IMG/VR virus record: IMGVR_UViG_3300003886_000014
Span: 1 to 41,676 of that record
Length of the DNA: 41,676 nt
Direction: 5' to 3' (one strand)
Origin: a virus
In this document: positions 1 through 41,676 of the stretch, one piece after another
Layout of the letters: the number at the start of each line of letters is the position of its first letter
How positions within the stretch are numbered: position 1 is the stretch's first letter
The notes under the pieces: generated by a model
Database searches by the model: none
What the model was told of the DNA's origin: nothing
The model's input: only the letters and a program-made list of their open reading frames with translations
Program-made: the position numbers and the translations under genes

Positions 1-339
1 GTGGGCACAGAGGACGGTTTTTCCAACCTCGCTACCCTGGACCTGTTCACCGCGTGGAAGCAGTGCAGCGGCATCCTGGGGGACTGCTTCACCGGCTACG
101 TGGACTGGTTCGCAGTAGAGGAACTAGGGGCTATGCACAAGTACCCCGCCAAGAAGAAGGCTCAGATAGAGAAGTATGGTGTCCCAGAGAAGCACGCCGA
201 GATGCTCGCGACTATGGCCAGCAAGACCGCCAAGGCGGAGGCGGACGCACAGGCCGAGGCCAGCGCTGAGTGGTTCATTGTCGACCCGAACACCAAGGCC
301 CAGAAGATCACCAGGGCAGAGCTGAAAGAAGCTGCGTGA
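1..339 (+). CDS. Unknown protein, 3' part (5' end outside window)
   Basis: The reading frame is open from the first base, so the GTG at position 1 is probably internal and the gene begins upstream. The visible 112 residues have a Trp/Cys-containing start, a Lys/Ala/Glu-rich helical middle (about residues 45-90) and an acidic end. I recognise no family. It stops at 337-339, overlapping the next start as TGATG, which suggests translational coupling with the phosphatase gene. It could be the end of an upstream replication or packaging gene, but nothing in the visible part decides this. Confidence 0.6.
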   Translation: MGTEDGFSNLATLDLFTAWKQCSGILGDCFTGYVDWFAVEELGAMHKYPAKKKAQIEKYGVPEKHAEMLATMASKTAKAEADAQAEASAEWFIVDPNTKAQKITRAELKEAA

Positions 340-1067
340 TGGGCGGCAACGGAGAACGCCGCAAGGGCGTGTCTGGGGAGACCCCGTCAGGGGGCAAGGA
401 GAAGCCCTGGGCCGGGGCCAAACCCAAGAAGGCCATGGGCCGGTGTGCCGACTCGCATCCACCCCTGGCCCTGCCGGGAGACCTCACGGTGTACGGCGGC
501 TCGTGCATCCATCCGGTGATCGATGACGCGGACGTCTACATAGGCTTCGACCACGGTATGCGGGAGGACGCACGCGGACTTCCCTGGACAGAGGGCCACT
601 CTGTCAGGTTTATGATACCCGACCGGGGCATCCCCTACGACGCCGAGCAGTTCAAGGCCCTGGTGGTGTGGGCAGCGGAGAGGCTCAAGGCTGGCGACAG
701 GGTGCATGCGGGCTGCATCGGGGGTCACGGGCGCACCGGGACGTTCATGGTGGCCCTGGCGGCGCACATGGGGGTTGAGGCCCCCATCGCCTACGTGCGC
801 GAGCACTACTGCGCGAGGGCCGTAGAGACCCAGTCCCAGATAGATTTTCTGAAGAAGCACTACGACGTAGACGACGCCAAACCGTCACACAAACCATTCA
901 AGAAGACAGGCGGTTGGGGCAAGAAGGGCAAGGGCGTGACCACTGTCTACGATCTGTTCCCGGACTACAATAACGAGTGGTCAGATAGCGACGACGGGCT
1001 CACGTCGGGGGGTGTTGATGATACCGGCCCACCCATGCACCCGGAGCAGTCGATATGGGGCGGTTGA
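339..1067 (+). CDS. Cysteine-based (dual-specificity-like) protein phosphatase
   Basis: A 242-residue protein read from the ATG that overlaps the previous stop (TGATG); a longer in-frame upstream start would run back inside gene 1. Residues 122-135 hold the P-loop VHAGCIGGHGRTG, a CX5R signature with nucleophile Cys126 and phosphate-binding Arg132 followed by Thr-Gly, as in tyrosine and dual-specificity phosphatases. Asp95 lies in a plausible general-acid loop. The usual His just before the Cys is replaced by Gly. The N-terminal 45 residues are basic and the C-terminal 60 (Lys-rich, then Asp/Gly-rich) look disordered. Such enzymes remove phosphate from Tyr/Ser/Thr or from nucleic acid 5' ends; the substrate here is unknown. 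Confidence 0.75.
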   Translation: MGGNGERRKGVSGETPSGGKEKPWAGAKPKKAMGRCADSHPPLALPGDLTVYGGSCIHPVIDDADVYIGFDHGMREDARGLPWTEGHSVRFMIPDRGIPYDAEQFKALVVWAAERLKAGDRVHAGCIGGHGRTGTFMVALAAHMGVEAPIAYVREHYCARAVETQSQIDFLKKHYDVDDAKPSHKPFKKTGGWGKKGKGVTTVYDLFPDYNNEWSDSDDGLTSGGVDDTGPPMHPEQSIWGG

Positions 1068-1070
1068 AAA

Positions 1071-1106
1071 TATAGTATTGACAAGACTGTGGGGGTTTGG
1101 TAGGGT
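1071..1106 (+). promoter_or_regulatory. Putative sigma70 promoter sharing a 13-mer with the 40.8 kb promoter
   Basis: A perfect TTGACA (1078-1083) is followed after 17 bp by TAGGGT (1101-1106), a poor -10 but preceded by TG at 1098-1099 (extended -10). The 13-mer TATAGTATTGACA (1071-1083) recurs exactly at 40790-40802, which supports a regulatory role. It lies in the only gap between the phosphatase and the next gene and would drive the 1.1-2.9 kb genes and perhaps the polymerase. Confidence 0.5.
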
Positions 1107-1133
1107 TGTGTTACAGGCACCAGGGAGGGTGAT

Positions 1134-2000
1134 TTGGCTACTATGATCAAGACAGACGGGGCTAAAATTCTACAGGCGATAGGCGTGCCAGCCGCATCGC
1201 TAGACGCCCTGACCGCCGCTGGCATCACCATTTACGTGCAGCCCAACTACATCAAGCTGGTCAAAGACGCCGACGTCGTGGGGTCGTTCTCGGCCAACGG
1301 CATGCTCGCGCCCAAGATACTCAAGGGCGAGATGGCAGTCGATGACATCAACGACATGTTAGCACTGGCCACGGTGGCCGTGGCCAAGGCTCTGGCTGTG
1401 GGTGATCCAAAGTATGGTATGAGCCCTATAGACACCCTGATTGCCAAGGAGCCCGAGGCCGAGAAGCTCATCAAGTGGTCCAAAGATCCCCCAAGCTGGG
1501 TGTCCGCAGGGGGCGTGATAAAGCAGCCTAAGCCCACCCAGCCTGAGAACGTGACAGAGATCACCCAAACCATTATCGGCGTGTCATTAGGCAAGCCCCT
1601 ACCCAAGGCAGGCAAGTACATCTACGACGTGGACAAACTGACCACCGGCCCGCGCAAGAAGCTCATCGACGCCCAGAGGCTCTACCAGCCGGTCAACGGC
1701 AGCGGCAAGTCCTCTCGCTACTTCTGCGTGGCCGCAGCCGACGATCTGAAGATCGCGGCGCGATACACCGATACCATCCTGTCAATACGCATCGAGGGCG
1801 ACGTCGCCAAGTACAAGACAGAGTTGGTGGCGGCGGGTCTAGGTGGCAACATAGGCACCGGACTCTACTGCTCGGTTCACTTGAAGGTCGATGGCCACAC
1901 CCTGGCACGCAAGTCACTTGGTGCGGCCATCATGAGCCTAAGTGCGGGCTTCAAGACCCCGTACCCGGACTTGATGATGATCAAGGGGAAAGGCGCGTGA
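1134..2000 (+). CDS. Phage protein of unknown function
   Basis: 288 residues from TTG 1134, or 285 from ATG 1143. GGAGGG at 1124-1129 sits 4 bases before the TTG and 13 before the ATG, so the start is ambiguous. The first half is Ala/Lys-rich and helical; the middle (about residues 120-145) is Pro/Thr-rich and linker-like; the second half is mixed and ends basic. An NGSGKSS string near residue 187 resembles a P-loop but lacks the preceding GxxxxGK spacing and a Walker B partner, so I do not call an ATPase. It is the first gene after the 1078 promoter and is followed by a chain of overlapping small genes leading to the polymerase, which hints at a DNA-metabolism operon. Confidence 0.7.
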   Translation: MATMIKTDGAKILQAIGVPAASLDALTAAGITIYVQPNYIKLVKDADVVGSFSANGMLAPKILKGEMAVDDINDMLALATVAVAKALAVGDPKYGMSPIDTLIAKEPEAEKLIKWSKDPPSWVSAGGVIKQPKPTQPENVTEITQTIIGVSLGKPLPKAGKYIYDVDKLTTGPRKKLIDAQRLYQPVNGSGKSSRYFCVAAADDLKIAARYTDTILSIRIEGDVAKYKTELVAAGLGGNIGTGLYCSVHLKVDGHTLARKSLGAAIMSLSAGFKTPYPDLMMIKGKGA

Positions 2001-2209
2001 CCGCCGCCCCTGCTGTTGGCGACATCCTGGAGAGCGGTATCCCGTTCCCAGGGATGGTCGATGAACCGTTTGTGTGGACGGTGACGTCGGTGTCCGCCAA
2101 GGGCGTGATCAACTTCGACGTGACGTGGCACGGGGTGATGTTTTGCCGCTACTCAAGGAAGGCCAGTGCAGGCGATAAGGCGATATGGAGAAGGGAGGAG
2201 ATAGCATGA
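1997..2209 (+). CDS. Small hypothetical protein
   Basis: 70 residues starting at GTG 1997, which overlaps the previous stop as GTGA, with AAGGGG upstream. The sequence is mostly beta-like with several Trp residues and a single Cys and ends in a basic/acidic helix; no membrane segment or known motif is visible. Its last codons contain the AAGGGAGGAG ribosome binding site of the next gene, so the two are coupled. No function can be assigned. Confidence 0.65.
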   Translation: MTAAPAVGDILESGIPFPGMVDEPFVWTVTSVSAKGVINFDVTWHGVMFCRYSRKASAGDKAIWRREEIA

Positions 2210-2454
2210 TCAGCGTTTACAAAGGTGATACCCTGGTGGTGGTGCGGTACAGCCCCGGCACGAGGGTGCGGGTGGTCGAGCCCGAGAACTGCGGCCCAAG
2301 CGGGCCGGCCAGGCACCTGCTCGATAGGGTAGGGGTGTGTTTCGGAACCGACCGCCACGGCAACGTGATCCTGTCATTCGATGGCATGAGCTACCCGGTG
2401 CACGTCGCGCCGGCATTCACGGTACCTGTGGTTCGCATAGGGATGCCAGCGTGA
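2206..2454 (+). CDS. Small hypothetical protein
   Basis: 82 residues from ATG 2206. This start is chosen because AAGGGAGGAG lies 5 bases upstream and the ATG overlaps the previous stop as ATGA; an in-frame ATG at 2185 precedes the ribosome binding site. The protein is Val- and Gly-rich with a run of short beta strands, suggesting a small beta-barrel (SH3- or OB-like) fold, but this is inferred only from residue pattern. Function unknown. Confidence 0.65.
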   Translation: MISVYKGDTLVVVRYSPGTRVRVVEPENCGPSGPARHLLDRVGVCFGTDRHGNVILSFDGMSYPVHVAPAFTVPVVRIGMPA

Positions 2455-2897
2455 CCGGCATCAGGGCCTCAAGCCTGTACCACCTGGCCGACGCCTTGGG
2501 GATGACCCTGAGGCTGTCCGGCGACCCTAAGGTGGTGGTCAGGGGCGAGACCGTAAGATCGTGCACCAACCACAAGAGACCGTCGGCCCCGGCTATCAAG
2601 GTTCCCTTGAGGGTGGTGTCGTCGTTCGTGTCCCTGGACGGCGGTGAGGTAGGTCTGCTGTGCCGGTCGTCCGGCTTCCTGTACTTGTACGCCGTGAACG
2701 GCAGGGGCAGGGAGACCGTCGAAGTCCGCGTGGTCGACGGGTCCGTGTTCAAGCACCGCCCCGACGGTCTGTTCGAGGAGCGCCGCGTGCGCGACCACGA
2801 GCGGGTCATGAGGCTGATGGCCGACTCATTCTGCGCCGCGTACACCAAGGAGCATGGTAGTGTGCAGTGGAAGGACACAAGCGCACCGAGCCCATAA
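2451..2897 (+). CDS. Hypothetical protein upstream of the polymerase
   Basis: 148 residues from GTG 2451, overlapping the previous stop as GTGA; the longer open frame from 2337 lies inside the previous gene and is rejected. The middle is beta-rich (about residues 45-95) and the C-terminal part is Arg/His/Glu-rich and helical. No family is recognised. Its stop overlaps the polymerase start as TAATG, so it is probably co-translated with it. Confidence 0.65.
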   Translation: MTGIRASSLYHLADALGMTLRLSGDPKVVVRGETVRSCTNHKRPSAPAIKVPLRVVSSFVSLDGGEVGLLCRSSGFLYLYAVNGRGRETVEVRVVDGSVFKHRPDGLFEERRVRDHERVMRLMADSFCAAYTKEHGSVQWKDTSAPSP

Positions 2898-5290
2898 TGC
2901 CCGACCTGATATTCTGGACCACCGCTACCGCCCACGAGTTCAAGTCCGTGGTCAACCGCGTTATGGTGTCGGCCAAGAACAAACCCCCGAACCGCGTGGT
3001 CGTGGACCTGGAGGAGGTAGACCCCGGTGACGTGGTGCTGGCCATGGGTAAGTACCCCCTTGAGGTGCTGCAGCAGAGCGGGGTGGTGCCAAAGAACAGG
3101 AGCATCACATCACTACGTAACAAGGCCCTCCCCCTGATGGACTCAGGCGCGGTGGCGTTACTGACGTTCGACCCGTCCTCGGTTACCTACGACTATGGGC
3201 TACTTACCGAGATAGAGTGTGACGTACGCCTCGCCCTGCGTCTGATGGCCACCGGCACCCTGGCCCCGACCACCGGCACCTACGAGTGGGTGGACGACTT
3301 CACGGACCTGTGCAGGTACGTCGACGCCAAATACCGGGAGACCGGCGAGCGCGTGGAGCTGTCGGTAGATACCGAGACCATGGGCCTATACCCATGGTAC
3401 CCGGATAAGCACATCGTCAGCATAGCGTTCTCTGTGGAGGAGGGGTACAGCGACGTGCTCGACTGCCGACCCTCCGCCGTGTCATCGCAATTAATTGCAC
3501 ACAAGGGGAGGCTGTGGGAGCAGATACTCTGGCTGCTAAACTCCCCTAAGGTCAGGGTGCGCGGGGCCAACTTCAAGTATGATGCGGGCTGGCTCATGGA
3601 GAAGTGGGGCATGTCCTGCCGCAGTTTCACGGCAGACACATTCCTGATCGGATCACTGTTGGACGAAAACCGAAGCAATAGCCTAAATCTGCACGCCAAG
3701 GTCTACACGACCTGCGGAGGATATGACGATATTTTTAATACAAAGTACGACAAAGGGCACATGGAGCTGATCCCCGGCAATGACCTGGTCGAGTACGCCG
3801 GGGGCGACACCGACGCCGCGCTAAGGGTGGCGCGCGAGCTTCTTAAGGAGCTGAAGTGGGACATAGCCCTGGAGGAGTTCTACAGGATCATACTGCACCC
3901 CACCGCTAGGGCGTTCGAGGCTGTCGAGCGGCGCGGGGTGCTTATTGATATGGCCGCGTTCGACGCCCTTCACGAAAAGTTGGACGATACCCTCGCCGAT
4001 CTTGAGGAGCAGATGTGGGAGCTGGTCCCGACCCGCGTGAAACAGAAGCACATCGAGGACCTGAAGTTCAAGCCGTCGCTGCTCAGTGATCTGTTCTTCA
4101 CTAAGGCCGGTTGGGGGCTGACACCGCAGATGTTTACGGCCAAGCCGGACAAGGATGGTGTGCCTCGACCGTCCACGGCTAAGAGCCACTTCGAGATGTT
4201 TGAGGACCACCCTAAGGCTGGTGAGTTTGTCGCATTGAAGAATGAGCACGGTAGCGCCACCAAGACTTTGCAGACGTACGTGATAGGGTTCCTGAAGCAC
4301 CTGCGCCCGGACGGCAGGTTTCACCCGACCTACAACTTCGGCAAGGGGCCGATGCACGAAAAAGGCGGCGGGGCTGATGCTGGTACGGTCACAGGTAGGT
4401 TGTCTAATAAAGGACCAGCATTACAGACCCTACCCTCGCACACAAAATGGGCTAAGCGTTTGCGGCAATGCTACCCAGCCCCTCCAGGGTGCCTGTTTTT
4501 TAATGCGGACTACGACCAGGGCGAGCTTCGCATAGCCGCCGACGTGGCCAACGAGTCGACCATGCTGGACGAATATAACAAGGGGACTCACGCCGACCTC
4601 CACGCTCTGACCGCCGCCACCGTGTCGGGCTACACCGTAGAGGACTTCGCAGCACTGAAGATAGACATGCCGGCCAAGTGGAAGGAGCTGCGCCAGAAGG
4701 CCAAGGCGGTGAATTTTGGCCTGATATATACCATGAGTGCGTTCGGGCTGATGATGTACGCCAAGATCGGGTACGGGGTGGAGATGACCCTAGATGAGGC
4801 TAAGGCCATCCACGCTGCATTCTTCGCGTTGTACTACAAGCTGAAACCCTGGCACACCCGGTACAGGCATCTGGCTCACGTAGACGGCCAGGTGAGGAAC
4901 CCTTTGGGGCGGCTACGCCATCTGCCCCTCATAAAATCGTCGGACCAAGAGGTAGTATCACGAGCCGAGCGCCAAGCTATAAATTCACCTATTCAAGGGG
5001 GCTTGTCTGATATGTGCTTATGGTCGGTTGCCTTAGCCGAACGGTACATCACCCCCCATGCCCCCTTACAGATAATAGGGGCCACCCATGATAATATTTA
5101 TGGGTATGTTCCTGAAAAGGAGGCCGTATCTATCTTGGCAGAACTGATAGGGATAATGGAGCACCTGCCGTTTCACGAGCTTCCCGAGGCTTCCGAATGG
5201 GGTCGTAGGCCGGTTCGCCTGCCTTTCCCGGTTGAGGTATCTGTGGGGCCGACCATGGGAGACCTTGAAGTTCTCGATCTGGCGGCGTAG
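2897..5290 (+). CDS. Family A DNA polymerase with 3'-5' exonuclease
   Basis: 797 residues from ATG 2897 (TAATG overlap with the previous stop; GTG 2867 is an in-frame alternative without a well-placed ribosome binding site). The 3'-5' exonuclease domain shows Exo I D158/E160, Exo II N225-D229 and Exo III Y300-D304. The polymerase domain has motif A D538YDQGE543, motif B R599/K603/F607/Y611 and motif C H731-D732-N733. There is no 5' nuclease domain. Residues 40-120 resemble a degenerate uracil-DNA-glycosylase-like fold (LAMG near 48-51, FDPSS near 91-95); this is inference. It would replicate the phage genome. Oddities are Asn in place of the motif C Glu, Gly at 542 in motif A, and a position immediately before the portal gene. 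Codons for residues 197-201 carry a perfect copy of the dispersed palindrome. Confidence 0.95.
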   Translation: MPDLIFWTTATAHEFKSVVNRVMVSAKNKPPNRVVVDLEEVDPGDVVLAMGKYPLEVLQQSGVVPKNRSITSLRNKALPLMDSGAVALLTFDPSSVTYDYGLLTEIECDVRLALRLMATGTLAPTTGTYEWVDDFTDLCRYVDAKYRETGERVELSVDTETMGLYPWYPDKHIVSIAFSVEEGYSDVLDCRPSAVSSQLIAHKGRLWEQILWLLNSPKVRVRGANFKYDAGWLMEKWGMSCRSFTADTFLIGSLLDENRSNSLNLHAKVYTTCGGYDDIFNTKYDKGHMELIPGNDLVEYAGGDTDAALRVARELLKELKWDIALEEFYRIILHPTARAFEAVERRGVLIDMAAFDALHEKLDDTLADLEEQMWELVPTRVKQKHIEDLKFKPSLLSDLFFTKAGWGLTPQMFTAKPDKDGVPRPSTAKSHFEMFEDHPKAGEFVALKNEHGSATKTLQTYVIGFLKHLRPDGRFHPTYNFGKGPMHEKGGGADAGTVTGRLSNKGPALQTLPSHTKWAKRLRQCYPAPPGCLFFNADYDQGELRIAADVANESTMLDEYNKGTHADLHALTAATVSGYTVEDFAALKIDMPAKWKELRQKAKAVNFGLIYTMSAFGLMMYAKIGYGVEMTLDEAKAIHAAFFALYYKLKPWHTRYRHLAHVDGQVRNPLGRLRHLPLIKSSDQEVVSRAERQAINSPIQGGLSDMCLWSVALAERYITPHAPLQIIGATHDNIYGYVPEKEAVSILAELIGIMEHLPFHELPEASEWGRRPVRLPFPVEVSVGPTMGDLEVLDLAA
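3487..3498. repeat. Dispersed palindrome GCAATTAATTGC, perfect copy 1
   Basis: A perfect 12-bp palindrome inside the polymerase gene, followed by ACACAAGG. Reading frame here gives Ser-Gln-Leu-Ile-Ala-His. The extended right flank is shared with the copies at 27564 and 34160. Confidence 0.85.
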
Positions 5291-5322
5291 GCTGCGGCAC
5301 CCACCACCCCGGCGAGGTGAAG

Positions 5323-7182
5323 ATGAGCAAGCCCAAGGCCAGTCAACGCGAGCCCAAAGCCGAGGAATTGCAGGGCCGCGTCATGTCGTTCGAGTACAAG
5401 GCAGACAGCGTGCTCGTCATATCCAATGCCGCCGAGGCCGAGGACGAGTTCCAGAGCTTCTACCTGACATCGGGGTCGGCCGCCAAGGGCGCGTCCATAC
5501 TGGCCCCGCCGTTCCCGCCGGCCAGCCTGCAGAAGGCTGTATCCGAGAACAACGCGCTCCTGCCCTGCATCGACGCGATGGAGACCAACATCGACGGCAC
5601 CGGGTGGGTGATCGAGCCGGTGCGCCCGGAGGACATCGACGGCGACGAGGCCGACGATCCGTTGAAGGAGACGCTGGAGGCGTTCTTCGACGAGCCCTGG
5701 CCTGGCATGTCGTTCAGGACCATGCGCATGAAGCTGCGCCGCGACATCGAGAAGCTGGGCTACGGGTATCTTGAGGTACTGCGCAACGCCAAGGGTGAGC
5801 TGCTGTTCGTGCGGCACGTAGACGGCCGCATCCTACGCCTGGTGAAGCTGGACGACCCGGTGCCGGTGAGGGTCACAGTCAACCGCCTGGGGCGGGTGTT
5901 CGACGCCACGGTCGACATGAGGCAGCGCAGGTTCGCCCAGGTGATCAGAAACAAGGTCGTGTACTTCAAGGAGTACGGGGTCGAGCGTGACCTCGACAAG
6001 AACACAGGTGAGTGGGCCAAGAAGGGGGAGAGCCTGTCGGCCCAGAAGCGCGCCACCGAGCTGCTGTACTTCGTCAACAAGCGCGACGACCGCACGGCCT
6101 ACGGGGTGCCCCGGTGGGTCAACCAGATGCCGTCCGTGCTGGGCTCGCGCAAGGCAGAGGAGTCGAACCTCAAGTTCTTCGACGCCGGCGGTGTACCCCC
6201 GGTCATGGTGGTGGTGTCGGGCGGCGTATTGGCGACCAAGACCGTGGACGCCCTAAACGATCATTTCAACAAGAACCAGGCCGACAAGTACCAGGCTATA
6301 GTCCTGGAGGCATACAGCACGTCAGGCGGCCTGGATGACAAGTCCCAGGTTAAGGTCCAGGTTGAGCGGTTCGGTGCGGAGCAAATTGGAGATAGCCTTT
6401 TTGAAAAATACGATGAAAATTCGGAACTTCGAGTGCGCAGGGCATTTCGCCTACCCCCCATATTCGTAGGTAATTCATCTGAATATTCGTTCGCCACGGC
6501 TTATACTTCGTACACCGTCGCCGAGGCCCAGGTGTTCAAACCAGAGCGTGATGAGTTCGACGAGGTCATAAACCTGACTCTGATGCTTGAGATGGACCCT
6601 GATGGTAAGTACAAGTACCGGTCCCTGCCGCTACAGGTGAAGGACATCCAGAACCAGCTCAAGGGCCAGGAGCTGCTGGCGCGCAACAGGGCGCAGACCA
6701 GAAAGCAACTAGTCAATACCGTCGCTGAGATCACCAGTACGGAAGTGTCGTACGACGAGGACGCCCTAATAGCGGAGCGGGAAAAGTTCACCCCACCGCC
6801 ACTATTGGGCGATGGTACTGGAGCCGTAGGTTCGGGGGCCAAGCCTGGCACCGAGCCTAAACCCGCCGGTGCCGCGCAGCCTGTTCAGCCGCCCGCCGTA
6901 TCCAAGTTCAGTAAGGCGGACTTCGACAAGGCCGTGGCCATGGCTGAGGAGGCCGTGGACGTCATCAACGGCTGGGGGCAGGCCGGTGCCTACGAGAAGC
7001 TGACCGTCGCCCTCGGCGCGCTTGGCCCAGGTGAGATGCGGTTGTTCAAGGCCGTGCTGGCGGCCCACATGTACGAGGAGCCCGACATGGACCCGGAGGG
7101 GCTCATGGCCCTGTCAGGTGCAGCATTAGCCGTGATGCACACCAACGACCTGGTGGCCGGCGGCGATGGCAACCACTCCTAA
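5323..7182 (+). CDS. Portal protein (PBSX/SPP1-like family)
   Basis: 619 residues from ATG 5323, with GAGG 5 bases upstream (GTG 5317 is an alternative). Features typical of siphovirus portals are the N-terminal alpha/beta domain, the central FxNKRDD-type segment followed by YGVPRW (about residue 260), and the RLPPIFVGNSS stretch near residue 382, a family hallmark in PBSX-like portals. The last 130 residues are a Pro/Ala-rich linker plus a helical domain. The portal forms the dodecameric DNA channel at one capsid vertex. It overlaps the head morphogenesis gene by 17 bases, the normal portal/minor-head order. Confidence 0.9.
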   Translation: MSKPKASQREPKAEELQGRVMSFEYKADSVLVISNAAEAEDEFQSFYLTSGSAAKGASILAPPFPPASLQKAVSENNALLPCIDAMETNIDGTGWVIEPVRPEDIDGDEADDPLKETLEAFFDEPWPGMSFRTMRMKLRRDIEKLGYGYLEVLRNAKGELLFVRHVDGRILRLVKLDDPVPVRVTVNRLGRVFDATVDMRQRRFAQVIRNKVVYFKEYGVERDLDKNTGEWAKKGESLSAQKRATELLYFVNKRDDRTAYGVPRWVNQMPSVLGSRKAEESNLKFFDAGGVPPVMVVVSGGVLATKTVDALNDHFNKNQADKYQAIVLEAYSTSGGLDDKSQVKVQVERFGAEQIGDSLFEKYDENSELRVRRAFRLPPIFVGNSSEYSFATAYTSYTVAEAQVFKPERDEFDEVINLTLMLEMDPDGKYKYRSLPLQVKDIQNQLKGQELLARNRAQTRKQLVNTVAEITSTEVSYDEDALIAEREKFTPPPLLGDGTGAVGSGAKPGTEPKPAGAAQPVQPPAVSKFSKADFDKAVAMAEEAVDVINGWGQAGAYEKLTVALGALGPGEMRLFKAVLAAHMYEEPDMDPEGLMALSGAALAVMHTNDLVAGGDGNHS

Positions 7183-9328
7183 GTTCGAGTCGTTCATAGC
7201 GATAGACGACGCGCTTCAGAAGCGCCTGGTCAAGACCTGGGTCGCGACGTCGGCACCCTTGGTGGCTGACTTACTGGCGACGGTGGCGGACGGTGACCTG
7301 CTAGGTGCCCGCGAGGTGGCCAGGGGCGTCACCCTGGACCCGGTGTTCGACGACAACGTGGGCTTCATCACGTTCATGATGACGGCCTCGATCCTGTTCG
7401 GGTCGTCGTCGGTGTCCTCGGTCGAGGAGAGCATGTTCGTCAAGGGGCCGCTGCCCGAGTTCTTTGACGTGCCGCGCGACCAGCTTGAGGGCATGCTCAA
7501 GACCGCGTTCGCCGAGACGGTGCGCCGTAACATCATCGCCGTGATCGAGGCAGAGGAGAACCGCCTGCAGGACGCCGAGGTGGTAAAGGCCGAGGTGGAC
7601 TTCGCCCTGGCCGAGCGTATGAGGCAGGCCGCGTTCGGCAGTGGTAAGTCCCTGATCAACATCGGGGCTAACCTGACCACGTCCAGACTGGTGCAGTTCG
7701 GGGCGCTCGCAGAGATGCGTGGACGGGCCATGGAGACCTACAAGCTGCGCGCAATATTGGACAATCGCACAAGCCAAATCTGCTTGCGACTTAACGGCCG
7801 CACCTTCAAAGTCGACAGGGCCTCGGACCTGCTGTCTACCGCCCTTGGCACCCAGAACCCAGCCGAACTTGCCGGCATCCACCCGTGGCTGCCGGGCAAC
7901 AAGAACGCCCTGCGCGACTATGAGCGACTGACCAACAAGCAGCTCAATGAGAAGTATGGAGTACTGGTCCCCCCGTTTCACCCCAACTGCTACGACGACA
8001 AAACGCGGGTCATGACTGATGTTGGGTTAATACTATTCGCCGATGTGGATGTGGCTGTTCATAAGTTCCTCAGTAGGTGCCCCGATACCGGCCATCTTCA
8101 CTGGATGCGGGCGATTGAAAAGGTAGCCTATCCTTATGTCGGTGAGCTGCGCACCCTGACCAACAAGCAAGGCAGCGTCGATATGGCGGTGACCCCGGAC
8201 CACACCATGTATTTCGAGCGCCGGGGGGGCACTGGTAAAGACCGTGAATGGCAGTATCACTTCTCGACTATGGAGGACTTCGTAGGAAGCCTTGAGAACA
8301 AGCTGGTGGTAGCCACAAGGCAGGTCGAGCCGGGAGTCAGCAGGATTGACGTGCGGGGTCTAACCTATAAGCACAGGTCTGCGGAAGTGGGGGGGCTGGC
8401 CTACGACGGTATGGTGTACGATGTGTCGCTGCCGGAACTGCACACCCTGCTGGTGGAGCGCAATGGCAAACTGGTATGGGGATCGAACTGCAGGACCATC
8501 GTGGTGCGCACGGGCAAGGCGATACCCAAGGCCAAGTTCACCACCGTGCAGTTAATTGCGCCACCGGCTGAACCGCCTATCATCCCACAGGCGGTGGACT
8601 CCCCGGCCTTTGCGCCTGAGTTTGTGGAGGCCACCACGGTTGCGGAGGCCGAGGCATTCTCTAAAAAGCTGGGTCTGAGGGTGGTGGACCCCAACAGTCC
8701 GTCGCAGGTAAAGGGTTTTCAGGCGGGGGGCTTCAACAGAGTCACCAAGAGCGAGTCGGCGAGGGTGCAGGTGTTCAACGAGGTCAACTTTGAGATGGTG
8801 CGCCTGTCCCGTATGGCTGAGCGCCCGGTGGAGGAGTTGACTAAGAACACCATAGTGGGGGTGGCTGGGGACTTGAAGTCTTCCAGGGGCTTAGCAAGCC
8901 CATTCAGGAGGGGGTTGGGTAAAAACGCCGGTATGCAATTATCTGCTCAACCCTCAGAGACTTTGGTGGCGGCTAGAAAGGCCAGGGTCGACTGGTCGGC
9001 CGCGAACAGCGGTAAGAGATGGACCTGGAACGATAACCTTACATATGATCCTTTAGGCATACGATCAGTGGTACGCCACGAGTTGGGGCATGTCCTGACG
9101 TCGAGGGAGGCGCTGGCTAGGTTCAGGGGGCTGATACGGGGCCTACCAGCTGACAGTCTTGTGAGGACTAAGGGGTGGTGGCAGGTGGCCGTTAGTCAGG
9201 GGGCATCCATCAACGATTTGGAGGCCATAGCCGAGCTGTTCTCCACGATCACCTCACCCGACTATGTCGCAGGCACCCTACCCGCCATCTTCGAGGACTT
9301 CGTGACCACCCTGCTGCGCACCGAGTAG
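7166..9328 (+). CDS. Mu gpF/SPP1 gp7-like head morphogenesis protein with mini-intein and C-terminal zincin domain
   Basis: 720 residues from ATG 7166, overlapping the portal 3' end. Residues 1-274 are a minor head protein of the gpF/gp7 type, ending in the family motif PPFHPN. A 167-residue Hint domain (275-441) interrupts the motif, which resumes as Cys442-Arg-Thr. Splicing would give a protein of about 553 residues. The C-terminal part is a linker followed by a zinc-metalloprotease signature, HELGH at 638-642, with E686/E690 (EAIAE) as candidate third ligand. The gpF/gp7 part is known to bind portal and assist assembly; what the protease-like domain cuts is unknown. Two members of the dispersed palindrome lie in the C-terminal half. 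Confidence 0.88.
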   Translation: MATTPKFESFIAIDDALQKRLVKTWVATSAPLVADLLATVADGDLLGAREVARGVTLDPVFDDNVGFITFMMTASILFGSSSVSSVEESMFVKGPLPEFFDVPRDQLEGMLKTAFAETVRRNIIAVIEAEENRLQDAEVVKAEVDFALAERMRQAAFGSGKSLINIGANLTTSRLVQFGALAEMRGRAMETYKLRAILDNRTSQICLRLNGRTFKVDRASDLLSTALGTQNPAELAGIHPWLPGNKNALRDYERLTNKQLNEKYGVLVPPFHPNCYDDKTRVMTDVGLILFADVDVAVHKFLSRCPDTGHLHWMRAIEKVAYPYVGELRTLTNKQGSVDMAVTPDHTMYFERRGGTGKDREWQYHFSTMEDFVGSLENKLVVATRQVEPGVSRIDVRGLTYKHRSAEVGGLAYDGMVYDVSLPELHTLLVERNGKLVWGSNCRTIVVRTGKAIPKAKFTTVQLIAPPAEPPIIPQAVDSPAFAPEFVEATTVAEAEAFSKKLGLRVVDPNSPSQVKGFQAGGFNRVTKSESARVQVFNEVNFEMVRLSRMAERPVEELTKNTIVGVAGDLKSSRGLASPFRRGLGKNAGMQLSAQPSETLVAARKARVDWSAANSGKRWTWNDNLTYDPLGIRSVVRHELGHVLTSREALARFRGLIRGLPADSLVRTKGWWQVAVSQGASINDLEAIAELFSTITSPDYVAGTLPAIFEDFVTTLLRTE
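7988..8488 (+). other. Mini-intein (Hint domain) in the head morphogenesis gene
   Basis: The 501-bp insert starts with Cys275 directly after HPN and ends with Gly-Ser-Asn441 before Cys442. Block B has T-P-D-H (in MAVTPDH); block F has VYDVSLPELHTLLVE. There is no room for a homing endonuclease. The C-terminal Asn and +1 Cys needed for splicing are present, but the usual penultimate His is Ser. Removal restores HPN-C-R-T, the normal form of this family's motif, which fixes the borders. Confidence 0.9.
8548..8559. repeat. Dispersed palindrome, one mismatch (GCAGTTAATTGC)
   Basis: 11 of 12 bases match the core; left flank GT and right flank GCC. It lies 60 bp after the intein end and codes Val-Gln-Leu-Ile-Ala, the same frame as in the polymerase copy. 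Confidence 0.7.
8935..8946. repeat. Degenerate palindrome copy (GCAATTATCTGC)
   Basis: 10 of 12 bases match; the left half GCAATTA is intact and the right half decayed. This is weak on its own and listed because it lies between other copies at 8548 and 9648. Confidence 0.35.
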
Positions 9329-9331
9329 GCG

Positions 9332-9340
9332 TGGTATAGT
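9332..9340 (+). promoter_or_regulatory. Putative extended -10 promoter
   Basis: TGG-TATAGT (TG at 9332-9333, -10 at 9335-9340) lies immediately after the head morphogenesis stop and 24 bp before a small gene. No good -35 is seen. The same TGn-TATAnT layout appears at 35835 and 37009. A GATAGATAGGAGAG leader follows. Confidence 0.5.
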
Positions 9341-9363
9341 ACCGATAGATAGGAGAGAGGCTA

Positions 9364-9531
9364 ATGTCAGCACCGCCCCCTAAGAACACTAAGTCTACGC
9401 TCGTCCAGGAGTGGCCAGAGGGCCAGGAGGCCGAGCCTGCCTATAGGGTCGTGCCTCAGGACACCGTGCCCAACCAGGCAGAGGAGCCGTTCCTACCCAA
9501 CGAGGGCAAGCCCACGCCGGTCGATAGCTAG
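9364..9531 (+). CDS. Small Pro/Glu-rich hypothetical protein
   Basis: 55 residues from ATG 9364, with AGGAGAG about 8 bases upstream. The product is Pro-, Glu- and Val-rich, has one Trp and no membrane segment, and is likely disordered. It sits between a putative extended -10 promoter and a strong terminator, so it may be a monocistronic unit. No function can be given; a peptide of this size among head genes could be a minor virion or accessory protein. Confidence 0.55.
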   Translation: MSAPPPKNTKSTLVQEWPEGQEAEPAYRVVPQDTVPNQAEEPFLPNEGKPTPVDS

Positions 9532-9612
9532 GTCTTGATAAGGCCCTACGTCCCGTGTATTCTGCGGGCTGGGTCCGCGCCCACAACGCGCAGGCCCTCC
9601 TCCCTAGACTAA

Positions 9613-9645
9613 GGCCCCGGCATCAAAACCGGGGCCTACTTTTAT
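9613..9645 (+). terminator. Rho-independent terminator
   Basis: A perfect 8-bp stem GGCCCCGG (9613-9620) / CCGGGGCC (9629-9636) with an 8-base loop is followed by TACTTTTAT. It would separate the portal/head-protein transcript from the capsid operon. The 80 bases before it (9532-9612) hold no gene that I can support. Confidence 0.8.
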
Positions 9646-9647
9646 CT

Positions 9648-9659
9648 GCAATTAATTGC
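9648..9659. repeat. Dispersed palindrome GCAATTAATTGC, perfect copy 2
   Basis: A perfect copy, preceded by T and followed by GCAC, placed directly after the terminator T-tract and 16 bp before a TTGACA box. Confidence 0.85.
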
Positions 9660-9675
9660 GCACCCCATTTTTTGT

Positions 9676-9702
9676 TTGACATTAATTGCATTGCCGTGAG
9701 AA
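9676..9702 (+). promoter_or_regulatory. Putative promoter overlapping a palindrome half-site
   Basis: TTGACA (9676-9681) runs directly into TTAATTGC (9682-9689), the right three-quarters of the dispersed palindrome. No convincing -10 is seen at 15-18 bp. A second, perfect palindrome lies just upstream at 9648. The pair of sites around a -35 box upstream of the capsid operon resembles an operator arrangement; this is inference. Confidence 0.4.
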
Positions 9703-9732
9703 CCTCCCCCCGTCGAGATGATGTAAGGCGAT

Positions 9733-9752
9733 GCCGGTGAGTTTAAACCGGC
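9733..9752 (+). other. Leader hairpin before the protease gene
   Basis: GCCGGT (9733-9738) pairs with ACCGGC (9747-9752) around an 8-base AT-rich loop. It lies 18 bp upstream of the GTG start, just before the GAAGGGA ribosome binding site, and could influence translation or mRNA stability. Confidence 0.45.
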
Positions 9753-9770
9753 CCAGGGGCGAAGGGAAAC

Positions 9771-10454
9771 GTGTTGGCTCAGGCCACGACTATCCAGTCC
9801 ACCAAGGGGGGTTTGGCGACGGTCGCTCACGCGCTCGCAGCCGGGTCCACGTCGTCAGGCATCAAGAAGTTCGACGAGGAGAAGCAGATCGTTTGGGGCG
9901 AGGTCTACGCGCCGGATGTTCCCGACAGCCAGGGCGACTTCATGACCGCCGTGGAGATCGAGAAGATGGCGTACAACTTCGTCAAGAGCGGTCGGCTCAA
10001 CAAGGTGGACGTTCAGCACGACAACGTTGAGATCGGCTCGATCATCGTGGAGACCTTCGTGGCCCGCCCCGGCGACCCTGACTTCATAGAGGGTGCGTGG
10101 GTGGTCGGCGTGCACGTCCCGGACCCCACTGTGTGGCAGGCGCTCAAGAGCGGCGAGCTGAACGGGTTCTCGATGGAGGCCGACGGCAAGCGCGAGGTCA
10201 CGGACCTGTTGGTCAAGATACCCAGCTCCGTGTCGGGCGAGACGTTGGCGGCCGGGGAGGGCGACCACACCCACAAGTTCACGGTCGAGTTCACCGAGGA
10301 GGGAGCCCTCATCGGCGGCAATACCGACAGGCACGTGGACGGTCACTTCCACCAGATACTCAAGGGCACCATCACCGAGCCCGCCGAAGACGACGGGCAC
10401 ATCCATCGATTCTCATTCGTCGAACTGATCCTGGAGGAGGCCGGCAATGCCTGA
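9771..10454 (+). CDS. XkdF-like prohead protease
   Basis: 227 residues from GTG 9771 with GAAGGGA upstream. Residues 35-140 match the XkdF-type phage serine protease pattern: VYAPDVPDSQGD near 45-56, QHDN with His83, and GFSME with candidate nucleophile Ser134. These proteases cleave scaffold and capsid termini during head maturation. Residues 155-215 carry three His-x-His groups (166-168, 192-194, 210-212), each after an acidic/Gly residue, as if an additional metal-binding beta domain were inserted near the C-terminus. The gene overlaps the scaffold-like gene by 8 bases. Confidence 0.82.
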   Translation: MLAQATTIQSTKGGLATVAHALAAGSTSSGIKKFDEEKQIVWGEVYAPDVPDSQGDFMTAVEIEKMAYNFVKSGRLNKVDVQHDNVEIGSIIVETFVARPGDPDFIEGAWVVGVHVPDPTVWQALKSGELNGFSMEADGKREVTDLLVKIPSSVSGETLAAGEGDHTHKFTVEFTEEGALIGGNTDRHVDGHFHQILKGTITEPAEDDGHIHRFSFVELILEEAGNA

Positions 10455-11649
10455 CGTGCTGATACGCACCGACGCGCTGAGCAAGGCCGAGGCCAACGAG
10501 CTGTCCGACGTTGATGTCGGATGGGTGTCCATAGTCAAGCGCGGTGCGAACCGCATCCCAATCCGCATCATGAAATCGGAGGACGATATGTTGAGTCTCA
10601 ACCTTAGCAACCTGTTCAGCAAGGCAGACGGCCTCCCCGGCGTCGTGGCGGTCGCGGTCAGCAAGGGTGCCGACATCGACTCGGCCAAGGCACGGATCGA
10701 GAAGGCCGGTCTGAGCGTGGCCGATCAACGGGAGCACGACGACGGGGTGACCCTGTTCGTCCAGCCCGGTGAAAACCTGGAACAGCCGGACCTTGAGCCG
10801 GTGCAGATCGACGACGCCATGGCGGTGGTCGTCAAAAACGCTGGGCTGAAAAAGACGTTCAGCGACTACAACTTCGAGAGCACTGAGTTCAAGGAGGTCA
10901 TGGGGCAGGAGGGGTTCTTCCCGTCCCTGTCGGCGGCGCACGGCGTCCTCGGCGCGACCATCTCGAACATCATGCAGAAGGCCGACGATGCCGGTGCAGC
11001 CAAGGAGCAAATTTCCAAGGCCATCGGTGACTTCGGCATGTTCGTCGCCGGGCTTGTTGGCAGCATCCCGATCACGGCGTTCAAACTGGAGGCCGACGAA
11101 GACTCCCCCGCGCCCGTCAAGAAGACCGACGACAAGAAGCCGGTCGACAAGGCGGACGGTGGTGGCGATGACGAAGGCTCCGATGGGGGACCGAAGGACG
11201 GCGACGTCAAGAAGACCGACGCCGACCCGGACGAGGACCCCGACAAGAAGGCGGCCCACGGTAAGGACAAGGGCAAGTCGAAGAAGGCGGACGACGCGGG
11301 TGGCACCGCAGCCGATGACGACGAGCCCGCGCCCGATGCGAACGCCGCCCAGCTCGGTCAGATACTTCAGGGCATCGGCTCCCTGCAGGAGACCGTCGGC
11401 ACAATCGCCAAGACGGTCGACAGCCAGGGGACCAGGCTCGAACAGGTGGCCAAGGACGCCCAGTCGGCGATGGACACCGCGAAGAAGGCCGACGAGGCCG
11501 CGTCCGGCATCGTGCCAAGCGACACGCGGGGGGATGACACCCCCGCGCCCAATTCGGGTGGCGGGTCGGGGCATGCGCTGCTGGATACCGGCCGCATGAA
11601 CAAGGCGGACAGGGAGAAGGCGGGCATCGCCATCGGCGCTACCCACTAA
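10447..11649 (+). CDS. Scaffold-like protein downstream of the protease
   Basis: 400 residues from ATG 10447, overlapping the protease stop. The N-terminus has a VSIVKRGANRIPI string (about residues 27-39), which in related phages marks proteins paired with XkdF-type proteases. Residues 215-300 are a highly charged Lys/Asp/Gly-rich low-complexity stretch. Residues 300-355 form a probable coiled coil, followed by a Gly/Ser tail. Position between protease and major capsid protein, charge and coiled coil fit a scaffolding protein that organises the prohead and is then degraded. This is inference from context rather than from a recognised scaffold domain. Confidence 0.65.
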   Translation: MPDVLIRTDALSKAEANELSDVDVGWVSIVKRGANRIPIRIMKSEDDMLSLNLSNLFSKADGLPGVVAVAVSKGADIDSAKARIEKAGLSVADQREHDDGVTLFVQPGENLEQPDLEPVQIDDAMAVVVKNAGLKKTFSDYNFESTEFKEVMGQEGFFPSLSAAHGVLGATISNIMQKADDAGAAKEQISKAIGDFGMFVAGLVGSIPITAFKLEADEDSPAPVKKTDDKKPVDKADGGGDDEGSDGGPKDGDVKKTDADPDEDPDKKAAHGKDKGKSKKADDAGGTAADDDEPAPDANAAQLGQILQGIGSLQETVGTIAKTVDSQGTRLEQVAKDAQSAMDTAKKADEAASGIVPSDTRGDDTPAPNSGGGSGHALLDTGRMNKADREKAGIAIGATH

Positions 11650-11689
11650 CCCACCGTCTCGGAGCCAGTCAACCAAGGAGTAACAAGAC

Positions 11690-12661
11690 ATGCCAACCGC
11701 GAATAACGACCTGCTCAGGAAGGCCGACCTCGTCGTAGCCGACCTGACGGCAAACGGCGGGCTGCTGAACCCGGAACAGGCTTCCCGGTTCATCCGCAAG
11801 CTGATCGTCCAGCCGACCATCCTCACCGAAGCCCGCGTGGTCGAGATGAACGCGCCCGTGCGCAACATCGACAAGGTGGGGTTCGGCTCCCGCATCCTCC
11901 GCAAGGGGGCGTCGGGTACCGCACTCACCAGTGCACAGCGGTCGAAGGTCACGACCGAACAGATCGTGCTCACCACGTCGGAGGTGATCGCCGAGGTGCG
12001 CATCCCGTATGACGTGATGGAGGACAACATCGAGCGAGCCACCGTGGCCAGCAACGAGCCCTCCAACGCAGGCCCCGGAGCCTTCCGCAACACGGTGATC
12101 GACCTGATCGCCGAGCGGGCGGCCAAGGACCTGGAGGAGCTTGCCCTACTGGCCGACGTCGATTTCACCGACCCCGACGCCGACACGCAGGCGTTTCTGT
12201 CGATGTTCGACGGGTGGATCGCCACCGCCGAGAACGCGGGCAACACCGCCGACCAGGCTGGGGCGGCCATCTCCAAGGCCGTGTTCAAGTCCGGCATGAA
12301 GACTTTGCCCGACCAGTACCTGCGGGTGCGGTCGGCCATGCGGCACTACGTCTCGGTCGATAACGAGATCGAGTACCGTGACACCCTCGCCAACCGTGGC
12401 ACCGCCCTCGGCGACGCCATGACCACGGGCGAGCGTGATGCGTTCGCATATGGCGCGCCCGTAAAGGCAGTGTCGCACATGCCGGAGGCCAAGGGCTTGT
12501 TCACAGACCCGCGCAACCTTCTGTTCGGCATCCAGCGGTCGGTGTCCATGGAGTTCGACAAGGACATCACCACGCGGATGTACATCATCGTCCTGACGGC
12601 CCGCATCGACGCCAAGATCGAGGAGCCCGCAGCAATCGTGATTTACAGCAATATTGGATAG
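11690..12661 (+). CDS. Major capsid protein (HK97-fold type)
   Basis: 323 residues from ATG 11690 with AAGGAG 9 bases upstream. Position after protease and scaffold, length and pattern fit a major capsid protein: helical N-terminus, a segment with NAPVRNIDKVGFGSR near residue 50, a long central helix rich in Glu/Ala (E-loop and spine region), and a beta-rich end with the phrase TRMYIIVLTARIDAK. It would form the icosahedral shell. Two GC hairpins follow the gene, perhaps protecting this highly expressed message. Confidence 0.82.
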   Translation: MPTANNDLLRKADLVVADLTANGGLLNPEQASRFIRKLIVQPTILTEARVVEMNAPVRNIDKVGFGSRILRKGASGTALTSAQRSKVTTEQIVLTTSEVIAEVRIPYDVMEDNIERATVASNEPSNAGPGAFRNTVIDLIAERAAKDLEELALLADVDFTDPDADTQAFLSMFDGWIATAENAGNTADQAGAAISKAVFKSGMKTLPDQYLRVRSAMRHYVSVDNEIEYRDTLANRGTALGDAMTTGERDAFAYGAPVKAVSHMPEAKGLFTDPRNLLFGIQRSVSMEFDKDITTRMYIIVLTARIDAKIEEPAAIVIYSNIG

Positions 12662-12677
12662 GGTAGGGGCTGACCGT

Positions 12678-12738
12678 CCCGCACCGGGGATCGTGCGGGT
12701 GGAGACCTGGGGTCAGGGGCCGGTTCATAGCCGGCCCC
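12678..12738 (+). other. Tandem GC-rich hairpins after the capsid gene
   Basis: Hairpin 1 is CCCGCAC (12678-12684) with GTGCGGG (12693-12699). Hairpin 2 is GGGGCCGG (12716-12723) with CCGGCCCC (12731-12738). Neither has a T-tract, so partial attenuation or 3' protection of capsid mRNA is more likely than full termination. No gene lies in 12662-12771. Confidence 0.6.
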
Positions 12739-12771
12739 CACCTCGGAGGAACAACCGACAAGGAGGTCGAT

Positions 12772-13188
12772 ATGGCAGTAGTGGAACTCATCGGACCGAT
12801 GCCGCGATACAGTTACCGCAACAAGCAGTTCTTGCGGGGGCAGTCGCAGAGCAAGGTCGCCAAGGACGTCGCCGATTATCTCAGGACCACAGGTTTCTTC
12901 CGGGTGAAGGAGGACGCTGCGGTGACGATCATCCACCCCAAGGACAGCGCCCCGAGCGCCCCTGCTGTGCCGGGCCAGTTCTCCAACAAGAAATCAGCCA
13001 TGGTGTGGGCTCGTAGGGAGTACGACACCACCATCGCCAAGGGCTGGTCCCTGAAGAAGATGAACAAGGCCACCGCCCGTCTGGCCTCCGGCCTCGAACT
13101 CACCGCCGGTTGGGACACCGCTGTCTCCGTGGGCGGTGATGACGTGGCGGATGCCCCCGTCGTAGAGGAAGCCGGCGAGGAGGTCTAG
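12772..13188 (+). CDS. Hypothetical head-region protein
   Basis: 138 residues from ATG 12772 with AAGGAGG 5 bases upstream. The N-terminal half is basic and helical, with a central Pro/Ala linker (about residues 62-72); a second helical part and an acidic Val/Glu tail follow. No family is recognised. Placed between the major capsid and connector genes, it may be a head decoration or completion protein; context is the only evidence. Confidence 0.7.
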   Translation: MAVVELIGPMPRYSYRNKQFLRGQSQSKVAKDVADYLRTTGFFRVKEDAAVTIIHPKDSAPSAPAVPGQFSNKKSAMVWARREYDTTIAKGWSLKKMNKATARLASGLELTAGWDTAVSVGGDDVADAPVVEEAGEEV

Positions 13189-13197
13189 CGAGGTGCC

Positions 13198-13836
13198 ATG
13201 CTCCTAACTACCGTCGAGGCGGTGCGCGACCGCAACGGGATGGACAACACCACTCTGGTGAACGACGCCATCGAGTCGTCGCTGCGCACCGCGTCGTCCT
13301 CGCTTCAGACCGGGGTCAGGACGACGTTTGCGGAGGGGACAGCCGTCACCGACCTGTTCTATGTCCGCGACACCAGGCGGGTGGGCAAGTCGATGCAAAC
13401 CAGGCTGCTGATGTCCAAGGGGTTCCTTAAGACGTCGCCGGCGGTCACGGTCAAATCAGCCGAGCGATCCCAGTGGTTCACCACCGGCGACGGCACGGTC
13501 GATGATCTGCGCAACCTGGCGGGCGTTGATTACACGACGATCAACCACAACCGAGGTCTGGTGCTGATCACCGGCAAGGACCTGTCGGACAGGTTCATCC
13601 AGGTGACATACGACTGCGGGTTCGCCGTGTCGGGCACCCCTGCTGTATACCAGGCCGTGCCACAGTGGTTGATAGACGCGGCCATCCTAGTGACGTCCAT
13701 CGCGCTTGAGAAGAACCCGGCCCTGCGCGACGACGAGGACACCGAGTTCAGCGTCAAGGAGCTGCAGACCCAAAAGGATGCGGCGATAGGCAACAACGTG
13801 CGGTACGAGCCGTCCGCCCTGAACCCGATGGTGTGA
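13198..13836 (+). CDS. Head-tail connector (adaptor) protein
   Basis: 212 residues from ATG 13198 with GAGG shortly upstream. The layout fits gp6/gp15-type adaptors: an N-terminal helix beginning LLTTVEAVRDRNG, a central beta domain (about residues 45-130), then long helices with the phrase VPQWLIDAAILVTSIALEKNP, typical of neck proteins that sit under the portal. Its position after the capsid gene and before an HK97 gp10-like gene supports this. Assignment to the adaptor rather than the stopper ring is inferred. Confidence 0.65.
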   Translation: MLLTTVEAVRDRNGMDNTTLVNDAIESSLRTASSSLQTGVRTTFAEGTAVTDLFYVRDTRRVGKSMQTRLLMSKGFLKTSPAVTVKSAERSQWFTTGDGTVDDLRNLAGVDYTTINHNRGLVLITGKDLSDRFIQVTYDCGFAVSGTPAVYQAVPQWLIDAAILVTSIALEKNPALRDDEDTEFSVKELQTQKDAAIGNNVRYEPSALNPMV

Positions 13837-13839
13837 TCG

Positions 13840-14487
13840 GTGGTCGCCCTCACCATAGAGTTCGATTTCAAAGGGCAGAGGTTCAAGGACGCCTCTAAGG
13901 GCCTGGCCGCGTTCGCACAGTTCCAGAAGTCCAGTATGAAGCGGGCGTCCCCCGCCCTAAAGAAGCAACTGCGTGTCTACCTCAACTCCGCCGTGTTCGC
14001 GCTGCTCAGACAGCACAGCAAGGGGTGGCCCGCCGGCACCACAGTCAACTCCTTATCCCGCCGTAGCGGCGCTCTGGGGCGGTCCATACGGTCGTCGGTG
14101 CGGGTGGATGGTAATACCCTCAAGACCATAGAGGGGCGCATAGGGGGCAGCCGCATCGCGCGGGTGCACGAGTTCGGGGCGATCATCAAGGTCAGGAAGG
14201 CTCAGTACCTGACCATCCCGCTTAAGGCCGCGCTCAACAACAGGGGCATCCCGAAGAAGCGCAGGGCCAGGGACTGGAAGAACACCTTCGTGCGCAAGTC
14301 CAAGCGTGGCAACCTGATCATATTCCAGAAGCGCGGCAAGGGTCTGATCCCATTGTACGTCCTCAAAAAAAGCGTGAAGATACCTCCCCGACTCGGTATG
14401 GGTAAGGTGCTTGAGTCAGAGAAGGCAGTGTTCGTGGACAGGGCATTCGAGGCCATGGTCGACGCGATGGCAAAGGGGAAGCGGTGA
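13840..14487 (+). CDS. HK97 gp10/lambda gpZ-like neck or tail-completion protein
   Basis: 215 residues from GTG 13840, three bases after the previous stop. The product is strongly basic. It carries the phrase GRIGGSRIARVHEFGA (about residues 106-121), which closely fits the conserved VHEFG-type segment of the gp10/minor tail Z family, followed by KAQYLTIPLK. These proteins complete the tail top and join it to the head. Its neighbours (connector before, tail-terminator candidate after) support this. Confidence 0.78.
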   Translation: MVALTIEFDFKGQRFKDASKGLAAFAQFQKSSMKRASPALKKQLRVYLNSAVFALLRQHSKGWPAGTTVNSLSRRSGALGRSIRSSVRVDGNTLKTIEGRIGGSRIARVHEFGAIIKVRKAQYLTIPLKAALNNRGIPKKRRARDWKNTFVRKSKRGNLIIFQKRGKGLIPLYVLKKSVKIPPRLGMGKVLESEKAVFVDRAFEAMVDAMAKGKR

Positions 14488-14627
14488 CGTGGTACATGAT
14501 CCTAACAGTGTGCTTCCCCCTGACGGGGCAGTGCTACAGCCCGTTGCTGATCGTCGACATGCCTCTGCCCACGCTGGCCGACTGCAGGAACCACGGTGCC
14601 ATCGTGGCCAAGAAGCTGGGGGCCTGA
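14484..14627 (+). CDS. Small Cys-containing protein between neck genes
   Basis: 47 residues from GTG 14484, which overlaps the previous stop as GTGA and has AAGGGGAA just upstream. The start is hydrophobic (WYMILTVCF), then GQCYS and a third Cys at position 34 in LADC. Three Cys residues and a hydrophobic N-terminus suggest a small exported or membrane-associated peptide. I do not recognise a named family. It fills an otherwise empty gap and keeps coding-like composition, but its short length leaves doubt. Confidence 0.45.
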   Translation: MTWYMILTVCFPLTGQCYSPLLIVDMPLPTLADCRNHGAIVAKKLGA

Positions 14628-14685
14628 TCGGTCGCGAGGTTCGGGCGTCCCGTGGGGGTAGCCCTGGCGTGCAGGAGGGTGCGGT

Positions 14686-15156
14686 ATGGCCGTAACCGTA
14701 AGAGAGAGTTGCCTGCGGGGTATGGTGGCGCTGCTGGAGGCCATGACGGACGGCCAGCCGGCGGCCGACCCGTACTCGGTGACGTGGCGGGTGGTAAATC
14801 GGTCCGACCTGGACAACGTCCCGAAGGGCACGAAGTACGCCTGCTCCGTGTCCGAGATCACCGAGACGGTGCTGCCCGAGACGTACCCCCACACCAACAA
14901 GTTGTTGAGCGTGTCCATCGAGTGGGAGCAGTTGATCGACAAGAACGAGGTCCCGTCCACCGAGTTCAACCGGGTGCTGGGGGAGATACAGCGCAAGATC
15001 GGCGAGGATCGCACCCTCGGGGGCAACGCCATAGACACGGTCGAGACGGGCAGCGAGCAGGACATCGACTTCGAGGGCTCGAAGGCCATAGGGGGTTCGG
15101 TGTTTTTCGACATCCGGTATAGACACAACGTCAACGATCCACGCTCGGTGGTGTGA
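14686..15156 (+). CDS. Tail terminator-like protein
   Basis: 156 residues from ATG 14686 with AGGAGGG upstream. The protein opens with a helix, then a run of beta strands, and ends in RYRHNVNDPRS, a C-terminal form common in tail-terminator and gpU-like proteins. Position between the gp10-like and tail-tube genes fits. Tail terminators cap the polymerised tube and bind the head connector. The assignment rests on length, ending and order. Confidence 0.62.
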   Translation: MAVTVRESCLRGMVALLEAMTDGQPAADPYSVTWRVVNRSDLDNVPKGTKYACSVSEITETVLPETYPHTNKLLSVSIEWEQLIDKNEVPSTEFNRVLGEIQRKIGEDRTLGGNAIDTVETGSEQDIDFEGSKAIGGSVFFDIRYRHNVNDPRSVV

Positions 15157-15169
15157 AATTAATTGCACA
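15152..15169. repeat. Dispersed palindrome, extended near-perfect 18-mer
   Basis: TGTGAAATTAATTGCACA differs from the perfect palindrome TGTGCAATTAATTGCACA at one position. The 12-bp core is 15155-15166. It spans the stop of the tail-terminator gene, and its right end merges with the CAGGAGG ribosome binding site of the next gene, so a bound protein or RNA fold could affect that start. Confidence 0.7.
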
Positions 15170-15179
15170 GGAGGATGAC

Positions 15180-15371
15180 ATGGTGACCAACTTGAGCAAG
15201 ACGGGTAAAGAAAAAGGTGGTGTTGGGGAAGACTCGGGTGATAGTCTCCCTGCCACAGAGGCGGCGAAGGCCCCCAAGGCACCCCCGGCCAACGCGGTTA
15301 CGGGCGGCGCGGGCGGACGCTACCGATCCATCGGCGGGGGCCTGAAGGTCCCCGTCTCCGACGACGAGTAG
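15180..15371 (+). CDS. Small hypothetical protein
   Basis: 63 residues from ATG 15180, 7 bases after CAGGAGG. The in-frame GTG 15153 lies before the ribosome binding site and is not preferred. Lys/Gly/Ala/Pro-rich throughout with an acidic C-terminus, it is probably disordered. No function is recognised. It lies between the tail terminator and a large repeat-containing structural-type protein. Confidence 0.6.
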   Translation: MVTNLSKTGKEKGGVGEDSGDSLPATEAAKAPKAPPANAVTGGAGGRYRSIGGGLKVPVSDDE

Positions 15372-15400
15372 ACCTCGTCTGACAAACAGGAGACGCCGAG

Positions 15401-16738
15401 ATGCCTGCCATCAAGATCACCGACAACTATTTTTCCGGCCTGGCCAACGTCCAGAAGTCCGACGTCGTGCAGGGCCTCGCCCAGGACCACGCGCGCATCA
15501 AGCTCGACAGCGCCGGGGTGACCGACCTCACCGACAACTCCGGTGGGACCAACGCCAACGCCGTGGCCCTCATGACCGTACCCACGGCGGCCTTCGATGC
15601 GCAGACCGCCGGGGGCTCCCCAGCATCGGCGTTCGATACCGCAGCCGGTAAGATCGAGAACGCCTGCGCGGTGTTCGCCGATCACCTCAACAACGCTCGG
15701 GTACGACTGGGCCTCGTGCTCATGACTTGGACCACAGGCACCATCGCCACAGCCGGCACCCTGGCATCGCTGACCACGTCACTCACCGCCACCAGCGGGG
15801 CCACGGCCATCGACTTCACCACGGGCGTCGCCCGCATGAAGTCCATCCGCAACAACATCGGCACCCTGGCACGCGGCCTGAACGAGGTTCTGAAGGCGGT
15901 GGGCGACCCCCGCATCGCCGATGCCTCTGGTGGCACCCCGGACTTCTCCGGGCTTGCCATGGAGGCAGTCGCCAACGCCACGGCCGGCACAGGCACCCCG
16001 GCTGGTGCCACGTCGATCAGCGACGCCGTCATGGACGCCTTCCTGCTCGCCGCTGCGGCCAACATCGCCTCGCTGGCGGACTGGTTCAACGATGCCATGT
16101 TCCAGACCGGCCTCTCGGACCTCACCGACAACTCTGCCGGGGTGGCCACTGACACCATCGCGGCGGCGGCCAAGATTACCCTGGTGGCCTACCAGGACGT
16201 GGCCACGGCTTCGGTGCCCAAGGTCCAGTTGGACACCGAACTCGCCAAGATCGACAACAACTTCGCCGACCTGTCCCTACGCACCAACCTACTCCTGGCG
16301 CGGGCCGACCTGTCCGAGCTGACCGACAACTCAGGGGGTACGGCCAACACCACGCTTGAGATCATCGACGACACCCTGACGGCGGTCGATGGTACGGGCT
16401 CGAACTCCACCCCCTTCGCCGGCACGCAGGCCATCGTCAACGCCATCACCAACAACATCTCGTCCCTGGTGGCGAAGATCAACCTGCTCGCCCCCCTGTA
16501 TGGCGTGGTGATCATCACCGACAGCGCCGCCGGCACCGTGTCGAACACCCTCGCAGCCACCGCAGTGACGGGCGCGGGGGTGGACAACGGGGCGGCGGCC
16601 ACGGGCCTGAACAACGTCCTGTTCAACGCTTACATGGTGGCGGTCCAGGATGCCCTAGCGTCTATGGCGGGCAAGCTCAATGAGATGACCGGCACCGGCT
16701 CGCCGACCAAGCCCCTCCGCGTCGTAGCGGCCCTGTAG
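15401..16738 (+). CDS. Repeat-containing structural-type protein
   Basis: 445 residues from ATG 15401 with CAGGAG upstream. Rich in Ala, Thr and Asn, nearly free of Lys-rich stretches, with a single Cys. A motif like L-T-D-N-S-G-G-T recurs at about residues 43-50, 241-248, 307-314 and, diverged, 372-379 (ITDSAAGT), each followed by alternating polar/aliphatic residues and then an Asn-Asn-containing helix. This suggests three to four tandem modules. Position just before the tail tube suggests a virion component, perhaps a tail or head decoration. I recognise no named family. Confidence 0.75.
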   Translation: MPAIKITDNYFSGLANVQKSDVVQGLAQDHARIKLDSAGVTDLTDNSGGTNANAVALMTVPTAAFDAQTAGGSPASAFDTAAGKIENACAVFADHLNNARVRLGLVLMTWTTGTIATAGTLASLTTSLTATSGATAIDFTTGVARMKSIRNNIGTLARGLNEVLKAVGDPRIADASGGTPDFSGLAMEAVANATAGTGTPAGATSISDAVMDAFLLAAAANIASLADWFNDAMFQTGLSDLTDNSAGVATDTIAAAAKITLVAYQDVATASVPKVQLDTELAKIDNNFADLSLRTNLLLARADLSELTDNSGGTANTTLEIIDDTLTAVDGTGSNSTPFAGTQAIVNAITNNISSLVAKINLLAPLYGVVIITDSAAGTVSNTLAATAVTGAGVDNGAAATGLNNVLFNAYMVAVQDALASMAGKLNEMTGTGSPTKPLRVVAAL

Positions 16739-16760
16739 GCCCACAGATAGGAGGTCTAAG

Positions 16761-18032
16761 ATGCTTACTCGCAAAACCACTGTCCTGGCTAAGATCGAGT
16801 CCAGCTACAATGTGGACCCCACCCCTACCGCTGCCGACGCACTGCTCATCTCCGACCCCAATTACAGCCTCGACCTAAACGTCCTGGAGAGGGACAACTT
16901 CCGCAGCGACCTGTCGCCGAGCGGCATCGTCGTGGGGCGTAAGCTGGCCGGCATATCGTTCACCACCGAGCTACGCACCAACGGTCTGGTGAACTCCGGC
17001 CTCACCGCCAACGCGGCCAAGATGGGTCGTCTGCTGCGGGGCTGTGGGTTCTCTGAGACCGGGCATACGGGCGGAGGCGGGGCCAACCTCATGGCCATGA
17101 AGGAGATCACCGCAGCCACCCAGGGGCAGGTGTCATGGGGCACCGCAGCGGGCACGTACGCCGACGCCAACCTCGCCAATTACACCATCGAGGTCACGCT
17201 TGCGGGGGCCTCAGGCATAGCCCAGGTGTCCATCACCCCCGATGCGCAGACCCTCGCTGACAGCCTTGATGCAGCCCAGGCGGCTGTGGTCATTACCACC
17301 ACAGTGGCCCTCCCGCTGACGACGGCTGGCGGGGGTGAGATCAGCATCGTCCCGACATGGACGGGCACCCTCGTGCTGGGGGACAAATGGCGGATCGTGG
17401 TGGTGCCTGACGGTCTCACGTACGAGCCGGTATCCTCATCGTTCGAGAGCCTGACGTTCTACATCTACATGGACGGGGTGCGGCACATCATCACGGGCTG
17501 CTACGGCACGTTCTCAATCAACGCCACGGCCGGCGAGTTCGGCACCGTAGAGTGGGAATTTACGGGCCAGTACGTGGCCGCCACCGACAACGCCGCGCCG
17601 GCAAACCTGGTATTCGAGACCACCAGCCCCCCCATCGTGGAGCTGGCCAAGCTGCGTCTCGATAGTTTCAGCGCCACGGTAAACGCCCTTACCTATGACC
17701 AGAACAACGAGATCACTCCTCGCCCCTCGGTCAACGCCGCCGACGGCTACAACGGGGTGAACCTGACGGCCAGGGCTCCCGAGGGCGGCCTAGACCCTGA
17801 GGCGGTGCTTGTGGCCAGCGAGGACTTCTGGGGCAAGATGGCCGCCTCCACGGATTTCCAGCTGACCATGAGGGCCGGCAAGACTGTCGGCGAGGTGATC
17901 TGGCTGTACGGGCCGAAACTCCAGTACAACGCCTTGTCGTACGCCGACCGGGATGGTACACGCACCTATGACGCGGGCGTAAGATTTTCCCGGTTTACGG
18001 GTAATGATGAGGCGCTCATAGTAATGGCGTGA
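16761..18032 (+). CDS. Major tail tube protein
   Basis: 423 residues from ATG 16761 with GGAGG about 9 bases upstream. It starts LTRKTTVLAKIESSY with a TP-rich loop, as in many siphovirus tube subunits, and contains YGTFSINATAGEFGTVEWEF (about 250-270), typical of the tube beta-sandwich. Residues about 118-220 look like an inserted Gly/Thr-rich domain between strands, which would decorate the tube surface. Position directly upstream of the chaperone and tape measure genes supports the role. Confidence 0.82.
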   Translation: MLTRKTTVLAKIESSYNVDPTPTAADALLISDPNYSLDLNVLERDNFRSDLSPSGIVVGRKLAGISFTTELRTNGLVNSGLTANAAKMGRLLRGCGFSETGHTGGGGANLMAMKEITAATQGQVSWGTAAGTYADANLANYTIEVTLAGASGIAQVSITPDAQTLADSLDAAQAAVVITTTVALPLTTAGGGEISIVPTWTGTLVLGDKWRIVVVPDGLTYEPVSSSFESLTFYIYMDGVRHIITGCYGTFSINATAGEFGTVEWEFTGQYVAATDNAAPANLVFETTSPPIVELAKLRLDSFSATVNALTYDQNNEITPRPSVNAADGYNGVNLTARAPEGGLDPEAVLVASEDFWGKMAASTDFQLTMRAGKTVGEVIWLYGPKLQYNALSYADRDGTRTYDAGVRFSRFTGNDEALIVMA

Positions 18033-18033
18033 T

Positions 18034-18366
18034 GTGTCGACAAAGCAGAAAATATACGTAGTAACCGAAGTCGAGCCTAGTACAGGTCTAGGCAGGGTCG
18101 TAGGGGTCAAGCTGACCTTCGGATCAGCGAGGGTCTTGGCCAAGGAGGCGGGCAACCGCAGGATAGAGAAGTTCATAGCCGACAAGGTCGGCGAGCCAGT
18201 AAGGCAGCGCCCGAAGGAGGGGCAATCTGATGGCACTCAAAGCACTAAACATCAACTCGGTATGGGACTACGTATCCCGCCTGGACCCCGACAAGGGGGT
18301 GGAGGGAGGCAGCCCCACTGTATTTACCCTCCGGGTGCTCGACAGCTTCGTGATGGGGCGCGTTAA
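18034..18366 (+). CDS. Small tail-region protein with an overlapping 3' extension
   Basis: 110 residues from GTG 18034, one base after the tube stop. The first 60 residues have a beta-alpha pattern (KIYVVTEVE, then a helix, then FIADKV) similar in style to short proteins often found after phage tube genes. The last 46 residues overlap the next gene in another frame and are Gly/Pro/Gln-rich, as expected of an out-of-frame read. The ancestral stop may have been lost. Codons near 18213-18220 also form the AAGGAGG site of the next gene. Function unknown. Confidence 0.55.
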   Translation: MSTKQKIYVVTEVEPSTGLGRVVGVKLTFGSARVLAKEAGNRRIEKFIADKVGEPVRQRPKEGQSDGTQSTKHQLGMGLRIPPGPRQGGGGRQPHCIYPPGARQLRDGAR

Positions 18367-18805
18367 CGATCAGGTGACGGAGTTCGATGCCACCGGGGTA
18401 GACCCCGACGACCCGGACGGCCAGGTCGGCATGAAGACCAGAGTCAACATGAACGCCGCCGCCGTGGACGCCTGCAGGTTCGGCATCGTCGACATCAAGA
18501 ACTGGCAGAACGACGATGGCTCCCCGAGGCCGTTCAATAGCCGCAGGCTGACCCTTCCGGGGGGCAGGGTGTACCGGGTGGCCGAGGACTCGGTCCTTGA
18601 GCGCCTACCTAACGCCATCCTCAACGAGCTGTTCCAGGAGCTTCAGCGGCAGAACACCGTGTCGGAGACAGAGGAAAAAAACTCCGACGGGTCGTCGCCG
18701 CCCTCGAACACCTCCCCGAGTGGAAGTGCGAAAGTTGCACCGACGACCAAAAGCGGTTCCGGGGATGCCACGCCCGCCTCGTCGAAGGCGAAGACGGGGG
18801 ACTGA
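18230..18805 (+). CDS. Tail assembly chaperone (lambda gpG-like, 0-frame product)
   Basis: 191 residues from ATG 18230 with AAGGAGGGG about 7 bases upstream. The first 145 residues are folded-looking (beta strands, then a helix with NAILNELFQEL near 127-137). After the slippery site at codon 150 the 0-frame tail is only Ser/Pro/Lys low complexity, typical of the unshifted short form. It lies directly upstream of the tape measure gene, as gpG does in lambda. The short form would coat the tape measure protein and recruit tube subunits. Confidence 0.75.
   Translation: MALKALNINSVWDYVSRLDPDKGVEGGSPTVFTLRVLDSFVMGRVNDQVTEFDATGVDPDDPDGQVGMKTRVNMNAAAVDACRFGIVDIKNWQNDDGSPRPFNSRRLTLPGGRVYRVAEDSVLERLPNAILNELFQELQRQNTVSETEEKNSDGSSPPSNTSPSGSAKVAPTTKSGSGDATPASSKAKTGD
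18676..18682 (+). other. Programmed -1 frameshift slippery site A AAA AAC
   Basis: In the chaperone frame the codons read GAA-AAA-AAC (18674-18682), so A AAA AAC has exactly the X-XXY-YYZ phase of a -1 slippery heptamer. Slippage leads into an open frame (18682-19107) that ends at the tape measure start. GC-rich sequence follows that could stimulate slippage. Confidence 0.85.
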
Positions 18806-19107
18806 CGTGGGAGAGCGCGGCCACCCTCCCGATACTGATCGACGGGGAGGAGCAGCATCAGTGCCCCCGCAGGCCCCTGCTGGACGAGCCGATGTGGTTC
18901 TCAAGGCTGTTCACCGCCCACGGGCATTATGAGAAGGGGTTCCTACCAGACGAGGGGCCGGTGTCGGCCCAGGGGTTCAAGATGATGAGGCTGCTCGGGA
19001 TGCTTGAGGGCATGATCGAGGAGTGCCGGGAGGAGAAGAACAAGAAGGACAAGCGGCGATCTAACCGGCCGGCCCCGCGTGGGGTGGGCGCACCAAGGGC
19101 AGGCTGA
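18682..19107 (+). CDS. Tail assembly chaperone -1 frame extension (lambda gpT-like)
   Basis: 141 residues read only after -1 slippage at 18676-18682, giving a fused product of about 292 residues (join 18230-18682 and 18682-19107). The extension has CESC at 18-21 of its own count, a further Cys in RGCH, and QCP, a possible zinc-binding Cys set; it then has a helical region with MWFSRLF and MMRLLGMLEGM and a basic tail. An internal ATG at 18892 lacks a ribosome binding site. Its stop overlaps the tape measure start as TGATG. In lambda the gpGT fusion bridges gpG, tube subunits and tape measure. Confidence 0.8.
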   Translation, partial: LRRVVAALEHLPEWKCESCTDDQKRFRGCHARLVEGEDGGLTWESAATLPILIDGEEQHQCPRRPLLDEPMWFSRLFTAHGHYEKGFLPDEGPVSAQGFKMMRLLGMLEGMIEECREEKNKKDKRRSNRPAPRGVGAPRAG

Positions 19108-22100
19108 TGGCTCTTACGAACTCTGAGCTTCTTTTTGTCATAAAAATGAAAGACGAGGCCACTAAGGTCTTGGATAGGCATGGCCGCGCCATCAACAAGA
19201 CAGGACAGCAGTATAGAAAGACGGCTAAGGCCACCAAGGCCCTTAACACTCAGAGTATGGTGCTGACCAGAACCCTATCGCGCATGAGGGGAATACTGCT
19301 GACGATAGGTGCTGGGGTAGGGTTGGCCAGCGGCATAAAACTGATAAGCGAGTTCGGCACAGAGATGTCCACCGTAGGGGCTCTCACAGGGGCCACTGGT
19401 GAGACGTTCAAGGCCCTTGAGGACCAGGCCAGGCAGCTGGGGGCGACCACCGTACTCACGGCTACCGAGGCCGCTGGGGGCATGGTGTTCCTAGCCCGCG
19501 CTGGCTTCACCACCGCCGAGATCATGAAGGCCATACCCGACGTCCTCAACCTGGCCGTGGCCGGCGCGCTTGATCTAGCAAGGGCCGGTGACATCGTGTC
19601 GAACGTGATGAGGGGGTTCGGGGTGTCGGCCGATGAGACCTCACGGTTCGTGGACGTGCTGGCCAAGGCCGCTGCGTCATCGAACACCACGGTCGAGCAG
19701 CTGGGCACGGCCATGTCCTTCGCCGCCCCGGTGGCCAAGGCGTTCGGGGTATCCATAGAGGAGACGGCCGCCGCCGTCGGGGTGCTGTCAAATGCCGGCA
19801 TACAGGCCGAGCGGGCAGGCACCGGACTGCGCAACATCCTGTCCACCCTGGCCCTGGGTAGCAGTGCCACAAAGAAGGCTCTTAAGAATGTAGGGCTTAC
19901 ATTGAGGGACGTAGACGTGCGCGCCCTAGGGCTGTCCAAGGTCATGAAAAACCTGGCCAAATCAGGGTTCGATGTGAAGGCCGCCCTTGAGGCAGCCGGC
20001 AAGCGTGGTGGTCCTGCCATGGAGGTCCTACTTCGTAACATCCCGGAGCTGGAGAGGTTTACCCAGCAGTTTAACGAGGCGGGTGGTTTTGTTAAAATAA
20101 TGGCTGACCGGATGAAGGATAACCTTGCCGGTGACGCCAAGGCCGCAGCCTCCGCCATGCAGGAGTTAGTGCTGGCCACTGGCGAGAGCGGTTTCACGGG
20201 GGCGCTTCGCGAGGCCCTGCAGGGTTTGACCGGGTTCTTGCGGGCCAGCGGAGGGGCGGCTTCAGCCCTTGGTGGGGCCTTGGGGGACGCCGTAAGGCTG
20301 GTGACCAACAATATCCGCACGCTCATAGCCGTACTGGCGGTGATGATCGTACGATCAACCGCAGCGGCCCTTATAAGCGGGGTGTTTGGCCGTGTGTTGA
20401 AGACGGTTCTGGTACCTAACCTTAGCCTGGCAACCCTGGCTATTAGGGTGAATACGGTGGGGCTCAGGGGTATGGCAGTAGCCTCGGCCTTGGCCCGTAC
20501 GGCGATGGGGGGTCTGGCCTTGAGCATGACAGCCTTGGGTGCGGCCATGGCGGCCAACCCGTTCGGGGCTATCGTGATCGTGATCGCCGCAGCGGCAGCG
20601 GCGGTGGTCCTACTGGCCAATAACACCGACCTGCTGGTAGCAGCAAACAAAAGGCTGAAGAAAGAGCAAGGTGACAATATCCGCCTAGCCAGGATACTCG
20701 TGGGGCTTAGGAAGACCGCCAGTAACCTGCTGCGTGCCGAGTTCAGGACCCAACTTGTTCTCACCGAGATATCCCTTGGTTTAGCTAAAGCTAAGTTAGT
20801 GTTGGCCTCGGCCAGGCTGTCCAACGCCAGGGCGGCCATTGCGGAGCGACAGGGCGTTGGGGGGGACTCCCTTAGGGTTCAAAGCACCAAGGCCGAGGAG
20901 TTGGGCGTGGCTGCGGCCAAGGCCCTGATAGAGTCTGCTAAAAAGAACGTATTGAAGGCCAGGACCCAGTTGGACGCGGTACTGTCTTTCAAGCCCAAGC
21001 CCGAGACTACGTCTACTGTGACCTTTAATACGATTCCTGGGGCTGATAAGCAGGCCAAAAGGCTGAAGGCGTTCCTGGCGGCCAACCGCAGGCGCATAGC
21101 CTCCAATAACGCGGTACTCGCCAGCGCCGATAAAAACGAGATCGCCCGTAAGGTGGCCGCAGAGGAGACCCAGCAGGCGTCCAACTTACTGGCCCTGAAG
21201 CTGAAGGAGGGGGTCGCCCTGAACAAGGCGCGGGCCTCGTCCGCTGCGGCGGTGGCCTCGGTGGAGAAGAAGGCGGCTGGCGAGATACTCATAGGGCTGG
21301 ACAAGCAGATCGAGAAGGAGCGCATCAAGTTCGCTGCCAAGAACCAAACTATCGAGCAGCAGATACGAGCGCGGTTCGCCACCAAGCTAGAGGCCCTTGA
21401 GCAGCAGGGGTTGAACGAGCAGCTAGAGCAGGCCCGTCAGAAGGTGAACACCCTGATAGAGCAGCAGAAGCGGTTCAGGGCGCAGTCCCGGTCGGCCGGC
21501 CAGGGCTTCAGGAACTTCTGGAAAGAGTACGCCGACAACGCCACCAACGCGGCGCGCATCGTCAGCGACGTGCTGGGCACCTCGGTCGGTGTCATAGCGG
21601 ACGGTTTCACCAGGTTCTTCACCGCCCAGAAGACGGACTGGAAGGATTGGGCGGCCAACGCGCTGAGGGCCATAGCTGCGGTGATCGCCCAGCAACTGGT
21701 GCAGCTCGCCATAACGTTCCTGCTGAAGTCCCTTGGCTTCGGAGCGGGGGGCACGCCTGGTGTACCGAAGGGTGCCGGGTTCGACTCCGCCACGGGCCTG
21801 CTTGGCCAGGCGGCCAAGGGTGCGCAGTTCGCCAAGGGCTCCCAGTTCGCCAACAGCATCGTCGACAAGCCCACAGCATTCAGGTTCGGCAAGGGCGGGT
21901 CTAGGTTGGGTGTCATGGGTGAGGCCGGGCCGGAGGCCATCCTGCCGCTGCGCAGGGACAGCAGGGGTCGGCTTGGTGTATCGGCCCCAGGTGCCACCGA
22001 GACCAGCAGGGGAAGCACCCTGGTCTACTCGCCCAGGTTCGAGATAACCCTGAGCGGCGACTCCAACGGCGGGGCCTCCCAGCAGGTCGATCAGCGCCGG

Positions 22101-22217
22101 TTCGCGAGGAGGCTTGATCAGGGCCTTAAGGAGAGGGTCATGGAGATATTCAGGGACGAGCAGCGGCCCGGCGGGATGCTTAACAAGACCACCCCCGACG
22201 GCATAACGGTGGGGTGA
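19107..22217 (+). CDS. Tail tape measure protein
   Basis: 1036 residues from ATG 19107 (TGATG overlap). The N-terminal half has the TP901/lambda tape measure layout (helical, with MSTVGALTG near 92 and long Ala-rich helices). Hydrophobic segments lie at about 404-425 and 485-508. Long charged coiled-coil helices follow (about 670-810). The C-terminus has GVMGEAGPEAILPLRR (about residues 935-950), the widely shared lambda-type tape measure ending. By the usual ~1.5 angstrom per residue it implies a tail near 150 nm. It sets tail length and enters the host envelope on DNA injection. Confidence 0.93.
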   Translation: MALTNSELLFVIKMKDEATKVLDRHGRAINKTGQQYRKTAKATKALNTQSMVLTRTLSRMRGILLTIGAGVGLASGIKLISEFGTEMSTVGALTGATGETFKALEDQARQLGATTVLTATEAAGGMVFLARAGFTTAEIMKAIPDVLNLAVAGALDLARAGDIVSNVMRGFGVSADETSRFVDVLAKAAASSNTTVEQLGTAMSFAAPVAKAFGVSIEETAAAVGVLSNAGIQAERAGTGLRNILSTLALGSSATKKALKNVGLTLRDVDVRALGLSKVMKNLAKSGFDVKAALEAAGKRGGPAMEVLLRNIPELERFTQQFNEAGGFVKIMADRMKDNLAGDAKAAASAMQELVLATGESGFTGALREALQGLTGFLRASGGAASALGGALGDAVRLVTNNIRTLIAVLAVMIVRSTAAALISGVFGRVLKTVLVPNLSLATLAIRVNTVGLRGMAVASALARTAMGGLALSMTALGAAMAANPFGAIVIVIAAAAAAVVLLANNTDLLVAANKRLKKEQGDNIRLARILVGLRKTASNLLRAEFRTQLVLTEISLGLAKAKLVLASARLSNARAAIAERQGVGGDSLRVQSTKAEELGVAAAKALIESAKKNVLKARTQLDAVLSFKPKPETTSTVTFNTIPGADKQAKRLKAFLAANRRRIASNNAVLASADKNEIARKVAAEETQQASNLLALKLKEGVALNKARASSAAAVASVEKKAAGEILIGLDKQIEKERIKFAAKNQTIEQQIRARFATKLEALEQQGLNEQLEQARQKVNTLIEQQKRFRAQSRSAGQGFRNFWKEYADNATNAARIVSDVLGTSVGVIADGFTRFFTAQKTDWKDWAANALRAIAAVIAQQLVQLAITFLLKSLGFGAGGTPGVPKGAGFDSATGLLGQAAKGAQFAKGSQFANSIVDKPTAFRFGKGGSRLGVMGEAGPEAILPLRRDSRGRLGVSAPGATETSRGSTLVYSPRFEITLSGDSNGGASQQVDQRRFARRLDQGLKERVMEIFRDEQRPGGMLNKTTPDGITVG

Positions 22218-22221
22218 GGCC

Positions 22222-22578
22222 ATGGCGCTGACAACGTTCCCCGATGCCAACATCCCGGTAGACTGGGGCCAGGCCAAGACGAGCACGCCTAAGGTGGTGG
22301 AGGCCGACTTCGGTGACGGGTATACCCAGCGGGCGCTGGACGGCATCAACGGGGTAAAGCCGACTTTCAACGTCGCCCTGACCAGCCTATCCCTGGCCGA
22401 CGCCAACACCATCACCGCCTTCCTGGAGGCGAGGGGCGGTTACCAGGCGTTCCTGTGGACCCCGCCTAACGAGGCCCAGCAGGTGTTCCGCTGCAAGACG
22501 TGGACCATGACCCCGACCGGGGCCGGGTACGCCAACGTCACGGCGAAGTTCATCAAGGAGTTCGACCTCAATGTGTAG
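22222..22578 (+). CDS. Minor tail protein, lambda gpM-like
   Basis: 118 residues from ATG 22222, directly after the tape measure gene as in lambda. FGDGYTQRALDGIN (about 30-43) and FLWTPPNEAQQ (about 77-87), followed by a Cys-containing strand, match the equivalent gpM segments (FGDGYSQRAPAGLN, FLWTPPYEWRQ). gpM is part of the tail tip complex on which the tube starts. Confidence 0.9.
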   Translation: MALTTFPDANIPVDWGQAKTSTPKVVEADFGDGYTQRALDGINGVKPTFNVALTSLSLADANTITAFLEARGGYQAFLWTPPNEAQQVFRCKTWTMTPTGAGYANVTAKFIKEFDLNV

Positions 22579-22587
22579 GCCGTCGCC

Positions 22588-23331
22588 ATGAGGGGAGTAG
22601 GCAGAGGGCTGTTGCGGGGGGCTATGATGCCCCGATCCATACTCAGTTCGTTTACACCACTGGACCTACCCAACCTGGTCGGCTGGTGGGACTTTTCAGA
22701 TGCCTCGACGATCACCCTGAACGGCAGTGACATAAGTCAGATCGACGACAAGAGCCCCAAAGCCAACCATCTGGCACAAGCGACGGCAACCAAGCAGCCG
22801 GCGCGCATCACAGCCGGTCAGAACGGCTTCGATACCGCTGACTTCATCGCGGCCGACAGCAACATCTTGTCCAAGGCTTCGGCGGTGTTCTCCATCGGGA
22901 CGGGTGACGCCTATCTCGTGATGGCCGTCGAGATGGATATCATCACGACCAACTCCTACGCCTTTGCCATCGATGAGGCGTTATGGAAAGGGTGGAACCC
23001 AAGCATGACCGGAAACGACCCACGTATGTGGGATGGCGCTGCCGGTAAGGCGTGGGCCTCCCTCAACGTCGCCGTCAACACGCCTGCTCTCGTCGAGTTC
23101 TGGCGCTCGGGTACGGCGCTGACCTGCCGTGTAGACAAGGTATCGGACACCGACAGCCAGACCAGTTCGACCAACTGGGGAGTAAATACCCCCATCAATA
23201 TAGGGGCTCGGGTTGACGGGTCATTCCATATCGACGGTGAGGTGTTCGAGATGGTGTTTTGCGACGGGCTACCCAGCGCCGCAGAGCGTGACGACAATGC
23301 GGATTACCTACTTAATAAGTGGGGTATCTGA
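22588..23331 (+). CDS. LamG/concanavalin-like structural or adhesin protein
   Basis: 247 residues from ATG 22588; ATG 22624 is an alternative, and neither has a strong ribosome binding site. LPNLVGWWDFSDASTITL (about 27-44) followed by DDKSPKANHLAQAT is the typical opening of phage jelly-roll lectin-like proteins, and the rest is beta-rich with an AERDDNADYLLNKWG ending. These domains bind glycans or decorate the tail. The insertion between gpM and gpL is not in lambda. Bases are visibly more AT-rich and codon use looser than in flanking genes, suggesting recent acquisition. Confidence 0.7.
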   Translation: MRGVGRGLLRGAMMPRSILSSFTPLDLPNLVGWWDFSDASTITLNGSDISQIDDKSPKANHLAQATATKQPARITAGQNGFDTADFIAADSNILSKASAVFSIGTGDAYLVMAVEMDIITTNSYAFAIDEALWKGWNPSMTGNDPRMWDGAAGKAWASLNVAVNTPALVEFWRSGTALTCRVDKVSDTDSQTSSTNWGVNTPINIGARVDGSFHIDGEVFEMVFCDGLPSAAERDDNADYLLNKWGI

Positions 23332-23627
23332 TGCCAGACCTGATCTTCAACACCCGCGCTGAGTACGACGCCTTCGAGGCCAAGATGGCGGCGCGCGAGG
23401 GACTACCGAAACCTGGCCGCAACGCACTGACGGGCGAGATCGTCGACCCCGGTCGTAAGACCGGCAAGGGGTGGACGACGCGGGTAACCGATCCGTCGCT
23501 TGAGCGTGCCGGTACGCGGGTTTTAGCCAGGGTGCAAAGTTCGGTAGCCCTAGACCCCGTTGACGCTGCTAGGATCGAAACGCGGCGGGCCGAGAAGGCC
23601 AAGTTCGGCCCTTTGGACAAGAGGTGA
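23331..23627 (+). CDS. Hypothetical tail-region protein
   Basis: 98 residues from ATG 23331, chosen for the TGATG overlap with the previous stop. It begins with PDLIFNTRAEYDAFEAKMA, a helix, then a Gly/Lys/Pro loop and Arg/Glu-rich helices. No family is recognised. The opening resembles short proteins often paired with phage lectin-like genes, so it may accompany the preceding adhesin. Confidence 0.6.
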   Translation: MPDLIFNTRAEYDAFEAKMAAREGLPKPGRNALTGEIVDPGRKTGKGWTTRVTDPSLERAGTRVLARVQSSVALDPVDAARIETRRAEKAKFGPLDKR

Positions 23628-23633
23628 TCTGAC

Positions 23634-24224
23634 ATGTACGTAGAGCAAGAGTACGGCGTAGCGGCTACCCTACTGTTTCCGCTGATTGACCGAGGCACGT
23701 TGGACTTCGAAAAGACCCCTGTCACGTTCGCCGCCGGTGACACCCAAATCAGCAAGAACGAAGGGGCCTTCGCCAACGCCGGAAGCAGCCCTGTGCACGA
23801 GGGGAACGGCATGTACTCCCTGGCCCTGACCGCCACGGAGATGCAGGCGGCCAGGATCATGATCACCTGCGTAGATGCCACCGCCACCAAGCTGTGGGAG
23901 GACCAGGCGGTCATCATCCACACCTATGGAAACGCGTCCGCCCAGCATGCCTTCAACCGCAACAGCGGGGTCGTGCCCGCCGTTGACGTTACCCAGGTGA
24001 ACGGGTCCACCACCATAACCCTCCCCGGACAGGTGGCCCCTCCATTAGCCCCCACCCCCGCTCAACTGCTGGGCTGGCTGTACAAGGTATTCAGGAACCG
24101 CAAGACCCAGACCGCCACCCAGTGGAGCCTTATGGCCGACGATGAGACCACCGTGGACGCCAAGGCGGTCGTGTCGGATAACGGGTCGCTCGCTACCAAA
24201 GAGGAAGTTATCACGGGGCCTTAA
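23634..24224 (+). CDS. Tail-associated beta-domain protein A
   Basis: 196 residues from ATG 23634. Residues 20-97 form a beta domain marked by TPVTFAAGDTQISKN, a GMYSLALTATEM strand-helix and a VIIHTYGN end. The same pattern recurs in the gene at 24446, so the two are paralogous in part. The C-terminal part has a Pro-rich linker and a helix (LLGWLYKVFRN). Such domains are frequent among small structural proteins between tail tip genes of phages; the precise role is unknown. Confidence 0.65.
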   Translation: MYVEQEYGVAATLLFPLIDRGTLDFEKTPVTFAAGDTQISKNEGAFANAGSSPVHEGNGMYSLALTATEMQAARIMITCVDATATKLWEDQAVIIHTYGNASAQHAFNRNSGVVPAVDVTQVNGSTTITLPGQVAPPLAPTPAQLLGWLYKVFRNRKTQTATQWSLMADDETTVDAKAVVSDNGSLATKEEVITGP

Positions 24225-24237
24225 TTGAGGTAGAGAT

Positions 24238-24444
24238 ATGACGTTAGATACCGCCGAGAAAAGGTTCTCTATGCTAAGCATGGACGACGGGGCCAATACC
24301 CATCTGCTGTTCGAGGTTGATGGGTCGGTGGACGCTGACGACAGGCGTCACCTCTTGGGCACCTACAGCGGCATAGCGTTCGCGGCACCCGCACCTACAG
24401 TGCCGGTGAAGATGGCCTTCTATAGAAATATGGGGATGATCTGA
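24238..24444 (+). CDS. Small hypothetical protein between tail genes
   Basis: 68 residues from ATG 24238 with GAGG about 7 bases upstream. LDTAEKRFSMLSM, then a short Asp/Gly loop with VDADDRRHLLGTYSGIAF: this arrangement is common for short proteins next to phage tail tip or fibre genes, but no function is known to me. The leader contains CTTAATTGAGG, which resembles part of the dispersed palindrome but is too different to count. Confidence 0.6.
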   Translation: MTLDTAEKRFSMLSMDDGANTHLLFEVDGSVDADDRRHLLGTYSGIAFAAPAPTVPVKMAFYRNMGMI

Positions 24445-24445
24445 C

Positions 24446-25075
24446 ATGGACGGGGTACTCAAGCTCAGCACGGCGGTCACCATCAAACTGGGGCCGTTCC
24501 TTGACGACACCGACGGCAAGACCGCCGAGATCGCGCTGACCATAGCGCAGGCCGATGTGAGGTTATCCAAGAACGCCGGGGCCATGGCCCAGAAGGGCAG
24601 CATCACTGCCGCCACACACGACGCCCTGGGGATGTACGACTGCCCCCTGTCCACCGCTGACGTGGGGTCGCTGGGCATCCTTGGGGTCAACGTGGCTATG
24701 GCCGGCGCGCTGCCCATCAAGCAGACCTACATGATCATGGCCGCCGCGTCCTACGACGTTATGTACGGTGCCGGCGTGTGGTCTGTGAACCTGGCCTTCA
24801 ACATCGTGCCCAAGAAGAACACCGCACTGGCCAATTTTCCCTTTGTTATGTTTGACAGCACCACGGGCGATCCGAAGACGGGGCTGGTTGTCACCGCCAC
24901 CCGATCCATAGACGGCGGGGTGTTCGGGGCGGCGGCCAACGCCGTGGTGGAGGTGGCCAACGGTGCCTACAAGATAAGCCTGGCCGCGACCGACACCAAC
25001 GGCGACGTCATCATCCTGCGCTTCGCCGCGACGGGGGCCAAAGATCAATTAGTGAGTCTTATAACCCAGCCTTGA
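24446..25075 (+). CDS. Tail-associated beta-domain protein B (two modules)
   Basis: 209 residues from ATG 24446. Module 1 (about 5-95) repeats the pattern of the 23634 gene: a KLGPFLDDTDGKTAE strand pair, RLSKNAGAMAQKG, and a GMYDCPLSTADV strand-helix. Module 2 (about 128-209) is NFPFVMFDSTTGDPKTGL followed by GAYKISLAATDTNGDVI, a form seen in many phage baseplate-type proteins. It probably builds part of the tail tip or its fibres. It precedes the gpL gene. Confidence 0.65.
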   Translation: MDGVLKLSTAVTIKLGPFLDDTDGKTAEIALTIAQADVRLSKNAGAMAQKGSITAATHDALGMYDCPLSTADVGSLGILGVNVAMAGALPIKQTYMIMAAASYDVMYGAGVWSVNLAFNIVPKKNTALANFPFVMFDSTTGDPKTGLVVTATRSIDGGVFGAAANAVVEVANGAYKISLAATDTNGDVIILRFAATGAKDQLVSLITQP

Positions 25076-25085
25076 CGGGGATGCC

Positions 25086-25115
25086 TGTGACGTTAATTGC
25101 ACACCAAGGTACTAT
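25086..25115 (+). promoter_or_regulatory. Palindrome copy with possible -10 box upstream of gpL
   Basis: TGTGACGTTAATTGCACA (25086-25103) matches the 18-bp extended palindrome at 15 positions, the right half being perfect. It is followed by TACTAT (25110-25115), a -10-like box just before ATG 25119. If transcription starts here the mRNA would have almost no leader, so binding-site use is more likely than a promoter. Confidence 0.45.
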
Positions 25116-25118
25116 AGC

Positions 25119-25949
25119 ATGATCACCTCCTGGTCCTCAGGCGACAGGCACGCGTATGCTCCCCTTCCGGGGGCGGTGCGCGCGTGGGTGAACACGGGCC
25201 TGATCGGGGGACAAGCGTCCACGGGATTGAGGGTGACCCCCCCGGAGTCCAGGTTCCTCGATGAGGGGGTGCGGGTGGAGTTGTTCACGCTGGACACTAC
25301 TGGCATAGACCCGACAGCGGGTTCGGTGCAGTACTTTACGCCCAGCTTGGACAACTCCGGCAACATTGTATGGCAGGGCAGGACCTACAGTTCCGTACCC
25401 ATCGAGGCAAGCGGGTTCGAGCTAACGTCACAGGGGTCGCTGCCCCGGCCCAAGGTCAGGATAAGCAACGCCCATCTGGTGTTGCAGTCGGCCGTCAACA
25501 CGCTGGGCGACCTGGTCGGGGCCACGATTACCCGCACCAAGACTTACGAGAAGTACCTCGACGGCAAGCCCGCCGCCGACCCGAATATGCACTACCCCGT
25601 CGACGTGTTCCGGGTCGAGGAGAAGACCGCCCACAACAAGGTGTTCGTAGAGTGGACGCTGGCATCCGTGGTGGACCAGCAGGGCACCAAGCTGCCCCGT
25701 CGCCAGGTTCTAGCCAACGCCTGCGACCACATATACAGGCGGTACGACAGTCCCACCGGGCAGTTCGACTACGGCAAGGCCACCTGCCCCTACGTGGGAT
25801 CGGCGATCTTCGATGCCCAAGGCAACGTGGTGGCGGCCGCTGCCCTGGACAGGTGCGGCAAGCAGCGACGTGACTGCTCCTTCAGGTTCCCCGACGACCC
25901 GCTGCCCACCCATGCGTTCTTCGGGGCCGGCAGGCTAAGGAGGCAGTGA
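25119..25949 (+). CDS. Minor tail protein, lambda gpL-like (Fe-S binding)
   Basis: 276 residues from ATG 25119. The N-terminal two-thirds is beta-rich (hub protein fold) and residues 200-260 hold four Cys at 202, 223, 246 and 253 with spacing like the lambda gpL C-terminal domain, which binds an iron-sulfur cluster. gpL sits in the tail tip below gpM and contacts gpJ. The gene is followed by gpK-, gpI- and gpJ-like genes in the lambda order. Confidence 0.88.
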   Translation: MITSWSSGDRHAYAPLPGAVRAWVNTGLIGGQASTGLRVTPPESRFLDEGVRVELFTLDTTGIDPTAGSVQYFTPSLDNSGNIVWQGRTYSSVPIEASGFELTSQGSLPRPKVRISNAHLVLQSAVNTLGDLVGATITRTKTYEKYLDGKPAADPNMHYPVDVFRVEEKTAHNKVFVEWTLASVVDQQGTKLPRRQVLANACDHIYRRYDSPTGQFDYGKATCPYVGSAIFDAQGNVVAAAALDRCGKQRRDCSFRFPDDPLPTHAFFGAGRLRRQ

Positions 25950-26737
25950 TGAACCTGATGGCAGTGTGCACCGACGACCTCACCAACCCGTTTGGGCTGT
26001 CCGCCAGCAGCCTGCGGGTGATACTGGATCACACCCACAGCGAGAGCCCGAAGGAGTCGTGCGGCCTGATCGTGCGCAAACCCGATCTGTCCGGCAACAG
26101 GCTCATGTACGTACCCTGCGAGAACGTGGCCGCAGACCCTATCAATCACTTCGAGGTGGGCTCAAAGCTCATCGGCAGGTACATGGCCACTAATGCCCTG
26201 CGGGCGGTGGTGCACTCGCACCCCAACGCCGAGGGGCTGCTGCCGTTCGCGTCCAAGGCCGACATGGAGGGGCAGACCTCCTCGGGCGTGCCGTGGGCCG
26301 TGGTCCATCAGAACGGTGAGGGCGTGTGGTCCGGGCCGTGGTTCTGGGGCGACCAGCTCAGGGATGTACCCCTGATCGGCAGGCCGTTCGTGTCGGGCGT
26401 GTACGACTGTTACTCGCTGGTCAGGTCGTACTACCGATCCGAGCTGTCCATCGATATACCAGACGCCCCCAGGGAGCCGGTGTGGTGGGAAACGGACACC
26501 CCGAACTTTTTCACCGAGGGCTTCGAGGATGCGGGTTTCAAGAAGATCGGTATAGACGAGCTAGAGCCCGGCGACGGGGTGATAGGGTCGGTGGCTAGCG
26601 ACGGCAGGCCGAACCACTGCGGCATATACTTAGGCAACAACCTTCTGCTACACCACCTGTGGAACCGGGTGTCGCGCCGCGATCCCATGAGCAACTGGTC
26701 ACGGTACATCACCCACGCTCTGAGGTACGAGGGATGA
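25949..26737 (+). CDS. Tail tip protein, lambda gpK-like (JAMM + NlpC/P60)
   Basis: 262 residues from ATG 25949, 5 bases after AAGGAGG (GTG 25946 is an alternative). An N-terminal JAMM/MPN zinc-peptidase domain has Glu36, the HSHP motif with His89 and His91, and S102-x-x-D105. A C-terminal NlpC/P60 domain has catalytic Cys154 (VYDCYSLV) and His223 (PNHCGIY). The two-domain form is that of lambda gpK, needed for tail tip assembly and probably able to cut peptidoglycan. All catalytic residues are intact. Confidence 0.92.
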   Translation: MNLMAVCTDDLTNPFGLSASSLRVILDHTHSESPKESCGLIVRKPDLSGNRLMYVPCENVAADPINHFEVGSKLIGRYMATNALRAVVHSHPNAEGLLPFASKADMEGQTSSGVPWAVVHQNGEGVWSGPWFWGDQLRDVPLIGRPFVSGVYDCYSLVRSYYRSELSIDIPDAPREPVWWETDTPNFFTEGFEDAGFKKIGIDELEPGDGVIGSVASDGRPNHCGIYLGNNLLLHHLWNRVSRRDPMSNWSRYITHALRYEG

Positions 26738-27327
26738 TCCGAACAATTCACCTTCACGGATCGCTGGGCGATGAGTTCGTCGAAACGGTCAGTCTGGACG
26801 TCCGTGATGCGGCCGAGGCCGTACGCGCCCTGGCGGCCAACTTTCCAGGCTTTCTTGACTTCATAAGGGTCAGGGCCTGGCATGTGGTGTGCGGGTCCGA
26901 CCTGGGTACGGGTAAGTTCCTGAACAGAAATTCCCTGCTGGTCGGCCTCGGTGACAACGACCTGCACTTTGTGCCCGTGGTGTCTGGCAGCGGCGGAGGT
27001 GGGGGCACCAGCAGTAAGGGCATCGGGACCATCATCCTGGGCGTGGTGCTCGTGGTGGTCGGCCTCGCTACCGGCACGCCGGTGTTAGCCCTAGCAGGGC
27101 TTGGGATGCTGGCGTCTGGGGCTGCGGCGTTACTGGCCTCCACGCCCAACCTGTCGTCTGATGCCCTGCAGTCGAGGGAGGACGCTGACCAGCGCCCCAG
27201 CTTCCTGTACAACGGGGCCACAAACACCATAGAGCAGGGCGGCCCCGTGCCCGTGGTCTACGGCAAGATAAGGACCGGCGCGGTCATGGTGTCCGCAGGG
27301 GTGGCGGTTGAGCAGCTAGGGTCATGA
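26734..27327 (+). CDS. Tail tip assembly protein, lambda gpI-like
   Basis: 197 residues from ATG 26734 (ATGA overlap). The first 85 residues are an alpha/beta domain with the gpI opening (IRTIHLHGSLGDEF). A Gly/Ser linker and two strongly hydrophobic helices follow (about 97-133), then the conserved DQRPSFLYNGATN and GGPVPVVYGKIRTG segments near the C-terminus. In lambda gpI acts with gpJ, gpK and gpL at tail initiation. Confidence 0.88.
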   Translation: MIRTIHLHGSLGDEFVETVSLDVRDAAEAVRALAANFPGFLDFIRVRAWHVVCGSDLGTGKFLNRNSLLVGLGDNDLHFVPVVSGSGGGGGTSSKGIGTIILGVVLVVVGLATGTPVLALAGLGMLASGAAALLASTPNLSSDALQSREDADQRPSFLYNGATNTIEQGGPVPVVYGKIRTGAVMVSAGVAVEQLGS

Positions 27328-30300
27328 CGAGGTTGATCAAACTCAGCGACCTGCGAGGAGCAGGCGGTGGGGGAGGGGGTGGGTGCTTTTCACCTGGCAC
27401 GTTAGTGCTAACGCCCACCGGACAAGCCCCCATAGAGCGTGTCTCGGTGGGGGATACGGTCATGGCGTTTGACATGGCCGGCGCGGTTCACGAGGCGGAG
27501 GTCAACGAGGTCTTCGAGCATGAGGATAACCCCCTGTTCAGGGTTCTTCTGGAGGACGGGTCCGCAATTAATTGCACACCGAACCATTGGTTCCTACGCA
27601 CCGACAACTCGTTTGGTGAGATCGGAGATTTTGAGGTGGGCCACTGCTTGGTCACTGAGGAGGGTCATCAGCTCAAGATCGTGGGTGTAGAGACGCTCGA
27701 TCACGGGATCGTCTACAACCTGTCGGTAGCTCGCCACAAGACCTTCATAGCCGACGGGCTGAGAGTACATAACAAGGGCGGCGGCAAAGGGGGTGCTGGC
27801 GGCACCACCTTTACCCCCCAGGAGGACCCGAACACGCTGCAGGCCAAGAACGTCGCCCGCGTGGTCGATCTTATCAGCGAAGGGGAGATCGTCGGGCTGG
27901 AGAATAACCTCAAGGACGTGTTCCTGGACAACACCCCGATCCAGAATGCCGACGGCAGCCTCAACTTCAGCGGGGTCGTGGTGCAGGAGCGCAGGGGCCT
28001 GCCCGACCAGGACCCTCTGATCGGTTTCGACGAGGTTGAGACAGAGGTCAACGTTAACGTCAAGGTGCAGAATATCGCCCCCGTTGTGCGCACCATCAGT
28101 GACCCCACGCTGGACGCCTTGCGTGTCAAGATACAGCTGTCGTCTCTGATCAAGCAGGAGACCGACGGTGACCTGCGCGGCACCAGCGTGATGTTTCGCA
28201 TAGAGGTGCGGCCCAACGGGGGGGCCTACGCGGTGCCCGTCGGATACTCCGGTGACATCACCATCCAGGGCAAGACCACCAGCACCTACCAACGGGCCTT
28301 CCGTGTCAGGTTACCTGTAGGGGGTGCTCCGTGGAACGTCAAGGTCACCCGGATCACACAGGACAACGAGGGCGACAGCACGGTCCGAGACGAGATATTC
28401 TGGACTTCCTACACGGAGATCATAGAAGAGCGCGTGATGTACATGGACAGCGCGGTGATCGGCATTGAGATCGACGCCCAGCAGTTCGGCAACCAGGCCC
28501 CCCAACGGTCCTACCTCATCAAGGGCCGCATCATACAGGTGCCCTCTAACTACGACCCCGCGACCCGCGTCTACACGGGCGTCTGGGACGGCACCTTCAA
28601 GCTGGCCTGGACAGACAACCCGGCCTGGTGCGTCTACGACATGGTCACTAACACACGTTACGGGCTGGGCCGCGATGTGCCCCCGGCGTTCGCCGACAAG
28701 TGGGCCATGTACACTATCGGGCAGTATTGCGATGCATTGGTCGATGATGGGGCAGGCGGCACCGAGCCGCGCTTCACGATGAACGCCGTGATACAGACGC
28801 GCGAGGAGGCGTTCAACCTGCTGGCCATCATGGCGTCGGTGTTCCGGGGCAACCTGTTCTGGGCGTCCGGGGCAGTGACCGCCATACAGGATAGCCCGAC
28901 GGACGTGACGCGGGTGGTATCGCAAGCCAACGTCGTGGACGGCCTTTTCGACTACAAGGGCTCCCCCCTGCGGGCCAGGCACTCGGTGGTGCGGGTGTCG
29001 TGGAACAACCCGGCCCTGAACTATGGTCCTGACATAGAGATGGTCGAGGACCCGGTGACCATGGAGCGGTTCGGCATACGGGATGTGGACCTGGCGGCCT
29101 TCGGCACCACCAGCAGGGGGCAGGCCCACCGCTTCGGCAAGTGGCTGCTGGACACGGAGAGATATGGCGCGGCCATAGTGACCTACCGGCCCAAGGCCGA
29201 CCACGAGGACGCCATGCCAGGCGAGGTGGTGGCGATCAACGACCCGACCGTGGCCGGGGTCAGCAATGGCGGGCGCATCGTGTCGGCCACCACGACAGTC
29301 CTGACCGTAGACCGGTCCATCACCCTTACCGCAGGTGAGACCTACACCGTGTCAGTGGTATTACCCGACGGCAGCGTCGAGTCCCAGGTGCTGACCAACG
29401 CCCCCGGCTCGTACACCGCGTTGACCCTCACAGCCGCCCTCACTACGTCCCCGTCCAAGGAGGCGATGTGGGTGTTATCCGCTACCAACGTCGTGACCAC
29501 CAAGTGGCGCATCGTGGCAAACTCCGAGGGTGAGGATGGGCTGCGCCAGATCACCGCCGTGCTGTACGACGCTTCCAAATACGCACGGATAGAATCCAAC
29601 CTGTCGTTCGAGACTGTGGCCACGTCGATCCTGCCCTCGGGCACACTAGCCAAGATCACCAATCTGAAGTTCGAGGAACACCTGTATCAGGAGGGCCAGC
29701 AGTTGCTGCCAGGCGGCATCCTGACGTGGACCCCCGCCGATGACATCAGGGTCCAGCGTTATGTGGTCGAAAAAAGGATAACATCCTACGATAGCGAATG
29801 GGAGACCGTGGGAGAGACCCGCACGTCTGACCTAGCGTTTAAGCCTTTGCTTGAGGGTGAGAGTTATAGGTTCAGGGTGAAGCCGGCTGGTTTCGGTAAG
29901 GGCCTGTACGTGGAGACCCTGGACTTCACCATACTAGGTTTAACCGCCAGGCCCGCCGATGTGCTGGACTTCACCATGTCGTCCATAGATAACGTGGCGT
30001 ACTTCAGATGGACGGCCAACACCGAGCTGGACCTGTCCCACTATGAAATCAGGTTCTCTGGAGTCATGTCGGGGGCCACATGGGGGGCCAGCGTGCCCGT
30101 GTTAGCCCATGTGATGAGCGCCTCCGCCTCATTCCCCCTTCAGATCGGCACATACCTGATAAAAGCGGTAGACACAAGCGGGCTTAAAAGCGCGAATGCC
30201 ACTCTGATCACAGCGACTACCATGCAGCTGGTGGGCCTCAATGTGGTATCGGTTATCACCGAAGACCCGCTATTCTCGGGAAGCAAGGCAGATGTCGAGG

Positions 30301-30932
30301 TGGTGAGCGGCTTCTTGGTGCTGGTCGTCAACAAGCTCACAGGGGTGTATAATTTTACCAACACCTTTAACCTGGGGGAGGTACAGACCTCAAGGGTCGC
30401 CCCCTCGGTGAAGGTGTCAGGGGCCGATGGTGGTAACCTCGTGTCTAGTTGGCCTCTGATATCCCTGTTATCCAGCCTCTCTGGGACAGACCCGGATGAG
30501 TACAGTATCCTATTGGAGATCAGAACTACCCAGACCGACCCTACCGGGTCTCCGGTATGGACCGCGTGGGGGGAATTACTGGCGGGTGATTACATGTTCT
30601 GGGGAGCCCAGTTCCGCGTAACCCTCAACACCCAAAGAGCGGATGTCACGCCCCAGGTGGAGCAACTTCGCATCACAATAGATATGCCGGACCGGCTGGC
30701 CTCAGCCAATAATGTGACGGCGGCGTCGGGCGGCACCGCCGTGAGCTACAGCCCCGCGTTCCGAGCGACCCCGGCGCTGGTGGTAACGCCCATGACTTTG
30801 GATGAGCAGGAGTACTTCACGATTACCCTTCACACCAAGACGGGGTTTACGATACAATTCTTCAACGCTCTGGATGTGGGCATAGCCAAGAACTTCAGTT
30901 GGCTCTCGAAAGGTTACGGGGTAGGCGGGTGA
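27324..30932 (+). CDS. Tail tip/host specificity protein, lambda gpJ-like, with Hint domain
   Basis: 1202 residues from ATG 27324 (ATGA overlap). After a 20-residue start ending in seven Gly comes a Hint domain (21-150), then KGGGKGG and the gpJ body: a region with VDLISEGEIVGL (about 190), hub domains (to about 640), and fibronectin-III-like beta modules (about 780-960). A C-terminal beta domain follows. gpJ forms the central tip that contacts the receptor and opens the tail. A perfect dispersed palindrome codes residues 81-84 (AINC) inside the Hint domain. Confidence 0.92.
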   Translation: MTRLIKLSDLRGAGGGGGGGCFSPGTLVLTPTGQAPIERVSVGDTVMAFDMAGAVHEAEVNEVFEHEDNPLFRVLLEDGSAINCTPNHWFLRTDNSFGEIGDFEVGHCLVTEEGHQLKIVGVETLDHGIVYNLSVARHKTFIADGLRVHNKGGGKGGAGGTTFTPQEDPNTLQAKNVARVVDLISEGEIVGLENNLKDVFLDNTPIQNADGSLNFSGVVVQERRGLPDQDPLIGFDEVETEVNVNVKVQNIAPVVRTISDPTLDALRVKIQLSSLIKQETDGDLRGTSVMFRIEVRPNGGAYAVPVGYSGDITIQGKTTSTYQRAFRVRLPVGGAPWNVKVTRITQDNEGDSTVRDEIFWTSYTEIIEERVMYMDSAVIGIEIDAQQFGNQAPQRSYLIKGRIIQVPSNYDPATRVYTGVWDGTFKLAWTDNPAWCVYDMVTNTRYGLGRDVPPAFADKWAMYTIGQYCDALVDDGAGGTEPRFTMNAVIQTREEAFNLLAIMASVFRGNLFWASGAVTAIQDSPTDVTRVVSQANVVDGLFDYKGSPLRARHSVVRVSWNNPALNYGPDIEMVEDPVTMERFGIRDVDLAAFGTTSRGQAHRFGKWLLDTERYGAAIVTYRPKADHEDAMPGEVVAINDPTVAGVSNGGRIVSATTTVLTVDRSITLTAGETYTVSVVLPDGSVESQVLTNAPGSYTALTLTAALTTSPSKEAMWVLSATNVVTTKWRIVANSEGEDGLRQITAVLYDASKYARIESNLSFETVATSILPSGTLAKITNLKFEEHLYQEGQQLLPGGILTWTPADDIRVQRYVVEKRITSYDSEWETVGETRTSDLAFKPLLEGESYRFRVKPAGFGKGLYVETLDFTILGLTARPADVLDFTMSSIDNVAYFRWTANTELDLSHYEIRFSGVMSGATWGASVPVLAHVMSASASFPLQIGTYLIKAVDTSGLKSANATLITATTMQLVGLNVVSVITEDPLFSGSKADVEVVSGFLVLVVNKLTGVYNFTNTFNLGEVQTSRVAPSVKVSGADGGNLVSSWPLISLLSSLSGTDPDEYSILLEIRTTQTDPTGSPVWTAWGELLAGDYMFWGAQFRVTLNTQRADVTPQVEQLRITIDMPDRLASANNVTAASGGTAVSYSPAFRATPALVVTPMTLDEQEYFTITLHTKTGFTIQFFNALDVGIAKNFSWLSKGYGVGG
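27384..27773 (+). other. Hint (bacterial intein-like) domain in gpJ
   Basis: 130 residues from Cys21 to Asn150. Block A is CFSPGTLVLTPTG, block B T85-P-N-H88, block F VYNLSVARHKTFIADGL, and block G VHN. All autoprocessing residues are present, but the following residue is Lys, not Cys/Ser/Thr, so canonical splicing is not expected. It is inserted within a poly-Gly run (GGGGGGG before, KGGGKGG after), as in A-type bacterial intein-like domains. Confidence 0.88.
27564..27575. repeat. Dispersed palindrome GCAATTAATTGC, perfect copy 3
   Basis: A perfect copy with right flank ACACC, inside the Hint domain of gpJ. The reading frame differs from the polymerase copy (Ala-Ile-Asn-Cys), so shared protein sequence does not explain the DNA identity. 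Confidence 0.85.
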
Positions 30933-30945
30933 CAGAGGTGAAAAA

Positions 30946-32130
30946 ATGAGCCAAGTAACTACCAACTCAATCGTCGACCAGAGCGGGGCGTCGTTCTTGA
31001 CGGACATATCGACCCACCTGAAGGCCCTGGCGTCGTCCTCCAAGGGGATAAGTGCGCCGGGCAGCATCGAGGCCGGTATGTTCTGGGTGGACGACAGCGT
31101 GAGCCCGTGGAAATACTACATGTACGATGGGGACACTAGCATCCTGGTCGGCACGTTCGACCCCACTTCCAACACCTTCAGCTTGGCGGTGGCACAGGGG
31201 GGTACGGGAGCCGCTACAGCCTCCGCCGCGAGGACAAACCTGGGCCTGGTGATAGGCACCGACGTCCAGGCCGACCTCGCCATCCCTTCCCAAGCAGAGG
31301 CAGAGGCGGGCACGGCGACCAACGAGCGGGTGTGGACTGCCGTGCGGGTCAAGCAGGCTATCGCAGCGTTAGCCAATACCGGGCTGCCTCGTTCCTACCT
31401 GGCCGGCCTGGCACTTTCGAACAATGCGACCGACGCCGTCAACGACATCGACATCACTGCCGGCACAGCTAGGAACGCCGGTAACGATGGGGACCTGACG
31501 CTCGCAGCAGCGGTCGGCAAGAGGATAGATGCCTCATGGGCCAGCGGTGGTACACCCGGCACCCCCACGGGCGGGTTGTCTTCCTCGTTGACCCTCGCCA
31601 ACGACACCTGGTATCACACTCACCTGATCCGGGTTTCTGGTACGGTCGGGGTCGGCTTAGATACCAGCGTTACCGCCGCCAATCTGATTGCAGATCACGG
31701 TGCGACAAAATATCGGCGCATCGGCTCGGTCAGACGAGCAACGGCAACCAACCTGACATTCATTCAGAATGGAGACACCTTCTATTGGAAGGGGCAGCCC
31801 CCCCAGGACATCAACGCCAATACCTCGCTTACGCGCGCAAACGTAACCCTCACTGTTCCGCCATTGGTAGTCGAGGCAATTGTATCGGCACACTTCGATG
31901 GGGTCTCAGGCGGCTCGGTAGTTCATGTTTGGAGCCCAGATGCGGATAATTACACGATTGTGGGTGGTAACGGGGTGGCGTTCCACGGGGGTATAGGAAG
32001 CGTCACTGCTTCGATGGGCCGCGTGCTTACCAGTTCAAGCGGACAGGTTTCTTGGAAATCAAACATTGGCGCGCGCCCCTTTGATCTTGCCACGCTAGGT
32101 TATGTTGACCGGCGTGGTAGGGACGATTGA
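30946..32130 (+). CDS. Tail fibre / receptor-binding protein
   Basis: 394 residues from ATG 30946 with GAGGTGA upstream. Residues 1-80 are an N-terminal virion-attachment part with a FWVDDSVSPWKYY segment. GGTGAATASAARTNLGL (about 85-101) is a hallmark of phage tail fibres, followed by a collagen-like or beta-helical body. The last 230 residues are a beta-rich tip domain. From about 31600 on the bases are clearly more AT-rich than in neighbours, suggesting that the tip was exchanged horizontally. It probably determines host range with gpJ. Confidence 0.78.
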   Translation: MSQVTTNSIVDQSGASFLTDISTHLKALASSSKGISAPGSIEAGMFWVDDSVSPWKYYMYDGDTSILVGTFDPTSNTFSLAVAQGGTGAATASAARTNLGLVIGTDVQADLAIPSQAEAEAGTATNERVWTAVRVKQAIAALANTGLPRSYLAGLALSNNATDAVNDIDITAGTARNAGNDGDLTLAAAVGKRIDASWASGGTPGTPTGGLSSSLTLANDTWYHTHLIRVSGTVGVGLDTSVTAANLIADHGATKYRRIGSVRRATATNLTFIQNGDTFYWKGQPPQDINANTSLTRANVTLTVPPLVVEAIVSAHFDGVSGGSVVHVWSPDADNYTIVGGNGVAFHGGIGSVTASMGRVLTSSSGQVSWKSNIGARPFDLATLGYVDRRGRDD

Positions 32131-32160
32131 TGAATGGCAAGGTTAGATACGGAGAGGACT

Positions 32161-32457
32161 ATGAAGATCATACCAGAGAAGGTCGAGGTCAAGCACACTG
32201 ACACTACGCTTGAGGTCACGGTGGACGTGAGGCTGACCACATCCGTCAGCGTCGACGCGGCCGCCGCCGAGACCATGCCTGCGGTGCTGGCCACCGTATT
32301 CAGGGCCGAGGTGCTCAAGGCGGTGGATGACGGTCTTCTCGGGACGATCAAATCCGAGTGCGCGAAAACCCTAGACGGGGCCGAGGTTAACGCCTACGGT
32401 CACATAGAGGTAAAACGCCCGGTCCCTAAGAGGCGCAGGGTAAAGAAAAAAGACTGA
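32161..32457 (+). CDS. Hypothetical protein before the lysis genes
   Basis: 98 residues from ATG 32161 with GGAGAGG just upstream; ATG 32134 would add nine residues but has no ribosome binding site. A beta-rich first half (IIPEKVEVKHTD, TLEVTVDVRL) is followed by a helix and a very basic C-terminus (KRPVPKRRRVKKKD), which could bind nucleic acid or membrane phosphates. No family is recognised. Confidence 0.6.
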   Translation: MKIIPEKVEVKHTDTTLEVTVDVRLTTSVSVDAAAAETMPAVLATVFRAEVLKAVDDGLLGTIKSECAKTLDGAEVNAYGHIEVKRPVPKRRRVKKKD

Positions 32458-32469
32458 CAGGAGCACCCT

Positions 32470-32727
32470 GTGGACGCACTCACGTCACTACTTAAGACCG
32501 ACAACATAGTCATCCTGGTGCTGCTGGTGATGCTCGGCATAACACTGCGCGTGAGCTGGCAGCTGTACCGCGACAATCAGAAATCCCACGAGCAGCGCCA
32601 TAACGACCTCAAGGAGTCCAGTGCCGAGCTGCGGGAGCTGTCATCCACGATGGTGGGGGCGGTCAAAGACCACACCACGGCGGTGGCCTCACTTGAGGTG
32701 GTGGTCAGAGAGAGGATCGGTAGATAG
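32470..32727 (+). CDS. Single-span membrane protein (possible inner-membrane spanin or holin accessory)
   Basis: 85 residues from GTG 32470 with AGGAG 7 bases upstream. A transmembrane helix at about 13-31 is followed by a charged, likely coiled-coil segment (about 34-80). An N-terminal anchor with a long periplasmic coiled coil is the form of Rz-type i-spanins, and the gene opens the lysis cassette. A tail- or lysis-associated membrane protein of another kind is possible; no specific motif decides. Confidence 0.6.
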   Translation: MDALTSLLKTDNIVILVLLVMLGITLRVSWQLYRDNQKSHEQRHNDLKESSAELRELSSTMVGAVKDHTTAVASLEVVVRERIGR

Positions 32728-32728
32728 C

Positions 32729-32947
32729 ATGGGCCTCGTAGGCAGGGCCATAGACCGGTTTCTGGGACACGGTGATGCGGCCGAGATAGACGCCCTGAAA
32801 AAGGCCAACGCCGGCCTAACCAACGAGGTGCGTGAGGCCCTTGAGGTAAACGCCGCCCACATCGAGAACCTCAAACGCACGGTGGATCGGATGGCCTCCG
32901 GGGCGGTCCGCCATACCCCCAGGGTGGTTAACGGAGACGGTCGATGA
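32729..32947 (+). CDS. Small coiled-coil protein upstream of the endolysin
   Basis: 72 residues from ATG 32729, one base after the previous stop; the longer open frame from 32621 lies in the previous gene and is rejected. A short hydrophobic start is followed by a heptad-like helix (about 18-55) and a basic end. No family is recognised. It overlaps the endolysin start as ATGA and is probably translated with it. Confidence 0.55.
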   Translation: MGLVGRAIDRFLGHGDAAEIDALKKANAGLTNEVREALEVNAAHIENLKRTVDRMASGAVRHTPRVVNGDGR

Positions 32948-33747
32948 GCGAGTTCACCAACATAGGCTTCGAGCCCCTGCAGGACGCCGACTTCATAAGG
33001 GCGGCCACATCCCTCGGATGCGAGGTGTCGGCGATCAAAGCGGTGGCCGAGATAGAGGGCGGCAGGGCCGGCGGCTACCTGCCCAGCGGCAGGCCGGTGA
33101 TACTGTTCGAGAGCAGGCTGTTCAACGACCTCACCGACGGCCGCTACAGGGCGGACCACCCGGACATCGCCACCAGCACGTGGGTCCGCAACTACCGGGG
33201 CGGCGACGGTGAGTACGAGCGCCTGCGCGCGGGCATGGCGCTGGACCCCGAGGCGGCGCTCAAGTCCTGCTCGTGGGGGAGGTTCCAGATACTCGGGGCC
33301 AACTATAGTAGGCTTGGCTTCAAGAGCGTTAACGACTACGTCACCGAGGTGGTCGACGACGGCGAGGCGTCCCACCTGTCCCACTTCGTCGGCTTCGTGG
33401 TGGCCAACGGAATAACCGACGAGCTGATCCGGCTGGACTGGCACGGCTTCGCCCGCGTGTACAACGGCCCCGGTTATCGTAAGAACAGGTACGCCACCAG
33501 GATGCAGTCGGCCTACGAGCGGTTCCGGCGCGGCGACGTGATGATGCACGACGGCAAACTCATGACCAACAAGGACCTGCAGCGCGCCCTCATGCGCCAC
33601 GGGTTCCTACCTCCGCACCAGGATGACGGTATCATAGGGCCACAGACCACCGCCGCCCTCAAGGACTTCGAGGATGCCAATGGCCTTAAAGTGAACGGGG
33701 TGATCGACGGCACCGAGTGGGGGGCGCTGCTCAGGGAGGCCACGTGA
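32944..33747 (+). CDS. Endolysin: N-acetylmuramidase with C-terminal peptidoglycan-binding domain
   Basis: 267 residues from ATG 32944. Residues 10-180 fit the N-acetylmuramidase family (formerly DUF3380): an AEIEGG segment with a candidate catalytic Glu near 36, VILFESRLF (about 54-62), and SWGRFQILGANY (about 110-121). Residues 195-267 form a PG_binding_1-type domain with LQRALMRHGF and DGIIGPQTTAAL. It would cut the glycan backbone after holin action. There is no signal peptide, so it depends on a holin. Confidence 0.88.
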   Translation: MSEFTNIGFEPLQDADFIRAATSLGCEVSAIKAVAEIEGGRAGGYLPSGRPVILFESRLFNDLTDGRYRADHPDIATSTWVRNYRGGDGEYERLRAGMALDPEAALKSCSWGRFQILGANYSRLGFKSVNDYVTEVVDDGEASHLSHFVGFVVANGITDELIRLDWHGFARVYNGPGYRKNRYATRMQSAYERFRRGDVMMHDGKLMTNKDLQRALMRHGFLPPHQDDGIIGPQTTAALKDFEDANGLKVNGVIDGTEWGALLREAT

Positions 33748-34124
33748 TGGTGCACCTGCGAAGGAGCGGTCGACCCGACGGTGAGTGGCCCGCGTGGATC
33801 AAGTGGGTGATTAGGCGCGCCAAGCTGCTGACCGTCCTGTTCGGTCTGGTAGCGGCCTCTGCAACAGCATGGGCCGTGGTGGCCAATATGAGCCTGGTGA
33901 GCCTGTCTGGGGACTTCAGGGAGGTGGCCCGCATAGGCATTACGGGGGACAGTCTGCCCACAGTGCTCACCCGCTACGCCGTGTTCCGCCAGCTGCTGCA
34001 GGAGGAGCAGAATAAAAAAAGCCCGGACTGGCAGCGCCTGCAGGCATATAAGACCCGTCTTCGGGAGCTGCGGCTGAAGATCATACGGCTGCGCAACCTC
34101 AGGCAGCGGTATCAGGTACGTTGA
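33747..34124 (+). CDS. Single-span membrane protein, lysis cassette
   Basis: 125 residues from ATG 33747 with GGGAGG 7 bases upstream (GTG 33744 is an alternative). A basic N-terminus precedes one transmembrane helix (about 27-48), then a soluble region ending in a strongly basic coiled-coil-like helix (about 80-125). Candidates are an i-spanin or a holin-like protein. The basic C-terminal tail would be cytoplasmic or bind envelope phosphates, depending on topology. Confidence 0.6.
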   Translation: MVHLRRSGRPDGEWPAWIKWVIRRAKLLTVLFGLVAASATAWAVVANMSLVSLSGDFREVARIGITGDSLPTVLTRYAVFRQLLQEEQNKKSPDWQRLQAYKTRLRELRLKIIRLRNLRQRYQVR

Positions 34125-34159
34125 CGGAGGGCACCCGTAGGTAGTAGCCTCCCGCCGTG

Positions 34160-34171
34160 GCAATTAATTGC
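34160..34171. repeat. Dispersed palindrome GCAATTAATTGC, perfect copy 4
   Basis: An intergenic perfect copy followed by ACACAAGAAGGGG; the right flank also provides the ribosome binding site region of the holin candidate. The extended match to copy 1 is 17 bases (GCAATTAATTGCACACA). Confidence 0.85.
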
Positions 34172-34191
34172 ACACAAGAAGGGGACGTTAG

Positions 34192-34590
34192 ATGAAGGCT
34201 CTAGTAGCCAAGTACGCGAAGGATCGCGGCACGTGGGTGGGCCTGATGGCCGTGCTCTCGATGATCGGGGTCAACATCTCACCGGCCAACCAGGGCATCT
34301 GGATAGGCATAGGCACCGGCGTCGCCGGTCTGGTCCTGCTCCTGTGGCCCGACAGCCTCGACGGGCGATCCTACGGGGAATACCTGATGGGCGTGCTTAA
34401 GGAGCGGTCGAGCTGGATGGGGGCGCTCGCCGTGGTCGCCGCAGTCGGCATGGCGATGGGGTGGTTCACGCTGGGCGATGCCCAGATCGAGAGCTACGCC
34501 CAGGTGGCCGTGGGTATCGTGGGCATCGTGTATATGCTGTTCAACGGCAAGGCCAAGCAGGGCAACGTCGCGGCCAACACGGACGCCTGA
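34192..34590 (+). CDS. Holin candidate with duplicated two-helix unit
   Basis: 132 residues from ATG 34192 with AAGGGG upstream. Four hydrophobic helices lie at about 14-29, 35-52, 74-92 and 101-118. The two halves look like an internal duplication: each starts with a charged helix end then (T/S)W(V/M)G, a first helix, a short loop with Ala/Gln, and a second Gly/Val-rich helix. Position between muramidase and lipoprotein supports a holin that permeabilises the inner membrane. No specific holin family is recognised. Confidence 0.65.
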   Translation: MKALVAKYAKDRGTWVGLMAVLSMIGVNISPANQGIWIGIGTGVAGLVLLLWPDSLDGRSYGEYLMGVLKERSSWMGALAVVAAVGMAMGWFTLGDAQIESYAQVAVGIVGIVYMLFNGKAKQGNVAANTDA

Positions 34591-34614
34591 CCAGGCGCGG
34601 CGCGGGGGGTAGGC

Positions 34615-34833
34615 ATGGGCATACTCAGGGCGGTGGTGGGCATCTTCAACAAAGCCCTGGCCATCGTCAATCGTGTGCTCGCCAACCTGTCCCGCGCCGC
34701 CGCAGTCAAGGAGGGGGCCGAGAAGGTGCGCGGCAGGCAGGCCGAGAAGCGAGTCGAGGTTCTGGAGGAGGCCCGCAGGGAGCATGGTAAACCCGTTCCT
34801 AAGAATGATGATGATCTTCTCAAGGACCTGTGA
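34615..34833 (+). CDS. Small helical protein, possible spanin partner
   Basis: 72 residues from ATG 34615. An amphipathic or weakly hydrophobic N-terminal helix (about 2-28) is followed by a charged coiled-coil helix and an acidic DDDLLKDL end. The 3' end overlaps the lipoprotein gene by 50 bases in another frame, a nesting reminiscent of Rz/Rz1. The N-terminal helix is not a clear transmembrane segment, so an i-spanin role is tentative. Confidence 0.55.
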   Translation: MGILRAVVGIFNKALAIVNRVLANLSRAAAVKEGAEKVRGRQAEKRVEVLEEARREHGKPVPKNDDDLLKDL

Positions 34834-35224
34834 CCCGACGGGCCGCGACAGGCCGGCGTTCGCCGCCCTCATCCTGGTAGGAGCCGTCCTGCTGCTGATG
34901 GTGCTGTCGGCCTGTGCCGCCCTATTAGGCACGGTGAGCGTGAAGATCGACACCACCTGCGACTGGTTCAAGGACCAGAGGCTCAGCCCCCGCACCAAGG
35001 CGTGGCTACGGACCAACCCCGTAAGGGAAAGCTACGACACGACCGCCGGCGTGGCCGGCACCAGGTTCCCCGCCTACGTGCGGCGCGACCTAGCGCGCAT
35101 AGGGGCCAACAACCGACTGGCGGTGAGGTTCTGCCCAGATGTTACGGCGGACCCCAAGACCCACTGGTCCGGTGATCCGCTTAGCAACCCGAAAACCAAA
35201 CTGAAAGGAAAGACCGATGGGTGA
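34784..35224 (+). CDS. Lipoprotein, candidate outer-membrane spanin
   Basis: 146 residues from ATG 34784, or 139 from the ATG cluster at 34805. Residues 24-43 are hydrophobic and lead to a lipobox, LSAC with Cys44, so a mature lipoprotein of about 103 residues is expected. The mature part has two further Cys (CDW near 59 and FCPD near 125) and many Arg/Asp. Overlap with the preceding small helical gene and position in the lysis cassette fit an o-spanin, though it is longer than classic Rz1. Confidence 0.6.
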   Translation: MVNPFLRMMMIFSRTCDPTGRDRPAFAALILVGAVLLLMVLSACAALLGTVSVKIDTTCDWFKDQRLSPRTKAWLRTNPVRESYDTTAGVAGTRFPAYVRRDLARIGANNRLAVRFCPDVTADPKTHWSGDPLSNPKTKLKGKTDG

Positions 35225-35831
35225 TCTTGTAGGACAGAGGCTGGCCCACACCGAGGGGCAGAACCCGCTTTTGGTGGACTCGTCCATCAACCACATGTTC
35301 GGCACCGCCGTCGCGGTCCTCCACAGACCGGCCGACGCCGCGATGCTCATGGTGCAGGTCGAGGTGGCGTCGTTCCGCTACCGCCCCGGCATTTGGTCCG
35401 GCCAAACCGTGACGTTTGTCAACAGTACCAACCACGTGGTGCTGGCGGCGCACGGGTTCCTGAACGGCGAGGGTCCGTTGAGGCTGGTTAACTCCGGCGG
35501 CGGCCTTCCAACAGGACTTACTGCTGGTACGGACTACTGGGTGATCGAGCGGGACGCAGGCACGTTCCAGTTGGCCGCCAACCGGCAGAACGCCATGATC
35601 GGCGTCGAGAACAACCAGCCCGGTGCCCAGGTGCCCGTGGCGTTCACTACCAACGGCACCGGCACCAACACGATACAGGCCATAGCCGCCGTGCCGACCG
35701 TGGCCGTTACCACAGGTCAGGGGTCGTTGATCCTGGCCGCTAGGACCGAGCCCTATGCCCTGTCCGCCCCCAGGGTGCTCACGCTGGACGGGTTCGGCGT
35801 TACCGCCATAAATTCCTGGTGGTGGCTCTAG
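35217..35831 (+). CDS. Structural-type protein with a GLPTGL beta module
   Basis: 204 residues from ATG 35217 with AAAGGAAAG upstream; overlaps the lipoprotein 3' end by 8 bases. Residues about 78-118 carry HGFLNGEGPLRLVNSGGGLP and then TGLTAGTDYWVIER, a module seen repeatedly in phage head- and tail-associated proteins. Flanks are beta-rich, and the chain ends in Trp-Trp-Trp-Leu. Function unknown; a virion decoration or fibre component is the best guess. It is the last gene before a strong -10 box. Confidence 0.65.
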   Translation: MGDLVGQRLAHTEGQNPLLVDSSINHMFGTAVAVLHRPADAAMLMVQVEVASFRYRPGIWSGQTVTFVNSTNHVVLAAHGFLNGEGPLRLVNSGGGLPTGLTAGTDYWVIERDAGTFQLAANRQNAMIGVENNQPGAQVPVAFTTNGTGTNTIQAIAAVPTVAVTTGQGSLILAARTEPYALSAPRVLTLDGFGVTAINSWWWL

Positions 35832-35834
35832 ACA

Positions 35835-35843
35835 TGGTATAAT
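35835..35843 (+). promoter_or_regulatory. Extended -10 promoter before the AAA+ gene
   Basis: TGG-TATAAT (TG at 35835-35836, perfect -10 at 35838-35843) lies 30 bp before the AAA+ start; AAGGAGGG (35859-35866) follows. No clear -35 is seen at 17 bp, as expected for an extended -10 promoter. It probably starts the replication operon. Confidence 0.7.
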
Positions 35844-35872
35844 CACCCTCTCATAACCAAGGAGGGTCGTCG

Positions 35873-37066
35873 ATGTTGAAGCTGGCTCTAGAGGCCGGGC
35901 TGCCGCTCGTGTCCGTTACCACCACAGACGTTATGAACGCCTCTGACGTGCTGGCCCACGTGTCGGGGCGCGAGGTGATCGAGTGGGACGGCAAGACTCT
36001 GACCGACGACGCCCTGCACTGGACTGACCATCACCTCCCACAGGCCCCATGGTGCATGCTCTACGAGCGCCTGGTCGAGGTGGACGCCACCCTGGTGTTC
36101 ATCAACCCTGACTTCGACGAGCCGCTGTTCCGCGACTGCGGGGAGCTGCACGTCCCCTCAGGCCTGGTGAGGGAGTTCCTGCTTGATGTGTGCGACGAGG
36201 ACGCGGCCGACGCGCTGCTACCCCTGTTCGGCGGGTTGACGCTACACGAGGTGGCCGAAACGGTCAGGATAGCCCATACCACCGACGGCACCCTGTCCCC
36301 GCGCAGCGTGGCCCGCACCCGAGAGGCGTTGTGGAGGCCGTCGCGGGGAGTTAGCCTGGTGGACACGTCGTCCGTGGCCACGTACCTGCCGCCTGATGAG
36401 CTACTCACTTACTGTGACGATGAGCGCGAGTTCTTCCTGGGCGACCATGACACGCGCCTGGTGCCCAGGGGTCTGTTGTTCGACGGTCCTTCGGGCACAG
36501 GCAAGACCGAAGGCGCTAAATACCTGGCCGCCCGGTGGGGTGTGCCCTTGTTCAGGATCGACGCCACCGTGCAGTCCAAATGGCAGGGCGAGTCGGAATG
36601 GTTCCTGTCGAGGGCGCTATCCCAGGTCGAGGCCGCCGCCCCGTGCGTGCTGCTGATCGACGAGGCCGAGAAGATGTACGCCGGGGACAACGAGGTGGTG
36701 TCACGCATGCTGGGAGAGCTGCTGTGGTGGATGCAGTCGCGCCGGGCACGGGTCATGACGGTACTAACCACCAACGCCGTCGAGAAGCTGCCCGCCGAGC
36801 TGTACCGGCCAGGACGGGTAGACCGGACCATGAGCTTCGAGGGCCTTGGGGATCACGCCTCTTTGGTCGAGTTCATGAGACACGTCTTCAAGACGTTCAA
36901 GAAGGCAAGTAAGAAGGCGGGGGCCGGTGCGATGATCATCGAAGCCTACCAGCAGTACCCTGTGGCGCAGGCCGATGCGGTGGCGATGGTACACCACGCC
37001 GTCAAAGGTGTTATAATGGCGAAACACAACCCCAAAACCAAAGACAAGGAGGTCGATGATGAGTGA
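35873..37066 (+). CDS. AAA+ ATPase
   Basis: 397 residues from ATG 35873 with AAGGAGGG 6 bases upstream. The C-terminal half is an AAA+ core: Walker A GPSGTGKT (205-212), Walker B LLIDEAE with D263/E264, sensor Asn301, and RPGRVDR with Arg315/Arg318 as finger candidates. The 190-residue N-terminal part is unlike any domain I know. It could be a remodelling ATPase in replication, recombination or virion assembly; placement at the head of a replication operon favours a DNA role. A -10 box for the next gene lies inside its 3' end. Confidence 0.85.
   Translation: MLKLALEAGLPLVSVTTTDVMNASDVLAHVSGREVIEWDGKTLTDDALHWTDHHLPQAPWCMLYERLVEVDATLVFINPDFDEPLFRDCGELHVPSGLVREFLLDVCDEDAADALLPLFGGLTLHEVAETVRIAHTTDGTLSPRSVARTREALWRPSRGVSLVDTSSVATYLPPDELLTYCDDEREFFLGDHDTRLVPRGLLFDGPSGTGKTEGAKYLAARWGVPLFRIDATVQSKWQGESEWFLSRALSQVEAAAPCVLLIDEAEKMYAGDNEVVSRMLGELLWWMQSRRARVMTVLTTNAVEKLPAELYRPGRVDRTMSFEGLGDHASLVEFMRHVFKTFKKASKKAGAGAMIIEAYQQYPVAQADAVAMVHHAVKGVIMAKHNPKTKDKEVDDE
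37009..37017 (+). promoter_or_regulatory. Extended -10 box inside the AAA+ gene
   Basis: TGT-TATAAT (TG at 37009-37010, -10 at 37012-37017) lies 42 bp before the start of the next gene. It has the same TGn-TATAAT form as the 35835 promoter and could give extra expression of the downstream genes. Confidence 0.55.
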
Positions 37067-37940
37067 GGGTCCCGAAATCGAGATAATGAGCGGCACCGAG
37101 GAGAAGCTCAACTACATGGTCGTGGCCAAGAACGGGTCGGTGGCCCTGGGGGTCCGCCCCCTCGTGCACTACCTGTCGAACGCCACCCTGATCATGGCGC
37201 GGGTGCGCTCGTGTCGCTCGCCCAGCAACGACCCCAAGTCCGGGCGGGGGCTAAAGGCCGCCGGCCTCACGGCTGCCTGGCCCGACATCAAGTTCAACAA
37301 GACCAACGACGAGCGCGCCAGCGTGATCGTGGCCGGGATCATCCCCCGCCTGCCGTCCCAAGGCGTTGAGCTGCTTGAAGCGGTGTCCAAATGCCGTATG
37401 GCCAACAGCCTTACCATATGGCTCAGCGATCACGTGGACCAGAGTCTGTTCGTGATCGACCCCGGCGTGCTACGCATGTCCGTGGAGGAGGCTTGGAAGG
37501 ACATGATCGGCCTGGCCGTCTCGTTCGTTCCCCAGATCACCAAGCTCACCGACCCGCTTGAGCCGGGAGCGCCGTGGGACTATGCCACCCTGGTTGTCGA
37601 GGCGCAACAGGCCAAGGAGCCCCCCAAACCCGACGCCAAGAAGCCCGTCAAGAAGGATGGCCTCGACGAGCCCAAGATGATCGTCCAGTCAAAGGTCGAG
37701 CAGGAGGCCGAGGCCAAGGACCAGCCCGATCCCCAGGACGTCAAGGAGGAGAAGGCGGCCTACGAGTCCGACCACCAGGGTCTGGCAACCGAGGCGGATC
37801 AGGACGGTCCCACCGAGCAAGATGAGTTCGACCAGAAACAGGCCGCCGGCAAGCAGTCAGACTACGAGGATTATAAGGCGGGCAAGGCCATCGACGAGGC
37901 CCAGAAGGCTGAGAAGGATAACCCCGACCCGGTATCCTGA
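37059..37940 (+). CDS. Hypothetical protein with acidic disordered tail
   Basis: 293 residues from ATG 37059, 6 bases after AAGGAGG (ATG 37056 is in frame but only 3 bases away). Residues 1-180 look folded, mixed alpha/beta with two Cys. Residues 185-293 are Lys/Glu/Asp/Gln-rich, disordered and acidic, which resembles the C-terminal tails of phage single-stranded-DNA-binding and recombination-mediator proteins. I recognise no family. Position between the AAA+ ATPase and the replication initiator suggests a DNA-metabolism role. Confidence 0.65.
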   Translation: MSEGPEIEIMSGTEEKLNYMVVAKNGSVALGVRPLVHYLSNATLIMARVRSCRSPSNDPKSGRGLKAAGLTAAWPDIKFNKTNDERASVIVAGIIPRLPSQGVELLEAVSKCRMANSLTIWLSDHVDQSLFVIDPGVLRMSVEEAWKDMIGLAVSFVPQITKLTDPLEPGAPWDYATLVVEAQQAKEPPKPDAKKPVKKDGLDEPKMIVQSKVEQEAEAKDQPDPQDVKEEKAAYESDHQGLATEADQDGPTEQDEFDQKQAAGKQSDYEDYKAGKAIDEAQKAEKDNPDPVS

Positions 37941-37943
37941 CCG

Positions 37944-38915
37944 GTGCTCATAGGCGACTGCATACGCGCGGCGAGCGGCCGCCCTGCGGGGGGTGTGATC
38001 TTATACACCCTTCGCTACTGGCAGCCCCGTATGACGGTGTCTGTGCGCGGCAGGCTATGGAAGGCCGACACCGAGGAGGCGTGGTCTGAGCAGCTTGGTA
38101 TGAGCAGCAGTAGGGTGTTCAGACGAGCCCTTACACCCTTAGTAAAAGATGGTTTAGTGGAGAAAACCACAGCATGGTTCGGGGGTAAAAAGTGCTTACA
38201 CCTGCGCCTCACATCTATTGCGACAGCCTTATGTAAAGGGTCGGAAACGGTACTTTACAATGACCCCGAGGAGGATAGTAAAGGGTCGGAAACGACCTCT
38301 AGTAAAGGGTCGGAAACGACCCTCCCTATACAACAGGTACTTACAACAGATACTAAAAAAGATAATAGTCTTCTCGGAGAAGGGTTTCAGGGAGATGACC
38401 CGATGGGTGATATGATCAAAAAAATAGCCGAGGCATCTGGGATATCCGGGATACCCGATCCTGTGATCGAGGTCCCCGAGAAAAAGAAGCAGACCGGTGC
38501 GCTGGATGTGGCCGAGGTGGTATCCGGGACCAAGCCTCCCGAGGAGTGCTACGTAGACAAACCGGGGCAGCACGACATGTACCTGATCTGGTGCGGTGCC
38601 CACGCCAGAGCCTACGGGAAGGCGATGAGCACGCAGTCGTGGAACGTGGCCGAACAGAAGCTGGTCAAATCGCAGTTAATTGCACGGGTCGAGGACAAGG
38701 CCGCGCTGCAGACGGCCTTCGCCCACGCGGTCGAGAATTGGGGGGCCTTCACCGACTACGCCAAGAAGCAGACCGAGTGGTTCAACCCGCCCGAGCGGCC
38801 GTCGCTGGCGATGCTGTGTAAGTACCCGGCAGTCATGGTAGACTTCTGGCGTGGCCACAAGGTAGTCAATGAGATAGCCGGGTCGGGCACGCCGGAGAGC
38901 ATGAACAAGCTATGA
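37944..38915 (+). CDS. Replication initiator candidate (winged helix, lambda O-like) containing its origin
   Basis: 323 residues from GTG 37944. Residues 40-92 form a winged helix: WSEQLGMSSSRVFRRALTPL, a wing with DGLVEKTTAWFGG, and a closing strand. Residues 96-125 contain three KGSET repeats, the translation of the DNA iterons. A linker and a C-terminal helical domain (about 200-320) follow. An N-terminal DNA-binding domain, internal iterons, and loader/helicase genes downstream mirror lambda O. The local DNA of the iteron region is much more AT-rich than its surroundings. Confidence 0.78.
   Translation: MLIGDCIRAASGRPAGGVILYTLRYWQPRMTVSVRGRLWKADTEEAWSEQLGMSSSRVFRRALTPLVKDGLVEKTTAWFGGKKCLHLRLTSIATALCKGSETVLYNDPEEDSKGSETTSSKGSETTLPIQQVLTTDTKKDNSLLGEGFQGDDPMGDMIKKIAEASGISGIPDPVIEVPEKKKQTGALDVAEVVSGTKPPEECYVDKPGQHDMYLIWCGAHARAYGKAMSTQSWNVAEQKLVKSQLIARVEDKAALQTAFAHAVENWGAFTDYAKKQTEWFNPPERPSLAMLCKYPAVMVDFWRGHKVVNEIAGSGTPESMNKL
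38233..38318. repeat. Three 17-bp iterons (origin of replication candidate)
   Basis: GTAAAGGGTCGGAAACG occurs exactly at 38233-38249, 38278-38294 and 38302-38318 (offsets 45 and 24 bp). The last two extend to AGTAAAGGGTCGGAAACGAC. The first copy also forms a 7-bp inverted repeat, TGTAAAG (38232-38238) with CTTTACA (38253-38259). They lie inside the initiator gene. Confidence 0.85.
38326..38376. other. AT-rich unwinding element candidate next to the iterons
   Basis: About 50 bp of AT-rich DNA right after the iterons contains two 12-mers, ACAACAGGTACT (38330-38341) and ACAACAGATACT (38343-38354), with a 13-bp period, followed by an A-run and GATAATAG. Tandem AT-rich 13-mers beside iterons are the usual form of a duplex-opening site. 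Confidence 0.6.
38672..38683. repeat. Dispersed palindrome, one mismatch (GCAGTTAATTGC)
   Basis: Same core variant as at 8548; preceded by TC and followed by AC. It lies in the 3' half of the initiator gene and codes Ser-Gln-Leu-Ile-Ala, as in the polymerase copy. Confidence 0.7.
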
Positions 38916-39451
38916 CCAACGATCCGTTCGCCACCGGGGTACTGGACCCCACCGCCCACCACCGCTTGCTGGAGGACGCGCCTCGCGTGCTGCGCCGGGC
39001 CGGGTTGTCCGCCGCTCACATGCCCGGCCTGTGGTCGCCCCTGTCGGAGGCGTGTGGGGGCACCGAGCGGAAATGGGTAGCCGGCCTGCACACCAACGTC
39101 GACAAGGGCATCTTGGGTTTGTTGTTCGCCGGGAAGTTCAAGCCGCCCGTAGAAGATCGCATGGTGGCGCTGACCTGCTGCCTGCTGAGGAACTACGTGG
39201 ACGCTAGGATGGTGACGTTGCACGACGTGCTGGCCGACGCCCCGAACCCCACCGTGATGCTGATCCCGAATTTCCACACTAAGGGCAGGCTGCGCCCCTA
39301 CGAGGTGGGCAACCTGACCGACGTGCTGGTGGGCCGCTACAAGCGGGGAAATCACACCGTAGTCGGCATGCCCTCCTGGTCAGAGATGGAGGCCGATTAC
39401 AAGGACCTGTCACAGATGGTGGCTGCGCACTACGCGAGCGTCAAAGAATGA
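38912..39451 (+). CDS. Protein in helicase-loader position
   Basis: 179 residues from ATG 38912 (ATGA overlap with the initiator). The N-terminal 75 residues are helical; the rest is alpha/beta with VMLIPNFHTKG (about 114-124) and an arginine/lysine-rich helix near GRYKRG. It shows no Walker A, so it is not an intact DnaC-type ATPase. Position between initiator and DnaB-like helicase, the place of lambda P, suggests a helicase loader; this is inferred from context only. Confidence 0.6.
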   Translation: MTNDPFATGVLDPTAHHRLLEDAPRVLRRAGLSAAHMPGLWSPLSEACGGTERKWVAGLHTNVDKGILGLLFAGKFKPPVEDRMVALTCCLLRNYVDARMVTLHDVLADAPNPTVMLIPNFHTKGRLRPYEVGNLTDVLVGRYKRGNHTVVGMPSWSEMEADYKDLSQMVAAHYASVKE

Positions 39452-40749
39452 AGTCCCCAACTTCGATGTCGCAGGGCATGATGTACCTGGCCGCCCACAT
39501 GTCCGAGCAGTCGGTCGAGCGGTGGCTCAACGCCGGGTCAGTCGATCATTTGTTCAAGGGGCCGCAGGAGAAAGCCCTGTTCAAGTACGTGTCGGGCTAC
39601 ATCACCAAGCACGGCAAGCTGCCGGCGGTGAAGACCTGCCGCGAGGACACCAAACTGCCGATCCCCAAGAGCGTGGCCGAACCGTCCGGCAAGTACCACG
39701 AGCGCATCAGGGAGCGGCACATACGCACGAGCCTGTCGGCCGCCAGCACCAGGGTGCAGGAGCACCTGGACAGGGGTGTGGGCCACGCCGACGACGCCCT
39801 GGCGGTGATGCGCGACGCGGTGGCGGGCCTGATCATGCAGGACAGCGCCTCGGGGGTGGTCGACCTGCGCGACGCGGCGGACGTGCTGTGGCCCGAGTAC
39901 AAGGCCCACTGGGAGGCCGAGGACGGCGAGATGGGCATGCAGTTCGGCTACCCGTACCTCGATAAGTACGGCCCCCTGGCGGGGGGTGAGGTGGGGTCCA
40001 TCGTGGGCCGCCCGGCCGCCGGGAAAACCTTTATGCTGCTTAATATGGCCCGGCACTTCTGGGGGGTGCAGGGTAAGGTGCCGCTGTTCATCACGCCGGA
40101 AATGAAGCCCAACAAGATACTGCTGCGTCTGGCCAGCATGGAGTTCGGCCTGCCCATCAAGAGGCTGGCCAAGGGCGAGCTGCTGCCTAAGGTGGCCAAG
40201 CAGTACAAGGCCGCCCTGGAGGCGCTAAAAAGCTGCCCGGTGCCGTTCCACGTGGTCGATGGCAAGGTAACCCCCACCGTGCCGGACATCATCGCCTACG
40301 CGCGCCAGCTGGGCGTGGATGGGGTGTATATAGACGGGGCGTACCTGCTGAAGCACGCCACCGAGCGCAACAGGTTCCTGAGGGTGGCTGAGAACATGGA
40401 CCTGATCAAGAACGACCTGGCCACCGGGCTCAACCTGCCGGTGATGGCGAGCTGGCAGTTCAGTCGCAAGGCCGAGGAGAAGGTAAAGAAGAAAAAGCAG
40501 GATGAGGTGGACCTTGAGGACATCGGCTACAGCGACGCCATCGGCCAGCACTCGTCGGTGGTGCTGGGCATGTTCCAGGAGGAGGGTGTCGAGACTCTGG
40601 TGCGTCGACTGGTGACGGTGATGAAAGGGCGCGACGGCATGACCGGGGAGTTTCACGTGAGGTGGATGTTCGAGGGGCCGGGGGCCATGGACTTCTCAGA
40701 GGACAAGGAGGAGGACGTCACGGCCATCGAGTTCATCGACGGGAGTTAA
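39448..40749 (+). CDS. DnaB-like replicative helicase
   Basis: 433 residues from ATG 39448 (ATGA overlap). Residues 1-140 are a helical N-terminal domain. The RecA-type core has Walker A GRPAAGKT (187-194), the H1a-like ITPEM with Glu218, Walker B VYIDG with Asp296, and a glutamine motif with Gln337 in SWQFSR. A basic insert (KKKK, about 345-350) and VMKGRDG near 391-397 follow, with an acidic tail. It would unwind the fork for the family A polymerase. Confidence 0.88.
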   Translation: MKSPTSMSQGMMYLAAHMSEQSVERWLNAGSVDHLFKGPQEKALFKYVSGYITKHGKLPAVKTCREDTKLPIPKSVAEPSGKYHERIRERHIRTSLSAASTRVQEHLDRGVGHADDALAVMRDAVAGLIMQDSASGVVDLRDAADVLWPEYKAHWEAEDGEMGMQFGYPYLDKYGPLAGGEVGSIVGRPAAGKTFMLLNMARHFWGVQGKVPLFITPEMKPNKILLRLASMEFGLPIKRLAKGELLPKVAKQYKAALEALKSCPVPFHVVDGKVTPTVPDIIAYARQLGVDGVYIDGAYLLKHATERNRFLRVAENMDLIKNDLATGLNLPVMASWQFSRKAEEKVKKKKQDEVDLEDIGYSDAIGQHSSVVLGMFQEEGVETLVRRLVTVMKGRDGMTGEFHVRWMFEGPGAMDFSEDKEEDVTAIEFIDGS

Positions 40750-40751
40750 AT

Positions 40752-40763
40752 GCAATTAATTGC
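40752..40763. repeat. Dispersed palindrome GCAATTAATTGC, perfect copy 5
   Basis: A perfect copy three bases after the helicase stop, followed by TTTTATACTAT, so its right flank differs from the other copies. It stands at the edge of the promoter/operator region. Confidence 0.85.
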
Positions 40764-40767
40764 TTTT

Positions 40768-40825
40768 ATACTATGGACAGGCATACCTCTATAGTATTGA
40801 CATGCACCCCGCATTAGAATACTAT
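40768..40825 (+). promoter_or_regulatory. Strong sigma70 promoter with ATACTAT operator-like repeats
   Basis: TTGACA (40797-40802), 17-bp spacer, TACTAT (40820-40825). The heptamer ATACTAT occurs at 40768-40774, inverted at 40791-40797 (touching the -35) and direct again at 40819-40825 (covering the -10). The -35 13-mer TATAGTATTGACA is identical to 1071-1083. This is a good candidate for a regulated early promoter. Confidence 0.8.
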
Positions 40826-40851
40826 CCACATCGATAGCCAAGGAGGGCAGA

Positions 40852-41301
40852 ATGACGGTAACGATCACGAAACCAAAGAACAAGACGCCGCTGAAGACCA
40901 AGGCCGGCACCAAGAGCGTGCAGACGCGCATAGCCGAGCTGGTGGACACGGTCGCGGGGCTCATCGAGGAGTGCAAGGCGGTCAAACTAGACCCCCGCTT
41001 CGAGGCCCTGTCGGATGCCAAGGGTGAGTTGCTGGGTCTGCTCGACGACAGCGTCGACGCGGCCGATGATGGTGTGCGGGACGGTGAGGCGTGGCGCTGC
41101 CAGTTCGGGGCCAAGGGCAACGTCAGGTCCATCACCGACATCAACAGGGTGTTCGAGCTAATGGGCAGTGACGTGTTCACGCAGGTGTGCAGCGTGCCCC
41201 TGAAGTACGTCGACGCCTACCTCACGCCGGACGAGATCAAGAAGGTCACCAAGTCCGAGCGCACCCTCGACCGGGTGCTGAAGTTCAAGCCCATCAAGTA
41301 A
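40852..41301 (+). CDS. Hypothetical protein under the 40.8 kb promoter
   Basis: 149 residues from ATG 40852 with AAGGAGGG upstream. The N-terminus is Lys/Thr-rich; residues 25-75 are an acidic helical hairpin, and the C-terminal half is mixed with two Cys and a helix ending KVTKSERTLDRVLKFK. No family is recognised. As the first gene after a strong, operator-like promoter it may be an early gene, possibly regulatory. Confidence 0.65.
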   Translation: MTVTITKPKNKTPLKTKAGTKSVQTRIAELVDTVAGLIEECKAVKLDPRFEALSDAKGELLGLLDDSVDAADDGVRDGEAWRCQFGAKGNVRSITDINRVFELMGSDVFTQVCSVPLKYVDAYLTPDEIKKVTKSERTLDRVLKFKPIK

Positions 41302-41307
41302 CCGAAC

Positions 41308-41400
41308 GCACGGCCGCCGCAAGGCCGGGTCGTGCCGGGGGAGGGCTAAGGGGCCGGTTTGTACCGTGCGGGCCGGACGCACGGCCCCGGACCCTCCCCC
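41308..41400 (+). other. Large structured element: two nested GC-rich hairpins
   Basis: Hairpin 1 (about 41308-41335) pairs GCACG/CGGCC segments with GGCCG/CGTGC. Hairpin 2 has an outer 9-bp stem GGGGGAGGG (41337-41345) with CCCTCCCCC (41392-41400), a middle GGGG/CCCC pairing, and an inner 7-bp stem CCGTGCG (41364-41370) with CGCACGG (41378-41384). No T-tract follows. It may be a structured RNA, a transcription block or a DNA structure. Confidence 0.6.
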
Positions 41401-41420
41401 ACCGCCATCAGGGAGGTCGT

Positions 41421-41676
41421 ATGAGGAAGGTCATGATAACGGTAGGGGGCAAGTCCCGTTCCCTGTCCGACTGGGCCAGGGAGGCCGGGCTGACCAAACA
41501 GACCCTCCACAACCGCATCCACAACTTGGGCTGGTCCCCCGAGAGGGCCGTCACCGAGCCGGCGCATAAGAACGTGCGCAGGCTGCTGAGAAGGTTCGAG
41601 TACAAGGGGGAATGGGCCTCAACGGCGGAGTGGGCGCGCAGGTACGGGATACCCGTGGAGAGGCTGAGGCAGCGCC
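41421..41676 (+). CDS. Helix-turn-helix DNA-binding protein, 5' part (cut by window end)
   Basis: 85 residues from ATG 41421, with GGGAGG 6 bases upstream; the frame is still open at the end. Two similar modules are visible: (S)LSDWAREAGLTKQTLHNRI followed by GWSPERAV, and WASTAEWARRYGIPVERLRQR. This paired form (Trp-Ala, then a helix-turn-helix, then GWSxExA) is common in phage DNA-binding proteins and in the DNA-binding part of HNH homing endonucleases. Either fits; the rest of the gene is needed to tell. Confidence 0.65.
   Translation, partial: MRKVMITVGGKSRSLSDWAREAGLTKQTLHNRIHNLGWSPERAVTEPAHKNVRRLLRRFEYKGEWASTAEWARRYGIPVERLRQR

Follow-up and report, generated by a model that had tools for sequence, protein, structure and literature searches.

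The window analysed here is the entire IMG/VR virus record IMGVR_UViG_3300003886_000014 (41,676 bases). Relatives that share its gene order measure about 100 kb, and the record is probably one piece of a longer phage genome. The features on which this report centres are the following, in coordinates of the window.

37944..38915, + strand: replication initiator gene, 323 aa, GTG start (assigned from the open reading frame, PHROG 6493, AlphaFold and synteny)
38232..38259: second, wider dyad enclosing iteron 1, TGTAAAG-N14-CTTTACA, in place of the GGGTCG dyad
38233..38249, + strand: iteron 1, GTAAAGGGTCGGAAACG, left half-site intact, right half degenerate
38278..38294, + strand: iteron 2, with the dyad GGTCG-GAAA-CGACC over 38284-38297
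38302..38318, + strand: iteron 3, with the dyad AGGGTCG-GAAA-CGACCCT over 38306-38323
38327..38375: AT-rich, probably the DNA unwinding element, AT maximum of the contig (from AT content and relatives)
38329..38341, + strand: 13-mer copy 1, TACAACAGGTACT, motif score 6.7
38342..38354, + strand: 13-mer copy 2, TACAACAGATACT, motif score 10.0
38912..39451, + strand: candidate helicase loader, DnaC-type AAA+ fold, without Walker A motif
39448..40749, + strand: DnaB-like replicative helicase (Pfam DnaB_C, E 2.3e-23; PHROG 19, E 2.9e-43)

The replication genes are syntenic between the window and three phages of about 100 kb each that were reached via the DnaB protein, namely Rhodobacter phage RcZahn and Rhizobium phages RHph_TM16 and RHph_Y1_11. 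The order in these phages is AAA-ATPase, hypothetical, initiator-position gene, a gene of ~180 aa, and DnaB. In the window, the AAA ATPase gene lies at 35873-37066, two genes 5' of the initiator, and its place is kept in all three phages.

The 17-mer GTAAAGGGTCGGAAACG occurs in three exact copies starting at 38233, 38278 and 38302, a number of matches reached in 0/100 shuffles, and no further copy at up to three mismatches was found in the window. The spacings are 45 and 24 bp, and all copies stand in one codon phase and encode the peptide KGSET. Each of iterons 2 and 3 has inverted half-sites flanking GAAA, and iteron 1 has the left half only. A degenerate fourth iteron was sought by eye in the 45-bp gap, and none of the candidates was convincing.

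Nine base pairs past iteron 3 starts a stretch (38327-38375) that is 71% AT, the highest value of any 49-nt stretch in the 41.7-kb contig. In calculated duplex stability, the 60-bp segment from 38327 ranks second lowest, the lowest being the region from 40744. Within the AT-rich stretch, TACAACAG(G/A)TACT is found twice in tandem (38329-38354) with 12/13 positions identical, and the two copies are read in two different frames. Three matches at two mismatches were reached in 2/100 shuffles, and the 13-mers by themselves are weak evidence; they gain weight because relatives show comparable elements, as described below.

A preliminary description of this DNA had pointed out the three exact 17-bp iterons encoding KGSET, the two near-identical repeats with a 13-bp period, the AT-rich DNA beside the iterons, a winged helix at the start of the initiator, and loader-position and DnaB-like genes 3' of it. 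All of these were borne out, the last two by predicted structures and by the DnaB_C match. That iterons 2 and 3 are dyads was absent from that description.

The AlphaFold model of the initiator consists of a confidently predicted winged helix (residues 1-97), a disordered linker (~100-205) and a helical C-terminal domain (209-313); the iterons and the melting element are located in the DNA that encodes the linker. In structure comparison, the nearest matches of the winged helix were MarR-type regulators, with Z values reaching 9.9, and, on a par with these, the N-terminal domains of initiators (4pql, Z 9.6, rmsd 2.9, 90 aligned; 4pta, Z 8.6). The protein matches phrog_6493 over residues 17-153 (E 4.5e-5), and among family members 15/21 match PHROG 6493 and 15/21 match PHROG 428.

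The 179-residue protein in the loader position was predicted with a pLDDT of 95 to be an AAA+ domain of the DnaC/DnaI/DnaA type, and it aligned with DnaC 3ec2 at Z 14.3 (rmsd 2.8, 140 aligned). It thus shares with the DnaC/DnaI/IstB loaders a common fold and a place beside the helicase gene, but differs from them in its ATPase motifs. No Walker A signature (GxxxxGK[ST]) occurs in the aligned part of the window protein, only 1/21 members has one, and LLIPNF is found where the acidic Walker B is expected. With both Walker motifs missing across the family, the candidate loader (window 38912-39451; relatives L013 and L024-L047) is perhaps an ATP-independent loader descended from an ATPase.

Searches of viral contigs with a single protein, either the initiator or DnaB, yielded no relatives, and profiles were needed. 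A DnaB profile led to 24 viral contigs, in all but one of which an initiator profile found the initiator gene 5' of DnaB. Each gene was examined for direct repeats 18-50 bp apart that went beyond dinucleotide shuffles at p<=0.02. Significant repeats were present in 15/25 initiator genes (the window included), compared with 0/26 loader genes and 2/26 DnaB genes at the same loci. The repeat lags were 22 (twice), 23, 24 (six times), 33, 46 (four times) and 47, and the repeats started at 0.30-0.41 of the gene in all 15 initiators. The remaining 10/25, including those of Rhizobium phages TM16 and Y1_11, had no significant repeats by this test; some of these members may have degenerate iterons and some may have their origin elsewhere.

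The iteron sequence varies by phage, as exemplified by GGTGCA-GATA-TGCACC in RcZahn, GTCCCTGGAGGGAC in L046 and CCGGACACCATGTCCGG in L042, and the iterons of relatives are usually dyadic. Perfect 6+6 dyads with spacers of 2-6 occur at 8.4 per kb in the linker, versus 1.75 per kb in the rest of the initiator, 1.7 in the loader and 1.05 in DnaB, so that their density in the linker is about five to eight times that of the other regions. GC skew of the window and two relatives did not single out the putative origin position; the one-directional gene order weakens skew evidence.

A period of 12 or 13 bp was also found, mostly just 3' of the iterons and specifically in the initiators: at lag 12, 18/24 matches were reached in 10/25 initiators versus 0/26 and 1/26 control genes. 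In two of these ten, L013 and L025, the repeats are GC-rich and of a different type. A first motif search returned a generic A-rich motif, which was an artefact of too loose a prior; a stricter prior was used instead. De novo motif finding gave AACAGAGA(C/T)TAC, an ACAGAGAYTAC-like 12-mer, and the 13-mers of the window are diverged members of this motif. In a leave-one-out analysis, in which the starting consensus drawn from all sequences constitutes a small leak, the top motif match fell in gene positions 300-540 for 24/30 initiators (expected fraction 0.25, binomial 4e-10). A matrix built from the window's family only placed its top match in positions 300-600 in 25 of 26 O-like initiators, which were non-redundant and chosen by protein profile from other viral contigs; for some of these initiators, the next gene codes for a DnaC-like loader.

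When viral contigs were scanned for exact matches to the tandem 12-mer pair ACAGAGAYTACNACAGAGAYTAC, at least 120 stretches were found. Among the 80 matches listed (L053-L132), the sense ORF was the longer ORF in 79, all 80 were in one reading frame (TEITTET), and the O-like initiator profile matched the encoded protein in 72; of 53 scanned among the matches listed, 49 match PHROG 678, replication initiation O-like. The genes carrying the conserved 12-mer are dominated by PHROGs 6493, 428, 678 and 9773 (DnaD-like / O-like initiators), which are annotated as protein families only, without an embedded origin. Lambda has no good match to the 12-mer. No description of it was found in the open-licence literature, a scope outside which the classic lambdoid-origin comparisons lie, and it may have been noted earlier by others. 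The comparison, which covers dozens of other phages, points to a melting half with a conserved sequence and a protein-binding half that differs by phage.

The arrangement in the window is reminiscent of phage lambda, whose origin lies in the middle of O, with two iterons and the AT-rich region forming the minimal unwinding unit (PMC7466680), and whose iterons are bound by O dimers (PMC5043065). In lambda O, which served as a positive control, the annotated iterons are spaced 20, 24 and 23 bp, contain the dyads TCCCTC-AAAAC-GAGGGA and are followed by an A-rich strand. In both lambda ori and the window, several dyad iterons spaced 20-24 bp lie midway through the initiator gene and precede an AT-rich stretch, and a helicase-delivery gene directly 3' overlaps the initiator stop codon. 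They differ in that the iteron sequences are unrelated, as the preliminary description had said, and that the window has three iterons with a 45-bp gap and not four. In addition, the helicase of the window is phage-encoded, so that delivery of host DnaB by a P-type loader does not apply, and its loader candidate is of DnaC fold, unlike lambda P, which is not known to belong to the AAA+ proteins. The earlier label "lambda-O-like" therefore holds for the architecture and fails for Pfam membership: no match to PF04492 was obtained for the window initiator at E<=1 or in 21 family members at E<=0.01, whereas lambda O itself matches at 5.7e-36.

A second parallel is found in the RepA_N proteins. In staphylococcal pSK41, the N-terminal domain binds boxes central in rep and the origin-encoded residues form a linker (PMC5703833); the window protein likewise has a winged-helix N-terminal domain, and its putative origin DNA encodes the linker. 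No match to Pfam RepA_N was found in the window protein or in 21 family members. The Rep of pSK41 contacts primase via its C-terminus, whereas the partner in the window would probably be the loader and DnaB. The architecture is therefore that of lambda O and RepA_N, and neither Pfam family matches.

From these sequence comparisons, we consider it very likely that the phage replication origin sits inside its own initiator gene. The preliminary description had proposed an iteron origin at this place, and the proposal is supported by the place, spacing and dyads of the repeats in relatives, by the AT-rich periodic element and by the loader and DnaB controls. An initiator-embedded iteron origin is convincing here and familiar in kind; what it contributes beyond this is comparative, with unlike iterons beside like melting elements, and the DnaC-fold loader that lacks Walker A.

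The repeats could instead be operators through which a MarR-like winged helix regulates its own gene, with the replication origin elsewhere. Dyads are typical of operators, and the MarR-type regulators are structurally closest to the winged helix. However, the sites throughout the family lie deep in the gene, beside the conserved AT-rich 12-mer element and in no promoter position, the protein families are those of replication initiators, and the genes stand in a loader/DnaB operon. Lambda O moreover has the same layout with proven origin function. We therefore regard operators in place of an origin as unlikely; the sites may have a regulatory role in addition to that of an origin.

It was also conceivable that the repeats are a feature of the protein, a low-complexity linker (KGSET here, TEITTET elsewhere) that provides flexibility or a binding surface, with the DNA repeats passive. 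The linker is disordered, the iteron spacings in the window (45 and 24) are multiples of three, and a KGSET protein repeat is therefore possible; the tandem 12-mers of other phages, among the matches listed, are always in one frame. However, the lag was not divisible by three in 8/15 initiators with repeats, which places the copies in different frames, as is also the case for the 13-mers of the window. Given a protein repeat, the three copies of KGSET would use the same codons throughout by chance with a probability of ~4e-4, based on the codon usage of seven window genes. For the 12-mers, circularity was avoided by picking the sites from peptide sequence only, [TS]E[ITNS][TS] within residues 100-205; in these peptides Glu was encoded by GAG in 30/30 cases, whereas the rest of the same genes uses GAG for 37% of Glu (p 4e-13). 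Thr was ACA or ACT in 64/66. This codon bias indicates that the DNA sequence is constrained. The enrichment of inverted repeats is not predicted by protein constraint either, and a purely protein-level origin of the repeats appears very improbable.

Hardly any more weight can be given to GGGUCG-GAAA-CGACCC hairpins with a GNRA loop that act in the transcript, for instance in translation or attenuation: GAAA is a stable tetraloop and the single strand folds better than shuffles (z -3.2, DNA parameters), but the hairpin is found in only two of the three copies, the dyads of relatives have varied centres that are not GNRA, and an Rfam search gave no match. Because of the frame and codon evidence, the protein-only and the RNA-hairpin explanations were both set aside.

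For an origin embedded in the initiator gene, the most likely course of binding, opening and helicase loading can be drawn by analogy with lambda. The winged helix would bind the GGGTCG-GAAA-CGACC iterons, most likely as one dimer per dyad, about two helical turns apart, and the iteron-bound assembly would strain and open the AT-rich element at 38327-38375. The 12/13-bp repeats would be where unwinding occurs, and they may also serve for recognition of the single strand. Next, the DnaC-fold loader (38912-39451) would receive the opened site from the C-terminal domain of the initiator and would put in place the DnaB-like helicase that the phage itself encodes.

At the oriC of B. subtilis, DnaD recognises, as single strand, the TnnT motifs that lie opposite the DnaA-trios (PMC10201434). 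A tentative idea, to which we would give somewhat less than an even chance, is that ACAGAGAYTAC, phased at 12 bp (ACAGAGATTAC repeats), is a sequence-conserved unwinding element shared across a broad superfamily of winged-helix initiators and read as a single strand by conserved machinery, either the C-terminal domain of the initiator or the loader, like the DnaA-trio / DnaD element of oriC, while the double-strand iterons diverge.

The comparison provides a rule for locating candidate phage origins from sequence alone: the DNA for the disordered linker of a winged-helix initiator, dyads 22-24 bp apart, and then ACAGAGAYTAC-like 12-mers, of which tandem copies are usable as an origin finder. 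Such a rule opens up plasmid tests of origins in many uncultured phages and allows cognate iterons to be assigned to each initiator. It also prompts one to ask which factor recognises the conserved melting element and how a loader can function when it lacks Walker A.

Two further observations were made at these loci. In the window, a sigma-70-like promoter, TTGACA-17-TACTAT, is found inside an inverted repeat with 15-nt arms (40791-40825); it is intergenic, precedes the ORF at 40852-41301 and lies in the 60-bp region whose duplex is the least stable in the contig, and it looks like a regulated promoter. In three relatives (L043:2423-4711, L044:2459-4702 and L045:2426-4699), the DnaB-like ORF is ~750 aa long versus ~430, possibly reflecting an insertion such as an intein.
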